From: Ideonella paludis
GTDB taxonomy: Bacteria > Pseudomonadota > Gammaproteobacteria > Burkholderiales > Burkholderiaceae_C
Assembly (NCBI RefSeq): GCF_018069865.1
Contig: NZ_JAGQDG010000005.1
Coordinates: 186,001 to 250,000 of the forward strand
DNA length: 64,000 nucleotides
Direction of reading: 5' to 3'
Part shown: positions 1-64,000 of the stretch, in pieces
Layout: the number at the start of each line of letters is the position of its first letter
Numbering within the stretch: the stretch's first letter is position 1
Notes under the pieces: model-generated
What the model saw: the letters and a program-made list of their open reading frames with translations, nothing else
The model's database searches: none
Told to the model about the DNA's origin: nothing
Translations under genes and position numbers: made by a program

Positions 1-361
1 CCATCTCGCCCTTCTCCAGCACCTGCACCAGCAGGATCTCGCCCATGGGGCTGGAGATATCGGTGCTGCCCAGATAGCGGGTCTTGACCTTGGCGCGTTG
101 CAGCGTGGTGCGTGCGGTGGCCACCAAGCTGCCCGGCCACACCATCACCGGGGGCTTGGGCACTTGGAAGACCTGATCGCGGTCTTCACCATCGCGGCCA
201 ATGCTGGTGACCCCGGCCGTGCAGCCTGCCTGTGCCGCAGCGGCTAACACATGGTTGAGCGCCACCGTCTTGCCGGTGTTCTTGGTCATGCCCATGAAGG
301 CCACGGTACGCACGTCCGAGCCGACGATATGGCGCCACAGCGGTGAGCGAGGTTCAGACAT
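1..361 (-). CDS. kamB: KamB-like ATP-binding protein, partial (N-terminal ~120 residues)
   Basis: The gene runs off the left edge. It starts at an ATG whose first bases overlap the end of kdd (8 bp overlap), so it is co-translated with it. The readable part has a P-loop, GMTKNTGKT, near residues 24-32, followed by a segment rich in small residues. In fermenters such as Fusobacterium and Clostridium, kam clusters encode KamB/KamC proteins proposed to reactivate the B12-dependent lysine 5,6-aminomutase; KamB is a nucleotide-binding protein of this kind. The assignment rests on the P-loop plus the kamA-kdd context and is an inference. The rest of the protein, and any kamCDE genes, lie outside the window. 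Confidence 0.6.
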   Translation of the reverse strand, partial: MSEPRSPLWRHIVGSDVRTVAFMGMTKNTGKTVALNHVLAAAAQAGCTAGVTSIGRDGEDRDQVFQVPKPPVMVWPGSLVATARTTLQRAKVKTRYLGSTDISSPMGEILLVQVLEKGEM

Positions 362-1403
362 ACAGCTCTTCAAACAGGGCGCGCAGCGCAGGGCTTTCGC
401 GCAGCAGGCCCAAGGCATGGTCGGCATGGCCGGTGGCGTAGCCATTGCCCACGATCATTTGCACATCTTTGCCCACGCCTTCCGCGCCCAAGGCGGCGGC
501 GGTGAAGCTGGTGGCCATGGAGAAGAAGTAAATGGTGCCGTGTTGGCGCGTGGCCAAGATGCTGCCCATCTCGGTGTTGGGGATGTTGACGCAGTTGATC
601 ACCACATCGGCCAGGCGGCCTTGGGTGACGCCTGCCACCGCTTCCATCAAGCCCAATGCATCGCGGGCATCGACCTGCAAGGTGTGGTCGGCCCAGCCGA
701 GCTGGCGCATGCGCGCGCAGTCTTTCTCGAAGGGCGAGACACCGATCACGCAGCCGCTGGGGCCGGCGCGCTTCTTGGCTTCATAGACGCACAGCGTGCC
801 TGACTTGCCGCCGCCGCCAATCACCACCACGGTTTGGCCGGGCTGCACCAGGCGGGCTGTTTGCGCCGGCGCACCGGCCACATCCAGAATGGCCAGGGCC
901 AGCTTCTCGTCGATGTCAGCGGGCAGCTTGGCATAGAGCCCGGTTTCAAACAGCACGGCTTGGCCTTGGATGTCGATCTGGTCTTTGTCCAGGTGGATCT
1001 TGACGATCTGGTCAATGCGCAGGGGCGTGAGCGACAGCGACACCAGGGTGGCGATTTTGTCGCCCACCTTCAGGTCGGTGCGGCCGCTCAGGGCCGGCCC
1101 GATCTGCGCGACGGTGCCAATCAGCATGCCGCCCGAGCCCGTGACCGGGTTGTGGTGCTTGCCGCGGGTCTCCACAATGCCCTGCACGATCTTGGCTACG
1201 CGGTCCAGATCACCGGCGGCCTCTTGTTTGATCTGGGTGAAGCTGGCCGCATCGATGTTGAGGGCCAGCACATCAATCAGGATCTCGTTGTCAAAGATCG
1301 ACATGGTGTTGTCGATCTTCCAGGCCCCTTGCGGCATCACACCTTGGGGCTCCAGCACGCGGTGTGTTCCGTAAGGCGACCCTGGTCTGAAGACTGCGTT
1401 CAT
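354..1403 (-). CDS. kdd: L-erythro-3,5-diaminohexanoate dehydrogenase
   Basis: This 349-residue protein matches the family that oxidatively deaminates 3,5-diaminohexanoate to 5-amino-3-oxohexanoate with NAD(P)+, a middle step in lysine degradation through aminomutases. A substrate-side segment HNPVTGSGGMLIG lies near residues 84-96 and a glycine-rich dinucleotide-binding loop GGGGKSG near 196-202, in a medium-chain dehydrogenase-like layout. The start is an ATG nine bases after the kamA stop, and the next gene starts within its last codons, so kamA-kdd-kamB form one tight operon. The length is usual for the family. Cytosolic. Confidence 0.88.
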   Translation of the reverse strand: MNAVFRPGSPYGTHRVLEPQGVMPQGAWKIDNTMSIFDNEILIDVLALNIDAASFTQIKQEAAGDLDRVAKIVQGIVETRGKHHNPVTGSGGMLIGTVAQIGPALSGRTDLKVGDKIATLVSLSLTPLRIDQIVKIHLDKDQIDIQGQAVLFETGLYAKLPADIDEKLALAILDVAGAPAQTARLVQPGQTVVVIGGGGKSGTLCVYEAKKRAGPSGCVIGVSPFEKDCARMRQLGWADHTLQVDARDALGLMEAVAGVTQGRLADVVINCVNIPNTEMGSILATRQHGTIYFFSMATSFTAAALGAEGVGKDVQMIVGNGYATGHADHALGLLRESPALRALFEELYV

Positions 1404-1412
1404 GCCGGGCCT

Positions 1413-2597
1413 TCAGTTGCTGGTGGTGGGCAGGCTGAAGTCTTGGCCCAGGCCAGGCATCTCCACCGTCATGCCTTTGTAGTTGCGGCACTTCACGGTG
1501 GTGCCACTGCCGTCGGGCAAGGGCTCTTCACGCACATAGGTGGGGATGATGGGCAGCTTGCCCAAGCCGCCCAGGCCATCCACGATGAAGGTGGGCACGG
1601 CCGGGCCGCTGATCCAGCCGCGCAGGCCTTCATAGAGCTCCAGCATGCGGCGGTGCGGCACGATGAAGTGGTGAGCGCCTTCCACCATGTCGGTGGAATA
1701 CACATAGTAAGGACGCACGCCCATCTCAATGGTCTGCATGAACAGCTCGCGCATCACTTCCACGCTGTCATTCACCCCCTTCAGGCAGACGGTTTGCAGG
1801 CCCATCATGATGCCGGCCTTCTGCAGCATCTTCACGCGCTGGCGCAGCAGCGGGGTGATCTCTTTGTGGTGGTTGATGTGGATGTTGACCATCTGCACGC
1901 GGTGCTTTTCCAGCACGGCGCACAGCTCGGGCGTGATGCGGGTGGGCAGTTGCACCACCATGCGCGAGCCCATGCGCAAAAAGCGCACATGCGGGGCGCG
2001 GCGGCGCAGCTCGCCCAGGATGTAGTCCAGGCGCTCGTCGGTGAAGGTCAATGGGTCGCCGCCCGACAGCAGCACATCCTCAATATTTTTGTTATCGGCG
2101 ATGTAGTCGATGGAGGCTTCGATCTCGTCTTTGTGCACCGAGCCCGTGGGCTGAGACACCATGCGCTTGCGGGTGCAGAAGCGGCACAGCGTGGCACAGG
2201 TGTTGGAGACCAAGAACAGCACGCGGCGCGGATAGCGGTGCACAACGCTGGTGCCAGGAATGGTGTCACCCTCTTCGCCCAACTGGTCGAGCATGGTGGC
2301 AAAGCCGGGCTTGGTTTCTTCGTGGAAGCTGGGCAGGTACTGCAGGCGGATGGGGCAGTTCGGGTCGTCGCGGTCCATCAGCTGCGCCATATAGGGCGTC
2401 ACGGCGATGGCGAACTTTTTATAGACCGTCTCGTTGACGTCTTCCACATGGTTGAGCACGCCCATCAGGTCCGAGTGGTGGGTGTAGCGCCGCGCAAACT
2501 GCTTTTGCCAGTCTTCGCTCTCTGGGTCATAGGCTTGCAGCGCTTCATAAGTGAGCAGCTTCTTGGGAGAGGTGGCGAAATCAACTTTTTGCAGCAT
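1413..2597 (-). CDS. kamA: lysine 2,3-aminomutase (radical SAM)
   Basis: KamA converts L-lysine to L-beta-lysine using a [4Fe-4S] cluster, S-adenosylmethionine and PLP. The radical-SAM cysteines are visible as CATLCRFC at residues 134-141, followed by TRKR. The sequence SGGDPL further on is the glycine-rich SAM-contacting motif of these enzymes. I use the ATG at 2597, giving 394 residues, because it is preceded by a GAGG ribosome-binding site and because the upstream in-frame stretch looks non-coding. The gene heads the minus-strand operon kamA-kdd-kamB and is divergent from an Lrp-type regulator. An EF-P lysine-modifying EpmB relative was considered, but the kdd neighbour and the length favour KamA. 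Confidence 0.88.
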   Translation of the reverse strand: MLQKVDFATSPKKLLTYEALQAYDPESEDWQKQFARRYTHHSDLMGVLNHVEDVNETVYKKFAIAVTPYMAQLMDRDDPNCPIRLQYLPSFHEETKPGFATMLDQLGEEGDTIPGTSVVHRYPRRVLFLVSNTCATLCRFCTRKRMVSQPTGSVHKDEIEASIDYIADNKNIEDVLLSGGDPLTFTDERLDYILGELRRRAPHVRFLRMGSRMVVQLPTRITPELCAVLEKHRVQMVNIHINHHKEITPLLRQRVKMLQKAGIMMGLQTVCLKGVNDSVEVMRELFMQTIEMGVRPYYVYSTDMVEGAHHFIVPHRRMLELYEGLRGWISGPAVPTFIVDGLGGLGKLPIIPTYVREEPLPDGSGTTVKCRNYKGMTVEMPGLGQDFSLPTTSN

Positions 2598-2709
2598 GGT
2601 GTGCCTCGGCAATGTGGTGGTGAGCGGCCCGGCGCTTTGTCTCGTGCAACCCTGATGGTCGCAGGGTGATGTGCCGTCAGTGTAGAAATCCAAGCGGCCG
2701 AATAAAACT

Positions 2710-2752
2710 GTCAAAGTGAATGATTCAAGTGCCAAAATTCAGTCACTTTGAC
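2710..2752. promoter_or_regulatory. inverted repeat, likely Lrp-type operator between kamA and its regulator
   Basis: GTCAAAGTGA (2710-2719) and its exact reverse complement TCACTTTGAC (2743-2752) face each other across 23 bp, a centre-to-centre spacing of 33 bp, about three helical turns. Between them sits another palindrome, TGAATGATTCA (2717-2727), which overlaps the left arm. The element lies in the 170-bp divergent spacer and is close to the regulator start at 2768. Lrp-family proteins bind such phased repeats as octamers. The regulatory role is inferred. Confidence 0.6.
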
Positions 2753-2767
2753 TGACGATCATCCACA

Positions 2768-3238
2768 ATGAAAAAAGCACTCTCTGCGGCCCCTGCGGCA
2801 GCCGGCCTAGACGCCCTGGATCACCAGTTGATCGAGCTGCTGAAGGTCAACGCCCGCCTGCCCTTGGCCAGCATTGCCAAAGCCTTGGGCTGCGCCCGCA
2901 GCACGGCGCAGTTGCGGCTCAAGGCGCTGGAGGCAACGGGGGTCATCACCGGCTACACCGTCAGCGTGGCCAGCACGCGCGGCAGCAATGTGATCCGCGC
3001 CATGGTGCTGATGTCCATCGACACCCAAAACGAGGCCGACGTGATCAAGGCCCTGTCCAAGCGCCATGAGATCACCAAGCTCTACACCGTCAGCGGCCGC
3101 TACGACCTCTGCGCCCTGCTGCTGACCGAGTCCACCCAAGAACTGGACGCCGTGATCGACAAGATCCGCATGGTCAAGGGGGTGCGGGATACCTTCTCGA
3201 CCATTTTCCTAACGGCGAAGTTGGACCGCCCCGAGTGA
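2768..3238 (+). CDS. Lrp/AsnC-family transcriptional regulator (probable lysine-degradation regulator)
   Basis: The 156-residue protein has the Lrp layout: an N-terminal helix-turn-helix (about residues 15-70, with ASIAKALGCARSTAQLRLKAL) and a C-terminal RAM ligand-binding domain containing YTVSGRYDL. Such proteins sense amino acids or their catabolites and usually control a neighbouring gene. It is divergent from kamA, and a strong inverted repeat fills the shared spacer, so control of the kam operon is the most direct reading. The ligand (lysine or beta-lysine) is a guess. It converges on the glutamine-synthetase-like gene downstream. Confidence 0.85.
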   Translation: MKKALSAAPAAAGLDALDHQLIELLKVNARLPLASIAKALGCARSTAQLRLKALEATGVITGYTVSVASTRGSNVIRAMVLMSIDTQNEADVIKALSKRHEITKLYTVSGRYDLCALLLTESTQELDAVIDKIRMVKGVRDTFSTIFLTAKLDRPE

Positions 3239-3286
3239 TCGTGGCCGACAGGGTCCTTGTGAGCCGCTCCCGGCGTCCTCGCAGCC

Positions 3287-4627
3287 TCACACCTGCGGCA
3301 ACAAGAACCGCCGCTCCCACGCGCTGATCTCGCGCAGGTAGCTGTCATGCTCCAGTTGCTTGACGGCTAGATAAGCGCGCACAAAGTCAGCCCCCAACAG
3401 CCGTGCGGCATGGGGGCTGGCGGCGAGGCGGTCGTGGGCCATCAGAAAGCTGCGCGCCAAGGTGTGGGCGTGGTCGTAGCCATTGCCTTCAATCGGAGCG
3501 CTGGGGGTTAACTGCTCTTGCAAGCCGGCCAGCCCAGCAGCCAGTGAGGCAGCAATGGCCAAGTAGGGGTTTGCGTCGGCGCCGGCGATGCGGTTCTCGA
3601 CGCGCCGGGCCTCGGGGCCGCTCAAGGGGATGCGCAGGCCGGTGGTGCGGTTGTCGTGGCCCCAGTCCAGGTTGATGGGTGCTTGGCTGCCGGTGACATA
3701 GCGGCGGTAGCTGTTCACAAAGGGCGCGTAGACCAGCATCAGGTCCGGCCCATAGGCCTGTAGGCCACCCAGGTAGTGGCTGAACTCGGGGGTGGCGCTG
3801 CTGTCTGCCGCGCTGAAGATGTTGCGGCCTTGCCCATCGACAATGCTCTGGTGCAGGTGCATGGAGCTACCCGCCTCGCCCGAGAGCGGCTTGGCCATGA
3901 AGACGGCATTGAGGCCGTGCTTGAGCGCCACTTCCTTGGCCGCCATCTTGAAGAGAAAAGCCTGGTCGGCCACGGCCAGCGCGTCGCCATGCAGCAGGTT
4001 GATTTCGTACTGCGTGGGGCCGACTTCGTGGATCCAGGTGTCGGCGCGGATGCCCAAGGCATCAATGGCGGCATGGAACTCATCCCAAAACGGCGCCAGC
4101 TCATTGAGCATATTCATGCTGAAGGCCGACTGCCCCACTTCGGCGCGGCCCCCACGGCCCACGGGCGCGCGCAGGGCCTCGGCGGGGTCGGTGTTGGCGG
4201 CGGTCAGGTAGAACTCAATCTCAGGGGCGACCACTGGCGTCAAGCCGGCCTGGGCATAGCGCGCCAGCACGGTCTTCAGCACCGAGCGTGGTGCAAAGGC
4301 GCACAGCGTGCCGTTCATCTCCACGCAATCGTGAATGGCCATATAGCGCGGCACGCTGGCCCAGGGCACGGGCTTGAGGGTGGCCATGTCGGGCACCAGG
4401 CGCACATCGGGGTCGGCGTCGGGGAAGATGGGGTCGTAGGAGTACTCGCCCGTCACGCATTGCATGGGGATGGCCTGGGCGATGCGCAGCTCCTGCCCCT
4501 TGGCAAAGCTGACGGCCGGCATCAGCTTGCCGCGCGGGTAGCCCGAGACATCGGGGAAGAGGCATTCCACGTCGCGCACGCCTTCGGCGCGAAAGCGTTG
4601 AGCGAGGTCGGTGGGGTGGGTGCTCAT
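3287..4627 (-). CDS. glutamine synthetase family protein, gamma-glutamylpolyamine synthetase type
   Basis: The 446-residue protein belongs to the class I glutamine synthetase fold. It shows the ATP/glutamate-site motifs of the PuuA branch: EIEFYL, GSSMHLHQS, NRTTGLRIP and a RRVENRIAGADANPYLA block. PuuA-type enzymes ligate glutamate to an amine such as putrescine at the start of polyamine catabolism; the true amine here cannot be read. The ATG at 4627 is chosen because the next upstream option (a TTG at 4687) adds a 20-residue tail unlike the family. No other polyamine genes are adjacent; its neighbours are the lysine cluster and an unrelated exported protein. It is not the housekeeping GlnA. 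Confidence 0.8.
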   Translation of the reverse strand: MSTHPTDLAQRFRAEGVRDVECLFPDVSGYPRGKLMPAVSFAKGQELRIAQAIPMQCVTGEYSYDPIFPDADPDVRLVPDMATLKPVPWASVPRYMAIHDCVEMNGTLCAFAPRSVLKTVLARYAQAGLTPVVAPEIEFYLTAANTDPAEALRAPVGRGGRAEVGQSAFSMNMLNELAPFWDEFHAAIDALGIRADTWIHEVGPTQYEINLLHGDALAVADQAFLFKMAAKEVALKHGLNAVFMAKPLSGEAGSSMHLHQSIVDGQGRNIFSAADSSATPEFSHYLGGLQAYGPDLMLVYAPFVNSYRRYVTGSQAPINLDWGHDNRTTGLRIPLSGPEARRVENRIAGADANPYLAIAASLAAGLAGLQEQLTPSAPIEGNGYDHAHTLARSFLMAHDRLAASPHAARLLGADFVRAYLAVKQLEHDSYLREISAWERRFLLPQV

Positions 4628-4775
4628 GGTGCAGGCGGGCGGCCGCGGGGCGGCGGTCAAAGTCGCAATGTGTCCATGCTGACACAACTTTCATGCGCTA
4701 CTGACACAGCGCTGCTCTTTAATCCATGGCATCGAAGCCCATGGCGCACAGGCGCCCCACGCAGGAGAGATGACC

Positions 4776-5630
4776 ATGTCCCAACACCCCCACGGCTTAG
4801 CCCAGGATCTCGCGACCTTGATGCAACAAACCCAAGCCCGGCGCCAGGCGCTGCGATGGCTGGCCGGCGCGGGGGCGGTGGCCTTGGTGGGCTGCGGTGG
4901 CGGCGGGGACGACAACAGCAGTGACATTGGGTCCGGCAGTGGCAGCGGTAGCGGCAGTGGGTCGGGCTCAGGCAGCAGCGCAAGCTGCTCTGTGGCTCCG
5001 GAAGAAACGGCGGGGCCTTATCCAGGTGATGGCTCCAATGCCAACAGCAGCGGCGTGGCCAATGCCTTGGCCCTGAGCGGCATCGTGCGGCAAGACATTC
5101 GCAGCAGCTTTGCCGGGGCGACCGGCGTGGCCAGTGGCGTGCCGCTCACGGTGATTTTGGATCTGGTGAATGTCAATGGTGCTTGCGCCGATTTGTCGGG
5201 CTATGCCATCTACCTGTGGCATTGCGATGCGCTGGGGCGCTATTCCATGTACTCGTCGGGCATCACGGCCGAGAACTATTTGCGTGGGGTGCAAGCCACC
5301 AACAGCAGTGGCGAGGCGAGCTTCACCACCATCGTGCCCGGCTGCTATGACGGGCGGGTGCCCCATATGCACTTTGAGGTCTATCGCAGCACCACCACGG
5401 CCACCTCGTTCAGCAACAAGCTCAAGACCTCGCAGCTCTGCTTTCCCAGCAGCATGACGGACGCGGCCTACGCCACCTCAGGCTATAGCGGCAGCGCCGC
5501 CAATGCCGCGCGCATCAGCTTGGCCAGCGACAACGTGTTCAGCGATGGCTACAGCACCCAGCTCACCACGGTGACAGGCAATGTGACGGACGGCTTTGTG
5601 GCTCGGCTGACCGTGGGGATCTCAGTGTGA
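4776..5630 (+). CDS. intradiol-dioxygenase-like lipoprotein
   Basis: The 284-residue protein begins with a twin-arginine stretch (RRQALRW at 22-28) leading into a lipobox VALVGC with Cys40, so it is probably exported by Tat and lipidated. A glycine-serine linker (residues 52-68) follows, then a catechol/protocatechuate dioxygenase-like beta domain. The four iron ligands expected of that fold are present: Tyr156 (GRYS), Tyr191 (GCYDG), His197 and His199 (PHMH). Exported members of this superfamily are common but their substrates are mostly unknown; ring cleavage is possible, not shown. The second ATG is used because GGAG lies eight bases before it. Confidence 0.75.
   Translation: MSQHPHGLAQDLATLMQQTQARRQALRWLAGAGAVALVGCGGGGDDNSSDIGSGSGSGSGSGSGSGSSASCSVAPEETAGPYPGDGSNANSSGVANALALSGIVRQDIRSSFAGATGVASGVPLTVILDLVNVNGACADLSGYAIYLWHCDALGRYSMYSSGITAENYLRGVQATNSSGEASFTTIVPGCYDGRVPHMHFEVYRSTTTATSFSNKLKTSQLCFPSSMTDAAYATSGYSGSAANAARISLASDNVFSDGYSTQLTTVTGNVTDGFVARLTVGISV
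4929..4979 (+). repeat. coding Gly-Ser microsatellite in the lipoprotein linker
   Basis: Seventeen consecutive codons alternate Gly and Ser (residues 52-68), built from GGC/GGT/GGG and AGT/AGC/TCG/TCC. The changing third bases suggest that the repeat is held by selection for a flexible tether rather than by fresh slippage. Confidence 0.8.
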
Positions 5631-5670
5631 CTGAGTTAGGCTCTGCAGCTTGACTGTGGAGACCTGCCCG

Positions 5671-6363
5671 ATGACCCGCTGTTTGCTGGTGGACGACGAT
5701 GCCGCATTGCGCACAGAGCTCAGTGAGTACCTGCAAGGCTTTGGCTTTGAGGTGACGGCGGTGGCCTCTGGCGTGGCGATGCGCCAGTGCCTGGCGGCCC
5801 AGCCTTTTGCGGTGGTGCTGCTGGACGTGATGCTGCCCGGCGAAGACGGGGTCAGCCTGCTGCGCGGCCTGCGGCAAACGAGCAGCACACCGGTCATCAT
5901 GTTGACGGCGCGGGGTGACACCTCCAGCCGTGTGCTGGGCTTGGAGTTGGGGGCTGACGACTATGTGGCCAAGCCCTTTGAGCCGCGCGAGCTGGTGGCC
6001 CGCATTCAAGCGGTGCTGCGCCGGGGCAGCGGCGGGCAAGACCCCGGGCGGCGCTATGTCGCATTTGCCACGTGGCGTTTTGATCGGGTCGCGCGCCAAC
6101 TGATCTCGGCCGATGACGTGGTGCTGCCGCTGTCTAGTGCGGAGTTCAGGCTGCTGGAGGCCTTTGTGTCAAAGGCCGGCCAGGTCTTGAGCCGAGACCG
6201 TTTGCTGGAGCTGACGCGGGCGCCCGGCGTCGAGGTGAATGAGCGCAGCATCGACCTGGCGGTTTCGCGCCTGCGCACCAAGCTGGGCGATGCCTCGCGG
6301 GAGCCCGGTTTGATTCGCACCATCCGCGGTGAGGGTTATCTCTTTGACACCGAGGTGGCCTGA
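5671..6363 (+). CDS. OmpR-family response regulator
   Basis: The 230-residue protein has a receiver domain (acidic triad DDD at residues 8-10, phospho-acceptor Asp52 in LLDVMLPGEDG, conserved Lys in VAKPFEPRE) and a C-terminal winged helix (NERSIDLAVSRLRTKLG, IRTIRGEGYLF). It should act as a phosphorylation-controlled DNA-binding protein. The ATG at 5671 follows a GGAG with nine-base spacing; a TTG further upstream is in frame but lacks family similarity. The histidine kinase gene begins two bases after its stop codon, so the two form an operon. The signal and targets are not apparent. Confidence 0.92.
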   Translation: MTRCLLVDDDAALRTELSEYLQGFGFEVTAVASGVAMRQCLAAQPFAVVLLDVMLPGEDGVSLLRGLRQTSSTPVIMLTARGDTSSRVLGLELGADDYVAKPFEPRELVARIQAVLRRGSGGQDPGRRYVAFATWRFDRVARQLISADDVVLPLSSAEFRLLEAFVSKAGQVLSRDRLLELTRAPGVEVNERSIDLAVSRLRTKLGDASREPGLIRTIRGEGYLFDTEVA

Positions 6364-6364
6364 G

Positions 6365-7546
6365 ATGCGCCAAGCCTTCGCCCGCTGGGACACGCTGGGC
6401 CTGCGTCTGTTCCTGCTCATGTGGCTGGCCCTGGTGCTCAGCCATGCGGCAGCCTGGGGCTGGAATCAACTGGGGGGGCCAGCCAGCCCCTCACACCGAC
6501 CCCCAGGCCTGGGTGATGGGCCGCCCGCCCTGCGCTCGGGAGCAAGCCCTCCGCCAGGGGCCCCGCACCCACCCGGCGAGGGGCCGCCACGGCCACCCGC
6601 GCCCCGTGCAGAAGGCCAGGGTGATTGGCCGACCTTTCCGTCGCTGCCGCCCATGTCCATGGACGGTGGTCCCGGCCTGCCCGCTGGCGCACTGATGGCC
6701 GACTATGGGATCCGCCTGCTCTTGATCGCCTTGGCCTCGTGGTGGGGAGCGCGCTGGTTGGCCCGGCCCATGGCCCAGCTCAGTGCAGGCGCACAGGGCT
6801 TGGAGCGCGCCCTGAGCTTGGGCCTAAAGCCACCACAACTGGAGGAGCACTCGGGCACGCGAGAGGTGCGCCAAGGCGCTGCGGCCTTTAACCAGATGGC
6901 GGCTCAATTGAAGCGTCAGTTCGATGAGCGTGGCTTGATGGTCGCGGCCATGTCGCACGACCTCCGCACGCCCTTGACCCGGCTGCGGGTGCGGCTGGAG
7001 GGCGCACCCATGCCTGAGGAATGGCGCGCCCGCAGCATCAGCGACCTGCAAGAGATGTCGGCCCTCATCGATACCACCTTGGAGGTGTTCAGCCTGCAGA
7101 GCCGGCCGCCCGGTGCTTGGCAGCGCGTCGAGTTGTCGGCCCTGCTGCAAGCCGTGGCGGACGATGCGGCAGAGTTGGGCCAGGAGGTGCAGAGCTTGGC
7201 CACCGAGCCCGTCTATGCCCAGACCGACCCTCTGGCACTGCAGCGTATCGTGGGCAATTTGGTCAGCAATGCGGTGCGCTATGGGCAGCGGGCGCGCTTG
7301 AGCCTGCAACGTGACTCGGAGAGCCGCTTGTGCATTCACGTGGAGGACGACGGGCCGGGCATCCCGCCCGCCCTGTTGGCCGAGGTCATGCAGCCCTTTG
7401 TGCGCTTAGAGGCCTCTCGCAACCGCGAGACGGGTGGGGTCGGGCTGGGTCTCTACATCGCCCGGGAGCTCAGCCGACGCCTCGGGGCCGAGTTGCACCT
7501 GCGCAATCACGCCAGCGGAGGCCTGCAAGCCATCGTCCGGCTTTAG
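6365..7546 (+). CDS. sensor histidine kinase
   Basis: The 393-residue membrane kinase is paired with the preceding response regulator. It has TM1 (about 13-32), a periplasmic loop of roughly 80 residues exceptionally rich in Pro and Gly, TM2 (about 115-132), a HAMP linker, a HisKA H-box AAMSHDLRTP with His198, and an ATPase domain with N box NLVSNAVRYG, G1 DDGPGI and G2 GGVGLGLYI. All catalytic motifs look intact. The EnvZ/RstB-like layout fits OmpR pairing. Its stop codon overlaps by four bases the end of the convergent monooxygenase gene. Confidence 0.9.
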   Translation: MRQAFARWDTLGLRLFLLMWLALVLSHAAAWGWNQLGGPASPSHRPPGLGDGPPALRSGASPPPGAPHPPGEGPPRPPAPRAEGQGDWPTFPSLPPMSMDGGPGLPAGALMADYGIRLLLIALASWWGARWLARPMAQLSAGAQGLERALSLGLKPPQLEEHSGTREVRQGAAAFNQMAAQLKRQFDERGLMVAAMSHDLRTPLTRLRVRLEGAPMPEEWRARSISDLQEMSALIDTTLEVFSLQSRPPGAWQRVELSALLQAVADDAAELGQEVQSLATEPVYAQTDPLALQRIVGNLVSNAVRYGQRARLSLQRDSESRLCIHVEDDGPGIPPALLAEVMQPFVRLEASRNRETGGVGLGLYIARELSRRLGAELHLRNHASGGLQAIVRL

Positions 7547-8718
7547 CGCTGCGCATCAACCCTGGCCAAGGGCGGCAACATGTCCCCCGACACCAAGGCG
7601 GTCAGCAACTGCTTGATGCCCGGCAGTTGGGCACAGGGCGCCAGCACATGGTCGCGCAGCAGGGGCAGCACCCGGCTGCCCGATTGGTACATCGGCGTGA
7701 AGACGGCGCTCATGGCTTGGTAGCTGCGCACATGCCAACGCCGCATCGCTGCATAGCGGGGCAGGGCCCGCTCCAACGGGTGGTTTTGCAGGGCCGTGAA
7801 CAGGGCCAGGGCGTCCAGCAAGGCCATATTGGCGCCTTGTCCCAGTTGGGGGCTGGCGCGGTGGGCGGCGTCGCCGATGAAGACCAGGCCGGGTTCGTAG
7901 GGGCGCCGCAGCGTGCCGTGGGCATAGCGGGCCGGGGTCATCTGCGCGGTGTCGGTGATCTGCGTGATGAAGGGATGCAACTCCGGCCACAGGCCCAGCG
8001 CCTGGGCTTGCCAGGCGGCGAGATCGGTGTGCGCCCAGGCGTCCAAGTCTCGGGCGGGCATGGACCAGAACAAGGCGGCGCGAGGGTCCGAATCACCGGG
8101 GAGGCGCCCCACAGGCAGCACGCCGACCATGTGGCTGGCACCTCGATAGCGCTGGCGCAGTTCATTGAAGGGCAGGGCGGTGTCATGGGGCCAGCGCACC
8201 GTGCCCCAGATGGCGCCGTAGTTCAGGGGCCGCGCCTGCAGCGTCGAGAGGCGCGAGCCCGCGCCACTGGCGTCCACGACCAGGTCCACCGCCTCCAAGG
8301 CCTGGCCCTGGGCATCGCGCAGCACCCGCTGGCCGCTCTCCAGGGTCGCACTGTGAATGCTCATGCGGGTGCGCACCGGCACGCCAGCCGCTTGCGCGGC
8401 TTGCCACAGCACCTCGAACAGCGCAGCGCGGTGCAGGGCCAAGCCCGGCTGGTCGGGCCGGTAGGCGACATCCAGCACCGAGCGCCCCTGGGGCAAATGG
8501 CCTTGCATGCGCACGAGGGGGGCGCCCATGGCGCGGGCCTGGTCGCCCAGGCCCAAGTGGTCCAGAACGCCCAAGCCCACCGGTTGAATCACCAAGCCGG
8601 AGCCCACGGGCTTGGGCTGTTCAAAGCGCTCCCACAGGCACACCTGGTGCCCCGCCCGCTGGACCATGGTGGCCAGGGCCAGGCCACCGATGCCAGCGCC
8701 CACGATGGCAATCTTCAT
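7543..8718 (-). CDS. FAD-dependent monooxygenase
   Basis: The 391-residue flavoprotein is of the UbiH/salicylate-hydroxylase class. It has an N-terminal FAD-binding loop GAGIGG (residues 7-12), an acidic residue ending the second strand (ERFEQ), and the second FAD motif FIGDAAHRASPQLGQGANMA near two-thirds of the length. These enzymes hydroxylate aromatic or similar substrates with NAD(P)H and O2; the substrate cannot be assigned. It lies 45 bp after the diguanylate cyclase gene on the same strand and could be co-transcribed with it, although the functions do not obviously connect. Confidence 0.82.
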   Translation of the reverse strand: MKIAIVGAGIGGLALATMVQRAGHQVCLWERFEQPKPVGSGLVIQPVGLGVLDHLGLGDQARAMGAPLVRMQGHLPQGRSVLDVAYRPDQPGLALHRAALFEVLWQAAQAAGVPVRTRMSIHSATLESGQRVLRDAQGQALEAVDLVVDASGAGSRLSTLQARPLNYGAIWGTVRWPHDTALPFNELRQRYRGASHMVGVLPVGRLPGDSDPRAALFWSMPARDLDAWAHTDLAAWQAQALGLWPELHPFITQITDTAQMTPARYAHGTLRRPYEPGLVFIGDAAHRASPQLGQGANMALLDALALFTALQNHPLERALPRYAAMRRWHVRSYQAMSAVFTPMYQSGSRVLPLLRDHVLAPCAQLPGIKQLLTALVSGDMLPPLARVDAQR

Positions 8719-8763
8719 CTTGTCTGGGGGATCGATGACCGATCCGTTACACCGAGGGCCGCA

Positions 8764-10296
8764 TCATCCCAGACGAACGCAGCACTTTCCTTCGGCCTTG
8801 GCGCGATACAGCGCCACGTCAGCACGCTTGAGGGCAGCCAGTGGGTCCTCTTGTGAAGAAGTCACGGTCGCCACGCCGGCGCTGAGGCTCAACTGAAGCG
8901 TCTGCCCCGTCGCGGCGAGGTGCAGGTCACTCTGGCTGGCGTCCACAAAGCGTTGGGCCACTTGTTGTGCGACCTGTGGATCGCCGCAGTCATGCAAGAC
9001 CACGGCAAACTCGTCGCCCCCCAATCGTGCCACCACATCCGACGGGCGTTTCACATGGCTGAAACGGGCGCCCAAGGTGCGCAAAACCTCGTCACCGACA
9101 TCGTGGCCATGGCGATCGTTGATGGGTTTGAAGCCGTCGAGGTCCAGCATGATCACGGCATAGGGCGTGCCGTGTTGTTGCAGGGCTTCGCTGGCCTGGG
9201 CCAGTGCGGCATGCAGGCTGACCCGGTTGGGCAAGTCGGTCAGGACATCGTTGTAGGCCAGCCGGGTCATGGCCCGCTCGGCTTCTTGGTGCAGGGTCAC
9301 GTCCTCGGCCACCAAGATGATCATCGAGGGGGCCACATCATCATGCAAGGTCAGGGCCAGCTTACAGGCAATGAGCCCGCCGTCGCTGTTGCGCAGGGTG
9401 GCCAGCAGGTCACGGATCGAGCGGTCTTGACGGGCTTGCAACTGCTGCACCAAGGCCTGCCATTGCCCGGGCTGCGGCCACAGGCTCGCTTCCCCCAAAC
9501 TCTGGCCGGTGTCAACACGCAGGCCGAACAGGCGGTGCCAGGCATCGTTGGTGGCCACCAGTTGGCTGTCTTGCAGGCGGACCACGGCCGTGGCCACCGG
9601 CAGAACCTTGATGAGGTTCAGCAGGCGGGTCTTCATGGTCAGCACGGCATCGATCAAGGGCATCTGCCCCCGCTCGCCCGGGGCGCTGGCGTCCTGGGTC
9701 AAGTCGCCCCGGATGATCTGCTGCGCCAGCGCAATCACGTGTTGGTCGTCGTAGCCTTCTCGGCGCAGCCAAATGGCCAGGTAAGACATCATCCCGACGA
9801 AGGGCAGAAAGTAGAGGACGTGGATGGCGAAGGTCGCCCAGAAATGGGTGTTGTCAAACACGTAGATCGGGCTGCCTCGCCACTGGGCATACCCCAGCAA
9901 CAGGTGGTGCAGATAGATCACCACGGTGGCCATCACGATGGTGCGCCAGTCGCGGTAATACAGCAGCACGCCGATCAGGCCGAACGCCGAGAAGTGGGCT
10001 TCTATGTCGCCGCCCGTCTGGTGGATGATCAAGGCGGTGAACACCATGAACCCGCTGGCCATGAAGAGGCGGGTGATCAGGGCGCCGTTGTGCTGCCGTG
10101 CCAGCCAGGCTCCTAACAAGGCGGTGGGCAGGCCAATGGCCAGGGCCGACAGGTAGGTGCCGCGCAGGGGGGCCAAGGCCAGGCAGACCAGCAGGAGAAA
10201 CAGGCTCATGCGCACCATGATCCGGTCGGCGCGCTCGCGATAGGGCCGCACAAAGGGGTCGAATGCCGCTTCGGCGGCCAGCAGGCGGCGGATCAT
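8764..10296 (-). CDS. membrane-bound diguanylate cyclase (PAS-like + GGDEF)
   Basis: The 510-residue protein starts with about six membrane segments (residues ~28-200), then a PAS-like region (~250-370) and a C-terminal GGDEF domain. The active-site motif RLGGDEF is intact (about 426-430). An RPSD inhibitory I-site sits five residues upstream, so a working, product-inhibited c-di-GMP synthase is predicted. The membrane part, with HQTGGDIEAHFSAFG and LLYYRDWRT, resembles a sensor module also seen before chemoreceptors and kinases in beta-proteobacteria. The ATG at 10296 overlaps the stop of a small upstream ORF (ATGA), which suggests translational coupling. Confidence 0.88.
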   Translation of the reverse strand: MIRRLLAAEAAFDPFVRPYRERADRIMVRMSLFLLLVCLALAPLRGTYLSALAIGLPTALLGAWLARQHNGALITRLFMASGFMVFTALIIHQTGGDIEAHFSAFGLIGVLLYYRDWRTIVMATVVIYLHHLLLGYAQWRGSPIYVFDNTHFWATFAIHVLYFLPFVGMMSYLAIWLRREGYDDQHVIALAQQIIRGDLTQDASAPGERGQMPLIDAVLTMKTRLLNLIKVLPVATAVVRLQDSQLVATNDAWHRLFGLRVDTGQSLGEASLWPQPGQWQALVQQLQARQDRSIRDLLATLRNSDGGLIACKLALTLHDDVAPSMIILVAEDVTLHQEAERAMTRLAYNDVLTDLPNRVSLHAALAQASEALQQHGTPYAVIMLDLDGFKPINDRHGHDVGDEVLRTLGARFSHVKRPSDVVARLGGDEFAVVLHDCGDPQVAQQVAQRFVDASQSDLHLAATGQTLQLSLSAGVATVTSSQEDPLAALKRADVALYRAKAEGKCCVRLG

Positions 10297-10550
10297 CGGC
10301 GCACGCAAAGATCCATCAGGGCGGCGTCCTGCAAGGCCAAGGCCACCAGCCCCAGGGCTGCCCCCAGAGCCCACAGACTCACCACCGCCCCAGGGTGGCG
10401 TTTGGCACTGTCGTGCAGGCGATGCGCTGCCGATGCGGCGGCAGGCCAAAAGCCCCGCTGACGCAGAGCCTTGTTGATGCATGTGCAGCAGGCGAGCTTG
10501 GCCCGAACGATCACGGCGGCCCTCTTCTTGGTTGACACCCTCCACCCCAT
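10293..10550 (-). CDS. possible small membrane protein upstream of the cyclase
   Basis: This 85-codon reading frame ends in an ATGA overlap with the GGDEF gene. It has a basic N-terminal half and one hydrophobic stretch near its end (AVVSLWALGAALGLVALAL). A promoter-like pair lies just upstream. There is no convincing ribosome-binding site and I recognise no family. It may be a real coupled leader gene or just open sequence in GC-rich DNA. Confidence 0.35.
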   Translation of the reverse strand: MGWRVSTKKRAAVIVRAKLACCTCINKALRQRGFWPAAASAAHRLHDSAKRHPGAVVSLWALGAALGLVALALQDAALMDLCVRR

Positions 10551-10578
10551 GCCCGAGAGGCACGGTGGGCAGGACGCT

Positions 10579-10608
10579 ACCTTAGCGGGGTTTGGCCTGG
10601 TCGATCAA
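10579..10608 (-). promoter_or_regulatory. candidate promoter for the small ORF and cyclase
   Basis: Read on the minus strand, TTGATC (10608-10603) and TAAGGT (10584-10579) are separated by 18 bp, a fair sigma70 match. A start near 10572 would leave a leader of about 20 bases before the ATG at 10550. The rest of the spacer 10551-10735 holds only a GC-rich palindrome, GGCCCGC-gcgat-GCGGGCC (10681-10699), and the tandem repeat at the end of the oxidoreductase gene. Confidence 0.4.
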
Positions 10609-10710
10609 CAGAAAATGTCAGCCAGTGCGGCGCTGTTCCGCGTGGAGCAGGGCATTGCGGGCAGGGCCGCGGGTGGCGCTGGCCCGCGCGATGCGGGCCG
10701 CCGCCTCCCG

Positions 10711-10750
10711 CCACCTTATGCCGCCTTATGCCGCCTTATGCCGCCTTGCG
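10711..10750. repeat. 10-bp tandem repeat spanning the oxidoreductase stop codon
   Basis: Four units follow each other: ccaccttatg, ccgccttatg, ccgccttatg, ccgccttgcg. On the minus strand the unit reads GGCGGCATAA, so the gene's TAA stop (10738-10736) is followed by two more TAA triplets, each in a different frame. The central two copies are perfect. Confidence 0.85.
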
Positions 10751-13700
10751 CTGGCTGCCGCTTTGGCGCCACTGGTCCATCAGCGATTGCCACTGGCCGC
10801 GCACGGCCGCCAAGTGGCGGGCCTTGACGTGGCCATAGCCGCGGATGTTCTCGGGCAGGCGGGCGATCTCCAGCGCCAGGGGCAGCTTCTCGGCGCTCAG
10901 GCCTTGCAGCAGGGTGTCGATGGTGTCGCGGTATTCGCCGATCAGCGCGCGCTCGGTGCGGCGCTCTTCGGTGCGGCCGAATGGGTCCAGTGCGGTGCCG
11001 CGCAAGCCTTTGAGCTTGGCCATCAGGCCAAAGGCGCTGCGCATCCAGGGGCCAAAGGCTTGCTTCACCGGCTCACCTTGGGCGTTGGTCTTGGCCAGCA
11101 TCGGCGGCGCCAAGTGGTGCACCAGCTTGAAGTCGCCCTCAAACTGCGCATTCAGCTTGGCCAGGAAGCTGGGGTCGGTGTGCAGGCGCGCGACCTCGTA
11201 CTCGTCCTTGTAGGCCATCAGCTTGAAGAGGTAGCGGGCCACGGCCTCGGTCAAGCGGGTGCTGGACAGCGGCGCCTCGGCGGCGCGAACCTTCTCGACA
11301 AAGCTGCGGTACTGGGCCGCATAGGCCTCGTTCTGATAGCCCGTCAAGAAGCTGACGCGCTGGGTGATCATGTCGTCCAGGCTGGTGCGCTTGACGAACT
11401 GGATCACCTGACCCGTGGTGAACAAGGCCTTCACGGCGGCCAAGTCGTGGGCGCAGCGACGGCCCCACTCGAACGCGGCCTTGTTCTTCTCGACTTGCAC
11501 GGCATTGAGTTCAATGGCGCGCATCAGCGCGGCATGGCTCAGGGGCACGCGGCCCTTTTGCCAGGCAAAGCCCAGCATCAAGGGGTTGGTGTAGATGGAG
11601 TCACCCAGCAGTTGGGTGGAGACTTCTTCGGCATCAAAGGCCGCCAAGTGCTGCGGGCCCACGGCGGCCGCAATGGCGGACTCGCAGGCCTCAGCCGGGA
11701 AGCTCCAGTCCGCGTCCAGCACAAAGTTGGCGGTGGGGGTGCGGTGGTTGTTCATCGCCACAAAAGTGCGCTGCGGGTGCATCACCGACAGCGTGGTCTT
11801 GTTGGCGGTGGTGATGGCCTCGCAGCCGATGATCAGGTCGGCCTTGGCCGTGTCTACCTTGGTGGTGTGAATGGCGTCCAGGGTGTTGGCGATCTGCACA
11901 TGGCTCCAGGTCGCACCACCCTTTTGGGCCAAGCCCGCCGCGTCTTGGGTGATGATGCCCTTGCCCTCAATGTGCGCCGCCATGCCCAGCAACTGGCCGA
12001 TGGTGATCACACCGGTGCCGCCAATGCCGGCCACCACAATGCCCCAGGCGGTGTCGCAGGCGGGCAGGGTGGGCTCGGGCACAGCAGGCATGCTGGCCGC
12101 GGCGCCTTGGGCTGGCTTGGCCTTTTTGAGCGTGCCGCCTTGCACCGTCACAAAGCTGGGGCAGAAGCCCTTGACGCAAGAAAAATCTTTGTTGCAGGTG
12201 TTCTGGTTGATCTGGCGCTTGCGGCCAAATTCAGTTTCCAGCGGCTCCACGGAGACGCAGTTGCTCTGCACGCCGCAGTCGCCGCAGCCCTCGCACACCA
12301 GCTCATTGATGACCACGCGCTGCTCGCTCTCGGCCATGGTGCCGCGCTTGCGGCGACGGCGCTTTTCGGTGGCGCAGGTCTGGTCGTAGATGATGGCCGT
12401 GGTGCCCTTGATCTCGCGGAATTGGCGCTGGATGGCATCCAGCTCATCGCGGTGGTGCACGGTGATGCCGGGCAGCAGGCTGACGCCGTCGTACTTGCCG
12501 GGGTTGTCGCTGACGATGACCAGCTTGGCCACGCCTTCGGCCGTCAAGCTCTGCATGATTTGCAGCACGGTGTGGCCTTCGGCGCGCTCACCCACGCGCT
12601 GGCCGCCGGTCATGGCCACGGCGTCGTTGTAGAGGATTTTGTAGGTGATGTTCACGCCGGCCGCAATGCTCTGGCGGATGGCCAGTAGGCCGGAGTGGAA
12701 GTAGGTGCCATCACCCAGGTTGGAGAAGATGTGTTCTTCTTTGGTGAAGGGCGCCTGGCCCACCCAAGGCACGCCCTCGCCGCCCATTTGAGTGAAGGTG
12801 CTGGTGCTGCGGCCGGGCATCCAACTGACCATGTAATGGCAGCCGATGCCGGCCACGGCGCGTGAGCCTTCGGGCACGCGGGTCGAGGTGTTGTGGGGGC
12901 AACCGGAGCAGAACCAGGGCGTGCGGTCCCCGGTCTTGACCTCCAGCGTGGCGAGTTCGCGCTCCTTGGCCTCGATGACGGCCACGCGCTGGTCCATGCG
13001 CTGCGCCACGTCATCGGGCACGCCCAGCTTTTTCAGGCGCTTGGCAATGGCCTTGGCGATGAGGGCCGGGGTCAGGTCAGCCTTGGCGCGCAGCAGCCAG
13101 TTCTCGCTCGGGTTGGGGCGGCTCCATTCGCCGCCGGTGTTGTCGCCCTCGGCTTCTTCAAACTTGCCGATCACATTGGGGCGCACATCCGCGCGCCAGT
13201 TGTAGAGCTCTTCCTTGAGTTGGTACTCAATGACCTGGCGCTTTTCCTCGACCACCAAAATCTCTTGCAGGCCTTGGGCAAAGTCGCGGGTGATGGTGGC
13301 TTCTAGCGGCCACACCACATTGACCTTGTGCAGGCGCAGGCCAATGGCGCGGCAGATGTCATCGCTCAAGCCCAGATCGGCCAAGGCCTGGCGGGTGTCG
13401 TTATAGGCCTTGCCGCTGGCGATGATGCCGAAGCGGTCTTGCGGGGTGGCAATGACGTTGTAATTGAGCTTGTTGGCACGCACATAGGCCAGGGCGGCGT
13501 ACCACTTGTAGTCCATCAAGCGGGCTTCTTGCTCCAGCGGCGGGTCGGGCCAGCGGATGTGCAGGCCACCGGCCGGCATCTGGAAGTCCTCGGGCAAGAG
13601 GATCTTCACGCGGTTCGGCGAGACATCCACGCTGCTGCAAGACTCCACCACCTCTTGGATGGTCTTCATGCCGGTCCAGACCCCAGCAAAGCGGCTCATT

Positions 13701-14296
13701 GCAAAGGCATGCAGGCCCATGTCCAGAATGTCTTGCACGCTGGAGGGGAAGAAGGTAGGGAAGCCGCAGGCTTTGAAGACGTGGTCGCTCTGGTGGGGCG
13801 CGGTCGAGCTCTTGGAGACATGGTCGTCACCGGCAATCGCAATCACGCCACCATGCTGGGCCGTGCCGGCCATATTGGCGTGCTTGAACACGTCCAGGCA
13901 GCGGTCCACGCCCGGGCCCTTGCCATACCAAATGCCAAACACGCCATCGTGCTTGGCCTTGTCTTTGTAGAGGTCGAGCTGCTGCGTGCCCCAGACGGCG
14001 GTGGCACCCAGTTCTTCGTTGACCCCCGGCTGGAAGACGATGTTTTGCGTGGCCAAGTGCTTTTTGGCCGCCATCAGGGCTTGGTCATAGCCGCCCAGCG
14101 GTGAGCCGCGATAGCCGCTGATGAAGCCGGCGGTGTTCAGCCCCACGGCCGCGTCACGCACCCGCTGCAGCATGGGCAGGCGCACCAGGGCTTGCACCCC
14201 GCTCATGAAGGCACGCCCCTCAGGCAGGGCGTATTTGTCGTCCAGGGTGACCTTTTCCAGCGCGAGGCGAATGGAATCAGGCAGTGGTGCGTTCAT
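10736..14296 (-). CDS. indolepyruvate ferredoxin oxidoreductase (fused subunits)
   Basis: The 1186-residue protein fuses the thiamine-diphosphate alpha part, a ferredoxin-like segment and the gamma part. It oxidatively decarboxylates arylpyruvates from aromatic amino-acid transamination to aryl-acetyl-CoA. Visible landmarks are GFISGYRGSPLGGYD near the N terminus, CSGCPHNTST and GDGTYFHSG in the TPP half, iron-sulfur cysteines in CEGCGDCGVQSNC and FSCVKGFCPS, and a C-terminal gamma domain starting VVAGIGGTGVITIGQ. The ATG at 14296 has a GGAG ribosome-binding site eight bases upstream. Aerobic Proteobacteria commonly carry this single-chain form. It is transcribed alone; a palindrome lies in its upstream spacer. 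Confidence 0.92.
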   Translation of the reverse strand: MNAPLPDSIRLALEKVTLDDKYALPEGRAFMSGVQALVRLPMLQRVRDAAVGLNTAGFISGYRGSPLGGYDQALMAAKKHLATQNIVFQPGVNEELGATAVWGTQQLDLYKDKAKHDGVFGIWYGKGPGVDRCLDVFKHANMAGTAQHGGVIAIAGDDHVSKSSTAPHQSDHVFKACGFPTFFPSSVQDILDMGLHAFAMSRFAGVWTGMKTIQEVVESCSSVDVSPNRVKILLPEDFQMPAGGLHIRWPDPPLEQEARLMDYKWYAALAYVRANKLNYNVIATPQDRFGIIASGKAYNDTRQALADLGLSDDICRAIGLRLHKVNVVWPLEATITRDFAQGLQEILVVEEKRQVIEYQLKEELYNWRADVRPNVIGKFEEAEGDNTGGEWSRPNPSENWLLRAKADLTPALIAKAIAKRLKKLGVPDDVAQRMDQRVAVIEAKERELATLEVKTGDRTPWFCSGCPHNTSTRVPEGSRAVAGIGCHYMVSWMPGRSTSTFTQMGGEGVPWVGQAPFTKEEHIFSNLGDGTYFHSGLLAIRQSIAAGVNITYKILYNDAVAMTGGQRVGERAEGHTVLQIMQSLTAEGVAKLVIVSDNPGKYDGVSLLPGITVHHRDELDAIQRQFREIKGTTAIIYDQTCATEKRRRRKRGTMAESEQRVVINELVCEGCGDCGVQSNCVSVEPLETEFGRKRQINQNTCNKDFSCVKGFCPSFVTVQGGTLKKAKPAQGAAASMPAVPEPTLPACDTAWGIVVAGIGGTGVITIGQLLGMAAHIEGKGIITQDAAGLAQKGGATWSHVQIANTLDAIHTTKVDTAKADLIIGCEAITTANKTTLSVMHPQRTFVAMNNHRTPTANFVLDADWSFPAEACESAIAAAVGPQHLAAFDAEEVSTQLLGDSIYTNPLMLGFAWQKGRVPLSHAALMRAIELNAVQVEKNKAAFEWGRRCAHDLAAVKALFTTGQVIQFVKRTSLDDMITQRVSFLTGYQNEAYAAQYRSFVEKVRAAEAPLSSTRLTEAVARYLFKLMAYKDEYEVARLHTDPSFLAKLNAQFEGDFKLVHHLAPPMLAKTNAQGEPVKQAFGPWMRSAFGLMAKLKGLRGTALDPFGRTEERRTERALIGEYRDTIDTLLQGLSAEKLPLALEIARLPENIRGYGHVKARHLAAVRGQWQSLMDQWRQSGSQRKAA

Positions 14297-14460
14297 GGTT
14301 TGTCTCCGTGGGGCGCGAGGATAGGGCGCGAAAGGGGGCGCACGGCAGACAGGCTTGTGACCCGGCCGCAGCCCCACACCTGCGTGAAGGGCGTGTGGGT
14401 CAGAGTGTAGGGCTAAGCCCGCGACAGGTGCTTTCTTTCAATTGCTTGTTATTCTTCTAA

Positions 14461-14479
14461 TTGGCAAGAACATTGCCAA
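14461..14479. promoter_or_regulatory. palindrome upstream of the indolepyruvate oxidoreductase gene
   Basis: TTGGCAA-gaaca-TTGCCAA is a perfect 7-bp inverted repeat in an unusually AT-rich stretch (14435-14505) of the 244-bp spacer between the EAL-protein gene and the oxidoreductase gene. The size and symmetry fit a dimeric regulator site; an AsnC-type regulator gene lies about 2.5 kb away. The role is inferred. Confidence 0.45.
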
Positions 14480-14516
14480 AAAAATGAATCAATAGAAAGA
14501 ATAATGCCTTGATGGG

Positions 14517-14535
14517 GTGGTTTCGGGTAAACCAC
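14517..14535 (-). terminator. weak hairpin after the EAL-protein gene
   Basis: GTGGTTT-cgggt-AAACCAC (plus-strand reading) lies just six bases beyond the stop at 14541. It forms a 7-bp stem but has no T-run on the minus strand directly after it, so it is at best a weak or Rho-assisted end. Confidence 0.3.
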
Positions 14536-14540
14536 GAGCC

Positions 14541-16709
14541 TCAAGCAGGGCGGTGAACCCGTGCCAAGTAAGCCGGCATCTCGGCGGCTGGCAGCGCAGG
14601 GCTGTAGAGCCAGCCCTGAAAGAGGTCACAGCCCAAGTCTTGCAGCAGGTCGCGCTGAGCCTGGTGTTCCACGAACTCGGCCACCACGCACACACCCTGA
14701 GACTTGCCCAAGCGGGCCACGGCGCGGATGATGTCTTGGTCGACGGGGTTGTTCAGCACGTCGCGGGTCAGCCGCCCATCCAGCTTGATGGAATGCATGC
14801 GGAAGCGCTGCATATAGAGCAAGGAGGTGCACCCCATGCCGAAGTCGTCCATGGAGAGTTTGAGACCCAAGGCCTCCAGTTCAGCCAGCGTGTCATCAGC
14901 CTGCTGCGAGGAGGACATCATCCGGCCTTCGGTGATCTCCAGGTCCAGCGAGGGCGCATCAAGGTTGTGGCTTTGCAGGGCTTTGCGCACGACGGTGACC
15001 CAGTCGGGGTTTTCCAATTGCGCAGGCGACATGTTGATGCTCACCACGAACCCGTCCCAGCCCGCGCGCCGCCACTGCGCCAAGTCAGCACACGCTTGGT
15101 TCACCACCCAGTGACCAATGGTGTGAATGGTCTCGCACTCTTCGGCGATGTTGATGATGGCTGCCGTTGGGATCGGGCCATGCACCACATGGCGCCAGCG
15201 CAGCAGGGCCTCGACGCCCACCACGCGGCCGGTCGCATCATGCTGCGGCTGGTAGGCCAAGGTGACCTGGGGGCCCCCTAAGTCACGGCGGAAGTCCTCC
15301 ATCAGCGCCCGGGCGATGTCGCCGAGGTTGTCAGCGCGCTCCAGCAAGCTCGGAGGCGCCTGGATGGGGTTGGTCAAAAAGCTCAACGCGGCGCTGAGCG
15401 TGCGCTGATTGCGCCGCTGACGCTGCGCTTCCAGCCGTCGCACATAAGGCAGATAGATCAGCACAGAACAGCACAAGGCCACCGCCTGCACTGCCGCGCC
15501 GGACCAGGAATCGGTCAACACATATCCGGAAATCAACATGGGCGTGGACCAGACCACAGCTTGGCCGCTCAGGGCCATGCCACCCCATTCCACGGCCGCC
15601 ACCGCGATCAAGCAGTTGAGGGCCGGTGCCGCCACAAAGGGCACCAGCAGCGCGCGCCCGAACACCAGCGGAATGCCGAAAAGCAGCAGCTCGTTCACAT
15701 TCAGCAAGGCCGGCAGCGCTGAGAACCAAGCCAGCTTGCGCAAGCCCGCGTCTTTGCAATTCAACAGGCACGCGATGATCAAGCCCCAGGTTGCCCCAGC
15801 GCCCCCTAAGTGGGCAAAAGCGTTGACAAACGTGGGGCTGGCCGCGTGCGGGGCATAGAGCACAGCCGGGTCTGCAAGATAGGTGGCGCCCGCCGCGCCC
15901 ATGCTCAAGAAAAGCTGCCCGCCATTGATGCCCACCAGCCATAACAGCTGGTTGATGAGGACCAGCAAGACATTCATCAGCCAAGCGCCCGGTAGATGGG
16001 CTTGGAGGGTTTGATGCAGGGGAGCCAGCACGGTGCTCAGCAGCCAAGGCCCGATCACACTGCTCAAGGTGTGGTGACCCAGGTAGACCAGGCCCAGAAC
16101 AATGGCGGCTTGCTCCGACAGGCGCAAGGCTTGCTGCAGCGGCACGCCCGACTCCAGGGCATTCAGCCCCTCATGACGCGGCAGCCAGCGGCTGGCCCAA
16201 TGCATCAACTCTGCCGTGGCCAGGCCCACGAGCAAACCTTCCAAGATATGCACATACCCCAGGACACTCAAGTCCTTGGGCTGACCCGGCAGAACCACCA
16301 GCATGAACCCCGCCGCGGCCACCGCCGCCACGCTGGCTTGCGGCGCTTCCGAACGGGATCCATGCTCCGCCAGCAAGGCCGACAGGCGCATGGCAATCAC
16401 CATCGCGCTGGCCAGCCCCATGATCCCCATCGTGGCGTTGAGGCTCAGTGCGGCGGTGTCGGCCCACTGTGGGCCGAAAGACTGGCTCATCCACGCGTTA
16501 TAGCCTTGGATGGGGAGGTAAGCCAGGACGTTGGCCATGGCGCCCAAGAGCGTGAGCGGCAACAGCGCCACAAATCCTTCGCGAATGGCATAGGCCCAAA
16601 GACGGCGCCGGGACAAGCGACGCGTCTCTTTGGGAGCTTGAAAGCCGAGCAGTGTGGAGTCTGGCGGATCTTTGGGTCGCAAGGTGCTGGTCGAGGTGAG
16701 GCTTGACAT
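14541..16709 (-). CDS. PTS EIIC-like membrane domain fused to an EAL phosphodiesterase
   Basis: The 722-residue fusion protein has about ten hydrophobic segments in residues ~30-430 resembling the cellobiose/lactose-type PTS IIC transporter, including the NVNELLLFGIPLVF signature (family form NEPIIFGLP). A C-terminal EAL domain (~480-715) follows. The EAL catalytic set looks mostly complete: GVEALLRWRH, VSINMS, LEITEG, SMDDFGMG, IKLDG, AEFVE and FQGWLYS. It is probably a c-di-GMP phosphodiesterase whose membrane part senses or once transported a sugar; no IIA, IIB or HPr gene is nearby. ATG 16709 is the best family start, though its ribosome-binding site is poor. Confidence 0.85.
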   Translation of the reverse strand: MSSLTSTSTLRPKDPPDSTLLGFQAPKETRRLSRRRLWAYAIREGFVALLPLTLLGAMANVLAYLPIQGYNAWMSQSFGPQWADTAALSLNATMGIMGLASAMVIAMRLSALLAEHGSRSEAPQASVAAVAAAGFMLVVLPGQPKDLSVLGYVHILEGLLVGLATAELMHWASRWLPRHEGLNALESGVPLQQALRLSEQAAIVLGLVYLGHHTLSSVIGPWLLSTVLAPLHQTLQAHLPGAWLMNVLLVLINQLLWLVGINGGQLFLSMGAAGATYLADPAVLYAPHAASPTFVNAFAHLGGAGATWGLIIACLLNCKDAGLRKLAWFSALPALLNVNELLLFGIPLVFGRALLVPFVAAPALNCLIAVAAVEWGGMALSGQAVVWSTPMLISGYVLTDSWSGAAVQAVALCCSVLIYLPYVRRLEAQRQRRNQRTLSAALSFLTNPIQAPPSLLERADNLGDIARALMEDFRRDLGGPQVTLAYQPQHDATGRVVGVEALLRWRHVVHGPIPTAAIINIAEECETIHTIGHWVVNQACADLAQWRRAGWDGFVVSINMSPAQLENPDWVTVVRKALQSHNLDAPSLDLEITEGRMMSSSQQADDTLAELEALGLKLSMDDFGMGCTSLLYMQRFRMHSIKLDGRLTRDVLNNPVDQDIIRAVARLGKSQGVCVVAEFVEHQAQRDLLQDLGCDLFQGWLYSPALPAAEMPAYLARVHRPA

Positions 16710-16897
16710 AGAGGTGGCCGTAACGCAAAGCTCACGCACAGGAGACCAAAGGCCTCCTGTGCGCCAGCAGGAGTGAACATGGAGCACGCTTCAGCCGGGT
16801 AGGCTGGGTGCTTGTCGGTCATCACTCCCCGTCGACTACGGTCTTTATGGGTATGCCGCGAACCTATACTAGCCGCTCGACCACAGGGCGCCTAGCC

Positions 16898-16926
16898 GGA
16901 CATATGTCCCCTCCGCGCTGTATACC
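16898..16926 (+). promoter_or_regulatory. palindrome overlapping a candidate promoter of the AsnC-type gene
   Basis: GGACATATGTCC (16898-16909) is a perfect 12-bp palindrome. Its left half could serve as a -35 element with TATACC (16921-16926) as -10 at 17 bp spacing. The pair lies 25-53 bp before the regulator's ATG, a usual position for an autoregulatory site. The remainder of the 241-bp spacer has no further clear signals. Confidence 0.45.
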
Positions 16927-16950
16927 TGATGACCTGGGGCCTCAAAAGCC

Positions 16951-17493
16951 ATGACTCACAGCATCACGCCCCCACAGGCATTGACCGCGACATCGGTGGC
17001 GCCTCAGCTCGACCGTTACGACATCGCGATTCTTGGCGTGCTGCAGCGCGACGCCCGTATCTCCAACGCTGATTTGGCGGCCGCCATTGGTTTGTCTGCC
17101 GCCCCCACCTGGCGGCGAGTCCGGCGTCTCGAAGAGCTGGGGGTGATCACCGGCTACCGGGCCGAGATTGACCGACGCAAGATAGGCCTGGGCGTGCTGG
17201 CCTTTGTGCGGGTGGATTGCGAGCGCGACAACGCCGAGGCGATGCGCGCCTTGGAGGCGGCGATTCGTGAGTTGCCTGAAGTCATCGCCTGCCACTACAT
17301 CAGTGGGGCAGGCACCTTCGAGTTGCAAGTCTTGGTCACTGATCTGGACGCCTATTCACGCTGGACCATGGACACCTTGTTCAAGCTGCCCAACGTGAAA
17401 GACCTGCACACCAGTTTCTCGCTCGGGGAGATCAAGGCGTCGGCGGCGCTGCCGTTGGGGCATTTGTTGGCTTCGGCGGAGCTGCCCAAGTGA
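16951..17493 (+). CDS. Lrp/AsnC-family transcriptional regulator
   Basis: The 180-residue regulator has an extra ~18-residue N-terminal tail, a helix-turn-helix (ISNADLAAAIGLSAAPTWRR, about 48-67) and a RAM domain with HYISGAGTFELQV. The family usually controls amino-acid genes. The closest amino-acid gene is the indolepyruvate oxidoreductase, with only the EAL-protein gene between them, so control of aromatic amino-acid breakdown is plausible but not proven. A palindrome in front of it suggests autoregulation. The following exported-protein gene starts 29 bases after its stop. Confidence 0.87.
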   Translation: MTHSITPPQALTATSVAPQLDRYDIAILGVLQRDARISNADLAAAIGLSAAPTWRRVRRLEELGVITGYRAEIDRRKIGLGVLAFVRVDCERDNAEAMRALEAAIRELPEVIACHYISGAGTFELQVLVTDLDAYSRWTMDTLFKLPNVKDLHTSFSLGEIKASAALPLGHLLASAELPK

Positions 17494-17522
17494 AGCCTCA
17501 AGCCGGGGGCCTGAGATCCGAA

Positions 17523-18149
17523 ATGAAGTTCATGAAGACTCTTCTTTGTGGGGCCGCGCTGGCGGCTTCAGGCCTCGCGGCCGCTCAACCTTGCGAAGCT
17601 CCCGCGACAGCCACGGCATCCAAGGCCTCGGCGACGGATGCGCCACCCGCGGTGCGCCTGCGTCTGGAGTTGCGTGACAGTCTGCCCGCGGCCTCCTCGG
17701 AGACGGTGGTCTCGACCCAGTCTGGCGCAGGGCGACCGGTGCTGACTTTGTGGACCGACAACAACCACGGCGTAGAAGCGCGAATGAGCCTGGTGGCGCC
17801 AGCACCGCAGGGCGCGTTGCACTGGATGTGGTCGGCCCAGCAGGGTGCCGTGGTCACGCCTGCGGCACCGCACAGCCCTACGACGCCTCAAGCTCGCTGG
17901 TGGTTCTGCCCGACATGGGCGGGCGGGACGTCCCTGGTGCGCGTGAGCTATGAAGCCCCTGCCACCGATGCTGCCGCTTTCAGCCCCGCGCGGCCGGCCC
18001 TGCGTGGCCACATCAGCGTGCCCTTGGATGAATGGGTGCCGCTGTGGGCGCCGCAAGCAGAGCCGCCCAGAACCGGGGGCGATGTGGTCTGGCGCAGCAA
18101 CCATGCCGCACCGCTGCCGCGCCTGGACATGCGCTGGCGCCGCGAATAA
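17523..18149 (+). CDS. exported protein of unknown function
   Basis: The 208-residue protein begins with a signal peptide (MKFMKTLLCGAALAASGLA, predicted cut after AAA near residue 21). The mature part is rich in Ala, Pro, Trp and Thr, with no motif I recognise; it looks like a small beta-rich periplasmic protein. The ATG at 17523 is chosen because it places the signal peptide at the very start; an upstream GTG overlapping the regulator's stop would bury it. It probably shares a transcript with the AsnC-type gene. A secretion-apparatus accessory protein is one guess among many. Confidence 0.6.
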   Translation: MKFMKTLLCGAALAASGLAAAQPCEAPATATASKASATDAPPAVRLRLELRDSLPAASSETVVSTQSGAGRPVLTLWTDNNHGVEARMSLVAPAPQGALHWMWSAQQGAVVTPAAPHSPTTPQARWWFCPTWAGGTSLVRVSYEAPATDAAAFSPARPALRGHISVPLDEWVPLWAPQAEPPRTGGDVVWRSNHAAPLPRLDMRWRRE

Positions 18150-18156
18150 GCGGGCC

Positions 18157-19344
18157 TTACTTGGGCCAGAGCACCCAGGTGCGCAGTGCTTGCTTGGTGC
18201 GCCCGGCCTGGGCTTCGGCCTCGTCGCCCCAGCCCCAGAAGTAGTCGGCACGCACCGCGCCCACAATCGCACTGCCGGTGTCTTGCGCCACCACCAAGCG
18301 CTGCAAGGGTTTGGTGCTGAGGGGCTCCGTCGCGTCCAGCCACATCAGGCTGCCGTAGGGCACGCTTTGGGGGTCTACCGCCACCGAGCGTCCCGGGCTC
18401 AGCGGCACGCCTTGCGCGCCTTTGGGGCCGACGCTGGGGTCGGGCAGAGGCTCCTCGCGGAAGAACACCATGCGCGGGTTCTGCCACATCATTTCTTGCA
18501 GGCGCGTGGGGTTGCGCCGCGTCCACTCTTTGATGCCCGGCCAGGAGGCTTCGCTGGCCTTGAGCTCGCCTTGTTCAATCAGCCAGCGGCCGACCGAGCG
18601 GTAAGGGTGGCCGTTGTGATCGGCATAGGCAATGCGCACCATGCGCTCGCTGCCGTCGGGCTCTTGCAGGCGCAGGCGACCAGAGCCTTGGATTTGCAGG
18701 ACCAGCGCATCCAGCGGGTCGTCCAGATAAGCGATCTCACGGCCCTTCACGGCAGCTTGAGCGGCAGGAAGGGACTCCAGCTCTTGCCGCGTCCAATAGG
18801 GGCGGCGGCTGGCCAAGTCTGCGGGCGGTGCCCACAGCGGCACGCGGCGGGTCTCGGTGGGCTGGCGGCTGGCAGTCATCAGCGGCTCGTAATAGCCAGT
18901 CAGCAGGCCTTGGGCGTCGCCGGTCAAGGACTCCACGCGGTAGACGCGCAGGCTGTCTTCCAGCCAGCGGCGGGTGGCGATATCGTCCTTGAGGGTCTGG
19001 GTGCGCAACTGCGCGCAGAGCATCAGCCAGCCCTCGGCCGGGCGCACGCAGCTGCGGCGCAAGGCGGGCAAGACCTCCGTCACGCGGTCAAGGCCCCAGC
19101 CGGGCAGCTCGCCCCAGGCGGCAGGCACCCAGCGGGCGCGGGGGCGCTCCACCACGCCGGCGGGCCATTCCAGCTTGGGCGCCGCAGGCACTGCAGTGGG
19201 GCTGGCCACCGGCGGCACAGAGGAGGCGGGCTGAGGCTTGGAGAGCCATTGGCAGCCCGTCAGCAGGGCCATGCACAGCAGCGAGAGCCCGGCCAGCGAG
19301 AATGGGATGGAGCGCGCCTCGGGGCGCGAAGAGGTGTGGTTCAT
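18157..19344 (-). CDS. mltA: membrane-bound lytic murein transglycosylase A
   Basis: The 395-residue lipoprotein cleaves peptidoglycan glycan strands, leaving 1,6-anhydromuramic ends. A signal segment with lipobox LLTGC near residue 31 anchors it in the outer membrane. The MltA barrel follows (LLTGYYEP, VLQIQGSGRL), and the C-terminal 3D domain contains VVAQDTGSAIVGAVRADYFW with the catalytic-type aspartates. The ATG at 19344 overlaps the divergent ATG of a small membrane-protein gene in the tetranucleotide CATG. The start is supported by the position of the lipobox. Confidence 0.9.
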   Translation of the reverse strand: MNHTSSRPEARSIPFSLAGLSLLCMALLTGCQWLSKPQPASSVPPVASPTAVPAAPKLEWPAGVVERPRARWVPAAWGELPGWGLDRVTEVLPALRRSCVRPAEGWLMLCAQLRTQTLKDDIATRRWLEDSLRVYRVESLTGDAQGLLTGYYEPLMTASRQPTETRRVPLWAPPADLASRRPYWTRQELESLPAAQAAVKGREIAYLDDPLDALVLQIQGSGRLRLQEPDGSERMVRIAYADHNGHPYRSVGRWLIEQGELKASEASWPGIKEWTRRNPTRLQEMMWQNPRMVFFREEPLPDPSVGPKGAQGVPLSPGRSVAVDPQSVPYGSLMWLDATEPLSTKPLQRLVVAQDTGSAIVGAVRADYFWGWGDEAEAQAGRTKQALRTWVLWPK

Positions 19345-19504
19345 GACGATTCTGATTCTGGAAGCTTTGGGCGCTGGCGCCTTGCTGATCTTCATTGTCT
19401 GGTGGACGATGTTCTCAGGCCGCAAAGGCGGTGAGCCACCCCCAGACCATGCCACACCCGGCGACGCGCCCAAAGCTGAAAAAGACATCACACCGGGGGC
19501 TTGA
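19343..19504 (+). CDS. small single-pass membrane protein
   Basis: This 53-residue frame begins with a hydrophobic helix (ILEALGAGALLIFIVWWTMF, about residues 4-23), then basic SGRKGG and a polar acidic/proline tail. The order (hydrophobic, then positive) predicts a single-pass inner-membrane protein. Its ATG overlaps the divergent mltA start, and its last 17 bp overlap the end of the convergent recombinase-family gene. From memory, similar short proteins sit at this place in other Burkholderiales; I cannot confirm this here. Confidence 0.6.
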   Translation: MTILILEALGAGALLIFIVWWTMFSGRKGGEPPPDHATPGDAPKAEKDITPGA

Positions 19505-21461
19505 AGAAGCTGCCCGGCGCTTGGCGCCAACGCTGGCGCAGCGCGGCATAGAGGCGGCCCCGCTCTTGAACCTGCAGCCCGCGTGAGGCCAAAGCCACCC
19601 GAAACGCCAGCGTAAAGCTGACGGCCAAGTTCAAGAGGCCGGTCACGCCAATGCCTGCCAAGCACCACCAAAACGCGGGCTGCTGAAAGATCTCCAGCCC
19701 CAAAGCCCCCACCGCCGCCGCCAACTGGCCCATGCCCAAGGTGACATGGCGAACCTCCAGCGGCAAGCCCACAAAGGCCGCCAAGGCAGGGATGATGCCC
19801 AGCATCAGGCCCAGGGAGACATTGGCGGCCAGCCCCGAGATATTGCCCCGCCACCACCGCGCCCAGCGCTGCGCCCGGCTGGGCCCCAGCAGGTCGGTGA
19901 TGCGCGGGTTCCAGGCCAGTGCGCTTTCCAGGCGATGGTAGACAAACCAGTTTTCGACCCAGCCGGCGATCAGGCTGGAGGCAAACAGCAGCACGCCGGT
20001 AAAGGCAGCAAACAGCGCGGTTGGGCCGAGCAGCGTCAGCGAATGCAGCACATAGTGCGCGTCCTTCTCGCCCACCAGCGGTGCGCCTTGCACCCACCAC
20101 GCCAAGCCTTGGGCGGCCAGCACCACGGGGGCGACCAGCGCGAGGTTGCCCACAATGCCTGCAATCTGGGAGCGGATGAGGTGGGTGACCTCATCGACAA
20201 AGCCCTCGATCGCGCCCTCCTGCTGGCCGACGGCCTCCAGCTTGGCGGCCAGGGCAGGGGCGGTCATGGCCGGCTGTTTGGTGGCCACGGTCCAGTGCAG
20301 CAGGTGCACCAGCACAAAGCTCAGGGCGTAGTTCACGCCTGCCAAAAAGCCCACCCAAAAAGCGCTGACCTGTAGCGCGGTGAGCGCAAATTTGGCCAGC
20401 GTGGTCAGGCCAATCACCGCGCCGCCGCCGGCCGCCTTGCCCAGCATTTGGCGGTACTCGGCGCGGTCGCGGGTGATGTAGTGCTCGCCCGTCTCGGCAC
20501 TGCGCTCGGTCACCTTGCGGGCCAAGAGCGCATAGTGGTGGGTGAACAGCGCACCAATGCCCTGGCGGTCTTGGGCTGCGCTCAGCAAGGCCAGCCACAG
20601 GGCCTTGAAGGCCGGGGCGGGCTCGGCGGCCAGGGCCGCGTCCAGCAACTGTTCAATGCGCTGGGCGCGCTTGCGCATCTGGTCCATTTGGAAGACCACA
20701 TCCACTGAGATGCCCCATTCATCCAGGTGCTGGCGGGCGCTGTGGGCGGCGTCCAGGCAGCGGCCCAAGACGGCGCGCAGGCGGGCCGCATGCGCTGCCA
20801 GTGCTTCGGCGCCGGCCCCTTGCTGATGGGCCGCTTGCAAGGCCTCAGCCAGCGCCACCACTTGGTGAAAGGGCCGGTCGGCCATGTGGCTGGGCGCGAT
20901 GCGTGAGCGCAGGGCTTTGCTCAGGCCATTGGCGCGGATCTGGCTGGCCAGCAGTTGCACGGCCTCCACCATCTCGTCACGCCAGGCCGCGGGGGTGCCG
21001 CTGCTGTGCTCCAGCCAGCGCAAGAGGCGGCCCAAGGTGGCCTCGTCCAGGGCCGCGACCCAGGCCGCATCGTCAGGCCGGTTGAAGAGCAGAGAGAACA
21101 GCTCGCCCGCATCCGAGGTTTGTGGCGTGCCCGGCAGCCAGGCCAAGCGCAGCCGGTCGCCCAACTCGCTCACAAACCCTTGTCGAGGCGGAAAGCCAAA
21201 GTCGGCCAAGAGCCCGTTGCTGTCCAAGTCGCGCAGGCTGTGGTGCACCACACCCCCTACGCGCTGGCTGATCTCGGGCTGGGTCTCCAGCACATCGAGC
21301 AGCAGCCCCATGCGCACCACGGGCCAGGGCGTCAACGAGTGGGCGCCCTCCGGCGGCGGCTGGCGCAGCCAGTCCATGAGGCGCACCAGCCAGAGATGGC
21401 GCTCGATGGCGGAGGCGGCCGGGTCAGCGCTGTGCAACAGCGCGCTCAGGTCCCACGCCAT
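19488..21461 (-). CDS. 'site-specific recombinase' family membrane protein
   Basis: The 657-residue protein fits the family named after gonococcal Gcr. Its N-terminal ~330 residues are soluble and helical; the C-terminal half has six or more membrane segments (for example SAFWVGFLAGVNYALSFVLV, VVLAAQGLAWWVQ, LFAAFTGVLLFASSLIAGWV). It contains no tyrosine- or serine-recombinase active site that I can see, so the family name is probably misleading and a membrane function is more likely. It begins one base after apaG ends (TGATG), so the two are translationally linked. Confidence 0.8.
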   Translation of the reverse strand: MAWDLSALLHSADPAASAIERHLWLVRLMDWLRQPPPEGAHSLTPWPVVRMGLLLDVLETQPEISQRVGGVVHHSLRDLDSNGLLADFGFPPRQGFVSELGDRLRLAWLPGTPQTSDAGELFSLLFNRPDDAAWVAALDEATLGRLLRWLEHSSGTPAAWRDEMVEAVQLLASQIRANGLSKALRSRIAPSHMADRPFHQVVALAEALQAAHQQGAGAEALAAHAARLRAVLGRCLDAAHSARQHLDEWGISVDVVFQMDQMRKRAQRIEQLLDAALAAEPAPAFKALWLALLSAAQDRQGIGALFTHHYALLARKVTERSAETGEHYITRDRAEYRQMLGKAAGGGAVIGLTTLAKFALTALQVSAFWVGFLAGVNYALSFVLVHLLHWTVATKQPAMTAPALAAKLEAVGQQEGAIEGFVDEVTHLIRSQIAGIVGNLALVAPVVLAAQGLAWWVQGAPLVGEKDAHYVLHSLTLLGPTALFAAFTGVLLFASSLIAGWVENWFVYHRLESALAWNPRITDLLGPSRAQRWARWWRGNISGLAANVSLGLMLGIIPALAAFVGLPLEVRHVTLGMGQLAAAVGALGLEIFQQPAFWWCLAGIGVTGLLNLAVSFTLAFRVALASRGLQVQERGRLYAALRQRWRQAPGSFFKPPV

Positions 21462-21835
21462 CAGTGCAGAGCTTGCGCCTGCGCCAGCTCGAAGGCGGGT
21501 ACCGGCGTGTCAAACCAATGCGCGTCCTCGGTGATGCAAAAGAACGTGCCCTGCATACGACCCCGTGGTGTGGCCAGGCGGGTCCAGCTGGTGTATTCGA
21601 ATTGCTCGCCGGGCTTGAGGACCGGCTGATGCCCGACCACGGCCAAGCCTCGGACCTCTTCGATGCGGCCCAGGGCGTCGGCAATCTGCCAGTGGCGAGC
21701 CACCAGTTGCGCGGTGACCGTGCCTATGTTGCGAATGGTGATGGTGTAGGCAAAGGCGTACACCGAGTCGGCGGCCGAGGACTGCTCAGGCAGGTATTGC
21801 GTGACGACCGAACAGGTGAATTGGGCTGTGCTCAT
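21461..21835 (-). CDS. apaG: ApaG protein
   Basis: The 124-residue protein has the ApaG/DUF525 fibronectin-like fold, with the typical run of [22 protein letters not shown] and [10 protein letters not shown] and the glycine-rich [15 protein letters not shown]. ApaG proteins are widespread; a phosphate-binding role has been proposed, and the domain is also found in F-box proteins. The length matches the family. It is first in a minus-strand pair with the recombinase-family gene and divergent from rpe, with 71 bp between the starts. Confidence 0.92.
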
Positions 21836-21906
21836 GGTGGGATGCTAGCCCACCGTCTTTAAAATCGCGCTTTTCCTCTCTATTCGCCCCTGTCGGCGTC
21901 CCAGCC

Positions 21907-22587
21907 ATGAGCACTTACCGCATTGCCCCCAGCATTCTTTCTGCCGACTGTGCCCGCCTGGGTGACGAGGTGCGCAATGTGCTGGCCGCAGGCGCCGACT
22001 GGATCCATTTCGATGTGATGGACAACCACTATGTGCCCAACCTGACCTTTGGGCCCATGGTGTGTGAGGCTCTCAAAAAGCATGCCGTCAAGCCCGACGG
22101 CACACCGGCCCCCATCGATGTGCACCTGATGGTGCAGCCGGTGGATGCCCTGGCCCAGGCCTTTGCTCGGGCCGGTGCCGACATCATCACCTTCCACCCC
22201 GATGCCTCGGCCCATGTGGACCGCACGCTGCAGCTCATCAAGGCCGAAGGCTGCCAAGCCGGCTTGGTGTTCAACCCCGCCATGCCGCTGGACGTGCTGG
22301 AGTGGGTGATCGACAAGGTCGATGTGGTGTTGCTGATGAGCGTAAATCCAGGCTTTGGCGGCCAGAGCTTTATTGAGAGCACGCTGCGCAAGGCCGAGTT
22401 GGCGCGCAAGATCATTGACGCCTCGGGGCGCGACATCCGCTTGGAGATCGACGGCGGCATCAAGCCCGACAACATCCGCCGCGTGGCCGATGCCGGTGTC
22501 GACACCTTTGTGGCCGGCAGCGCCATCTTTGGTAAGCCCGACTACAAGGCGGTGATCGACGCGATGCGTGCGGAGTTGGCGCGTTGA
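21907..22587 (+). CDS. rpe: ribulose-phosphate 3-epimerase
   Basis: The 226-residue TIM-barrel enzyme interconverts ribulose 5-phosphate and xylulose 5-phosphate. Signatures include [31 protein letters not shown] (metal-binding His and Asp), [17 protein letters not shown] and EIDGGI. Cytosolic pentose-phosphate enzyme. It heads the run rpe-gph-(TonB-like, opposite)-trp, a neighbourhood common in Burkholderiales. Its TGA overlaps the TTG start of gph. Confidence 0.95.
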
Positions 22588-23243
22588 GCCTGCTCGGCTT
22601 CACGCATGATCTGCGTGCTGCCATCGTCGACCTGGATGGCACGATGGTGGACACCCTGGGCGACTTTGACGTGGCGCTCAACCGCACGCTGCAAGGTCTC
22701 GCTTTGGCAGAGGTGAGCCGGGCTTTCATCGAGCGCACCGTGGGCAAAGGCGGCGAGCATTTGGTGCGCCAGACTTTGGCCCATGTGGGCGCCGATGCAG
22801 CCCTGTTTGACGCAGCCTGGACGGCATATCAACAGCACTATGCCGAGGTCAACGGCCAGCATTCCCAGGTGTTTGAGGGCGTGGTCGAAGGCTTGGAAAG
22901 CTGGCGCGCGCGCGGCTGGCGCTTGGCCTGCCTGACCAACAAGCCCCAAGCCCCGGCGCTGGCGCTGCTCCAGGCCAAGGGCTTGGCCGGCTTCTTTGAA
23001 CAATGTTTTGGGGGCGACAGCTTTGAGCGCAAAAAGCCCGACCCGCTGCCGCTGCTGCGCACCTGCGAGGCGCTGGGTGTGGCCCCGGCACAGGCCCTGA
23101 TGGTGGGCGACTCGCGCAATGACGCTGAGGCCGCCCGGGCGGCCGGCTGCCCGGTGGTGCTGGTGAGCTATGGCTATAACCACGGCGAGCCCATCCAGTC
23201 GGTGGGTGCGGATGCGGTGATTGAGCGCTTGGACGCGCTCTGA
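22584..23243 (+). CDS. gph: phosphoglycolate phosphatase (HAD family)
   Basis: The 219-residue HAD hydrolase removes phosphate from 2-phosphoglycolate. HAD motifs are visible: DLDGTMVDT (I), CLTNK (II), KKPDP (III) and [15 protein letters not shown] (IV). The only start codons before motif I are TTG (22584) and CTG; no ATG or GTG precedes it. The TTG overlaps the rpe stop as TTGA, so translation is probably coupled to rpe. Other small-molecule HAD phosphatases look similar; the position after rpe and before trpE supports Gph. Confidence 0.88.
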
Positions 23244-23256
23244 GTCTCGCCTGCGC

Positions 23257-24099
23257 CTAGTCGAGATCGAAGCCAAGCACCACCACGCCCGGTTTGGCGG
23301 CATCGATGGGGGCAAAGCGCCATTGGGCCACGGCCTCCAGCGCGGGGGTCTCTAGGCGGGGATGGCTGCTGCGCAACACGCTCGGAGCGCTCACGCTGCC
23401 GTCCGGCAGCACGGTGAAGGCCACTTCGACTGAGCCTTGGCGCAGGCGTCGCTGAAGGGCGCTCGGGAAGTCGGGCTCAACCTGATTCAGCAATCTCAAG
23501 GTGGCCGAGCTGGCTGCAGAGCCGGTCGCCCTGTCCGCCTGGCGGCTGTTGGCGGACGATGTGGCAGCCGGTGACGCCGTGGTGGCTCCTGGCGCGGTGG
23601 GGGTGGAGGGGGCGCTCAACGCCGCAGGCTCAGCGGCCGGGGGCGCGGGCAGGCCTGCGGCAGGTGGGGCGCTCTCCAGCGTGGCGATCAGGCGCTCTGC
23701 GGCTGCGTTGGGCGGGGGGTCCGAGGTGGCCAGGGCAGGGCTGTCAAATATGGGGGTCACACGTTCCGTGATGCCGCTCACACGGGTAGGCAGGGTGGGT
23801 GCCGAGGTGGCCGCCTCAGCCGTTGCAGGCGCTGCTTTCGTGGCGGGTCGGGCCGCACTCTTGGGGCGCGCTGCGGGCTGCTCTGGCGCCTGCGCATTCA
23901 GTTTGATCCAGTAGTACGGGCGCTCTGCGGCCCGCTTGACATGGTCGGCAATCGGCGCCGAGGCTGCGGGGCTGGGCGGTGTTTGAGCCAGCGCACTGGC
24001 GCCTCCTGCAATCAGCAACACCTGGGCGCACCCTTGGGCCAAGTGGGTGGCGCGACGGCGAAGCGCCCTGCGCAAAGCAGCAATCAGAGACATCAGCAT
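23257..24099 (-). CDS. TonB C-terminal domain protein
   Basis: The 280-residue protein has a short hydrophobic N-terminal segment (VLLIAGGASALAQ), a long Ala/Pro/Thr-rich low-complexity linker (about 40-190) and a C-terminal TonB-like domain (RLLNQVEPDFPSALQ, GSVEVAFTVLPDGSV, ALEAVAQWRFAPI). TonB proteins transmit proton-motive energy to outer-membrane receptors, but no exbB/exbD or receptor gene is nearby, and the N-terminal segment looks more like a signal peptide than the usual TonB anchor. It could be a periplasmic TonB-box-binding relative instead. Two ATG codons (24099 and 24093) fit equally. Confidence 0.7.
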   Translation of the reverse strand: MLMSLIAALRRALRRRATHLAQGCAQVLLIAGGASALAQTPPSPAASAPIADHVKRAAERPYYWIKLNAQAPEQPAARPKSAARPATKAAPATAEAATSAPTLPTRVSGITERVTPIFDSPALATSDPPPNAAAERLIATLESAPPAAGLPAPPAAEPAALSAPSTPTAPGATTASPAATSSANSRQADRATGSAASSATLRLLNQVEPDFPSALQRRLRQGSVEVAFTVLPDGSVSAPSVLRSSHPRLETPALEAVAQWRFAPIDAAKPGVVVLGFDLD

Positions 24100-24307
24100 G
24101 GTTGAGAAACAAGGGTGAGCGGCTCATGCTGGGTCGCAGCAGAACCAAACCGTGCTGCGCTCCTCCAGCGGTGACCGGTGCGCAGCGTGGGCGCCCAGTG
24201 TCGACGCAGTCGACGGGGCTGTCCATGCGGGATGCCTCTGACTGTGCCGCACTTCACAGCGCGACCGGCGGGATGTGAGGGCGCGGGCACTGCTAAACTC
24301 TGAGCCT

Positions 24308-24415
24308 ATGTTCACTTCGCGCAAACAGCTGTCGCTCACGCACCCCCGTGGGCACGACCGGGGAGCCTGGCCCTGGCGTCGCTGGTCATCAACGACTGCG
24401 CTGTTTGCCGCCTGA
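24308..24415 (+). CDS. trpL: trp operon leader peptide
   Basis: A 35-codon frame starts at ATG 24308 and stops at 24415, 156 bases before trpE. Residues 21-26 read WPWRRW: three Trp codons within six, in a protein that otherwise has none. This is the hallmark of a ribosome-mediated attenuation leader, where tryptophan shortage stalls the ribosome on the Trp codons. A TGAG four bases before the ATG is a weak ribosome-binding site. GC-rich segments that can pair in alternative ways follow directly. No protein function is expected. Confidence 0.75.
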   Translation: MFTSRKQLSLTHPRGHDRGAWPWRRWSSTTALFAA

Positions 24416-24455
24416 GCGGCGCGGGCCACGAGCCCCGCTGCGTTGCGGCTTCCTT
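24406..24455 (+). promoter_or_regulatory. candidate trp attenuator: mutually exclusive hairpins
   Basis: Three stems can form after the Trp codons: GCCGC/GCGGC (24406-24419, containing the leader stop), GCGGG/CCCGC (24421-24438) and CCGC-tgcgtt-GCGG (24435-24448) followed by CTTCCTT. The second and third share bases, so only one can form at a time, as an antiterminator/terminator pair requires. The T-tract is imperfect; another T5 run lies at 24498-24502. Assignment of which hairpin terminates is inferred. The remaining sequence 24100-24307 shows a possible extended -10 (TGCTAAACT, 24291-24299) but nothing else clear. Confidence 0.45.
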
Positions 24456-24571
24456 GAGTGGGTTGAGTCTCTCCCCTCCCCACGCTTCTCTCCTGCATTT
24501 TTGGCGCACTGTCTGGCAGCGGCCCACGGGCTGGGCTGACGGGCGGTGGTGCACCTCCAGAGGATTCCGCT

Positions 24572-26047
24572 GTGATCACCGAACTTGAATTCAAAAGCCT
24601 GGCTGCCCAGGGCTTCAACCGCATCCCCTTGATTGCCGAGGCCTTTGCCGACCTCGAAACCCCGCTCTCGCTCTACCTCAAGCTGGCCGGCGGCCAGCGC
24701 AACAGCTTTTTGCTGGAGTCGGTGGTGGGTGGCGAGCGCTTTGGTCGCTATTCCTTCATTGGCCTGCCGGCCCGCACCCTGCTGCGCGCCACCGGCCAGC
24801 GCAGTGAGATCGTCACTGATGGCCGGGTGGTCGAGACCCGCGAGGGCAACCCGCTGGACTTCATTGCCGAGGTGCAAGCCCGTTTCAAGCCCGCGCTGCG
24901 GCCCGGCCTGCCGCGTTTTTGCGGGGGGCTGGCCGGCTACTTTGGCTATGACACGGTGCGCCATATCGAGCCCCGGCTGCAGGGTGTGAAGAAGCCGGGC
25001 GGCATCGGCACACCAGACATTCAACTGCTGCAAACCGAAGAGCTGGCCGTCATCGACAACCTCTCCGGGCGGCTCTATCTCATCGTCTGGGCCGACCCCG
25101 CCAAGCCCGAGGCTTGGTTCGAGGGCAAGCGCCGCCTCTCGGAGTTGGTGGACAAGCTGCGCTACAGCGTCACCGCGCCGCAGGTCAAGCGCGGGGCCAG
25201 CCATGCCGTGGAGCGCGAGTTCGACAAGACCGCGTTTTGCGCGGCCGTGGAGAAGGCCAAGGCCTATATCGCGGCGGGGGACTGCATGCAGGTGGTGCTG
25301 GGCCAGCGCCTGCAAAAGCGCTTCACCGAAAGCCCGCTGAGCCTGTACCGCGCGCTGCGCTCGCTCAACCCCAGCCCTTACATGTACTACTACGACATGG
25401 GGGACTTCCAGATCGTTGGTGCCTCGCCTGAAATCTTGGTGCGCCAAGAGACCCGCGACGAGGGCGAGGTGGTCACCATTCGCCCGATTGCCGGCACCCG
25501 CCCGCGCGGCGCCACACCCGAGCTGGACAAGGCCATGGAGGCCGAGCTGCTGGCCGACGCCAAAGAGCGCGCCGAGCATGTGATGCTGATCGACTTGGCC
25601 CGCAACGACATTGGCCGCATCGCCCAGACCGGCAGCGTCAAGGTGACCGAGGCCTTTGGCATCGAGCGCTATTCGCATGTGATGCACATCGTCAGCAATG
25701 TGGAAGGGCGGCTGAAAGAGGGCTTGTCCAGCCTGGATGTGCTCAAGGCCAGCTTCCCGGCCGGCACGCTCAGCGGTGCGCCCAAGATCCGCGCCATGGA
25801 GATCATCGACGAGCTGGAGCTGACCGAGCGCGGCATCTACGGCGGCGCCTGCGGCTACCTCAGCTTTGCGGGCGATATGGACGTGGCCATCGCTATCCGT
25901 ACGGGCATCGTCAAGAACAACACCTTGTATGTGCAGGCGGGTGCCGGTGTGGTGGCGGACTCTGTGCCCGAGCTGGAGTGGAAGGAAACCGAAGCCAAAG
26001 CCCGTGCGGTGATCCGCGCGGCCGAGTTGGTGGAAGAAGGTTTCTGA
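24572..26047 (+). CDS. trpE: anthranilate synthase component I
   Basis: The 491-residue enzyme converts chorismate to anthranilate using ammonia supplied by TrpG. The N-terminal part carries the tryptophan feedback site ([18 protein letters not shown] region). The C-terminal chorismate-binding domain has [32 protein letters not shown] and IYGGACGYL. The start is GTG at 24572 with AGAGGA nine bases upstream. It is the first structural gene of trpE-trpG-ltaE-trpD-trpC, behind a Trp-rich leader peptide. Confidence 0.96.
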
Positions 26048-26070
26048 AGGCAGGCCACGAGGAGCACAAC

Positions 26071-26661
26071 ATGCTATTGATGATCGACAACTACGATTCC
26101 TTCACCTTCAACCTGGTGCAGTACTTTGCTGAGCTGGGCGAGGACGTGAAGGTGGTGCGCAACGACGAGATCACCCTCGACGAGATCGCGGCCTTGCAGC
26201 CCGACCGGCTGGTGTTTTCGCCGGGGCCTTGCTCGCCGGCCGAGGCGGGCATCTGCGTGCCAGCCATTCAGCGCTTTGTAGGCCGCTTGCCCATCTTGGG
26301 CGTGTGCCTGGGGCACCAAAGCATTGGCGCCGCCTTGGGCGGGCGCATTGTGCGGGCCAAGACGCAGATGCATGGCAAGACCAGCGTGCTGCGCACCGAC
26401 GGCCGGGGGGTCTATCAAGACCTGCCTGAGCAGTTCACGGTGATCCGCTATCACTCCCTGGTCATCGAAGAGGCCAGCCTGCCGGCGGATTTGGAAGTGA
26501 CCTCGCGCTCCGAGGATGGCGAGATCATGGGTGTGCGCCACAAGAGCTTGGCCGGTGGCCCCGCACCCCTGGAAGGCGTGCAGTTCCACCCGGAGTCCAT
26601 CCTCTCGGAGCATGGCCATGCCATGCTGAAAAACTTCTTGAACATGGGGCGTGCAGCATGA
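26071..26661 (+). CDS. trpG: anthranilate synthase component II (glutamine amidotransferase)
   Basis: The 196-residue class I amidotransferase supplies ammonia from glutamine to TrpE. The nucleophile Cys79 is in [10 protein letters not shown], and the His-Glu pair in VQFHPES. It could also serve PabB for p-aminobenzoate, as in other bacteria with one subunit, since no second copy is in view. ATG 26071 has GAGGAG nearby; it starts 23 bases after trpE. Its TGA overlaps the next gene's ATG (ATGA). Confidence 0.95.
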
Positions 26662-27734
26662 AGGTTGTGGACTTACGCAGTGACACCGTCACGCGGCCGA
26701 CTGCTGCGATGCGCGAGGCCATCGCCCGTGCCGAGGTGGGCGACGATGTGTTTGGCGATGACCCCACCGTGCTGGCGCTGCAGGCTCGCGTGGCCGCCTT
26801 GACGGGCAAAGAGGCGGCGCTGTTCATGGCCTCGGGCACACAAAGCAATTTGTGCGGGATGCTGGCCCATTGCCAACGCGGCGACGAATACATCGTCGGC
26901 CAGTTGGCCCACACCTACCGTTATGAAGGCGGTGGTGCGGCGGTCTTGGGCAGCATTCAACCCCAGCCCTTGGTCCAAGATGCTCAGGGGCGCATGGCAC
27001 TGGCCGACATTGCCGCCGCCATCAAGCCCGATGACCCGCACTTTGCCCGCACGCGCCTGCTGTGCCTGGAGAACACCTGGAACGGCCAGGTGATGAGCCA
27101 CGACTATTTGGCGCAAGCCACCGCGCTGGCGCGCCAGCATGGCTTGGCCTGCCATTTGGATGGCGCACGCGTGTTCAATGCCGCGGTGGCTGACGCCGGG
27201 CCTGGCGGCGATGTGCCCGCTGCGCTGCGGCGCATCACGGGCTACTTCGACAGTGTCTCGGTCTGCTTCAGCAAGGGCTTGGGCGCGCCGGTGGGCTCCA
27301 TGCTGTGCGGCTCGCGCGAGCTGATCGCCCGCGCGCACCGGGTGCGCAAAATGGTGGGCGGCGGCATGCGCCAAGTCGGCCTGTTGGCGGCGGCGGTGGA
27401 CCATGCGCTGGACCACCATGTCGAGCGACTGGCGGAGGACCACCGCCGTGCCGCCAAGTTGGCCCAAGGGCTGCAAGGCCTGCCGGGATTGAGCGTGCGC
27501 TCGGCGGCCACCAACATCGTGTTTGTCGATGTGGACCAGGGCCGCGGTGCGGACCTGCTGGCCCACCTGAAGGCGCGCGGCATCTGGGCCACCGGCCTGA
27601 TCGGCCTGCGCTTTGTGACCCACCTCGATGTGGATGACGACGGCATTGAGCGCACCCTGGCGGCGGTGCGTGAATTCTGTGCGCAAGGCTCAACTGTGTC
27701 CGCTTCACCTGCGGCGGCTGCCGGCCCTTACTGA
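26658..27734 (+). CDS. ltaE: low-specificity L-threonine aldolase
   Basis: The 358-residue PLP enzyme splits L-threonine or allo-threonine into glycine and acetaldehyde. Typical elements: [12 protein letters not shown] at the N terminus, [19 protein letters not shown] (the Asp that holds the PLP pyridine nitrogen), and the PLP lysine in [12 protein letters not shown]. It is joined to trpG by an ATGA overlap and ends 20 bases before trpD, so it must be transcribed with the trp genes. No step in tryptophan synthesis needs it. Supply of glycine is one possible link; beta-hydroxy amino-acid side activity is another. Confidence 0.9.
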
Positions 27735-27754
27735 ACTCGATTTTTGGAGTGACC

Positions 27755-28792
27755 ATGCCCATCACCAACACCGAAGCCCTGACCCGCGTCATTGACCACC
27801 GCGAGATCTTCCACGACGAGATGCTGGCCCTGATGCGGCGCATCATGAGTGGCGAGATGTCGCCAGTGATGATTGCGGCCCTGTCGATTGGCTTGCGGGT
27901 CAAGAAGGAAAGCATTGGCGAGATCGCGGCGGCCGCGCAGGTGATGCGCGAGTTTGCGACCCCCGTGCCAGTGGCCAATCGTGAGCACTTGGTGGACATC
28001 GTGGGCACCGGTGGCGACAGCTCGCACACCTTCAACATCTCGACGGCCTCGACCTTTGTGGCGGCGGCGGCCGGCGCGCGCGTGGCCAAGCATGGTGGGC
28101 GCAGTGTGTCCTCCACCTCGGGCAGTGCCGATGTGATGGAGGCCTTGGGTGCCTACATCAACCTGAGCCCCACGCAAGTGGCCGAGTGTCTGGAAGAGTG
28201 CGGCATTGCCTTCATGTTTGCGCCCAACCACCATGCCTCGATGAAGCATGCGGCGCCGGTGCGCAAAGAGCTGGGTGTGCGCACCATCTTCAACATCCTG
28301 GGTCCCTTGACCAACCCGGCTGGCGCGCCCAACCAATTGATGGGCGTGTTCCACCCCGACTTGGTGGGCATCCAGGTGCGGGTGCTGCAGCGCTTGGGCT
28401 CCGAGCATGTGATGGTGGTCTATGGCATGAATGGCATGGACGAAATCTCGCTGTCGGGCGAGACCTTGGTGGGTGAGCTCAAAGACGGCTCGGTCAAGGA
28501 GTACATGGTGCATCCCAGCGATTTCGGCCTGCCGGTCTACGACTCTCGCGTGCTGCGAGTGGCCAATCAGCAAGAGTCGGTGCAATGCATTCAGCGCGTG
28601 TTGGCCAATGAAGACGGCCCGGTGCGCGATGTGGTGCTGCTGAATGCCGGTGCGGCGCTGTACTGCGCGGGCGTGGCAGGCTCGGTGACAGAAGGGGTGA
28701 AGCAAGCCCGTGAAGCCGTGGCTTCGGGGGCGGCCGCCGCCAAGCTGTCGCAGTTTGTGGCCATCACCAACCGGCATCGCCCGGCGGCTTAA
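27755..28792 (+). CDS. trpD: anthranilate phosphoribosyltransferase
   Basis: The 345-residue enzyme transfers phosphoribose from PRPP to anthranilate. The PRPP-binding loop [15 protein letters not shown], the [21 protein letters not shown] segment and the anthranilate-site motif [20 protein letters not shown] are all present. ATG 27755 is favoured over a GTG six bases earlier because the GTG overlaps the GGAG ribosome-binding site. It follows ltaE and precedes trpC by 12 bases. Confidence 0.96.
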
Positions 28793-28804
28793 CGGAGATC
28801 GGGC

Positions 28805-29602
28805 ATGAGTGGAACCCCAGACATCCTGCGCCGCATCGTCGAGGTCAAACACCAAGAAATGGTGGCGGTCAAAGCGCGGCGCTCGCTGGCCAGTGTGCGG
28901 GCTGAGGCCGAGTCGCGCCACGATGTGCGCGGCTTCGAGCGCGCCTTGCGCGCCAAGGTGGCGCAAGGCCAGCCCGCCGTGATTGCCGAGATCAAAAAGG
29001 CCAGCCCCTCCAAAGGCGTGCTGCGTGAAGACTTTCGCCCGGCCGACATCGCCCGCAGCTACGAGCAGCATGGCGCAGCCTGCTTGAGTGTGCTGACGGA
29101 CGAGCAGTTCTTCCAAGGACACGCCGACTATCTGCAGCAGGCCCGTGCGGCCTGCGCCTTGCCCGTGCTGCGCAAAGACTTCATGGTGGACGACTACCAA
29201 GTCTTTGAAGCCCGGGCTTGGGGAGCAGACTGCATTTTGCTGATTGCCGCCTGCCTGGACGATGCGCAGATGGCCGACTTGGAAGCCACGGCGCAGGCGT
29301 TGGGCCTGGATGTCTTGGTCGAGGTGCATGACGCGCGCGAGTTGGAACGCGCCTTGCGCTTGAAGACGCGCTTGGTGGGCATCAACAACCGAGACCTGCG
29401 CAGCTTCGAGGTCTCGCTGCAGACCACGCTGGGCATGCTCAAAGAGGTGCCTCCTGATCGCCTGCTGGTGACCGAGTCGGGCATCTTGAGTCGGGCCGAC
29501 GTGGCCCTGATGCGGGCTGCGGCCGTGCATTGCTTCCTGGTCGGCGAGGCTTTTATGCGTGCGGCTGAGCCGGGCGAGGCCTTGGCGGCTTTGTTTGCCT
29601 GA
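28805..29602 (+). CDS. trpC: indole-3-glycerol phosphate synthase
   Basis: The 265-residue TIM-barrel enzyme closes the indole ring from CdRP. Catalytic regions are visible: [13 protein letters not shown] (Lys), [33 protein letters not shown] and VTESGI. It is the last trp gene here; trpF, trpB and trpA are not in the window, as is usual for beta-proteobacteria where they form another operon. TrpC is monofunctional, without the TrpF fusion seen in enterics. ung starts ten bases later. Confidence 0.95.
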
Positions 29603-29612
29603 GGCCAAGGGG

Positions 29613-30368
29613 GTGGCGCAAGGGGATTTGTTTGGCGGGCCGTCCGCGGCGGTGTCCTCGCTCGGCCTGAGTGCGCCCTTGCCGGCCTTGATGGCCGAGG
29701 TGCCGCAAGACTGGCAGCCGGTGCTGCGGGCCTGGGCAGCGTCGCCTGCCGGGCAGGGCTTGCTGAGCTTTGTGACGCAGCGCCAGGCCCAAGGCGCGGT
29801 GATCTACCCGGCCACGCCCTTCAAGGCGCTGCAACTCACGCCGCTGGCTTCGGTGCGCGTGGTGATCTTGGGTCAAGACCCTTATCACGGCCCGGGGCAA
29901 GCCGAAGGCCTGGCCTTTTCGGTGCCGGTCGGGCAGAAGATTCCGCCCAGCTTGCGCAATATCCATAAAGAGCTGCAGCGCGACCTGGGACTGACGGCGC
30001 CCGCGCATGGGCAGTTGGCGGGCTGGGCGCAGCAGGGCGTCTTGCTGCTCAATACCTGTTTGACGGTGGAGGACGGCCAGCCCGCCAGCCACGCCAAACA
30101 CGGCTGGGAGGCTTTGACCGACGGGCTGATCGCCGCTGTGGCGGGGCTGGATCGATCCGTGGTGTTCATGCTGTGGGGCGCGCACGCGCAGGCCAAAGCG
30201 GCGCTGATCGAGGCCGTTGCGCCGGGGCGGCATCTCTTGCTGCAGGCGAATCACCCCTCGCCGCTGTCTGCTCAGCGCCCGCCCGTGCCTTTTCTGGGCT
30301 GTGGACACTTCAGCGCTTGCGGCCGAGCCGGGGTGGAGATTGATTGGGCGCGTTCCCTGCCTCTTTGA
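29613..30368 (+). CDS. ung: uracil-DNA glycosylase
   Basis: The 251-residue enzyme removes uracil from DNA. It has the water-activating loop GQDPYHG (Asp89) and the DNA-intercalating loop NHPSPLS with the catalytic His. Uracil-recognition residues in LLLNTCLTVEDGQPASH are present. No ATG fits before the conserved core; I use GTG at 29613, behind a GGG-rich stretch close to the trpC stop. The first ~25 residues are divergent in this family. Probably read through from the trp operon. Confidence 0.9.
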   Translation: MAQGDLFGGPSAAVSSLGLSAPLPALMAEVPQDWQPVLRAWAASPAGQGLLSFVTQRQAQGAVIYPATPFKALQLTPLASVRVVILGQDPYHGPGQAEGLAFSVPVGQKIPPSLRNIHKELQRDLGLTAPAHGQLAGWAQQGVLLLNTCLTVEDGQPASHAKHGWEALTDGLIAAVAGLDRSVVFMLWGAHAQAKAALIEAVAPGRHLLLQANHPSPLSAQRPPVPFLGCGHFSACGRAGVEIDWARSLPL

Positions 30369-30376
30369 GGCGCATC

Positions 30377-30406
30377 TTGCAAAAGCTGAAAAAACAGTGC
30401 TACACT
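30377..30406 (+). promoter_or_regulatory. promoter of the tRNA-tuf operon
   Basis: TTGCAA (30377-30382) and TACACT (30401-30406) are 18 bp apart, with TG one base before the -10 (extended -10). The position, 15 bp before the first tRNA, is right for a strong stable-RNA promoter. Confidence 0.7.
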
Positions 30407-30420
30407 CTCAGGCTCGCTGC

Positions 30421-30505
30421 GGAGGGGTGGCCGAGTGGTTAAAGGCAGCAGACTGTAAATCTGCCCGCATAGCGTACGCTGGTTCGAATCCAGCCTCCTC
30501 CACCA
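30421..30505 (+). tRNA. tRNA-Tyr (GTA)
   Basis: An 85-nt cloverleaf with a long variable arm (class II). The anticodon is GTA within ACTGTAAAT, the T-loop is GGTTCGAATCC, and the acceptor stem GGAGGGG pairs with CTCCTCC. CCA is encoded. First of three tRNAs in front of tuf. Confidence 0.95.
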
Positions 30506-30588
30506 CAGCGAACGAACGATTGGTCAAACAATCGGGCAAGCAATTGGTCAGAGAGCCTGTCGCTTGGTCTGCATGAGCAGGCCGCCAA

Positions 30589-30662
30589 GCGGGAGTAGTT
30601 CAATGGTAGAACCTTAGCCTTCCAAGCTAATGACGCGGGTTCGATTCCCGTCTCCCGCTCCA
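30589..30662 (+). tRNA. tRNA-Gly (TCC)
   Basis: A 74-nt cloverleaf. Acceptor GCGGGAG pairs with CTCCCGC, the anticodon TCC is in CCTTCCAAG, the T-loop is GGTTCGATTCC, and CCA is encoded. The preceding 83-bp spacer has no gene. Confidence 0.95.
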
Positions 30663-30760
30663 GTGAAGGTCAGGGTTGAGAGAGTTGGTTGAGTGATAGG
30701 TCGACACAGGCCTGGGTGCAGTCCCCCTTCGGGTGTGGCCGTTTTTAGCCCTGTGTCGAT

Positions 30761-30835
<75 letters not shown>

Positions 30836-30905
30836 CCCTCTTTGAAGTTTGTCTGACGTTTTTGAACTGACTTGGCCCTCGCGGGCACATGATTAGGAGC
30901 GCAAG

Positions 30906-32096
<1,191 letters not shown>

Positions 32097-32110
32097 GTGA
32101 AGAAAGCTGC

Positions 32111-32186
32111 AGGGGTATAGCTCAATTGGCAGAGCGTCGGTCTCCAAAACCGAAGGTTGTAGGTTCGATTCCTACTGCCCCTGCCA
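32111..32186 (+). tRNA. tRNA-Trp (CCA)
   Basis: A 76-nt cloverleaf between tuf and secE. Acceptor AGGGGTA pairs with TGCCCCT, the anticodon CCA is in TCTCCAAAA, the T-loop is GGTTCGATTCC, and the 3' CCA is encoded. Its place here is typical of beta-proteobacteria. Confidence 0.95.
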
Positions 32187-32187
32187 A

Positions 32188-32308
32188 CTGATCTGAACGA
32201 CGTCGCGAAGTCGTCCAGATCAGGAAGCCAAGAGAAGTCAACGCTGCATCTCGCGATGCAGCCCCGGCCCTGACAGCCAGCCCGCAGGCGAAATGCCCCG
32301 CGGGCTTT
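32188..32308 (+). other. three consecutive hairpins between tRNA-Trp and secE
   Basis: Stem 1 (32188-32223) has arms CTGATCTGaACGAC and GTCGTcCAGATCAG with one mismatch. Stem 2 (32243-32262) is GCTGCATC-tcgc-GATGCAGC, perfect. Stem 3 (32279-32306) is AGCCCGC/GCGGGCT, followed by TT only. They may guide tRNA 3' processing or attenuate read-through into secE; none has a full T-tract. Confidence 0.5.
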
Positions 32309-32378
32309 GCTGCTGTTGGGACTTTGTCGTCTGAGGTGATGTGCGCCTTGGGTGGCAAAGGGAAAATGTCAGGAAGTC

Positions 32379-32765
32379 ATGTCCACGAACACGCAAGTCG
32401 AAACCATCTCTACCGGCGCTGATAAGGCCAAGCTGGCCGCATCTGTGGTGCTGGTGCTGGGTGCGATCACCGCCTTCTACCTGCTGAATGGCAAGGACAT
32501 GTGGATGCGGGTGGCCGTGTTGCTGGTCTTGTTGGCCATGGCGGCGGGTACCTTCTTTGTCTCTGACATGGGCAAGCGCCTCATCGCCTACGGCCAAGAG
32601 TCGGTGCGCGAAGTCCGCAAAGTGGTGTGGCCGACCCCCAAGGAAGCCGGTCAGATGACGCTGTATGTGTTCATCTTTGTGGTTTTGATGGCCCTGTTCC
32701 TGTGGCTGACCGACGTGACGCTGAGTTGGATCTTGTACGACCTGATCCTGGGCTGGAAGCACTGA
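32379..32765 (+). CDS. secE: preprotein translocase subunit SecE
   Basis: The 128-residue inner-membrane protein has three membrane segments (KLAASVVLVLGAITAFYLL, VAVLLVLLAMAAGTFFV, LYVFIFVVLMALFLWLTDV), as in the E. coli form. The conserved cytosolic amphipathic motif is ESVREVRKVVWPTPKEA. SecE clamps the SecY channel. The ATG at 32379 has AGGAAG directly upstream. It is followed by nusG 45 bases later, the usual pair. Confidence 0.95.
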   Translation: MSTNTQVETISTGADKAKLAASVVLVLGAITAFYLLNGKDMWMRVAVLLVLLAMAAGTFFVSDMGKRLIAYGQESVREVRKVVWPTPKEAGQMTLYVFIFVVLMALFLWLTDVTLSWILYDLILGWKH

Positions 32766-32810
32766 TCACGGTCTCTCGACGTCACGCACACTAGAAAAGG
32801 ACTCTTCAGC

Positions 32811-33392
32811 ATGAGCGAAACCATTGCCAATGAAGCCGGTGCCGCAGCACCCGCCTCCAGTCCTCTGCGTTGGTATGTGGTGCATGCCTACTCCGGGATG
32901 GAGAAGGCCGTGGAGCGCAACCTGCGCGAGCGTATTGACCGCGCGGGCATGCAGTCCAAGTTTGGCCGCATCTTGGTCCCCACCGAAGAAGTGGTCGAAC
33001 TGAAGAACGGCAAGAAGTCGGTCACCGAGCGTCGTTTCTTCCCCGGCTATGTGCTGGTCGAGATGCTGATGGACGACGAGTCTTGGCACTTGGTCAAACA
33101 CACCTCCAAGGTCACCGGCTTTGTGGGGGGCGCCAAGAACCGTCCCGCGCCGATCTCCGAAGCGGAGGTGATGAAGATCGTCAACCAGATGCAAGAAGGC
33201 ATCGAGAAGCCGCGCCCCAAAGTGGAGTGGGAAGTTGGCGAGTTGGTGCGTGTCAAGGAAGGCCCGTTCACCGACTTCAACGGCGCTGTCGAAGAAGTCA
33301 ACTACGAGAAGTCCAAGGTTCGGGTATCGGTCACCATTTTTGGTCGCGCCACGCCCGTCGAGCTGGATTTCTCCCAAGTCGAGAAGGTCTGA
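32811..33392 (+). CDS. nusG: transcription termination/antitermination protein NusG
   Basis: The 193-residue protein has the NGN domain ([18 protein letters not shown]) that binds RNA polymerase and a C-terminal KOW domain ([20 protein letters not shown]) that contacts Rho or ribosomal protein S10. The ~18-residue N-terminal tail is longer than in E. coli but ordinary for the group. It follows secE and precedes rplK by 168 bp. That spacer has no gene. Confidence 0.96.
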
Positions 33393-33560
33393 AGCCAGTC
33401 TTCAGGCCTGCGGCTGAAGCCCGATAGGGTGGAGGTCAAAGGATTGAGCAGTCAGCGGTGTTGACCGACCCGGCACCGCTGATGAAGTTTGAAACGGGTC
33501 ATTTGACGAGGAGCCGAGGCGGCGCAAGCGGCCTAAGCGTTTGTACTCGAGGAGCCAATC

Positions 33561-33992
33561 ATGGCAAAGAAAATTGTCGGCTTTATCAAGCTGCAAGTCC
33601 CGGCCGGCAAGGCCAATCCTTCCCCTCCTATCGGCCCGGCGCTCGGTCAGCGCGGTCTGAACATCATGGAGTTCTGCAAGGCCTTCAACGCCCAAACTCA
33701 GGGCATGGAGCCTGGCATGCCGATTCCGGTGACCATCACCGCTTTCGCAGACAAGAGCTTCACCTTCAAGATGGGCACGCCTCCCGCGACCTATCTGATC
33801 AAGAAGGCCATCAAGCTGGACAAGGGTTCTGACAAGGCTCACCTGAACAAGGTTGGCAAGATCACCCGCGCTCAGCTCGAAGAGATCGCCAAGTTGAAGA
33901 TGAAGGACCTGACGGCTGCCGACATGGACGCCGCAGTCAAGACCATCGCCGGCTCTGCCCGTTCGATGGGTGTGATCGTTGAGGGGGTGTGA
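33561..33992 (+). CDS. rplK: 50S ribosomal protein L11
   Basis: The 143-residue protein of the GTPase-associated centre has an N-terminal proline-rich [19 protein letters not shown] motif and a C-terminal rRNA-binding domain with [15 protein letters not shown] 33561 has GAGGAG upstream. It overlaps no gene; rplA starts one base after its stop, so the two are translated together. Confidence 0.97.
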
Positions 33993-33993
33993 G

Positions 33994-34692
33994 ATGGCAA
34001 AGCTGACTAAAAAGGCCAAGGCCCTGCAGGGCAAGGTTGACAGCCTGAAGCTGTACTCCATCACTGACGCTCTGGCGCTGGTCAAGAGCTGCGCAACCGC
34101 CAAGTTCGATGAGTCCATCGACGTGGCCGTGCAGCTGGGCATCGATGCCAAGAAGTCGGACCAAGTCGTTCGCGGCGCTGTCGTGATGCCTAACGGCACC
34201 GGCAAGACCAAGCGTGTGGCGGTGTTCGCCCAAGGCGCCAAGGCTGAAGAAGCCAAGGCTGCTGGCGCTGACGTCGTGGGCATGGAAGATCTGGCTGAGC
34301 GCGTGAAGGCTGGCGACATGCCCTTCGACGTGGTTATCGCCTCGCCCGACACCATGCGTATCGTCGGTACCTTGGGTCAGATCCTGGGCCCCCGTGGCCT
34401 GATGCCTAACCCCAAGGTGGGCACGGTGACTCCGGACGTCGCCACGGCTGTGAAGAACGCCAAGGCAGGTCAGGTGCAGTTCCGCGTTGACAAGGCCGGC
34501 ATCATCCACGGCACCATCGGCCGTCGCTCGTTTGACGACGACAAGCTGGTGGGCAACTTGGCCGCTCTGCTGGACGCTCTGAACAAGGCGAAGCCCGCTT
34601 CGTCCAAGGGTGTCTACCTGCGCAAGGTGGCCGTGTCGTCGACCATGGGTGTGGGCGCACGCGTCGACATCTCGTCGGTCAACCCGGCCTGA
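33994..34692 (+). CDS. rplA: 50S ribosomal protein L1
   Basis: The 232-residue protein forms the L1 stalk and in enterics represses its own operon by binding the rplK leader. The signature [22 protein letters not shown] is present with small changes ([19 protein letters not shown]). ATG 33994 is used since the rplK stop lies immediately before it. Confidence 0.97.
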
Positions 34693-34799
34693 TTTTGAAT
34701 ACTGTCAGCACGGCCGTCTTGACGTGCTGACAGCTCATGGTGGTGGAGTCTGGGTCGCAAGACCTGGCTTTCGCCATCCAAGACCGCTGGTGACTGCTG

Positions 34800-35009
34800 C
34801 TCTCGGGCGGCAGTCTTAATCGGTGGCCTGAGGCCCGCTTCAGGCGTCCTGCCAGCGCAGATGGCGTCCACGCCGTGACGATGATTCTCTGAGAAAGCCC
34901 CTCGTGGTGAATTTGGAGCGTGATTCGGAAACGGTTAGGTCGCTGAACCCCCGGTGTGTCCACCGAGCCCGCAAGGGCCACGGAGGCACGTTTTTGTGAG
35001 GAGTAGACC
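34800..35009 (+). ncRNA. rplJ leader region (probable L10-binding autoregulatory RNA)
   Basis: The 317-bp gap between rplA and rplJ has no gene. Its second half holds several short complementary GC-rich segments, for example GCCTGAGG/CTTCAGGC near 34826 and CCGTGGCC/GGCC-type pairs near 34975, before a GAGGAG ribosome-binding site. In other bacteria this position holds the L10(L12)4-binding leader that controls rplJL. The call rests mainly on position; I did not verify the conserved fold. The first ~100 bp after rplA show nothing further. Confidence 0.4.
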
Positions 35010-35537
35010 TTGAGTCTCAACCGCAACGAGAAGGCGGCCGTGATCGAGGACGTGGCAGCGCAAGCCGCCAAGTCCCAGACCCTGGCTCTGGCCGAGTACC
35101 GTGGCCTCACCGTCGAAGCCTTGAACAAGCTGCGCGTCGAAGCGCGTGCCAAGGGTGTGTATCTTCACGTGCTGAAGAACACCCTGGCGCGTCGTGCTGT
35201 CGCTGGCACCCCGTTCGAGGTGGCGTCGGAGAGCATGGTCGGTCCGCTGATCTACGGCTTTTCTGAAGACGCTGTTGCCGCGGCCAAAGTCATTGCTGAC
35301 TTTGCCAAGGGCAACGACAAGCTGGTCATCAAGGGCGGCGCCTATGCAGGCAAGGCTTTGGATGTCGATGGTGTGAAGGCCTTGGCGTCTGTGCCGAGCC
35401 GCGAAGTGCTGCTGTCCCAGATCGCTGGGCTGCTCAAGTCGCCGGTTCAGCGCATGGCTGCTGTGCTGGCTGCACTGTCTGAGCAACGTGGTGGCGCTGC
35501 AGAGGCTCCGGCCGCTGCTGAAGCTCCTGCCGCTTGA
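35010..35537 (+). CDS. rplJ: 50S ribosomal protein L10
   Basis: The 175-residue stalk base anchors L7/L12 dimers on 23S rRNA. It begins [15 protein letters not shown] from a TTG start (35010), six bases after GAGGAG; no ATG is available before the conserved [12 protein letters not shown] motif. The C-terminal helix ([12 protein letters not shown]) that binds L7/L12 is followed by a short Ala/Pro/Glu tail. The TTG start may limit output relative to rplL. It lies behind a long leader. Confidence 0.95.
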
Positions 35538-35588
35538 TCGCCTACAGCTTTTCCCAATTCACTGAATCAAACAATCGAGGTAACTCAA

Positions 35589-35969
35589 ATGGCATTCGAT
35601 AAAGACGCCTTCCTGACCGCCCTGGACAGCATGTCTGTCATGGAACTCAACGACCTGGTCAAGGCCATTGAAGAGAAGTTCGGCGTGTCCGCTGCTTCTA
35701 TGGCTGCTCCCGCTGCTGGCGGCGCTGCTGGCGGTGGCGCTGCTGCTGCTGAAGAGAAGACCGAATTCAACGTCGTGCTGCTCGAAGCCGGCGCGAACAA
35801 GGTGGGCGTGATTAAGGCCGTGCGCGAGCTGACCGGTCTGGGCCTGAAGGAAGCCAAGGACTTGGTCGACGGCGCTCCGAAGAACGTCAAGGAAGGCGTT
35901 GCCAAGGCTGACGCTGAAGCCGCTGTCAAGAAGCTGGTGGAAGCCGGTGCTAAGGCTGAACTGAAGTAA
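35589..35969 (+). CDS. rplL: 50S ribosomal protein L7/L12
   Basis: The 126-residue acidic stalk protein has an N-terminal dimerisation helix ([21 protein letters not shown] is its core), an Ala/Gly hinge and a C-terminal domain ([20 protein letters not shown]) that recruits translation factors. GAGGTAA precedes the ATG. A hairpin with T-run follows the stop, before rpoB. Confidence 0.97.
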
Positions 35970-35987
35970 TTCAGTCCGCTGTCAGGA

Positions 35988-36038
35988 GGCTGGGAGTCCC
36001 CCAAAGGGCTCCCGGCCTTTTGTGCTTTCAAGCACAAA
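35988..36038 (+). terminator. attenuator between rplL and rpoB
   Basis: GGCTGGGAG (35988-35996) pairs with CTCCCGGCC (36009-36017) with one G-U pair, then TTTT follows. A second stem TTTGTGCT-ttca-AGCACAAA (36019-36038) overlaps the T-run. Partial termination here is known from other bacteria as the way to set the ratio of ribosomal protein to RNA polymerase. The rest of the 328-bp spacer to rpoB has no gene or clear promoter. Confidence 0.75.
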
Positions 36039-36297
36039 TCCCTGCGAGAGCAGCTGGAAGCCCCGTGCGTCATAATGCCGGGTTTTCCAAGTGTTCTCTG
36101 ATCCGACTGCAGAGGAACAGGTTTGGTCGGACTCCGGTGCAACGCCGGGGTTGTCCGCCAGCGGTTGGTAGTGGCCAACCACCAAGCTTTCAGGCCGTCC
36201 AAAAGCGGACTCCAGCCTGCATAAGCCAGTCGCCGACGAGGCGTTTCCGCCAACAGGCCCTAAGGAGCCTTTGCGGGCCGTCGCTACGGAGTGTTCA

Positions 36298-40419
<4,122 letters not shown>

Positions 40420-40575
40420 CTTGTCAAAGCCGCGCCATGCGTCGTTGAAGGGTGGTCGGTTGCATAGCGCTGCCGAATGTCCCGATGAAGGGCCCTCCCT
40501 CTCGCCTAGCCTGGCGCACCTTTGCCGGCGTCATTTCCCTGCCAACGCGTTGAGTACCTCATTTAGGAGAAAGCC

Positions 40576-44796
<4,221 letters not shown>

Positions 44797-44837
44797 TGAT
44801 CCCCCGGGCCCGGTGACGACTGGGCCTGTCCATCCGC

Positions 44838-44868
44838 AAAGGGAGCCCTCGGGCTCCCTTTGTTCTTT
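44838..44868 (+). terminator. strong rho-independent terminator after rpoC
   Basis: AAAGGGAGCCC (44838-44848) and GGGCTCCCTTT (44851-44861) form an 11-bp perfect stem with a 2-base TC gap (real loop slightly larger), then GTTCTTT. The A-run before and the T-run after make it suited to termination from both sides, serving also the convergent PIN-domain gene. Confidence 0.88.
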
Positions 44869-44883
44869 CTGGTCGCTTGAGCG

Positions 44884-45378
44884 CTAGGCGTCCGCTGCGT
44901 GGACGTGGGCGGTGAGCCCGGGCCAGTGTTCGGGCGTGGTGATGGTGACGCCGTGAGCTGCGGCGCGGCGGGCCAACTTCAGCAGGGCTTTGTCGCGGCT
45001 GATCAGCCAGCGTGCCTGCTGAGCCAGCGCCAAGTCAATGAACTGCTGGTCGCTGGGGTCGCTGCAGCGCAAGCGCGGCAAGTCTTCGCTGCTTGGCGCG
45101 GGGACCACCCGGGCCTGCTGCCAGCGCTCGGTGTCCAGCAGCACCGCTTGGCGGGCCGCTTCAAAGCGCACTGGCTGTGGGCGAGCCAGCACGAAGCGCA
45201 GCTCGTCCAACATGCTGGCGCAAACCACCCATTGCAGCTGTTGAGCCGCGAGTGCTTCGCCAATCGGCGCCCAAGCCGGATTGCTAAACACCCAACCGTC
45301 CAGGATCACATTCGTGTCCAGAACAATCCGAGGCAGGTCTAGATCGGCGTCTGCGCCGACGTCCGCAGCCTCACTCAA
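44884..45378 (-). CDS. PIN-domain protein (putative toxin-like ribonuclease)
   Basis: The 164-residue protein has a PIN fold: [10 protein letters not shown] with the first acidic residue (Asp21), LDELRFVL (Glu), [12 protein letters not shown] (Asp) and LISRDKALL (Asp). PIN proteins of this type are often annotated as toxins of a toxin-antitoxin pair and would cut RNA, but no antitoxin-like gene is adjacent. The only available early start is TTG at 45378, overlapping the stop of the LacI-type gene as TTGA; translation is likely coupled to it. It could instead act in RNA processing or be under metabolic control. Confidence 0.75.
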
Positions 45379-46454
45379 ACGCTATGCCCTGTGCTGCGGC
45401 TGGACTCGCGCTGCACCAACTCGGTGGGCAGCTGAATCGGCGCGACCTTCTGCCCCTTCATCAAGGCCACAAGGGCTTCCACCATGACCACCCCGGCACG
45501 GTCGATCGACTGGCGCACCGTGGTCAGGGATGGGTGGAGGTGGCGAGCCAGTTCCACATCGTCATAACCCACCACAGGAATGTCTTGCGGCACCTGCCGC
45601 CCTTGAGCGCGCAGGGCGTTGATGGCGGTCATGGCCAACAGATCCGAGCAGGCAAACAGGCCGTCGACGGGGGGTTGAGTGGCCAGGTAGTCGTCGATCA
45701 TTGGGCGAGCCAGATCGGTGGCGAAAGGGGCCTTCAACAAGCAGCCTTCCTCGGGCTTCAGGCCTTGGGCGCGCAGGGCGTTCACAAAGCCTTCATAGCG
45801 CTGTGCCACTTCAGGCAGGTCCGTGTCGCCGACAAACAAAATGCGCTTGCAGCCCTGGGCCAAGAGGTGGGCTGTGGCCAACTCGCCGCCCGCGACGTTG
45901 TCGCTGCCCACGGTGCAATAAAGCTGGCCGGGCAGTTGCGCCCCCCAGACCACAATCGGCACGCCGCGCAGGGCCAGGGCATTGAGCTGGTCGTGGTGAT
46001 GCCATTGGCCGATCAGCAACACGCCCATGGCGCGGCCGGTGTCCACCAGCGAAGCGGCGTGGTCCAGGCGCTCGGCATCCACCCGCGAGAGCAGCACGTC
46101 GAACCCCTTTTCCGTCAGTGCGTCCGCAATCGAGCCCATCAAGGCCAGAAAGAACGGGTCCGAAATGTGCTGCCGGCTTTGGGTGTCCAAGGGGATCACC
46201 AGCCCGACCGTGCGGTTCTGACCCAGGCGCAGGTTCTGGGCCCCGACATTGATGGTGTAGTTCAGCGAGCGTGCCAGCTCGATCACCCGGGCCCGCGTCT
46301 CGGGGTTCACCAACTCGCTGCCTGACAGCGCGCGCGACACGGTGGAGACGGAAACGCCCGCCAGCCGGGCCACATCGGCCATTTGCAGGCGGCGCTGTTT
46401 GGCGCTGTCGGAAGGATGGGTGGCGGGCGGGGTGGTCGGTGCGGGGCGATTCAT
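45375..46454 (-). CDS. LacI-family transcriptional regulator
   Basis: The 359-residue repressor has an N-terminal tail, a LacI helix-turn-helix with hinge ([20 protein letters not shown], about 25-44) and a periplasmic-binding-protein-like sensor domain ([38 protein letters not shown]). Ligands of the family are usually sugars or nucleosides; none can be named. No transport or sugar gene is next to it. The only gene in its transcript is the PIN-domain gene. A typical LacI-class operator lies just upstream, which suggests autoregulation. Confidence 0.9.
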
Positions 46455-46475
46455 GCCGGTCTTGAGCGGTCTACA

Positions 46476-46491
46476 AAGCGCTTGGAGCGCT
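46476..46491. promoter_or_regulatory. LacI-type operator upstream of the regulator
   Basis: AAGCGCTT (46476-46483) is the 8-bp CG-centred palindrome found at the core of many LacI-family operators. A second AGCGCT palindrome follows at 46486-46491. They lie 22-37 bp before the regulator's ATG. In the remaining spacer, 46492-46610, nothing else stands out. Confidence 0.6.
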
Positions 46492-46617
46492 CAGGGCGGC
46501 AGAGGGGAGACCTGCTGCCGTCAAGGGAGGCCGATTCTCACACGCGCCGCCCCAGCGCCGCCATGCGTGCAGACCTTGAGCGGAAGCGTCGGTCAAGGTG
46601 GCTGAAAACAGCGAGGC

Positions 46618-46646
46618 TTGCGGCTTGGGCCTGCACTACATATAAT
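46618..46646 (+). promoter_or_regulatory. promoter of the rpsL-rpsG-fusA-tuf operon
   Basis: TTGCGG (46618-46623) and a perfect TATAAT (46641-46646) are 17 bp apart. The predicted leader is about 205 bases long and contains a stem TTGCTGC/GCAGCAA (46679-46702). No gene lies in this leader. Confidence 0.75.
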
Positions 46647-46860
46647 CGTCGGCTTTTCGGCAGTTTTTGCCGTGCCCATTGCTGCGCGCTATTGTGCAGC
46701 AAGAGCGGGTCAAAAACACCTAAAACCCAATCAAAACAAAGCCTTAGCGCTGTGCTGCCCATGTGGCAGTCGCCTTGAGGCTTGGCGAGAAGGGGTGAAG
46801 CGGTGCCTAGAGTGGCCGGAAAGTTTTTTAGTCGTAACTTCAAACGGGAACAAGTTACCC

Positions 46861-47238
46861 ATGCCAACGATCAATCAGCTCGTGCGCCAAGGCCGTAAGG
46901 TCGAGGTCACGAAGTCCAAGTCGCCTGCGATGCAAAACTGCCCGCAGCGCCGCGGTGTTTGCACCCGCGTCTACACCACCACCCCCAAGAAGCCGAACTC
47001 CGCGCTTCGTAAGGTGGCCAAGGTTCGTCTGACCAACGGTTTCGAGGTCATCTCGTACATCGGCGGTGAAGGCCACAACCTGCAAGAGCACAGCGTTGTG
47101 CTCGTGCGCGGCGGCCGTGTCAAGGACTTGCCCGGTGTGCGCTACCACATCGTCCGTGGCTCCTTGGACCTGCAAGGCGTCAAGGATCGCAAGCAATCGC
47201 GTTCCAAGTACGGCGCGAAGCGTCCGAAGAAGAAGTAA
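46861..47238 (+). CDS. rpsL: 30S ribosomal protein S12
   Basis: The 125-residue decoding-centre protein begins [13 protein letters not shown]. The streptomycin-contact lysines are wild type ([11 protein letters not shown] and the [10 protein letters not shown] region), so no resistance mutation is seen. First gene of the str operon, behind a long leader from 46646. Confidence 0.97.
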
Positions 47239-47434
47239 TGTGCCGCGCCGGCTTTTGCCGCGCTGTCTCGTTGCTGTGTCGAACACGCCAGAGTCTCAGA
47301 TCTGCTGAGAGCCTGGATGTGAATTGCGGTAAGCCAAGAATTGGCCCCTGCCGAGTAAGTGAAAGATCCGCTTCAATGTGATCTTTCAAGGTGTACGGGA
47401 AACCGTCGCCAACTGAAGATGAAGGAAGAGAGAA

Positions 47435-47905
47435 ATGCCTCGTCGTCGCGAAGTCCCCAAGCGTGAGATCCTGCCTGATCCGAAGTTCGGTTCTGTCGAT
47501 CTGTCCAAGTTCATGAACGTGGTCATGGAATCCGGCAAGAAGGCCGTTGCAGAGCGCATCATTTACGGTGCCCTGGAACAGGTCGAGAAGAAGGCCAACA
47601 AGGATCCGCTGGAAGTCTTCATGGTTGCTCTGAACAACGTGAAGCCGATGGTTGAAGTGAAGTCCCGCCGCGTCGGCGGTGCGAACTACCAAGTTCCCGT
47701 GGAAGTTCGTCCTGTCCGCCGGATGGCTTTGGCCATGCGTTGGTTGAAAGAGTCCGCTCGCAAGCGCGGTGAGAAGTCGATGGCTGCACGTTTGGCCAAT
47801 GAGCTGCTGGAAGCCTCTGAAGGCCGTGGCGGCGCCATGAAGAAGCGTGATGAAGTCCACCGTATGGCTGAAGCCAACAAGGCCTTCTCGCACTTCCGCT
47901 TCTGA
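47435..47905 (+). CDS. rpsG: 30S ribosomal protein S7
   Basis: The 156-residue protein starts [20 protein letters not shown] and is a primary 16S rRNA binder; in enterics it represses the str operon at the rpsL-rpsG spacer. Here that spacer is 196 bp and holds no gene. GGAAGAGAGAA precedes the ATG. Confidence 0.97.
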
Positions 47906-47918
47906 TCCACCGTTTTTC

Positions 47919-47955
47919 AGCCGCTCAGGGTTTCTGCTGACCCCGGGCGGCTTTC
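47919..47955 (+). terminator. possible attenuator between rpsG and fusA
   Basis: AGCCGC (47919-47924) pairs with GCGGCT (47947-47952), followed by TT; TCAG and CTGA inside the loop can extend the stem. The T-run is short, so partial attenuation is more likely than full termination. Confidence 0.3.
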
Positions 47956-47982
47956 GCCGTTTCAGGCAATTGGAGTTACACC

Positions 47983-50085
<2,103 letters not shown>

Positions 50086-50094
50086 ACACACCCC

Positions 50095-50156
50095 CGAAGC
50101 GCCTGCGGCGCTCCCCCTCAAGGGGGCTCCGCCAGCAGCCCGGCCAAGCCGGGCTG
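50095..50156. repeat. REP-like cluster of palindromes between fusA and tuf
   Basis: Three stems follow each other: AGCGCC-tgc-GGCGCT (50098-50112), CCCCCT-ca-AGGGGG (50113-50126) and CAGCCCGG-ccaag-CCGGGCTG (50136-50156). From memory, this kind of GC-rich intergenic repeat is frequent in Comamonadaceae genomes. Only one copy is in the window. It may also slow polymerase between fusA and tuf. Confidence 0.55.
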
Positions 50157-50293
50157 CGGCTCCCACCAGATGGGTTGCGCTACTTTCTTTGTCTTCAGCG
50201 CCTCGCACAACGAGGTTGGCTTGCTGCCCGTGGCAGCCAAGGCTGGAGACGTTAAACCGACACGGGCAACTGTTCTTTCTCTAGGAGTTTGAA

Positions 50294-51484
<1,191 letters not shown>

Positions 51485-51495
51485 GGACACCTACC

Positions 51496-51807
51496 ATGTC
51501 CAAGCAAAAGATCCGCATCCGCCTGAAGGCCTTCGATTACAAGCTGATCGACCAGTCTGCCCTGGAAATCGTTGACACCGCCAAGCGCACCGGCGCGATC
51601 GTCAAGGGCCCCGTGCCCCTGCCGACCCGCATGCAGCGTTTTGACATCCTGCGCTCGCCGCACGTCAACAAGACCTCGCGTGACCAGTTCGAAATCCGCA
51701 CGCACCAGCGTCTGATGGACATCGTGGACCCGACCGACAAGACGGTTGACGCCCTGATGAAGTTGGACCTGCCCGCGGGTGTCGACGTGGAGATCAAGCT
51801 CCAGTAA
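51496..51807 (+). CDS. rpsJ: 30S ribosomal protein S10
   Basis: The 103-residue protein starts [19 protein letters not shown] and ends [13 protein letters not shown], full length. It also acts as NusE in antitermination. It follows tuf directly and is separated from rplC by a 236-bp spacer with a promoter, so it is the end of the tuf transcript as much as the start of the S10 operon. Confidence 0.97.
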
Positions 51808-51828
51808 TGCCCAATCCGGTGAGGGTGC

Positions 51829-51857
51829 TTGCACGCTCACCGGACCCAGCATATACT
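51829..51857 (+). promoter_or_regulatory. promoter in front of rplC
   Basis: TTGCAC (51829-51834) and TATACT (51852-51857), 17 bp apart, are a good sigma70 pair starting 21 bp after the rpsJ stop. The bases after the -10 (CGAGAGCTT) recur after the rplN promoter. Confidence 0.7.
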
Positions 51858-51877
51858 CGAGAGCTTTTGCGGCGATG

Positions 51878-51905
51878 GGGTGGCCTGTTTTTGGGTCGCC
51901 CTTTT
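51878..51905 (+). terminator. attenuator-like hairpin in the rplC leader
   Basis: GGGTGGC (51878-51884) can pair with GTCGCCC (51895-51901) using two G-U pairs, and TTTT follows. Its place 20 bases after the predicted start suggests control of the S10 operon by attenuation, as known for E. coli L4, but the stem is modest. Confidence 0.4.
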
Positions 51906-52043
51906 GCCGTGAGTCGTGCTGATGATGTTCCAAAGGTCAACTTTGGGCCTAAGTCAGCGCATTAGTCAGTTCGGCCAATCGATGTCGAACTTGTGAAACC
52001 CAGCCTCAGTCAAGCCTGTGCTTGCGAGGGGCGGAGAAGAACC

Positions 52044-52715
52044 ATGAGTCTAAGCAATCGTCTCGGATTGCTGGGCCGCAAGGTGGGCATGATGCGCGTG
52101 TTCACAGACGACGGCGATGCCGTTCCTGTGACCGTGCTGGATGTGTCCAACAACCGCGTGACCCAGGTCAAGACCGTAGAGACCGACGGCTACAGCGCCA
52201 TTCAAGTGGCGTTCGGTGCGCGCAAAGCGTCGCGCGTGACCAAGCCGGAAGCTGGCCACCTCGCGAAAGCGGGCGTTGAAGCCGGTGAAATCCTCAAAGA
52301 ATTCCGCGTCGCTGCAGAAGTGGCTGCTGAGTACAAGCCGGGTACGGCTGTGCCAGTGACCCTGTTTGCCGCTGGCGAAAAGGTGGACGTGCAAGGCACT
52401 TCCATCGGTAAGGGATTCACGGGCACCATCAAGCGTCACAACTTCAGCTCGCAGCGCGCCTCGCACGGTAACAGCCGTTCGCACAACGTGCCGGGTTCGA
52501 TCTCGATGGCGCAAGATCCGGGCCGCGTGTTCCCGGGCAAGAAGATGTCGGGCCACCTGGGCGACGTGACCGTCACCACCCAGAACCTGGACATCGTTCG
52601 CATTGACGAAGCCCGCCAGTTGCTGCTGGTGCGTGGCGCCGTGCCGGGTTCCAAGAACGGTTTCGTGACCGTGCGCCCTGCCGTCAAGGCCAAGGCCCAG
52701 AAGGGAGCCAACTGA
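52044..52715 (+). CDS. rplC: 50S ribosomal protein L3
   Basis: The 223-residue protein begins [16 protein letters not shown] and has the conserved [20 protein letters not shown] loop near the peptidyl-transferase centre. ATG 52044 has GGAG upstream. Its stop overlaps the rplD start (TGATG). Confidence 0.96.
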
Positions 52716-53335
52716 TGCAGCTCGAGCTCCTGAACGAACAAGGTCAAGCCACCGCCAAGGTGGATGCACCGGATACCGTGTTTGCGCGTGATTACAACGA
52801 AGCTCTGGTTCACCAGATCGTTGTGGCCTACCAGGCGAATGCTCGCCAAGGCACCCGCAAGCAACTGACCCGCGCTGAAGTTCATCACTCCACGAAGAAG
52901 CCGTTCCGCCAAAAGGGCACCGGCCGCGCTCGTGCAGGTATGACGTCTTCGCCGCTGTGGCGTGGGGGTGGTCGCACCTTCCCGAACACACCGGACGAGA
53001 ACTTCTCGCACAAGGTCAACAAGAAGATGTACCGCGCCGGTATGGCCACCATCCTCTCCCAGCTGGCCCGTGACGGCCGTCTGGCTGTGGTGGACTCGCT
53101 GACTGTTGAAGCGCCGAAGACCAAGCTCTTGGCTTCGAAGTTCAAGGCCATGGGCCTGCAGTCGGTGTTGGTGATCTCCGACGTCGTGGACGACAACCTG
53201 GCTCTGGCTTCGCGCAATCTGCCTAACGTGCTCGTCGTTGAGCCGCGTTACGCTGACCCGCTGTCGCTGGTCTTCTACAAGAAGGTGCTGGTGACCAAGG
53301 CGGCCATCGAGCAGCTCAAGGAGATGTACGCATGA
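52715..53335 (+). CDS. rplD: 50S ribosomal protein L4
   Basis: The 206-residue protein has the long exit-tunnel loop with [20 protein letters not shown]-like residues ([11 protein letters not shown]). In enterics L4 represses the S10 operon. It overlaps rplC by one base and rplW by four (ATGA). Confidence 0.96.
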
Positions 53336-53643
53336 GCGCCGCATTCAAAGAGGGCCGTCTGGCTCAAGTGCTGGTGGCACCGGTGATCTCCGAGAAAGCC
53401 ACTCAAGTCGCTGAAAAGCAGAACCAAGTTCTGTTCAAGGTCTTGCGTGACGCGACCAAGCCCGAAATCAAGGCCGCTGTTGAACTGATGTTCAAGGTCG
53501 AGGTGGAGGCTGTGAACGTCGTGAACGTCAAGGGCAAGGTCAAGCGCTTCGGTCGCTCGATCGGCCGTCGTGACCACGTCAAGAAGGCCTATGTCTCGCT
53601 GAAGGCGGGCCAGGAGCTGAACTTCTCCGGGGAGGCCGCGTAA
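53332..53643 (+). CDS. rplW: 50S ribosomal protein L23
   Basis: The 103-residue tunnel-exit protein has [12 protein letters not shown] and the C-terminal [12 protein letters not shown]. It docks trigger factor and SRP. Coupled to rplD by ATGA and three bases from rplB. Confidence 0.96.
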
Positions 53644-53646
53644 ATC

Positions 53647-54471
53647 ATGGCAGTCGTCAAAGTCAAACCAACCTCGCCTGGCCGCCGTGCCGTGGTGAAG
53701 GTGGTGCACAAGCACCTGCACAAGGGCGCTCCGGAAGCTTCGCTGCTGGAACCCCAGAAGCAAAACTCTGGCCGTAACAACAACGGTCACATCACGATGC
53801 GTCACAAGGGTGGTGGTCATAAGCACCACTACCGCGTTGTCGACTTCAAGCGCAACAAGGACGGCATTCCCGCGAAGGTTGAGCGTATTGAGTACGACCC
53901 CAACCGTACGGCCCACATCGCTCTGGTGTGCTACGCCGACGGCGAGCGTCGCTACATCATCGCTCCGCGTGGTCTGGAAGTCGGTGCAACCATCCTGAGC
54001 GGCTCGGAAGCGCCGATCAAGGCGGGCAACACCCTGCCGATTCGCAATATCCCCGTCGGCTCGACCATCCACTGCGTGGAAATGATGCCTGGCAAGGGTG
54101 CGCAGATCGCTCGCTCCGCTGGTACCGCTGTGACCCTGATGGCGCGTGAAGGCACCTACTCGCAGATCCGTCTGCGTTCGGGTGAAGTGCGCAAGATCCA
54201 CATCGATTGCCGCGCCACCATTGGTGAAGTGAGCAACGAAGAGCACAACCTGCGTCAGTACGGCAAGGCCGGCGCCATCCGCTGGAAGGGCATCCGCCCG
54301 ACCGTGCGTGGTACCGCCATGAACCCGGTCGACCACCCGCACGGTGGTGGTGAGGGTCGTACCGGCGAAGGCCAGGCTCCAGTGTCGCCGTGGAACACCC
54401 TGACCAAGGGCTACCGCACTCGCAACAACAAGCGCACGCAGACGTTCATCGTTTCGCGCCGCAAGAAGTAA
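53647..54471 (+). CDS. rplB: 50S ribosomal protein L2
   Basis: The 274-residue protein begins [19 protein letters not shown]. The conserved essential-histidine region near the C terminus reads [20 protein letters not shown]. Full length for the family. Confidence 0.97.
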
Positions 54472-54481
54472 GGGCTGGACC

Positions 54482-54757
54482 ATGGCACGTTCACTCAAAA
54501 AGGGTCCCTTTGTGGATCATCACCTTCTGGCCAAGGCTGAAAAGGCCGTCGCCACGAAGGACAAGAAGCCGATCAAGACCTGGTCGCGTCGCTCTACCAT
54601 TCTTCCCGACTTCATCGGCCTGACCATTGCTGTGCACAACGGCAAGCAGCACGTGCCGGTGTATGTGTCTGACCAAATGGTCGGCCACAAGCTCGGCGAG
54701 TTCGCACTGACCCGTACGTTCAAGGGTCACCCTGCGGACAAGAAGGCCAAGAAGTAA
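54482..54757 (+). CDS. rpsS: 30S ribosomal protein S19
   Basis: The 91-residue protein starts [16 protein letters not shown] and has the [19 protein letters not shown] core that touches the A-site tRNA region. It follows rplB by ten bases. Confidence 0.97.
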
Positions 54758-54769
54758 AAGGACACGACG

Positions 54770-55099
54770 ATGGAAACCAAAGCAATCGTCCGTGGCGTTC
54801 GCCTCTCCGTGGATAAGGGCCGCCTCGTGGCAGACCTGATCCGTGGCAAGAAGGTTGACCAAGCCCTGAACATCCTGGCCTTCACCCAAAAGAAGGCCGC
54901 CGGCATCGTCAAGAAGGCGCTCGAAAGCGCCATCGCCAACGCCGAGCACAATGATGGCGCAGACATCGATGACCTGAAGGTCACCTCGATCTACGTCGAG
55001 CAAGGCACCACGCTGAAGCGTTTCTCGGCCCGCGCAAAGGGCCGTGGCAATCGCATCAGCAAGGGTACCTGCCACATCTATGTGACCGTCGGGAACTGA
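54770..55099 (+). CDS. rplV: 50S ribosomal protein L22
   Basis: The 109-residue protein has [18 protein letters not shown] and a tunnel-lining hairpin with [20 protein letters not shown]. The macrolide-related loop is full length. Confidence 0.97.
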
Positions 55100-55107
55100 G
55101 GAAGACC

Positions 55108-55965
55108 ATGGGACAAAAAATCCATCCAACCGGCTTCCGCCTGCCCGTCACCCGTGCATGGGCGTCGCGCTGGTACGCGAGCAACAAGAACTTCGCCGGC
55201 ATGCTGGCTGAAGATCTTGATGTGCGCGAGTACCTCAAGGCCAAGCTGAAGAGCGCCGCTGTGTCGCGCATCCTGATCGAGCGTCCTGCCAAGAACGCCC
55301 GCATCACCATTTACTCGGCACGTCCGGGTGTGGTGATCGGCAAGAAGGGTGAAGACATCGAAAACCTGAAGGCCGAACTGACCAAGCGTCTGGGCGTGCC
55401 TGTGGCCGTGAACATCGAAGAAGTGCGCAAGCCTGAAATCGATGCTCAACTGATCGCTGACTCGATCACCCAGCAGCTCGAAAAGCGCATCATGTTCCGT
55501 CGCGCCATGAAGCGTGCGATGCAGAACGCCATGCGTTTGGGCGCTCAAGGTATCAAGATCATGTCGGCCGGTCGTCTGAACGGCATCGAAATCGCTCGTA
55601 CCGAGTGGTACCGTGAAGGCCGCGTGCCTCTTCACACCCTGAAGGCTGACATCGACTATGGCTTCTCTGAAGCCAAGACGACCTACGGCGTGATCGGCGT
55701 GAAGGTGTGGGTCTATCGTGGCGACCGCCTGGCCAATGGTGACGCTCCGGTGATCAACACGCCCGCAGGCGCTGAAGATGACCGTCGCCCACGTCGCAAC
55801 GCTCGTCCGGGTGCCCCGGCCGGCCGTGGCCGTCCTGGTGGCGATCGTGGTGCTCCCCGTGCGGACAAGCCCGCTGAAGCCGGCGCAGCCGGTGCTGGCG
55901 CACCTGCAGCAGCCAAGCGTGTCCGCAAGGCCGCTCCCGCTGCCGGTGAAGGCAAAGGAGAATAA
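55108..55965 (+). CDS. rpsC: 30S ribosomal protein S3 with a long basic tail
   Basis: The 285-residue protein has the KH domain ([17 protein letters not shown]) and the C-terminal S3 domain ending near [11 protein letters not shown] tail of about 65 residues rich in Ala, Arg, Gly and Pro follows, making it some 50 residues longer than the E. coli protein. Such tails occur in several Burkholderiales. It is expected to hang off the mRNA entry side. Confidence 0.96.
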
Positions 55966-55967
55966 GC

Positions 55968-56384
55968 ATGCTGCAACCAGCACGTCGTAAATACCGCAAG
56001 GAACAAAAAGGCCGTAACACCGGCGTCGCTACCCGCGGCGCTCTGGTGTCCTTCGGTGACTTTGGTCTGAAGGCGACCGAGCGCGGTCGTCTGACGGCTC
56101 GTCAAATCGAAGCGGCTCGTCGTGCCATTTCGCGCCATATCAAGCGCGGTGGCCGCATCTTCATCCGCATCTTCCCGGATAAGCCGATCTCGCAAAAGCC
56201 TGCCGAAGTCCGTATGGGTAACGGTAAGGGCAACCCTGAGTACTACGTGGCTGAAATCCAGCCGGGTAAGGTGCTCTATGAGATCAATGGCGTTCCCGAG
56301 GCGCTCGCCCGTGAAGCGTTCACCCTGGCGGCAGCCAAGCTGCCGCTGCGGTGCACCTTCGTGGCTCGCCAGCTCGGCGCTTAA
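55968..56384 (+). CDS. rplP: 50S ribosomal protein L16
   Basis: The 138-residue protein starts [16 protein letters not shown] and has [20 protein letters not shown]. It binds tRNA near the A site. Two bases separate it from rpsC. Confidence 0.97.
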
Positions 56385-56411
56385 TCCGCGCAGACACAAG
56401 GAAAGCACACC

Positions 56412-56612
56412 ATGAAAGCATCTGAACTGCGAGCCAAGGACGTGGCCGCGCTGGAAAAGGAAGTCACCGACCTCCTGAAGGCGCACTTCGGCCTGCGCAT
56501 GCAAAAGGGTACGCAGCAGCTCGGCAACACCGCGCTGTTGGGTAACACCCGTCGCGACATCGCTCGCGCCAAGACCATCTTGGCCGAGAAGAAGAGGGAG
56601 GCTGCGAAATGA
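56412..56612 (+). CDS. rpmC: 50S ribosomal protein L29
   Basis: The 66-residue helical-hairpin protein has [16 protein letters not shown] and [15 protein letters not shown]. It sits at the tunnel exit. ATGA overlap with rpsQ. Confidence 0.96.
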
Positions 56613-56884
56613 CGCAAGCTCAAGAAACCACGACCAACACTCGGACGCTGGTCGGCCGCGTGGTCAGCGACAAGCGCTCCAAGACGGTCACCGTCCTGGT
56701 CGAGCGTCGCGTCAAGCATGAGCTCTACGGCAAGATCGTGGCCCGCTCGCGCAAGTACCATGCACACGACGAAAAAGGCGAATACCACCTGGGTGACACC
56801 GTGGAAATCGCCGAGTCGCGCCCCATCTCCAAGACCAAGAACTGGGTCGTGACCCGTTTGGTCGAGAAGGCTCGGTTGATCTAA
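56609..56884 (+). CDS. rpsQ: 30S ribosomal protein S17
   Basis: The 91-residue protein has [20 protein letters not shown] and the signature [18 protein letters not shown]. Its last codons encode [13 protein letters not shown] second, diverged copy of this C-terminal stretch occurs 1.6 kb downstream, and everything between is AT-rich and foreign-looking. The 3' end seen here may therefore have been supplied by the insertion. Normally rplN, or a short spacer, would follow. Confidence 0.96.
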
Positions 56885-56897
56885 ATAGATGAGCATT

Positions 56898-56957
56898 ACA
56901 GACGCAGCTTTTGTGCGGCTGTAAATTAGGCAGCTAAACGCAATGTTTGGCTGCCTA
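56898..56957 (+). other. two hairpins at the left edge of the islet
   Basis: ACAGACGC/GCGGCTGT (56898-56922, one mismatch) is followed by a longer stem, TAGGCAGCTAAAC-gcaat-GTTTGGCTGCCTA (56927-56957), 13 bp with one G-U pair. No T-run follows, so termination is doubtful. They could be recombination-site symmetry, a processing site or a weak terminator. Confidence 0.5.
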
Positions 56958-57053
56958 GTTTGCTATGGTCTTGGGAAGGTATTGCACGCCTTGATTTTTT
57001 GTTCTATGCTTGGCGCGCTAAGAGGCCTTTTAAGCGAATTGAAAAGGTAGAAG

Positions 57054-57275
57054 ATGAAGATCTTGGACCATGTCTTGTTCGTTGAGGGTAATGACAATTT
57101 TGTATTTCGAGACGTCGCAGATAAGCTTCGCTTAGGTGTTGTGACGAATGGAAAAGGAAATAATTCCCCGGCGTTTCAGGATGACTTGGCAATTAAGTCA
57201 GCGAAAGAGCGTGAAGCTGAAATAGTGGCATCGGCTAAGAGATTGTTTGCTGACATGCTTGCTAACGATCGATAG
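57054..57275 (+). CDS. islet ORF 1, unknown small protein
   Basis: A 73-residue hydrophilic protein, with DHVLFVEGNDNFVFRDVADK at the N terminus and a charged helical C-terminal half (KSAKEREAEIVASAKRLF). I recognise no family and see no signal or membrane segment. The upstream AGGTAGAAG gives a modest ribosome-binding site. The AT-rich codon use differs sharply from the flanking ribosomal genes. The next gene starts 10 bases after its stop. A fragment of a larger gene is possible. Confidence 0.5.
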   Translation: MKILDHVLFVEGNDNFVFRDVADKLRLGVVTNGKGNNSPAFQDDLAIKSAKEREAEIVASAKRLFADMLANDR

Positions 57276-57285
57276 CGGAGTTGCT

Positions 57286-57783
57286 GTGACGAGGAAGATA
57301 AATAAAAAATATTTGGCGAGAATTAGTCCAGAGAGGGTTTCAAGTCGAATGAGCCTTCTTAAATGCGCTGGGGAAGTTCTTGAAAAGACTTTACCTGAGG
57401 GGTTGACGTTGTCTACCACAAGCGTATTGCTGCATGCGGTGGTAGTCTCGCATTTTTTGGATGTTGAACGATTCAAAGAATTTCATTGCGAGCCGAAAGA
57501 TGCAGGAGAGGAAGCCAGAATTAGTTACCCAAAGATTGCTGCCTTCATGATTAAATGGGTGGCAAAGATCAGGCCCTTTCGAGTTGAACTAGATCCGAAT
57601 TCTGGTGAAAAAATAACGGCCGTAGAATGGGATTTTTATTCCGTACAAATAAATGCGTTAATTGCGCCTATTTTGTATGCGATGATCACTAATCAACCCC
57701 CATTTGAAGATTACCGAATAATTCATGAGCTTCAGTTCGGCAACCTTGGAACCGATGCATTGGTGCTCTTGCTGGAGAGGTAG
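57286..57783 (+). CDS. islet ORF 2, unknown soluble protein
   Basis: A 165-residue protein from GTG 57286, five bases after GGAG; an upstream TTG would overlap ORF 1 and has no ribosome-binding site. The N terminus is basic (MTRKINKKYLARISPERV). The rest is mixed helical with WVAKIRPFRVELDP and a hydrophobic stretch (INALIAPILYAMI) near the C terminus, which is too interrupted for a clear membrane helix. I recognise no domain. Position and packing suggest it works with ORF 1 and ORF 3. Confidence 0.6.
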   Translation: MTRKINKKYLARISPERVSSRMSLLKCAGEVLEKTLPEGLTLSTTSVLLHAVVVSHFLDVERFKEFHCEPKDAGEEARISYPKIAAFMIKWVAKIRPFRVELDPNSGEKITAVEWDFYSVQINALIAPILYAMITNQPPFEDYRIIHELQFGNLGTDALVLLLER

Positions 57784-57791
57784 GCTCGCTC

Positions 57792-58181
57792 GTGAAGATT
57801 GACGATTCTGACTATGAGTTCGCATTGGCCCGAAAATTTGCTGAAAAATTAAATTCGGCGACTGATCGGACGGAAACAGAAAATAAGCAAGTCGCTGCGG
57901 TAGTGGCTCACGAAGCAATTCGAGAGGTCAAGAGTCGACTCACATGGCCATTGATTGCTGTTGGTGCTATATTCATAGCCAGCAACATTTCGGTCCTGAT
58001 CTTACTGGGGGTTGCCATGACGTATGATCAAAATGCAATGTCTTTCGCGCTGGAAAGAAAAATGGCATATAACCGATTAATAGAGCCACAAGTCATACTG
58101 TCCCTTGTTGCTGGTGTCACTGTTCAATCGGTTGTGGCATTTACGGTGATTGTCAAGGGATATTATCAGGCAACCAAATAG
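57792..58181 (+). CDS. islet ORF 3, unknown protein with two membrane segments
   Basis: A 129-residue protein from GTG 57792, eight bases after the ORF 2 stop, with AGG seven bases upstream. The N-terminal ~50 residues are charged and helical (FAEKLNSATDRTETENKQVA), perhaps a short coiled coil. Two hydrophobic helices follow: PLIAVGAIFIASNISVLILL (about 54-73) and VILSLVAGVTVQSVVAFTVI (about 102-121), joined by a ~28-residue loop. Such a soluble-plus-membrane pairing (ORF 2 and 3) is seen in small defence, toxin or immunity modules, but no family match supports that here. A palindrome GTCTCA-tc-TGAGAC lies at 58196-58209, just after it. Confidence 0.6.
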   Translation: MKIDDSDYEFALARKFAEKLNSATDRTETENKQVAAVVAHEAIREVKSRLTWPLIAVGAIFIASNISVLILLGVAMTYDQNAMSFALERKMAYNRLIEPQVILSLVAGVTVQSVVAFTVIVKGYYQATK

Positions 58182-58517
58182 TAAAAATTGATATTGTCTC
58201 ATCTGAGACTGTTTGGTTATTTAATGTCAATAGTACTAGATTTCGACCCAATGAAAAGACACCATTCGCTGGTGCTCATCGTCCTTGGTGTGGGTCTGCA
58301 AAATTCACTGAATTGTGACCGCAATGCATTTTCGAGCGATGTTTTTGTTCATTGGAATGACTCGATTGCCATATATGGAGAAGAGGCAACGTGGTTGGGG
58401 TTCTGGGGTGCATAACGTATCGTTTCGCAAGCAGAGCTTAGTCGGTCATTTTTGATGACGTTGCTGCGGTCTCTGCCTTGCGCTCGATGCAGAGAGTCTG
58501 TTCCGGCTGGGGGTAGG
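58182..58517 (+). other. AT-rich sequence without a convincing gene
   Basis: This stretch contains the short palindrome 58196-58209, which could be a weak terminator with TGTTTGGTTATTT after it, and a short frame (58224-58415, 63 codons) that lacks a ribosome-binding site. GC content rises from about 58420 on. From 58494 the codons read ESVP, as the ES-x-P of rpsQ does, so the rpsQ remnant may begin here with a small deletion; this is only suggestive. Confidence 0.4.
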
Positions 58518-58556
58518 GTTTTGACCCGCTTGATTGAGAAGGCCAACTTGGTCTAA
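58518..58556 (+). pseudogene. displaced second copy of the rpsQ 3' end
   Basis: These 39 bases read VLTRLIEKANLV plus TAA, matching [12 protein letters not shown] plus TAA at the end of rpsQ: 8 of 12 residues identical and most others conservative (Val/Leu, Val/Ile, Ile/Val). At DNA level TGACCCG and GAGAAGGC are shared blocks. The frame has no start and no upstream S17 body. It is best read as the original end of rpsQ pushed away by the insertion. Confidence 0.7.
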
Positions 58557-58682
58557 GGCGGCAACCCTGCTTCGCACGGAGGTCTTTAGGGGTCAATGCG
58601 TAGGGTAGGGGTGTAGCAGCGATACTCGCGGCCCACCGTTTCGGATCATGCATCTGGCTGAGGCCTTGCGCAGCACCAGAGC

Positions 58683-58706
58683 AGCCCGCCCTTCGGCGGG
58701 CTTTTT
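58683..58706 (+). terminator. rho-independent terminator before the peroxiredoxin gene
   Basis: AGCCCGCC-cttc-GGCGGGCT (58683-58702) is followed by TTTT. It is the first clear terminator after rpsQ, so S10-operon transcripts should run through the islet up to here. Confidence 0.85.
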
Positions 58707-58726
58707 CATTTCAGGAGACTTTGATC

Positions 58727-59236
58727 ATGTTGAATGTTGGCGACAAGCTCCCCGCAGGGGCACTGCAAGAATTCATTGAAGTGGAGGGCGGTGGTTGCAG
58801 CCTGGGCCCCAACAGCTTTGATATCGAAGCCTCGACGCGTGGTAAGACCATCGCGATCTTCGCCTTGCCTGGCGCCTTCACCCCGACGTGCTCCGCACAA
58901 CATGTGCCGGGCTATGTGGCCCAGGCCGACGCCTTGCGCGCGGCGGGCGTCGATGAGATCTGGTGTCTGTCCGTGAATGACGCCTTTGTCATGGGCGCCT
59001 GGGGGCGCGAGCAAAAAACGGCCGGCAAAGTCCGCATGATGGCGGACGGCTCAGCGGACTTCACGCGCGCCACCGGCTTGACCCTGGATCTGACGGCGCG
59101 TGGCATGGGTGTGCGCTCGCAGCGCTACTCCATGTTGGTCGTCGACGGCGTGGTCAAGACCCTCAATATCGAAGCGCCCGGCAAGTTCGAAGTCAGCGAC
59201 GCCGCCACCATGCTGGCACAAGCCCAGGCCCGCTGA
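58727..59236 (+). CDS. peroxiredoxin (Prx5-type)
   Basis: The 169-residue thiol peroxidase reduces peroxides. The active-site block is FALPGAFTPTCSAQHVPGY with the peroxidatic Cys in PTC. LSVNDAFVMGAWG and RSQRYSMLVVDGVVKTLN are typical of the Prx5 (AhpE/PMP20) group. AGGAG sits nine bases before ATG 58727. It lies between the S10 and spc operons, after a terminator and before the rplN promoter, and so is a separate unit. From memory, a redoxin gene at this spot is not rare in Comamonadaceae; the islet is the extra part. Confidence 0.9.
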   Translation: MLNVGDKLPAGALQEFIEVEGGGCSLGPNSFDIEASTRGKTIAIFALPGAFTPTCSAQHVPGYVAQADALRAAGVDEIWCLSVNDAFVMGAWGREQKTAGKVRMMADGSADFTRATGLTLDLTARGMGVRSQRYSMLVVDGVVKTLNIEAPGKFEVSDAATMLAQAQAR

Positions 59237-59266
59237 ACGCGCGCCACAAAAAAGCTGCAAAAGGTG

Positions 59267-59296
59267 TTGACATGGAGTTAGCACCTCACGCATAAT
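59267..59296 (+). promoter_or_regulatory. promoter of the spc operon
   Basis: TTGACA (59267-59272) and CATAAT (59291-59296) are 18 bp apart. CGAGAGCTT follows the -10, as at the rplC promoter. The leader to rplN is about 200 bases and holds no gene. Confidence 0.75.
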
Positions 59297-59502
59297 CGAG
59301 AGCTTCGCTGGTGAAGCGTGCTCTTCAGTCTTTCCGAAGTTGCCTTTGGCGCTTCGGAGGGATTTGAAAGTACCGCTCACTGGTTTCAGCCCAAGCGGCT
59401 GTGTGCATGCTTCAGGCGTGTGCTCAGCAAGACGGGCCCAATACTGACCGCTTATGCGCAACCGTTGTGGTTGTGCGCAGCGGGCCAAGTTGGGGATAAG
59501 AC

Positions 59503-59871
59503 ATGATCCAAATGCAATCGCGACTCGACGTCGCGGACAACACTGGCGCGAAGTCTGTCATGTGCATCAAGGTGCTGGGCGGCTCAAAGCGTCGCTATGC
59601 CGGCATCGGTGACGTGATCAAGGTCAGCATCAAAGAAGCTGCGCCGCGCGGTCGCGTCAAAAAGGGCGAGGTCTACAACGCTGTGGTCGTTCGCACGGCC
59701 AAGGGCGTTCGTCGTCAAGACGGCTCGCTGGTGAAGTTTGATGGCAACGCTGCAGTGCTGCTGAACGCAAAGCTCGAGCCCATCGGCACCCGTATCTTTG
59801 GCCCCGTGACGCGTGAACTGCGTTCCGAGCGCTTCATGAAGATCGTGTCGCTGGCGCCTGAGGTGCTTTGA
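59503..59871 (+). CDS. rplN: 50S ribosomal protein L14
   Basis: The 122-residue protein starts [18 protein letters not shown] and has [20 protein letters not shown]. First gene of the spc operon, which here has its own promoter because the link to rpsQ is broken. Confidence 0.97.
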
Positions 59872-59898
59872 TCGTCCGCCACGAGTAAAGGAAACGCG

Positions 59899-60216
59899 AT
59901 GAACAAGATTCGCAAGGGCGACCAAGTTGTCGTCCTGACTGGCCGAGACAAAGGCAAGCGTGGCACGGTGTCGCTGCGCGTTGATGCGGACCACGTGGTG
60001 GTTGATGGCATCAATATGGTCAAGAAGCACGTCAAGCCCAACCCCATGAAGGGGACGACTGGCGGCGTGATCGACAAGACCATGCCGATCCACCAGTCCA
60101 ATGTGGCCATCTGGAACGCAGCAGCTGGCAAGGCTGACCGCGTGGGCATCAAGACGCTGGCCGATGGCAAGCGCGTCCGCGTGTTCAAGTCCAGCGGCGA
60201 AGAAATCAAGGCCTGA
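59899..60216 (+). CDS. rplX: 50S ribosomal protein L24
   Basis: The 105-residue assembly initiator has a KOW motif ([18 protein letters not shown]). It lies 27 bases after rplN. Confidence 0.97.
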
Positions 60217-60227
60217 GGAGTGCTGGC

Positions 60228-60794
60228 ATGAGTCAAAAGCAACAAGCCGCGATCGTGGCCCGTCTGCAGGCCTACTACCAAGAGAAGGTCGTCCCCGACA
60301 TGGTCGCCAAGTTTGGCTACAAGTCGGTGATGGAGGTGCCTCGCCTGACCAAGATCACCTTGAACATGGGCGTCAGCGAAGCTGTGGCCGACAAGAAGGT
60401 CATGGATCACGCTGTGGGCGACCTGACCAAGATTGCAGGTCAAAAGCCTGTGGTGACCAAGTCCCGTAAGGCTATCGCTGGTTTCAAGATCCGCGACGGT
60501 GTGCCTATCGGTTGCATGGTCACCCTGCGTGGCGCCCGCATGTTTGAATTCCTGGATCGTTTCGTCACTGTGGCACTGCCCCGTGTGCGTGACTTCCGTG
60601 GTATCTCTGGCCGCTCGTTCGACGGCCGGGGTAACTACAACATCGGCGTCAAGGAACAGATCATTTTCCCGGAAATCGAGTACGACAAGATCGACGCGAT
60701 CCGTGGCATGAACATTTCCTTCACGACCACTGCGAAGACCGACGACGAGTGCAAGGCACTGCTCGCCGCGTTCCGCTTCCCGTTCAAGAACTGA
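60228..60794 (+). CDS. rplE: 50S ribosomal protein L5
   Basis: The 188-residue protein binds 5S rRNA. It has [15 protein letters not shown] and [18 protein letters not shown], and ends AFRFPFKN. The N-terminal tail is slightly longer than in E. coli. Confidence 0.97.
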
Positions 60795-60802
60795 GGTGAC
60801 CT

Positions 60803-61108
60803 GTGGCAAAACTCTCCCTCAAGCAGCGTGAAGACAAGCGTGAAAAGCTGGTCGCCAAGTACGCAAAGAAGTACGCGGAGCTGAAGGCCATCATTGACAA
60901 CGCCAAGAAGTCCGATGACGAGCGTTATGCCGCTCGCCTGGAGCTTCAAAAGCTGCCGCGCAATGCAAACCCGACACGTCTGCGCAATCGTTGCGCCCTG
61001 ACGGGTCGTCCCCGCGGCACGTTCCGCACCTTCGGCCTGGCCCGTAGCAAGATCCGCGATCTCGCCTTCAAGGGTGACATCCCTGGCGTGATCAAGGCCA
61101 GCTGGTAA
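60803..61108 (+). CDS. rpsN: 30S ribosomal protein S14
   Basis: The 101-residue protein is the long, zinc-free form: [19 protein letters not shown] has a single Cys and no CxxC pairs. The start is GTG at 60803 with GAGGTGA upstream. Confidence 0.96.
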
Positions 61109-61130
61109 TCGAGGCGATAAGGAGAAAACT

Positions 61131-61526
61131 ATGAGCATGAGTGATCCTATCGCCGACATGCTGACCCGCATTCGCAATGCGCAGGCTGTTGAAAAGTCGT
61201 CGGTAACCATGCCGGCTTCCAAGATCAAGACTGCAATTGCGCAGGTGTTGAAGGACGAGGGCTATATCGATGCCTTCGCCGTTCGCGCCGAGGGTGGCAA
61301 GAGCGAACTCGAAATTTCGTTGAAGTACTACGCCGGTCGCCCGGTCATCGAGCGCATTGAGCGCGTGAGCCGCCCTGGCCTGCGCATCTATCGCGGTCGT
61401 GAGGCGATCCCTCAAGTCATGAACGGCTTGGGTGTTGCCATCGTGACCACGCCCAAGGGTGTGATGACGGATCGCAAAGCGCGCGCTGCCGGTGTCGGTG
61501 GCGAAGTGCTCTGCTACGTCGCCTAA
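61131..61526 (+). CDS. rpsH: 30S ribosomal protein S8
   Basis: The 131-residue protein begins [19 protein letters not shown] and ends GGEVLCYVA. In enterics it represses the spc operon at the rplE start. AAGGAG precedes the ATG. Confidence 0.97.
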
Positions 61527-61550
61527 CTCCACGAAGGAAGGAATCGAGCA

Positions 61551-62084
61551 ATGTCCCGCGTAGGAAAAATGCCGATCACCGTCCCGCAAGGCGTGGACGT
61601 GAAGATCGCAAATGGCCAAATCACCGTCAAGGGTGCAAACGGTACGCTGGTGCGTGCTGCGAATGCGCTCGTGACCATCAAGAATGAAGCTGGTGTGGTT
61701 CAAGTGGCTCCGGCCAATGACTCCGCCGAAGCGAACTCCATGAGCGGCACCATGCGCGCACTGCTGGCCAATATGGTCAATGGTGTGAGCAAGGGCTTCG
61801 AAAAGAAGCTGACCTTGGTGGGCGTGGGTTTCCGTGCCCAGGCCCAAGGTCAAAAGCTGAATCTGCAGATCGGCTTCTCGCATCCCGTCGTCAAGGACAT
61901 GCCTGCCGGCATCACCGTGACCACGCCGACGCAGACGGAAGTGCTGATCAAGGGTGCGGATCGTCAAGTGGTGGGTCAGTTGGCCGCTGAAGTGCGCGCC
62001 TTCCGTCCGCCCGAGCCTTACAAGGGCAAGGGTATCCGCTACGCCGACGAGCGTGTGGTCCTCAAAGAGACCAAGAAGAAGTAA
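61551..62084 (+). CDS. rplF: 50S ribosomal protein L6
   Basis: The 177-residue protein starts [17 protein letters not shown] and carries the [11 protein letters not shown] signature near its C terminus. Confidence 0.97.
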
Positions 62085-62095
62085 GGAGCGACACC

Positions 62096-62455
62096 ATGCT
62101 GACAAAGAAAGAACAGCGTCTGCGTCGTGCGCGTCAAACGCGTGCTCGTATCGCGATTCAAGGCGTCGCCCGCCTGACTGTCTTCCGCTCGAACACCCAC
62201 ATCTACGCCAGCGTTATCTCTGGCGACGGCGCTGTGGTGGTGGCTTCGGCCTCGACGGCAGAGAAGGAGCTGCGCGACCAATTGGGCGGCAATGGCGGCA
62301 ACGCTGCTGCAGCTGCCTTGGTGGGCAAGCGTATCGCCGAAAAGGCCAAGGCTGCTGGCGTCGAGAAGGTTGCCTTCGACCGCGCTGGTTTCGCCTACCA
62401 CGGTCGTGTCAAGGCACTGGCAGAAGCTGCTCGTGAAGCAGGTCTGCAGTTCTAA
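62096..62455 (+). CDS. rplR: 50S ribosomal protein L18
   Basis: The 119-residue 5S-rRNA-binding protein has [16 protein letters not shown] and [20 protein letters not shown]. It follows rplF by 11 bases. Confidence 0.97.
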
Positions 62456-62479
62456 GCGGCCGGATAAGGAATACTGAAA

Positions 62480-62998
62480 ATGGCAAAGTTCACTCCCCGC
62501 GCCCAGGCTGAAGGCAATGACGACGGCCTGAAGGAAAAGATGATCGCGGTTAACCGCGTCACCAAGGTTGTTAAGGGTGGTCGTACCCTGAGCTTCGCAG
62601 CGCTGACCGTGGTTGGCGACGGCGACGGCCGTGTCGGCATGGGCAAGGGTAAGGCCAAGGAAGTGCCGGTGTCGGTGCAGAAGGCCATGGAATCTGCTCG
62701 TCGCGGCCTGTTCAAGGTCAGCCTGAAGAGCGGCACCATTCACCACCGCGTGGAAGGTCAGCACGGCGCAGCTCGCGTCTTGATGATGCCCGCACCGGCT
62801 GGTACCGGCATCATTGCTGGCGGCCCGATGCGCGCCGTGTTTGAAGTGCTCGGCATCACCGACATCGTGGCGAAGAGCCATGGTTCTTCCAATGCCTACA
62901 ACATGGTTCGTGCCACGTTGGACGCTCTGAAGAACCTGTCGACTCCCGCCGAAGTCGCCGCCAAGCGCGGCAAGACAGTTGAAGACATCTTCAACTGA
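62480..62998 (+). CDS. rpsE: 30S ribosomal protein S5
   Basis: The 172-residue protein has the dsRNA-binding-like [20 protein letters not shown] and [20 protein letters not shown]. The residues contacting S4 look ordinary; no ram-type change is evident. Confidence 0.97.
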
Positions 62999-63021
62999 TC
63001 CGCGCCCAAGGAGAAGACCAA

Positions 63022-63207
63022 ATGACTGAAGCCAAAAAGACCTTGACGGTCAAGCTGGTGAAGAGCCCGATCGGCTGCAAGACGTCGCATCGCGACACCG
63101 TGCGTGGCCTGGGCCTGCGTCGCCTCAACAGCCAGCGCGTGTTGGAAGACACGCCTTCTGTGCGCGGCATGATCAACAAGGTGGCTTACCTGGTTCAGGT
63201 GCTGTAA
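63022..63207 (+). CDS. rpmD: 50S ribosomal protein L30
   Basis: The 61-residue protein has [20 protein letters not shown] and ends [26 protein letters not shown] precedes the ATG. Confidence 0.96.
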
Positions 63208-63232
63208 GTCGGCACGAACGAGGAGAAACAAC

Positions 63233-63664
63233 ATGCAACTCAATACTGTCAAGCCCGCTGAAGGCTCCAAGAAGGCTGCGCGTCGCGTCGGTCGTGGTAT
63301 TGGCTCCGGCTTGGGCAAGACCGCTGGTCGTGGCCACAAGGGTCAAAAGTCGCGTGCCGGTGGCTACCACAAGGTGGGCTTCGAAGGCGGTCAGATGCCG
63401 CTGCAGCGTCGCCTGCCCAAGCGTGGCTTCAAGTCTGCTTTGTTGAAGTACAACGCTGAGCTGACCCTGTCTGAACTGCAATCCTTCGGCGCTGACGAGA
63501 TCGATCTGCTGGCACTCAAGGCCGCTGGCCTGGTTCCGCAAATTGCTCGTAACGTCAAGGTGATCAAGTCCGGCGAGTTGACCAAGAAGGTCGTGCTCAA
63601 GGGTATTGGTGCCACTGCGGGCGCCAAGGCTGTGATCGAAGCCGCTGGCGGCCAAATCGCCTAA
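63233..63664 (+). CDS. rplO: 50S ribosomal protein L15
   Basis: The 143-residue protein starts [18 protein letters not shown] and has the basic [20 protein letters not shown] stretch and the [18 protein letters not shown] motif. Confidence 0.97.
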
Positions 63665-63694
63665 GACTGGCGATTGATTAGGATCTGACCACTC

Positions 63695-64000
63695 GTGGCA
63701 ACCTCTCAGACTCAGTTGGCTAAGAACGGCAAGTTCGGCGACCTTCGTCGTCGGCTTGTGTTCCTGCTGTTGGCCTTGGTGGTGTATCGGTTGGGGGCGC
63801 ATATCCCCGTGCCGGGCATCAACCCTGCCAAGTTGCAAGAACTGTTCAGCGGCCAGCAGGGCGGCATCCTGAACTTGTTCAACATGTTCTCGGGTGGTGC
63901 GCTCTCTCGTTTCACAGTGTTTGCACTGGGGATCATGCCGTACATCTCGGCGTCGATCATCATGCAATTGATGGGGCATGTGCTGCCGGCACTGGAGGCG
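63695..64000 (+). CDS. secY: preprotein translocase subunit SecY, partial (N-terminal 102 residues)
   Basis: The gene runs off the right edge. From GTG 63695 it reads [19 protein letters not shown], then TM1 ([20 protein letters not shown]), the plug region ([20 protein letters not shown]) and the start of TM2 ([14 protein letters not shown]). It forms the Sec channel with SecE (32379) and SecG. Its position after rplO is the normal end of the spc operon. Confidence 0.95.

Follow-up and report, generated by a model that had tools for sequence, protein, structure and literature searches.

How a block of AT-rich DNA came to lie at the end of the S10 ribosomal protein operon of Ideonella paludis, with ribosomal protein S17 left whole, is the question raised by this locus. 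Here the block (the islet) was analyzed within the window, the whole 64-kb stretch of DNA examined, and compared with the corresponding loci of related genomes. The positions of the features discussed are collected in Table 1.

Table 1. Features of the rpsQ islet and its flanks in the window.
Feature	Position	Strand	Basis
rpsQ (S17, 91 aa), putative hybrid of native body and incoming 3' end	56609..56884	+	Pfam PF00366, E 8.7e-30
Proximal copy of the rpsQ 3' end, attL-like	56844..56884	+	direct repeat D1
Core blocks, proximal copy	TGACCCG 56850-56856; GAGAAGGC 56864-56871		pattern search
Islet body, low GC	56885..58515	+	GC 0.44; missing from 29 relatives' loci
Hairpin right after rpsQ, two 17-nt arms, 88% complementary	56923..56961	+	inverted repeat I1
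ORF1, 73 aa	57054..57275	+	codon-position bias reached by 5/2000 simulations; no family
ORF2, 165 aa, soluble by hydropathy	57286..57783	+	codon-position bias reached by 5/2000 simulations
ORF3, 129 aa, two hydrophobic stretches	57792..58181	+	codon-position bias reached by 0/2000 simulations
Distal copy, putative displaced native rpsQ 3' end, attR-like	58516..58556	+	31/41 identical to proximal copy
Core blocks, distal copy	58522-58528 and 58536-58543
Native S10 operon terminator, also in G004	58683..58702	+	terminator scan; alignment to L003
Redoxin gene	58727-59236		Pfam PF08534

Composition and coding content of the islet

The AT-rich block of about 1.7 kb next to rpsQ that an earlier note had described was borne out, positions 56885-58556 (1,672 bp) having a GC of 0.444 compared with 0.625 for the whole window. 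Across the 64 kb, 1,672-bp segments clear of the islet showed a minimum GC of 0.566 (mean 0.630, sd 0.030). A GC content like that of the genome, which would speak against foreign origin, is therefore not what the scan returned; the difference is sharp.

The three tightly packed genes of the earlier note were likewise recovered as ORF1-ORF3, which lie on one strand, spaced 10 nt (ORF1-ORF2) and 8 nt (ORF2-ORF3) apart, and show codon-position bias. Coding potential was assessed as base-by-codon-position bias against 2000 Markov simulations; open-frame length is weak coding evidence alone, an open frame of 185 codons being reached in 59/2000 simulations. The GTG start of ORF2 was chosen by the analyst, the listed ORF starting at TTG 57247. 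ORF3 contains hydrophobic stretches at residues ~50-79 and ~99-123 by hydropathy. A further frame, ORF4 (58188-58415), was rejected as a gene, its codon-position bias being reached by 1189/2000 simulations. ORF1-ORF3 are read as a three-gene operon.

Absence of the islet from relatives and duplication of the rpsQ 3' end

In a DNA search with rpsQ, 46 of 59 other genomes were matched, and the loci of 29 of these 46 were examined. The islet was missing from all 29, including those of all 15 other genus members examined. In the nearest relative (G004, locus L003) the site is empty, with rpsQ, 175 bp, the redoxin gene and rplN following one another uninterrupted. Alignment of the window with G004 fell into two pieces, a left one of 97% identity (567/586) that stops with the end of rpsQ and a right one of 87% identity (1223/1399) running from the displaced rpsQ tail described below through the redoxin gene and rplN. 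This was further seen in a DNA search of the 16 genomes of the genus, the query spanning rpsQ, islet and terminator, where a full match was obtained in the own genome only; the other genomes matched rpsQ, and G004 additionally matched from the displaced tail onward. In G001 the terminator region gave a single match of 37 bases (E 6.7e-4), distant from the rpsQ of that genome. The comparison with close relatives proposed in the earlier note has thus been run, and it returned an empty site and absence throughout the genus members examined rather than a block conserved across the family.

Closer examination of the islet borders revealed that the last 41 bp of rpsQ are repeated 1,672 bp downstream with 31/41 identical positions, the next best match of the rpsQ tail in the window being 24/41 on the + strand and 25/41 on the - strand. 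The two copies have in common two exact core blocks, TGACCCG (7 bp) and GAGAAGGC (8 bp), and the crossover probably lay inside one of these two. With the rpsQ end of G004 as stand-in for the host's own tail before insertion, the distal copy, which would read TRLIEKANLV followed by a stop, shared 34/36 positions with it, the best match among the 29 relatives. The proximal copy, which is the one in use by S17, shared 29/36 with G004 and was nearest to locus L005 (31/36). When rpsQ was compared with that of G004 in 46-bp blocks, the first five blocks were identical at 44-45/46 positions and the last at 39/46. Since the distal tail is nearest to G004 and the divergence within rpsQ clusters in its final 46 bp, the islet most likely supplied the working rpsQ end, leaving the native end as a relic. 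S17 is kept whole at 91 aa, with its frame intact, by the proximal tail. Because the block is bounded by the duplicated rpsQ 3' end, its junction is placed inside rpsQ, at about 56850-56871, and not directly after the gene as first described.

The empty sites in relatives, the low GC and the displaced native rpsQ tail together strongly support the earlier reading of the islet as a genuine foreign insertion. At the level of sequence comparison, the insertion, the relatives' empty site, the replacement of the tail and the displaced fragment are all demonstrable.

Operon context and transcription signals

At 23 of the 29 relatives' loci rpsQ is separated from rplN by a redoxin gene that starts 78-175 bp past the rpsQ stop. 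Redoxin is missing at five loci (L007, L008, L009, L013 and L019), where rplN is found 237-326 bp past the rpsQ stop. At locus L025 (G031) unrelated genes follow rpsQ, which we take to be GNAT-, cytochrome b561- and TlpA-like; the tail is not repeated there and the operon is split, neither redoxin nor rplN occurring in the 6.9 kb examined (L066, G031:C67:4500-12500), so that S10 and spc lie apart. With the redoxin gene intervening at 23/29 loci and unrelated genes following in G031, rpsQ appears to be the last gene of the S10 operon in this family. Placing the block "inside" a conserved operon was thus an overstatement, the site being the end of the S10 operon ahead of its terminator.

The hairpin that follows rpsQ lies in a region (56870-56990) with an RNA fold of z -3.58, the other strand as DNA giving z -3.41. 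It has no good U-tract and was not among the sites of the terminator scan; as judged from the predicted fold, it is possibly a terminator or insulator. On the + strand the scan returned terminator-like sites at 57434-57453 (within ORF2), 58196-58209 and 58683-58702, of which 58196-58209 is a weak site of five pairs right after ORF3; on both strands together seven sites were found versus 2.7 expected. No sigma-70-type match upstream of ORF1 was obtained in the promoter scan, and by eye only a poor TTGCAC-17-TATGCT was seen near 56981. The earlier statement that no clear terminator precedes 58683 is accordingly uncertain, given the strong fold after rpsQ, albeit with no good U-tract, and the weak 58196-58209 site. 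As the islet precedes the native terminator, read-through from rpsQ into it is possible, and the genes may instead have a promoter of their own.

Homology searches with the islet genes

Searches of Pfam and NCBIfam gave nothing above the curated cut-off for ORF1-ORF3. The match of ORF3 to the LlsX family (E 0.0017, 18.4 bits versus a cut-off of 29, over 28 residues) was rejected, as were other family-library matches, likewise below cut-off. No match to a known anti-phage defense module was found for ORF1-ORF4 with PADLOC at E up to 5, PHROGs gave one match only (E 0.94), and Rfam gave none. In the PDB, ORF2 had one match at E 1.7, and ORF1 and ORF3 had none. At the DNA level, blastn of the islet gave only short matches at E 0.5, one of 23 bp to one phage record and one of 37 bp to three plasmid-collection records, and tblastn of ORF2 and ORF3 against plasmids and phages gave no match.

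Relatives of the individual proteins were equally sparse. For ORF1, no credible relative was found in IMG/VR, plasmids, family libraries or the PDB. For ORF2, the only credible match in 299 family, 399 order and 369 class genomes, samples that overlap one another and each include the own genome, was the own genome; five weak matches in the 399 order genomes (E 0.0135-0.0985) overlap unrelated genes and were discarded. ORF3 gave 12 weak matches besides the own genome in 300 order genomes. The best of these (E 5.5e-4, 50% over 55 residues) falls within a 547-aa protein, presumably a permease, and was rejected; the other 11 were taken as chance, the best match being the only one inspected. Searches with ORF2 and ORF3 in genome contigs and IMG/VR returned pattern matches and no confirmed relative. 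It is doubtful, and no more than a guess, that the cargo forms a small accessory module whose active component would be ORF3, at the membrane, with ORF2 as its partner.

Search for an integrase and for other insertions at rpsQ

In agreement with the earlier note, no Pfam match to an integrase or transposase was found in the nine islet ORFs (four on the + strand and five on the - strand). The tyrosine-recombinase domain gave seven matches elsewhere in the own genome, outside the islet. Outside the window, at G000:C18:86256-86857 on the - strand, neighboring stretches match the two halves of this domain separately, which suggests a broken integrase gene. In the folded hairpins at both islet ends no likeness to attC was seen by eye.

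Whether rpsQ serves as an integration site elsewhere was assessed with a degenerate pattern for the rpsQ tail (up to one mismatch), which matched 290 of 399 family genomes, the own genome included; the 109 pattern-free genomes are uninformative, and more strongly changed second copies of the tail would escape the pattern. Match positions were compared in the 52 genomes (own aside) with at least two tail matches on one strand. On no contig were two matches found close together, and hence no second rpsQ islet was found in the family sample. The places themselves were inspected in four genomes, the remaining 48 and a third place in G392 (C10) being judged by distance or contig. Of the inspected pairs, that of G377 is an overlap of contig ends of about 91 bp, and that of G188 represents two separate rpsQ-redoxin loci (L058 and L059, on contigs C98 and C82). 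The two G188 loci differ from one another, possibly reflecting a mixed assembly. S17 was absent from a further G392 place (C2) and from the two inspected in G315.

In IMG/VR nothing was confirmed for two tail patterns or for S17, and a viral contig carrying the tail was not found. With neither a second islet nor such a viral contig, no integrase is known to use the rpsQ site, and one insertion event of this kind is known. In the literature searched, which was mostly open access and was screened by title and start of abstract, no rpsQ-targeting element was found, and no paper contained "rpsQ" together with "attB". One paper that mentions ribosomal protein S17 together with an integrase and a genomic island is, by its listing, a Streptococcus transcriptome study and was set aside.

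Origin of the islet

We consider it fairly probable, as the best explanation of the locus, that a small element recombined at the rpsQ end as a target-regenerating mini-island that is non-autonomous or decayed. An element of 1,672 bp, probably a circle, would have crossed over into the final codons of rpsQ via a short common core. The rpsQ 3' end that it brought along would have taken the place of the native one, keeping S17 whole, and the native tail would have ended up as a relic at the distal border of the islet. The crossover would be site-specific and of the tyrosine-recombinase type. Because no recombinase was found in the islet, the enzyme may have acted in trans, or the islet may be what is left of a larger island after loss of the integrase. 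The missing recombinase also counts against this explanation, as does the failure to find a second rpsQ islet in the family sample. Both observations are more easily met if a foreign fragment carrying a partial rpsQ was joined by homology-assisted or illegitimate recombination, with neither a site-specific recombinase nor a mobile element involved, and the common tail would offer about 40 bp of partial homology for such an event. The exact blocks of only 7 and 8 bp are, however, short for homologous recombination, and the gene was restored with the precision seen with islands; this route is rated as unlikely.

Of the earlier proposal that the islet is a cargo using ribosomal expression, the foreign insertion stands, and the use of the operon's expression is put in doubt. 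Maintenance of the islet at this site for the sake of S10 operon transcription would fit its same-strand position downstream of rpsQ and ahead of the native terminator, and also the want of a good sigma-70-type match upstream of ORF1. It is nevertheless rated as very unlikely, since a strong hairpin separates the ORFs from rpsQ, the one known copy gives no sign of selection for position and insertion at a gene 3' end needs no expression motive. That the islet is an artefact of assembly or contamination joining foreign sequence to rpsQ is scarcely credible: the islet is known from a single genome, as an assembly only, but it lies on a single contig of 421 kb in a genome with ratings of 100% for completeness and 0 for contamination, both flanks are collinear with G004 and the rpsQ frame is kept.

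Comparison with known elements

Site-specific islands are recognized by a regenerated target accompanied by a displaced fragment (PMC4383910), and 43.4% of catalogued islands lie in protein-coding sequences (PMC12424338). The rpsQ islet resembles the islands of the Islander/TIGER catalogue in its regenerated target end, the displaced native fragment at its far end, the empty site in relatives and its low-GC cargo. It differs from them in that no integrase was found, in its length of 1.67 kb and in its target, rpsQ, which was not encountered as such in the literature searched. The manner of insertion is thus of a known kind, and the integrase-free form below 2 kb is a variant that stands outside the catalogue because its rules require an integrase and set a lower limit of 2 kbp (PMC12424338). 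Working like an island with no integrase, the islet would be non-autonomous or a stump.

What the locus illustrates is that foreign DNA inserted where the S10 operon ends can leave S17 whole by way of a replacement gene end, with no integrase of its own. It is a decidedly unlikely, speculative extension that there exists a class of integrase-free mini-islands below 2 kb that spread via recombinases borrowed in trans, each with two or three orphan genes and a spare copy of an essential ribosomal gene's 3' end; insertion would then be harmless because the spare 3' end is carried along. If true, such a class would go unlisted by a catalogue demanding an integrase and at least 2 kbp. Should more cases be found, they would form a layer of mobile cargo omitted by design from integrase-based surveys and would also supply small genes of unknown kind; the islet, of which one case is known and whose cargo defies placement, remains a curiosity.

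Two further systems invite comparison. The pseudo-SCC of staphylococci are cassette-chromosome elements with no recombinase of their own, located at the 3' end of rlmH. Like them, the rpsQ islet is a target-restoring insertion at a gene 3' end that has no recombinase gene of its own; unlike the islet, for which no helper is known, pseudo-SCC belong to a known recombinase system. Within the S10-spc cluster itself, tusDCB and bfd-bfr have been inserted between operons, an origin in distant species being described as unlikely for these two events (PMC8046335). The islet is similar in consisting of extra genes at an operon border in the ribosomal cluster, and it is distinguished from them by its foreign composition and its duplicated target end.
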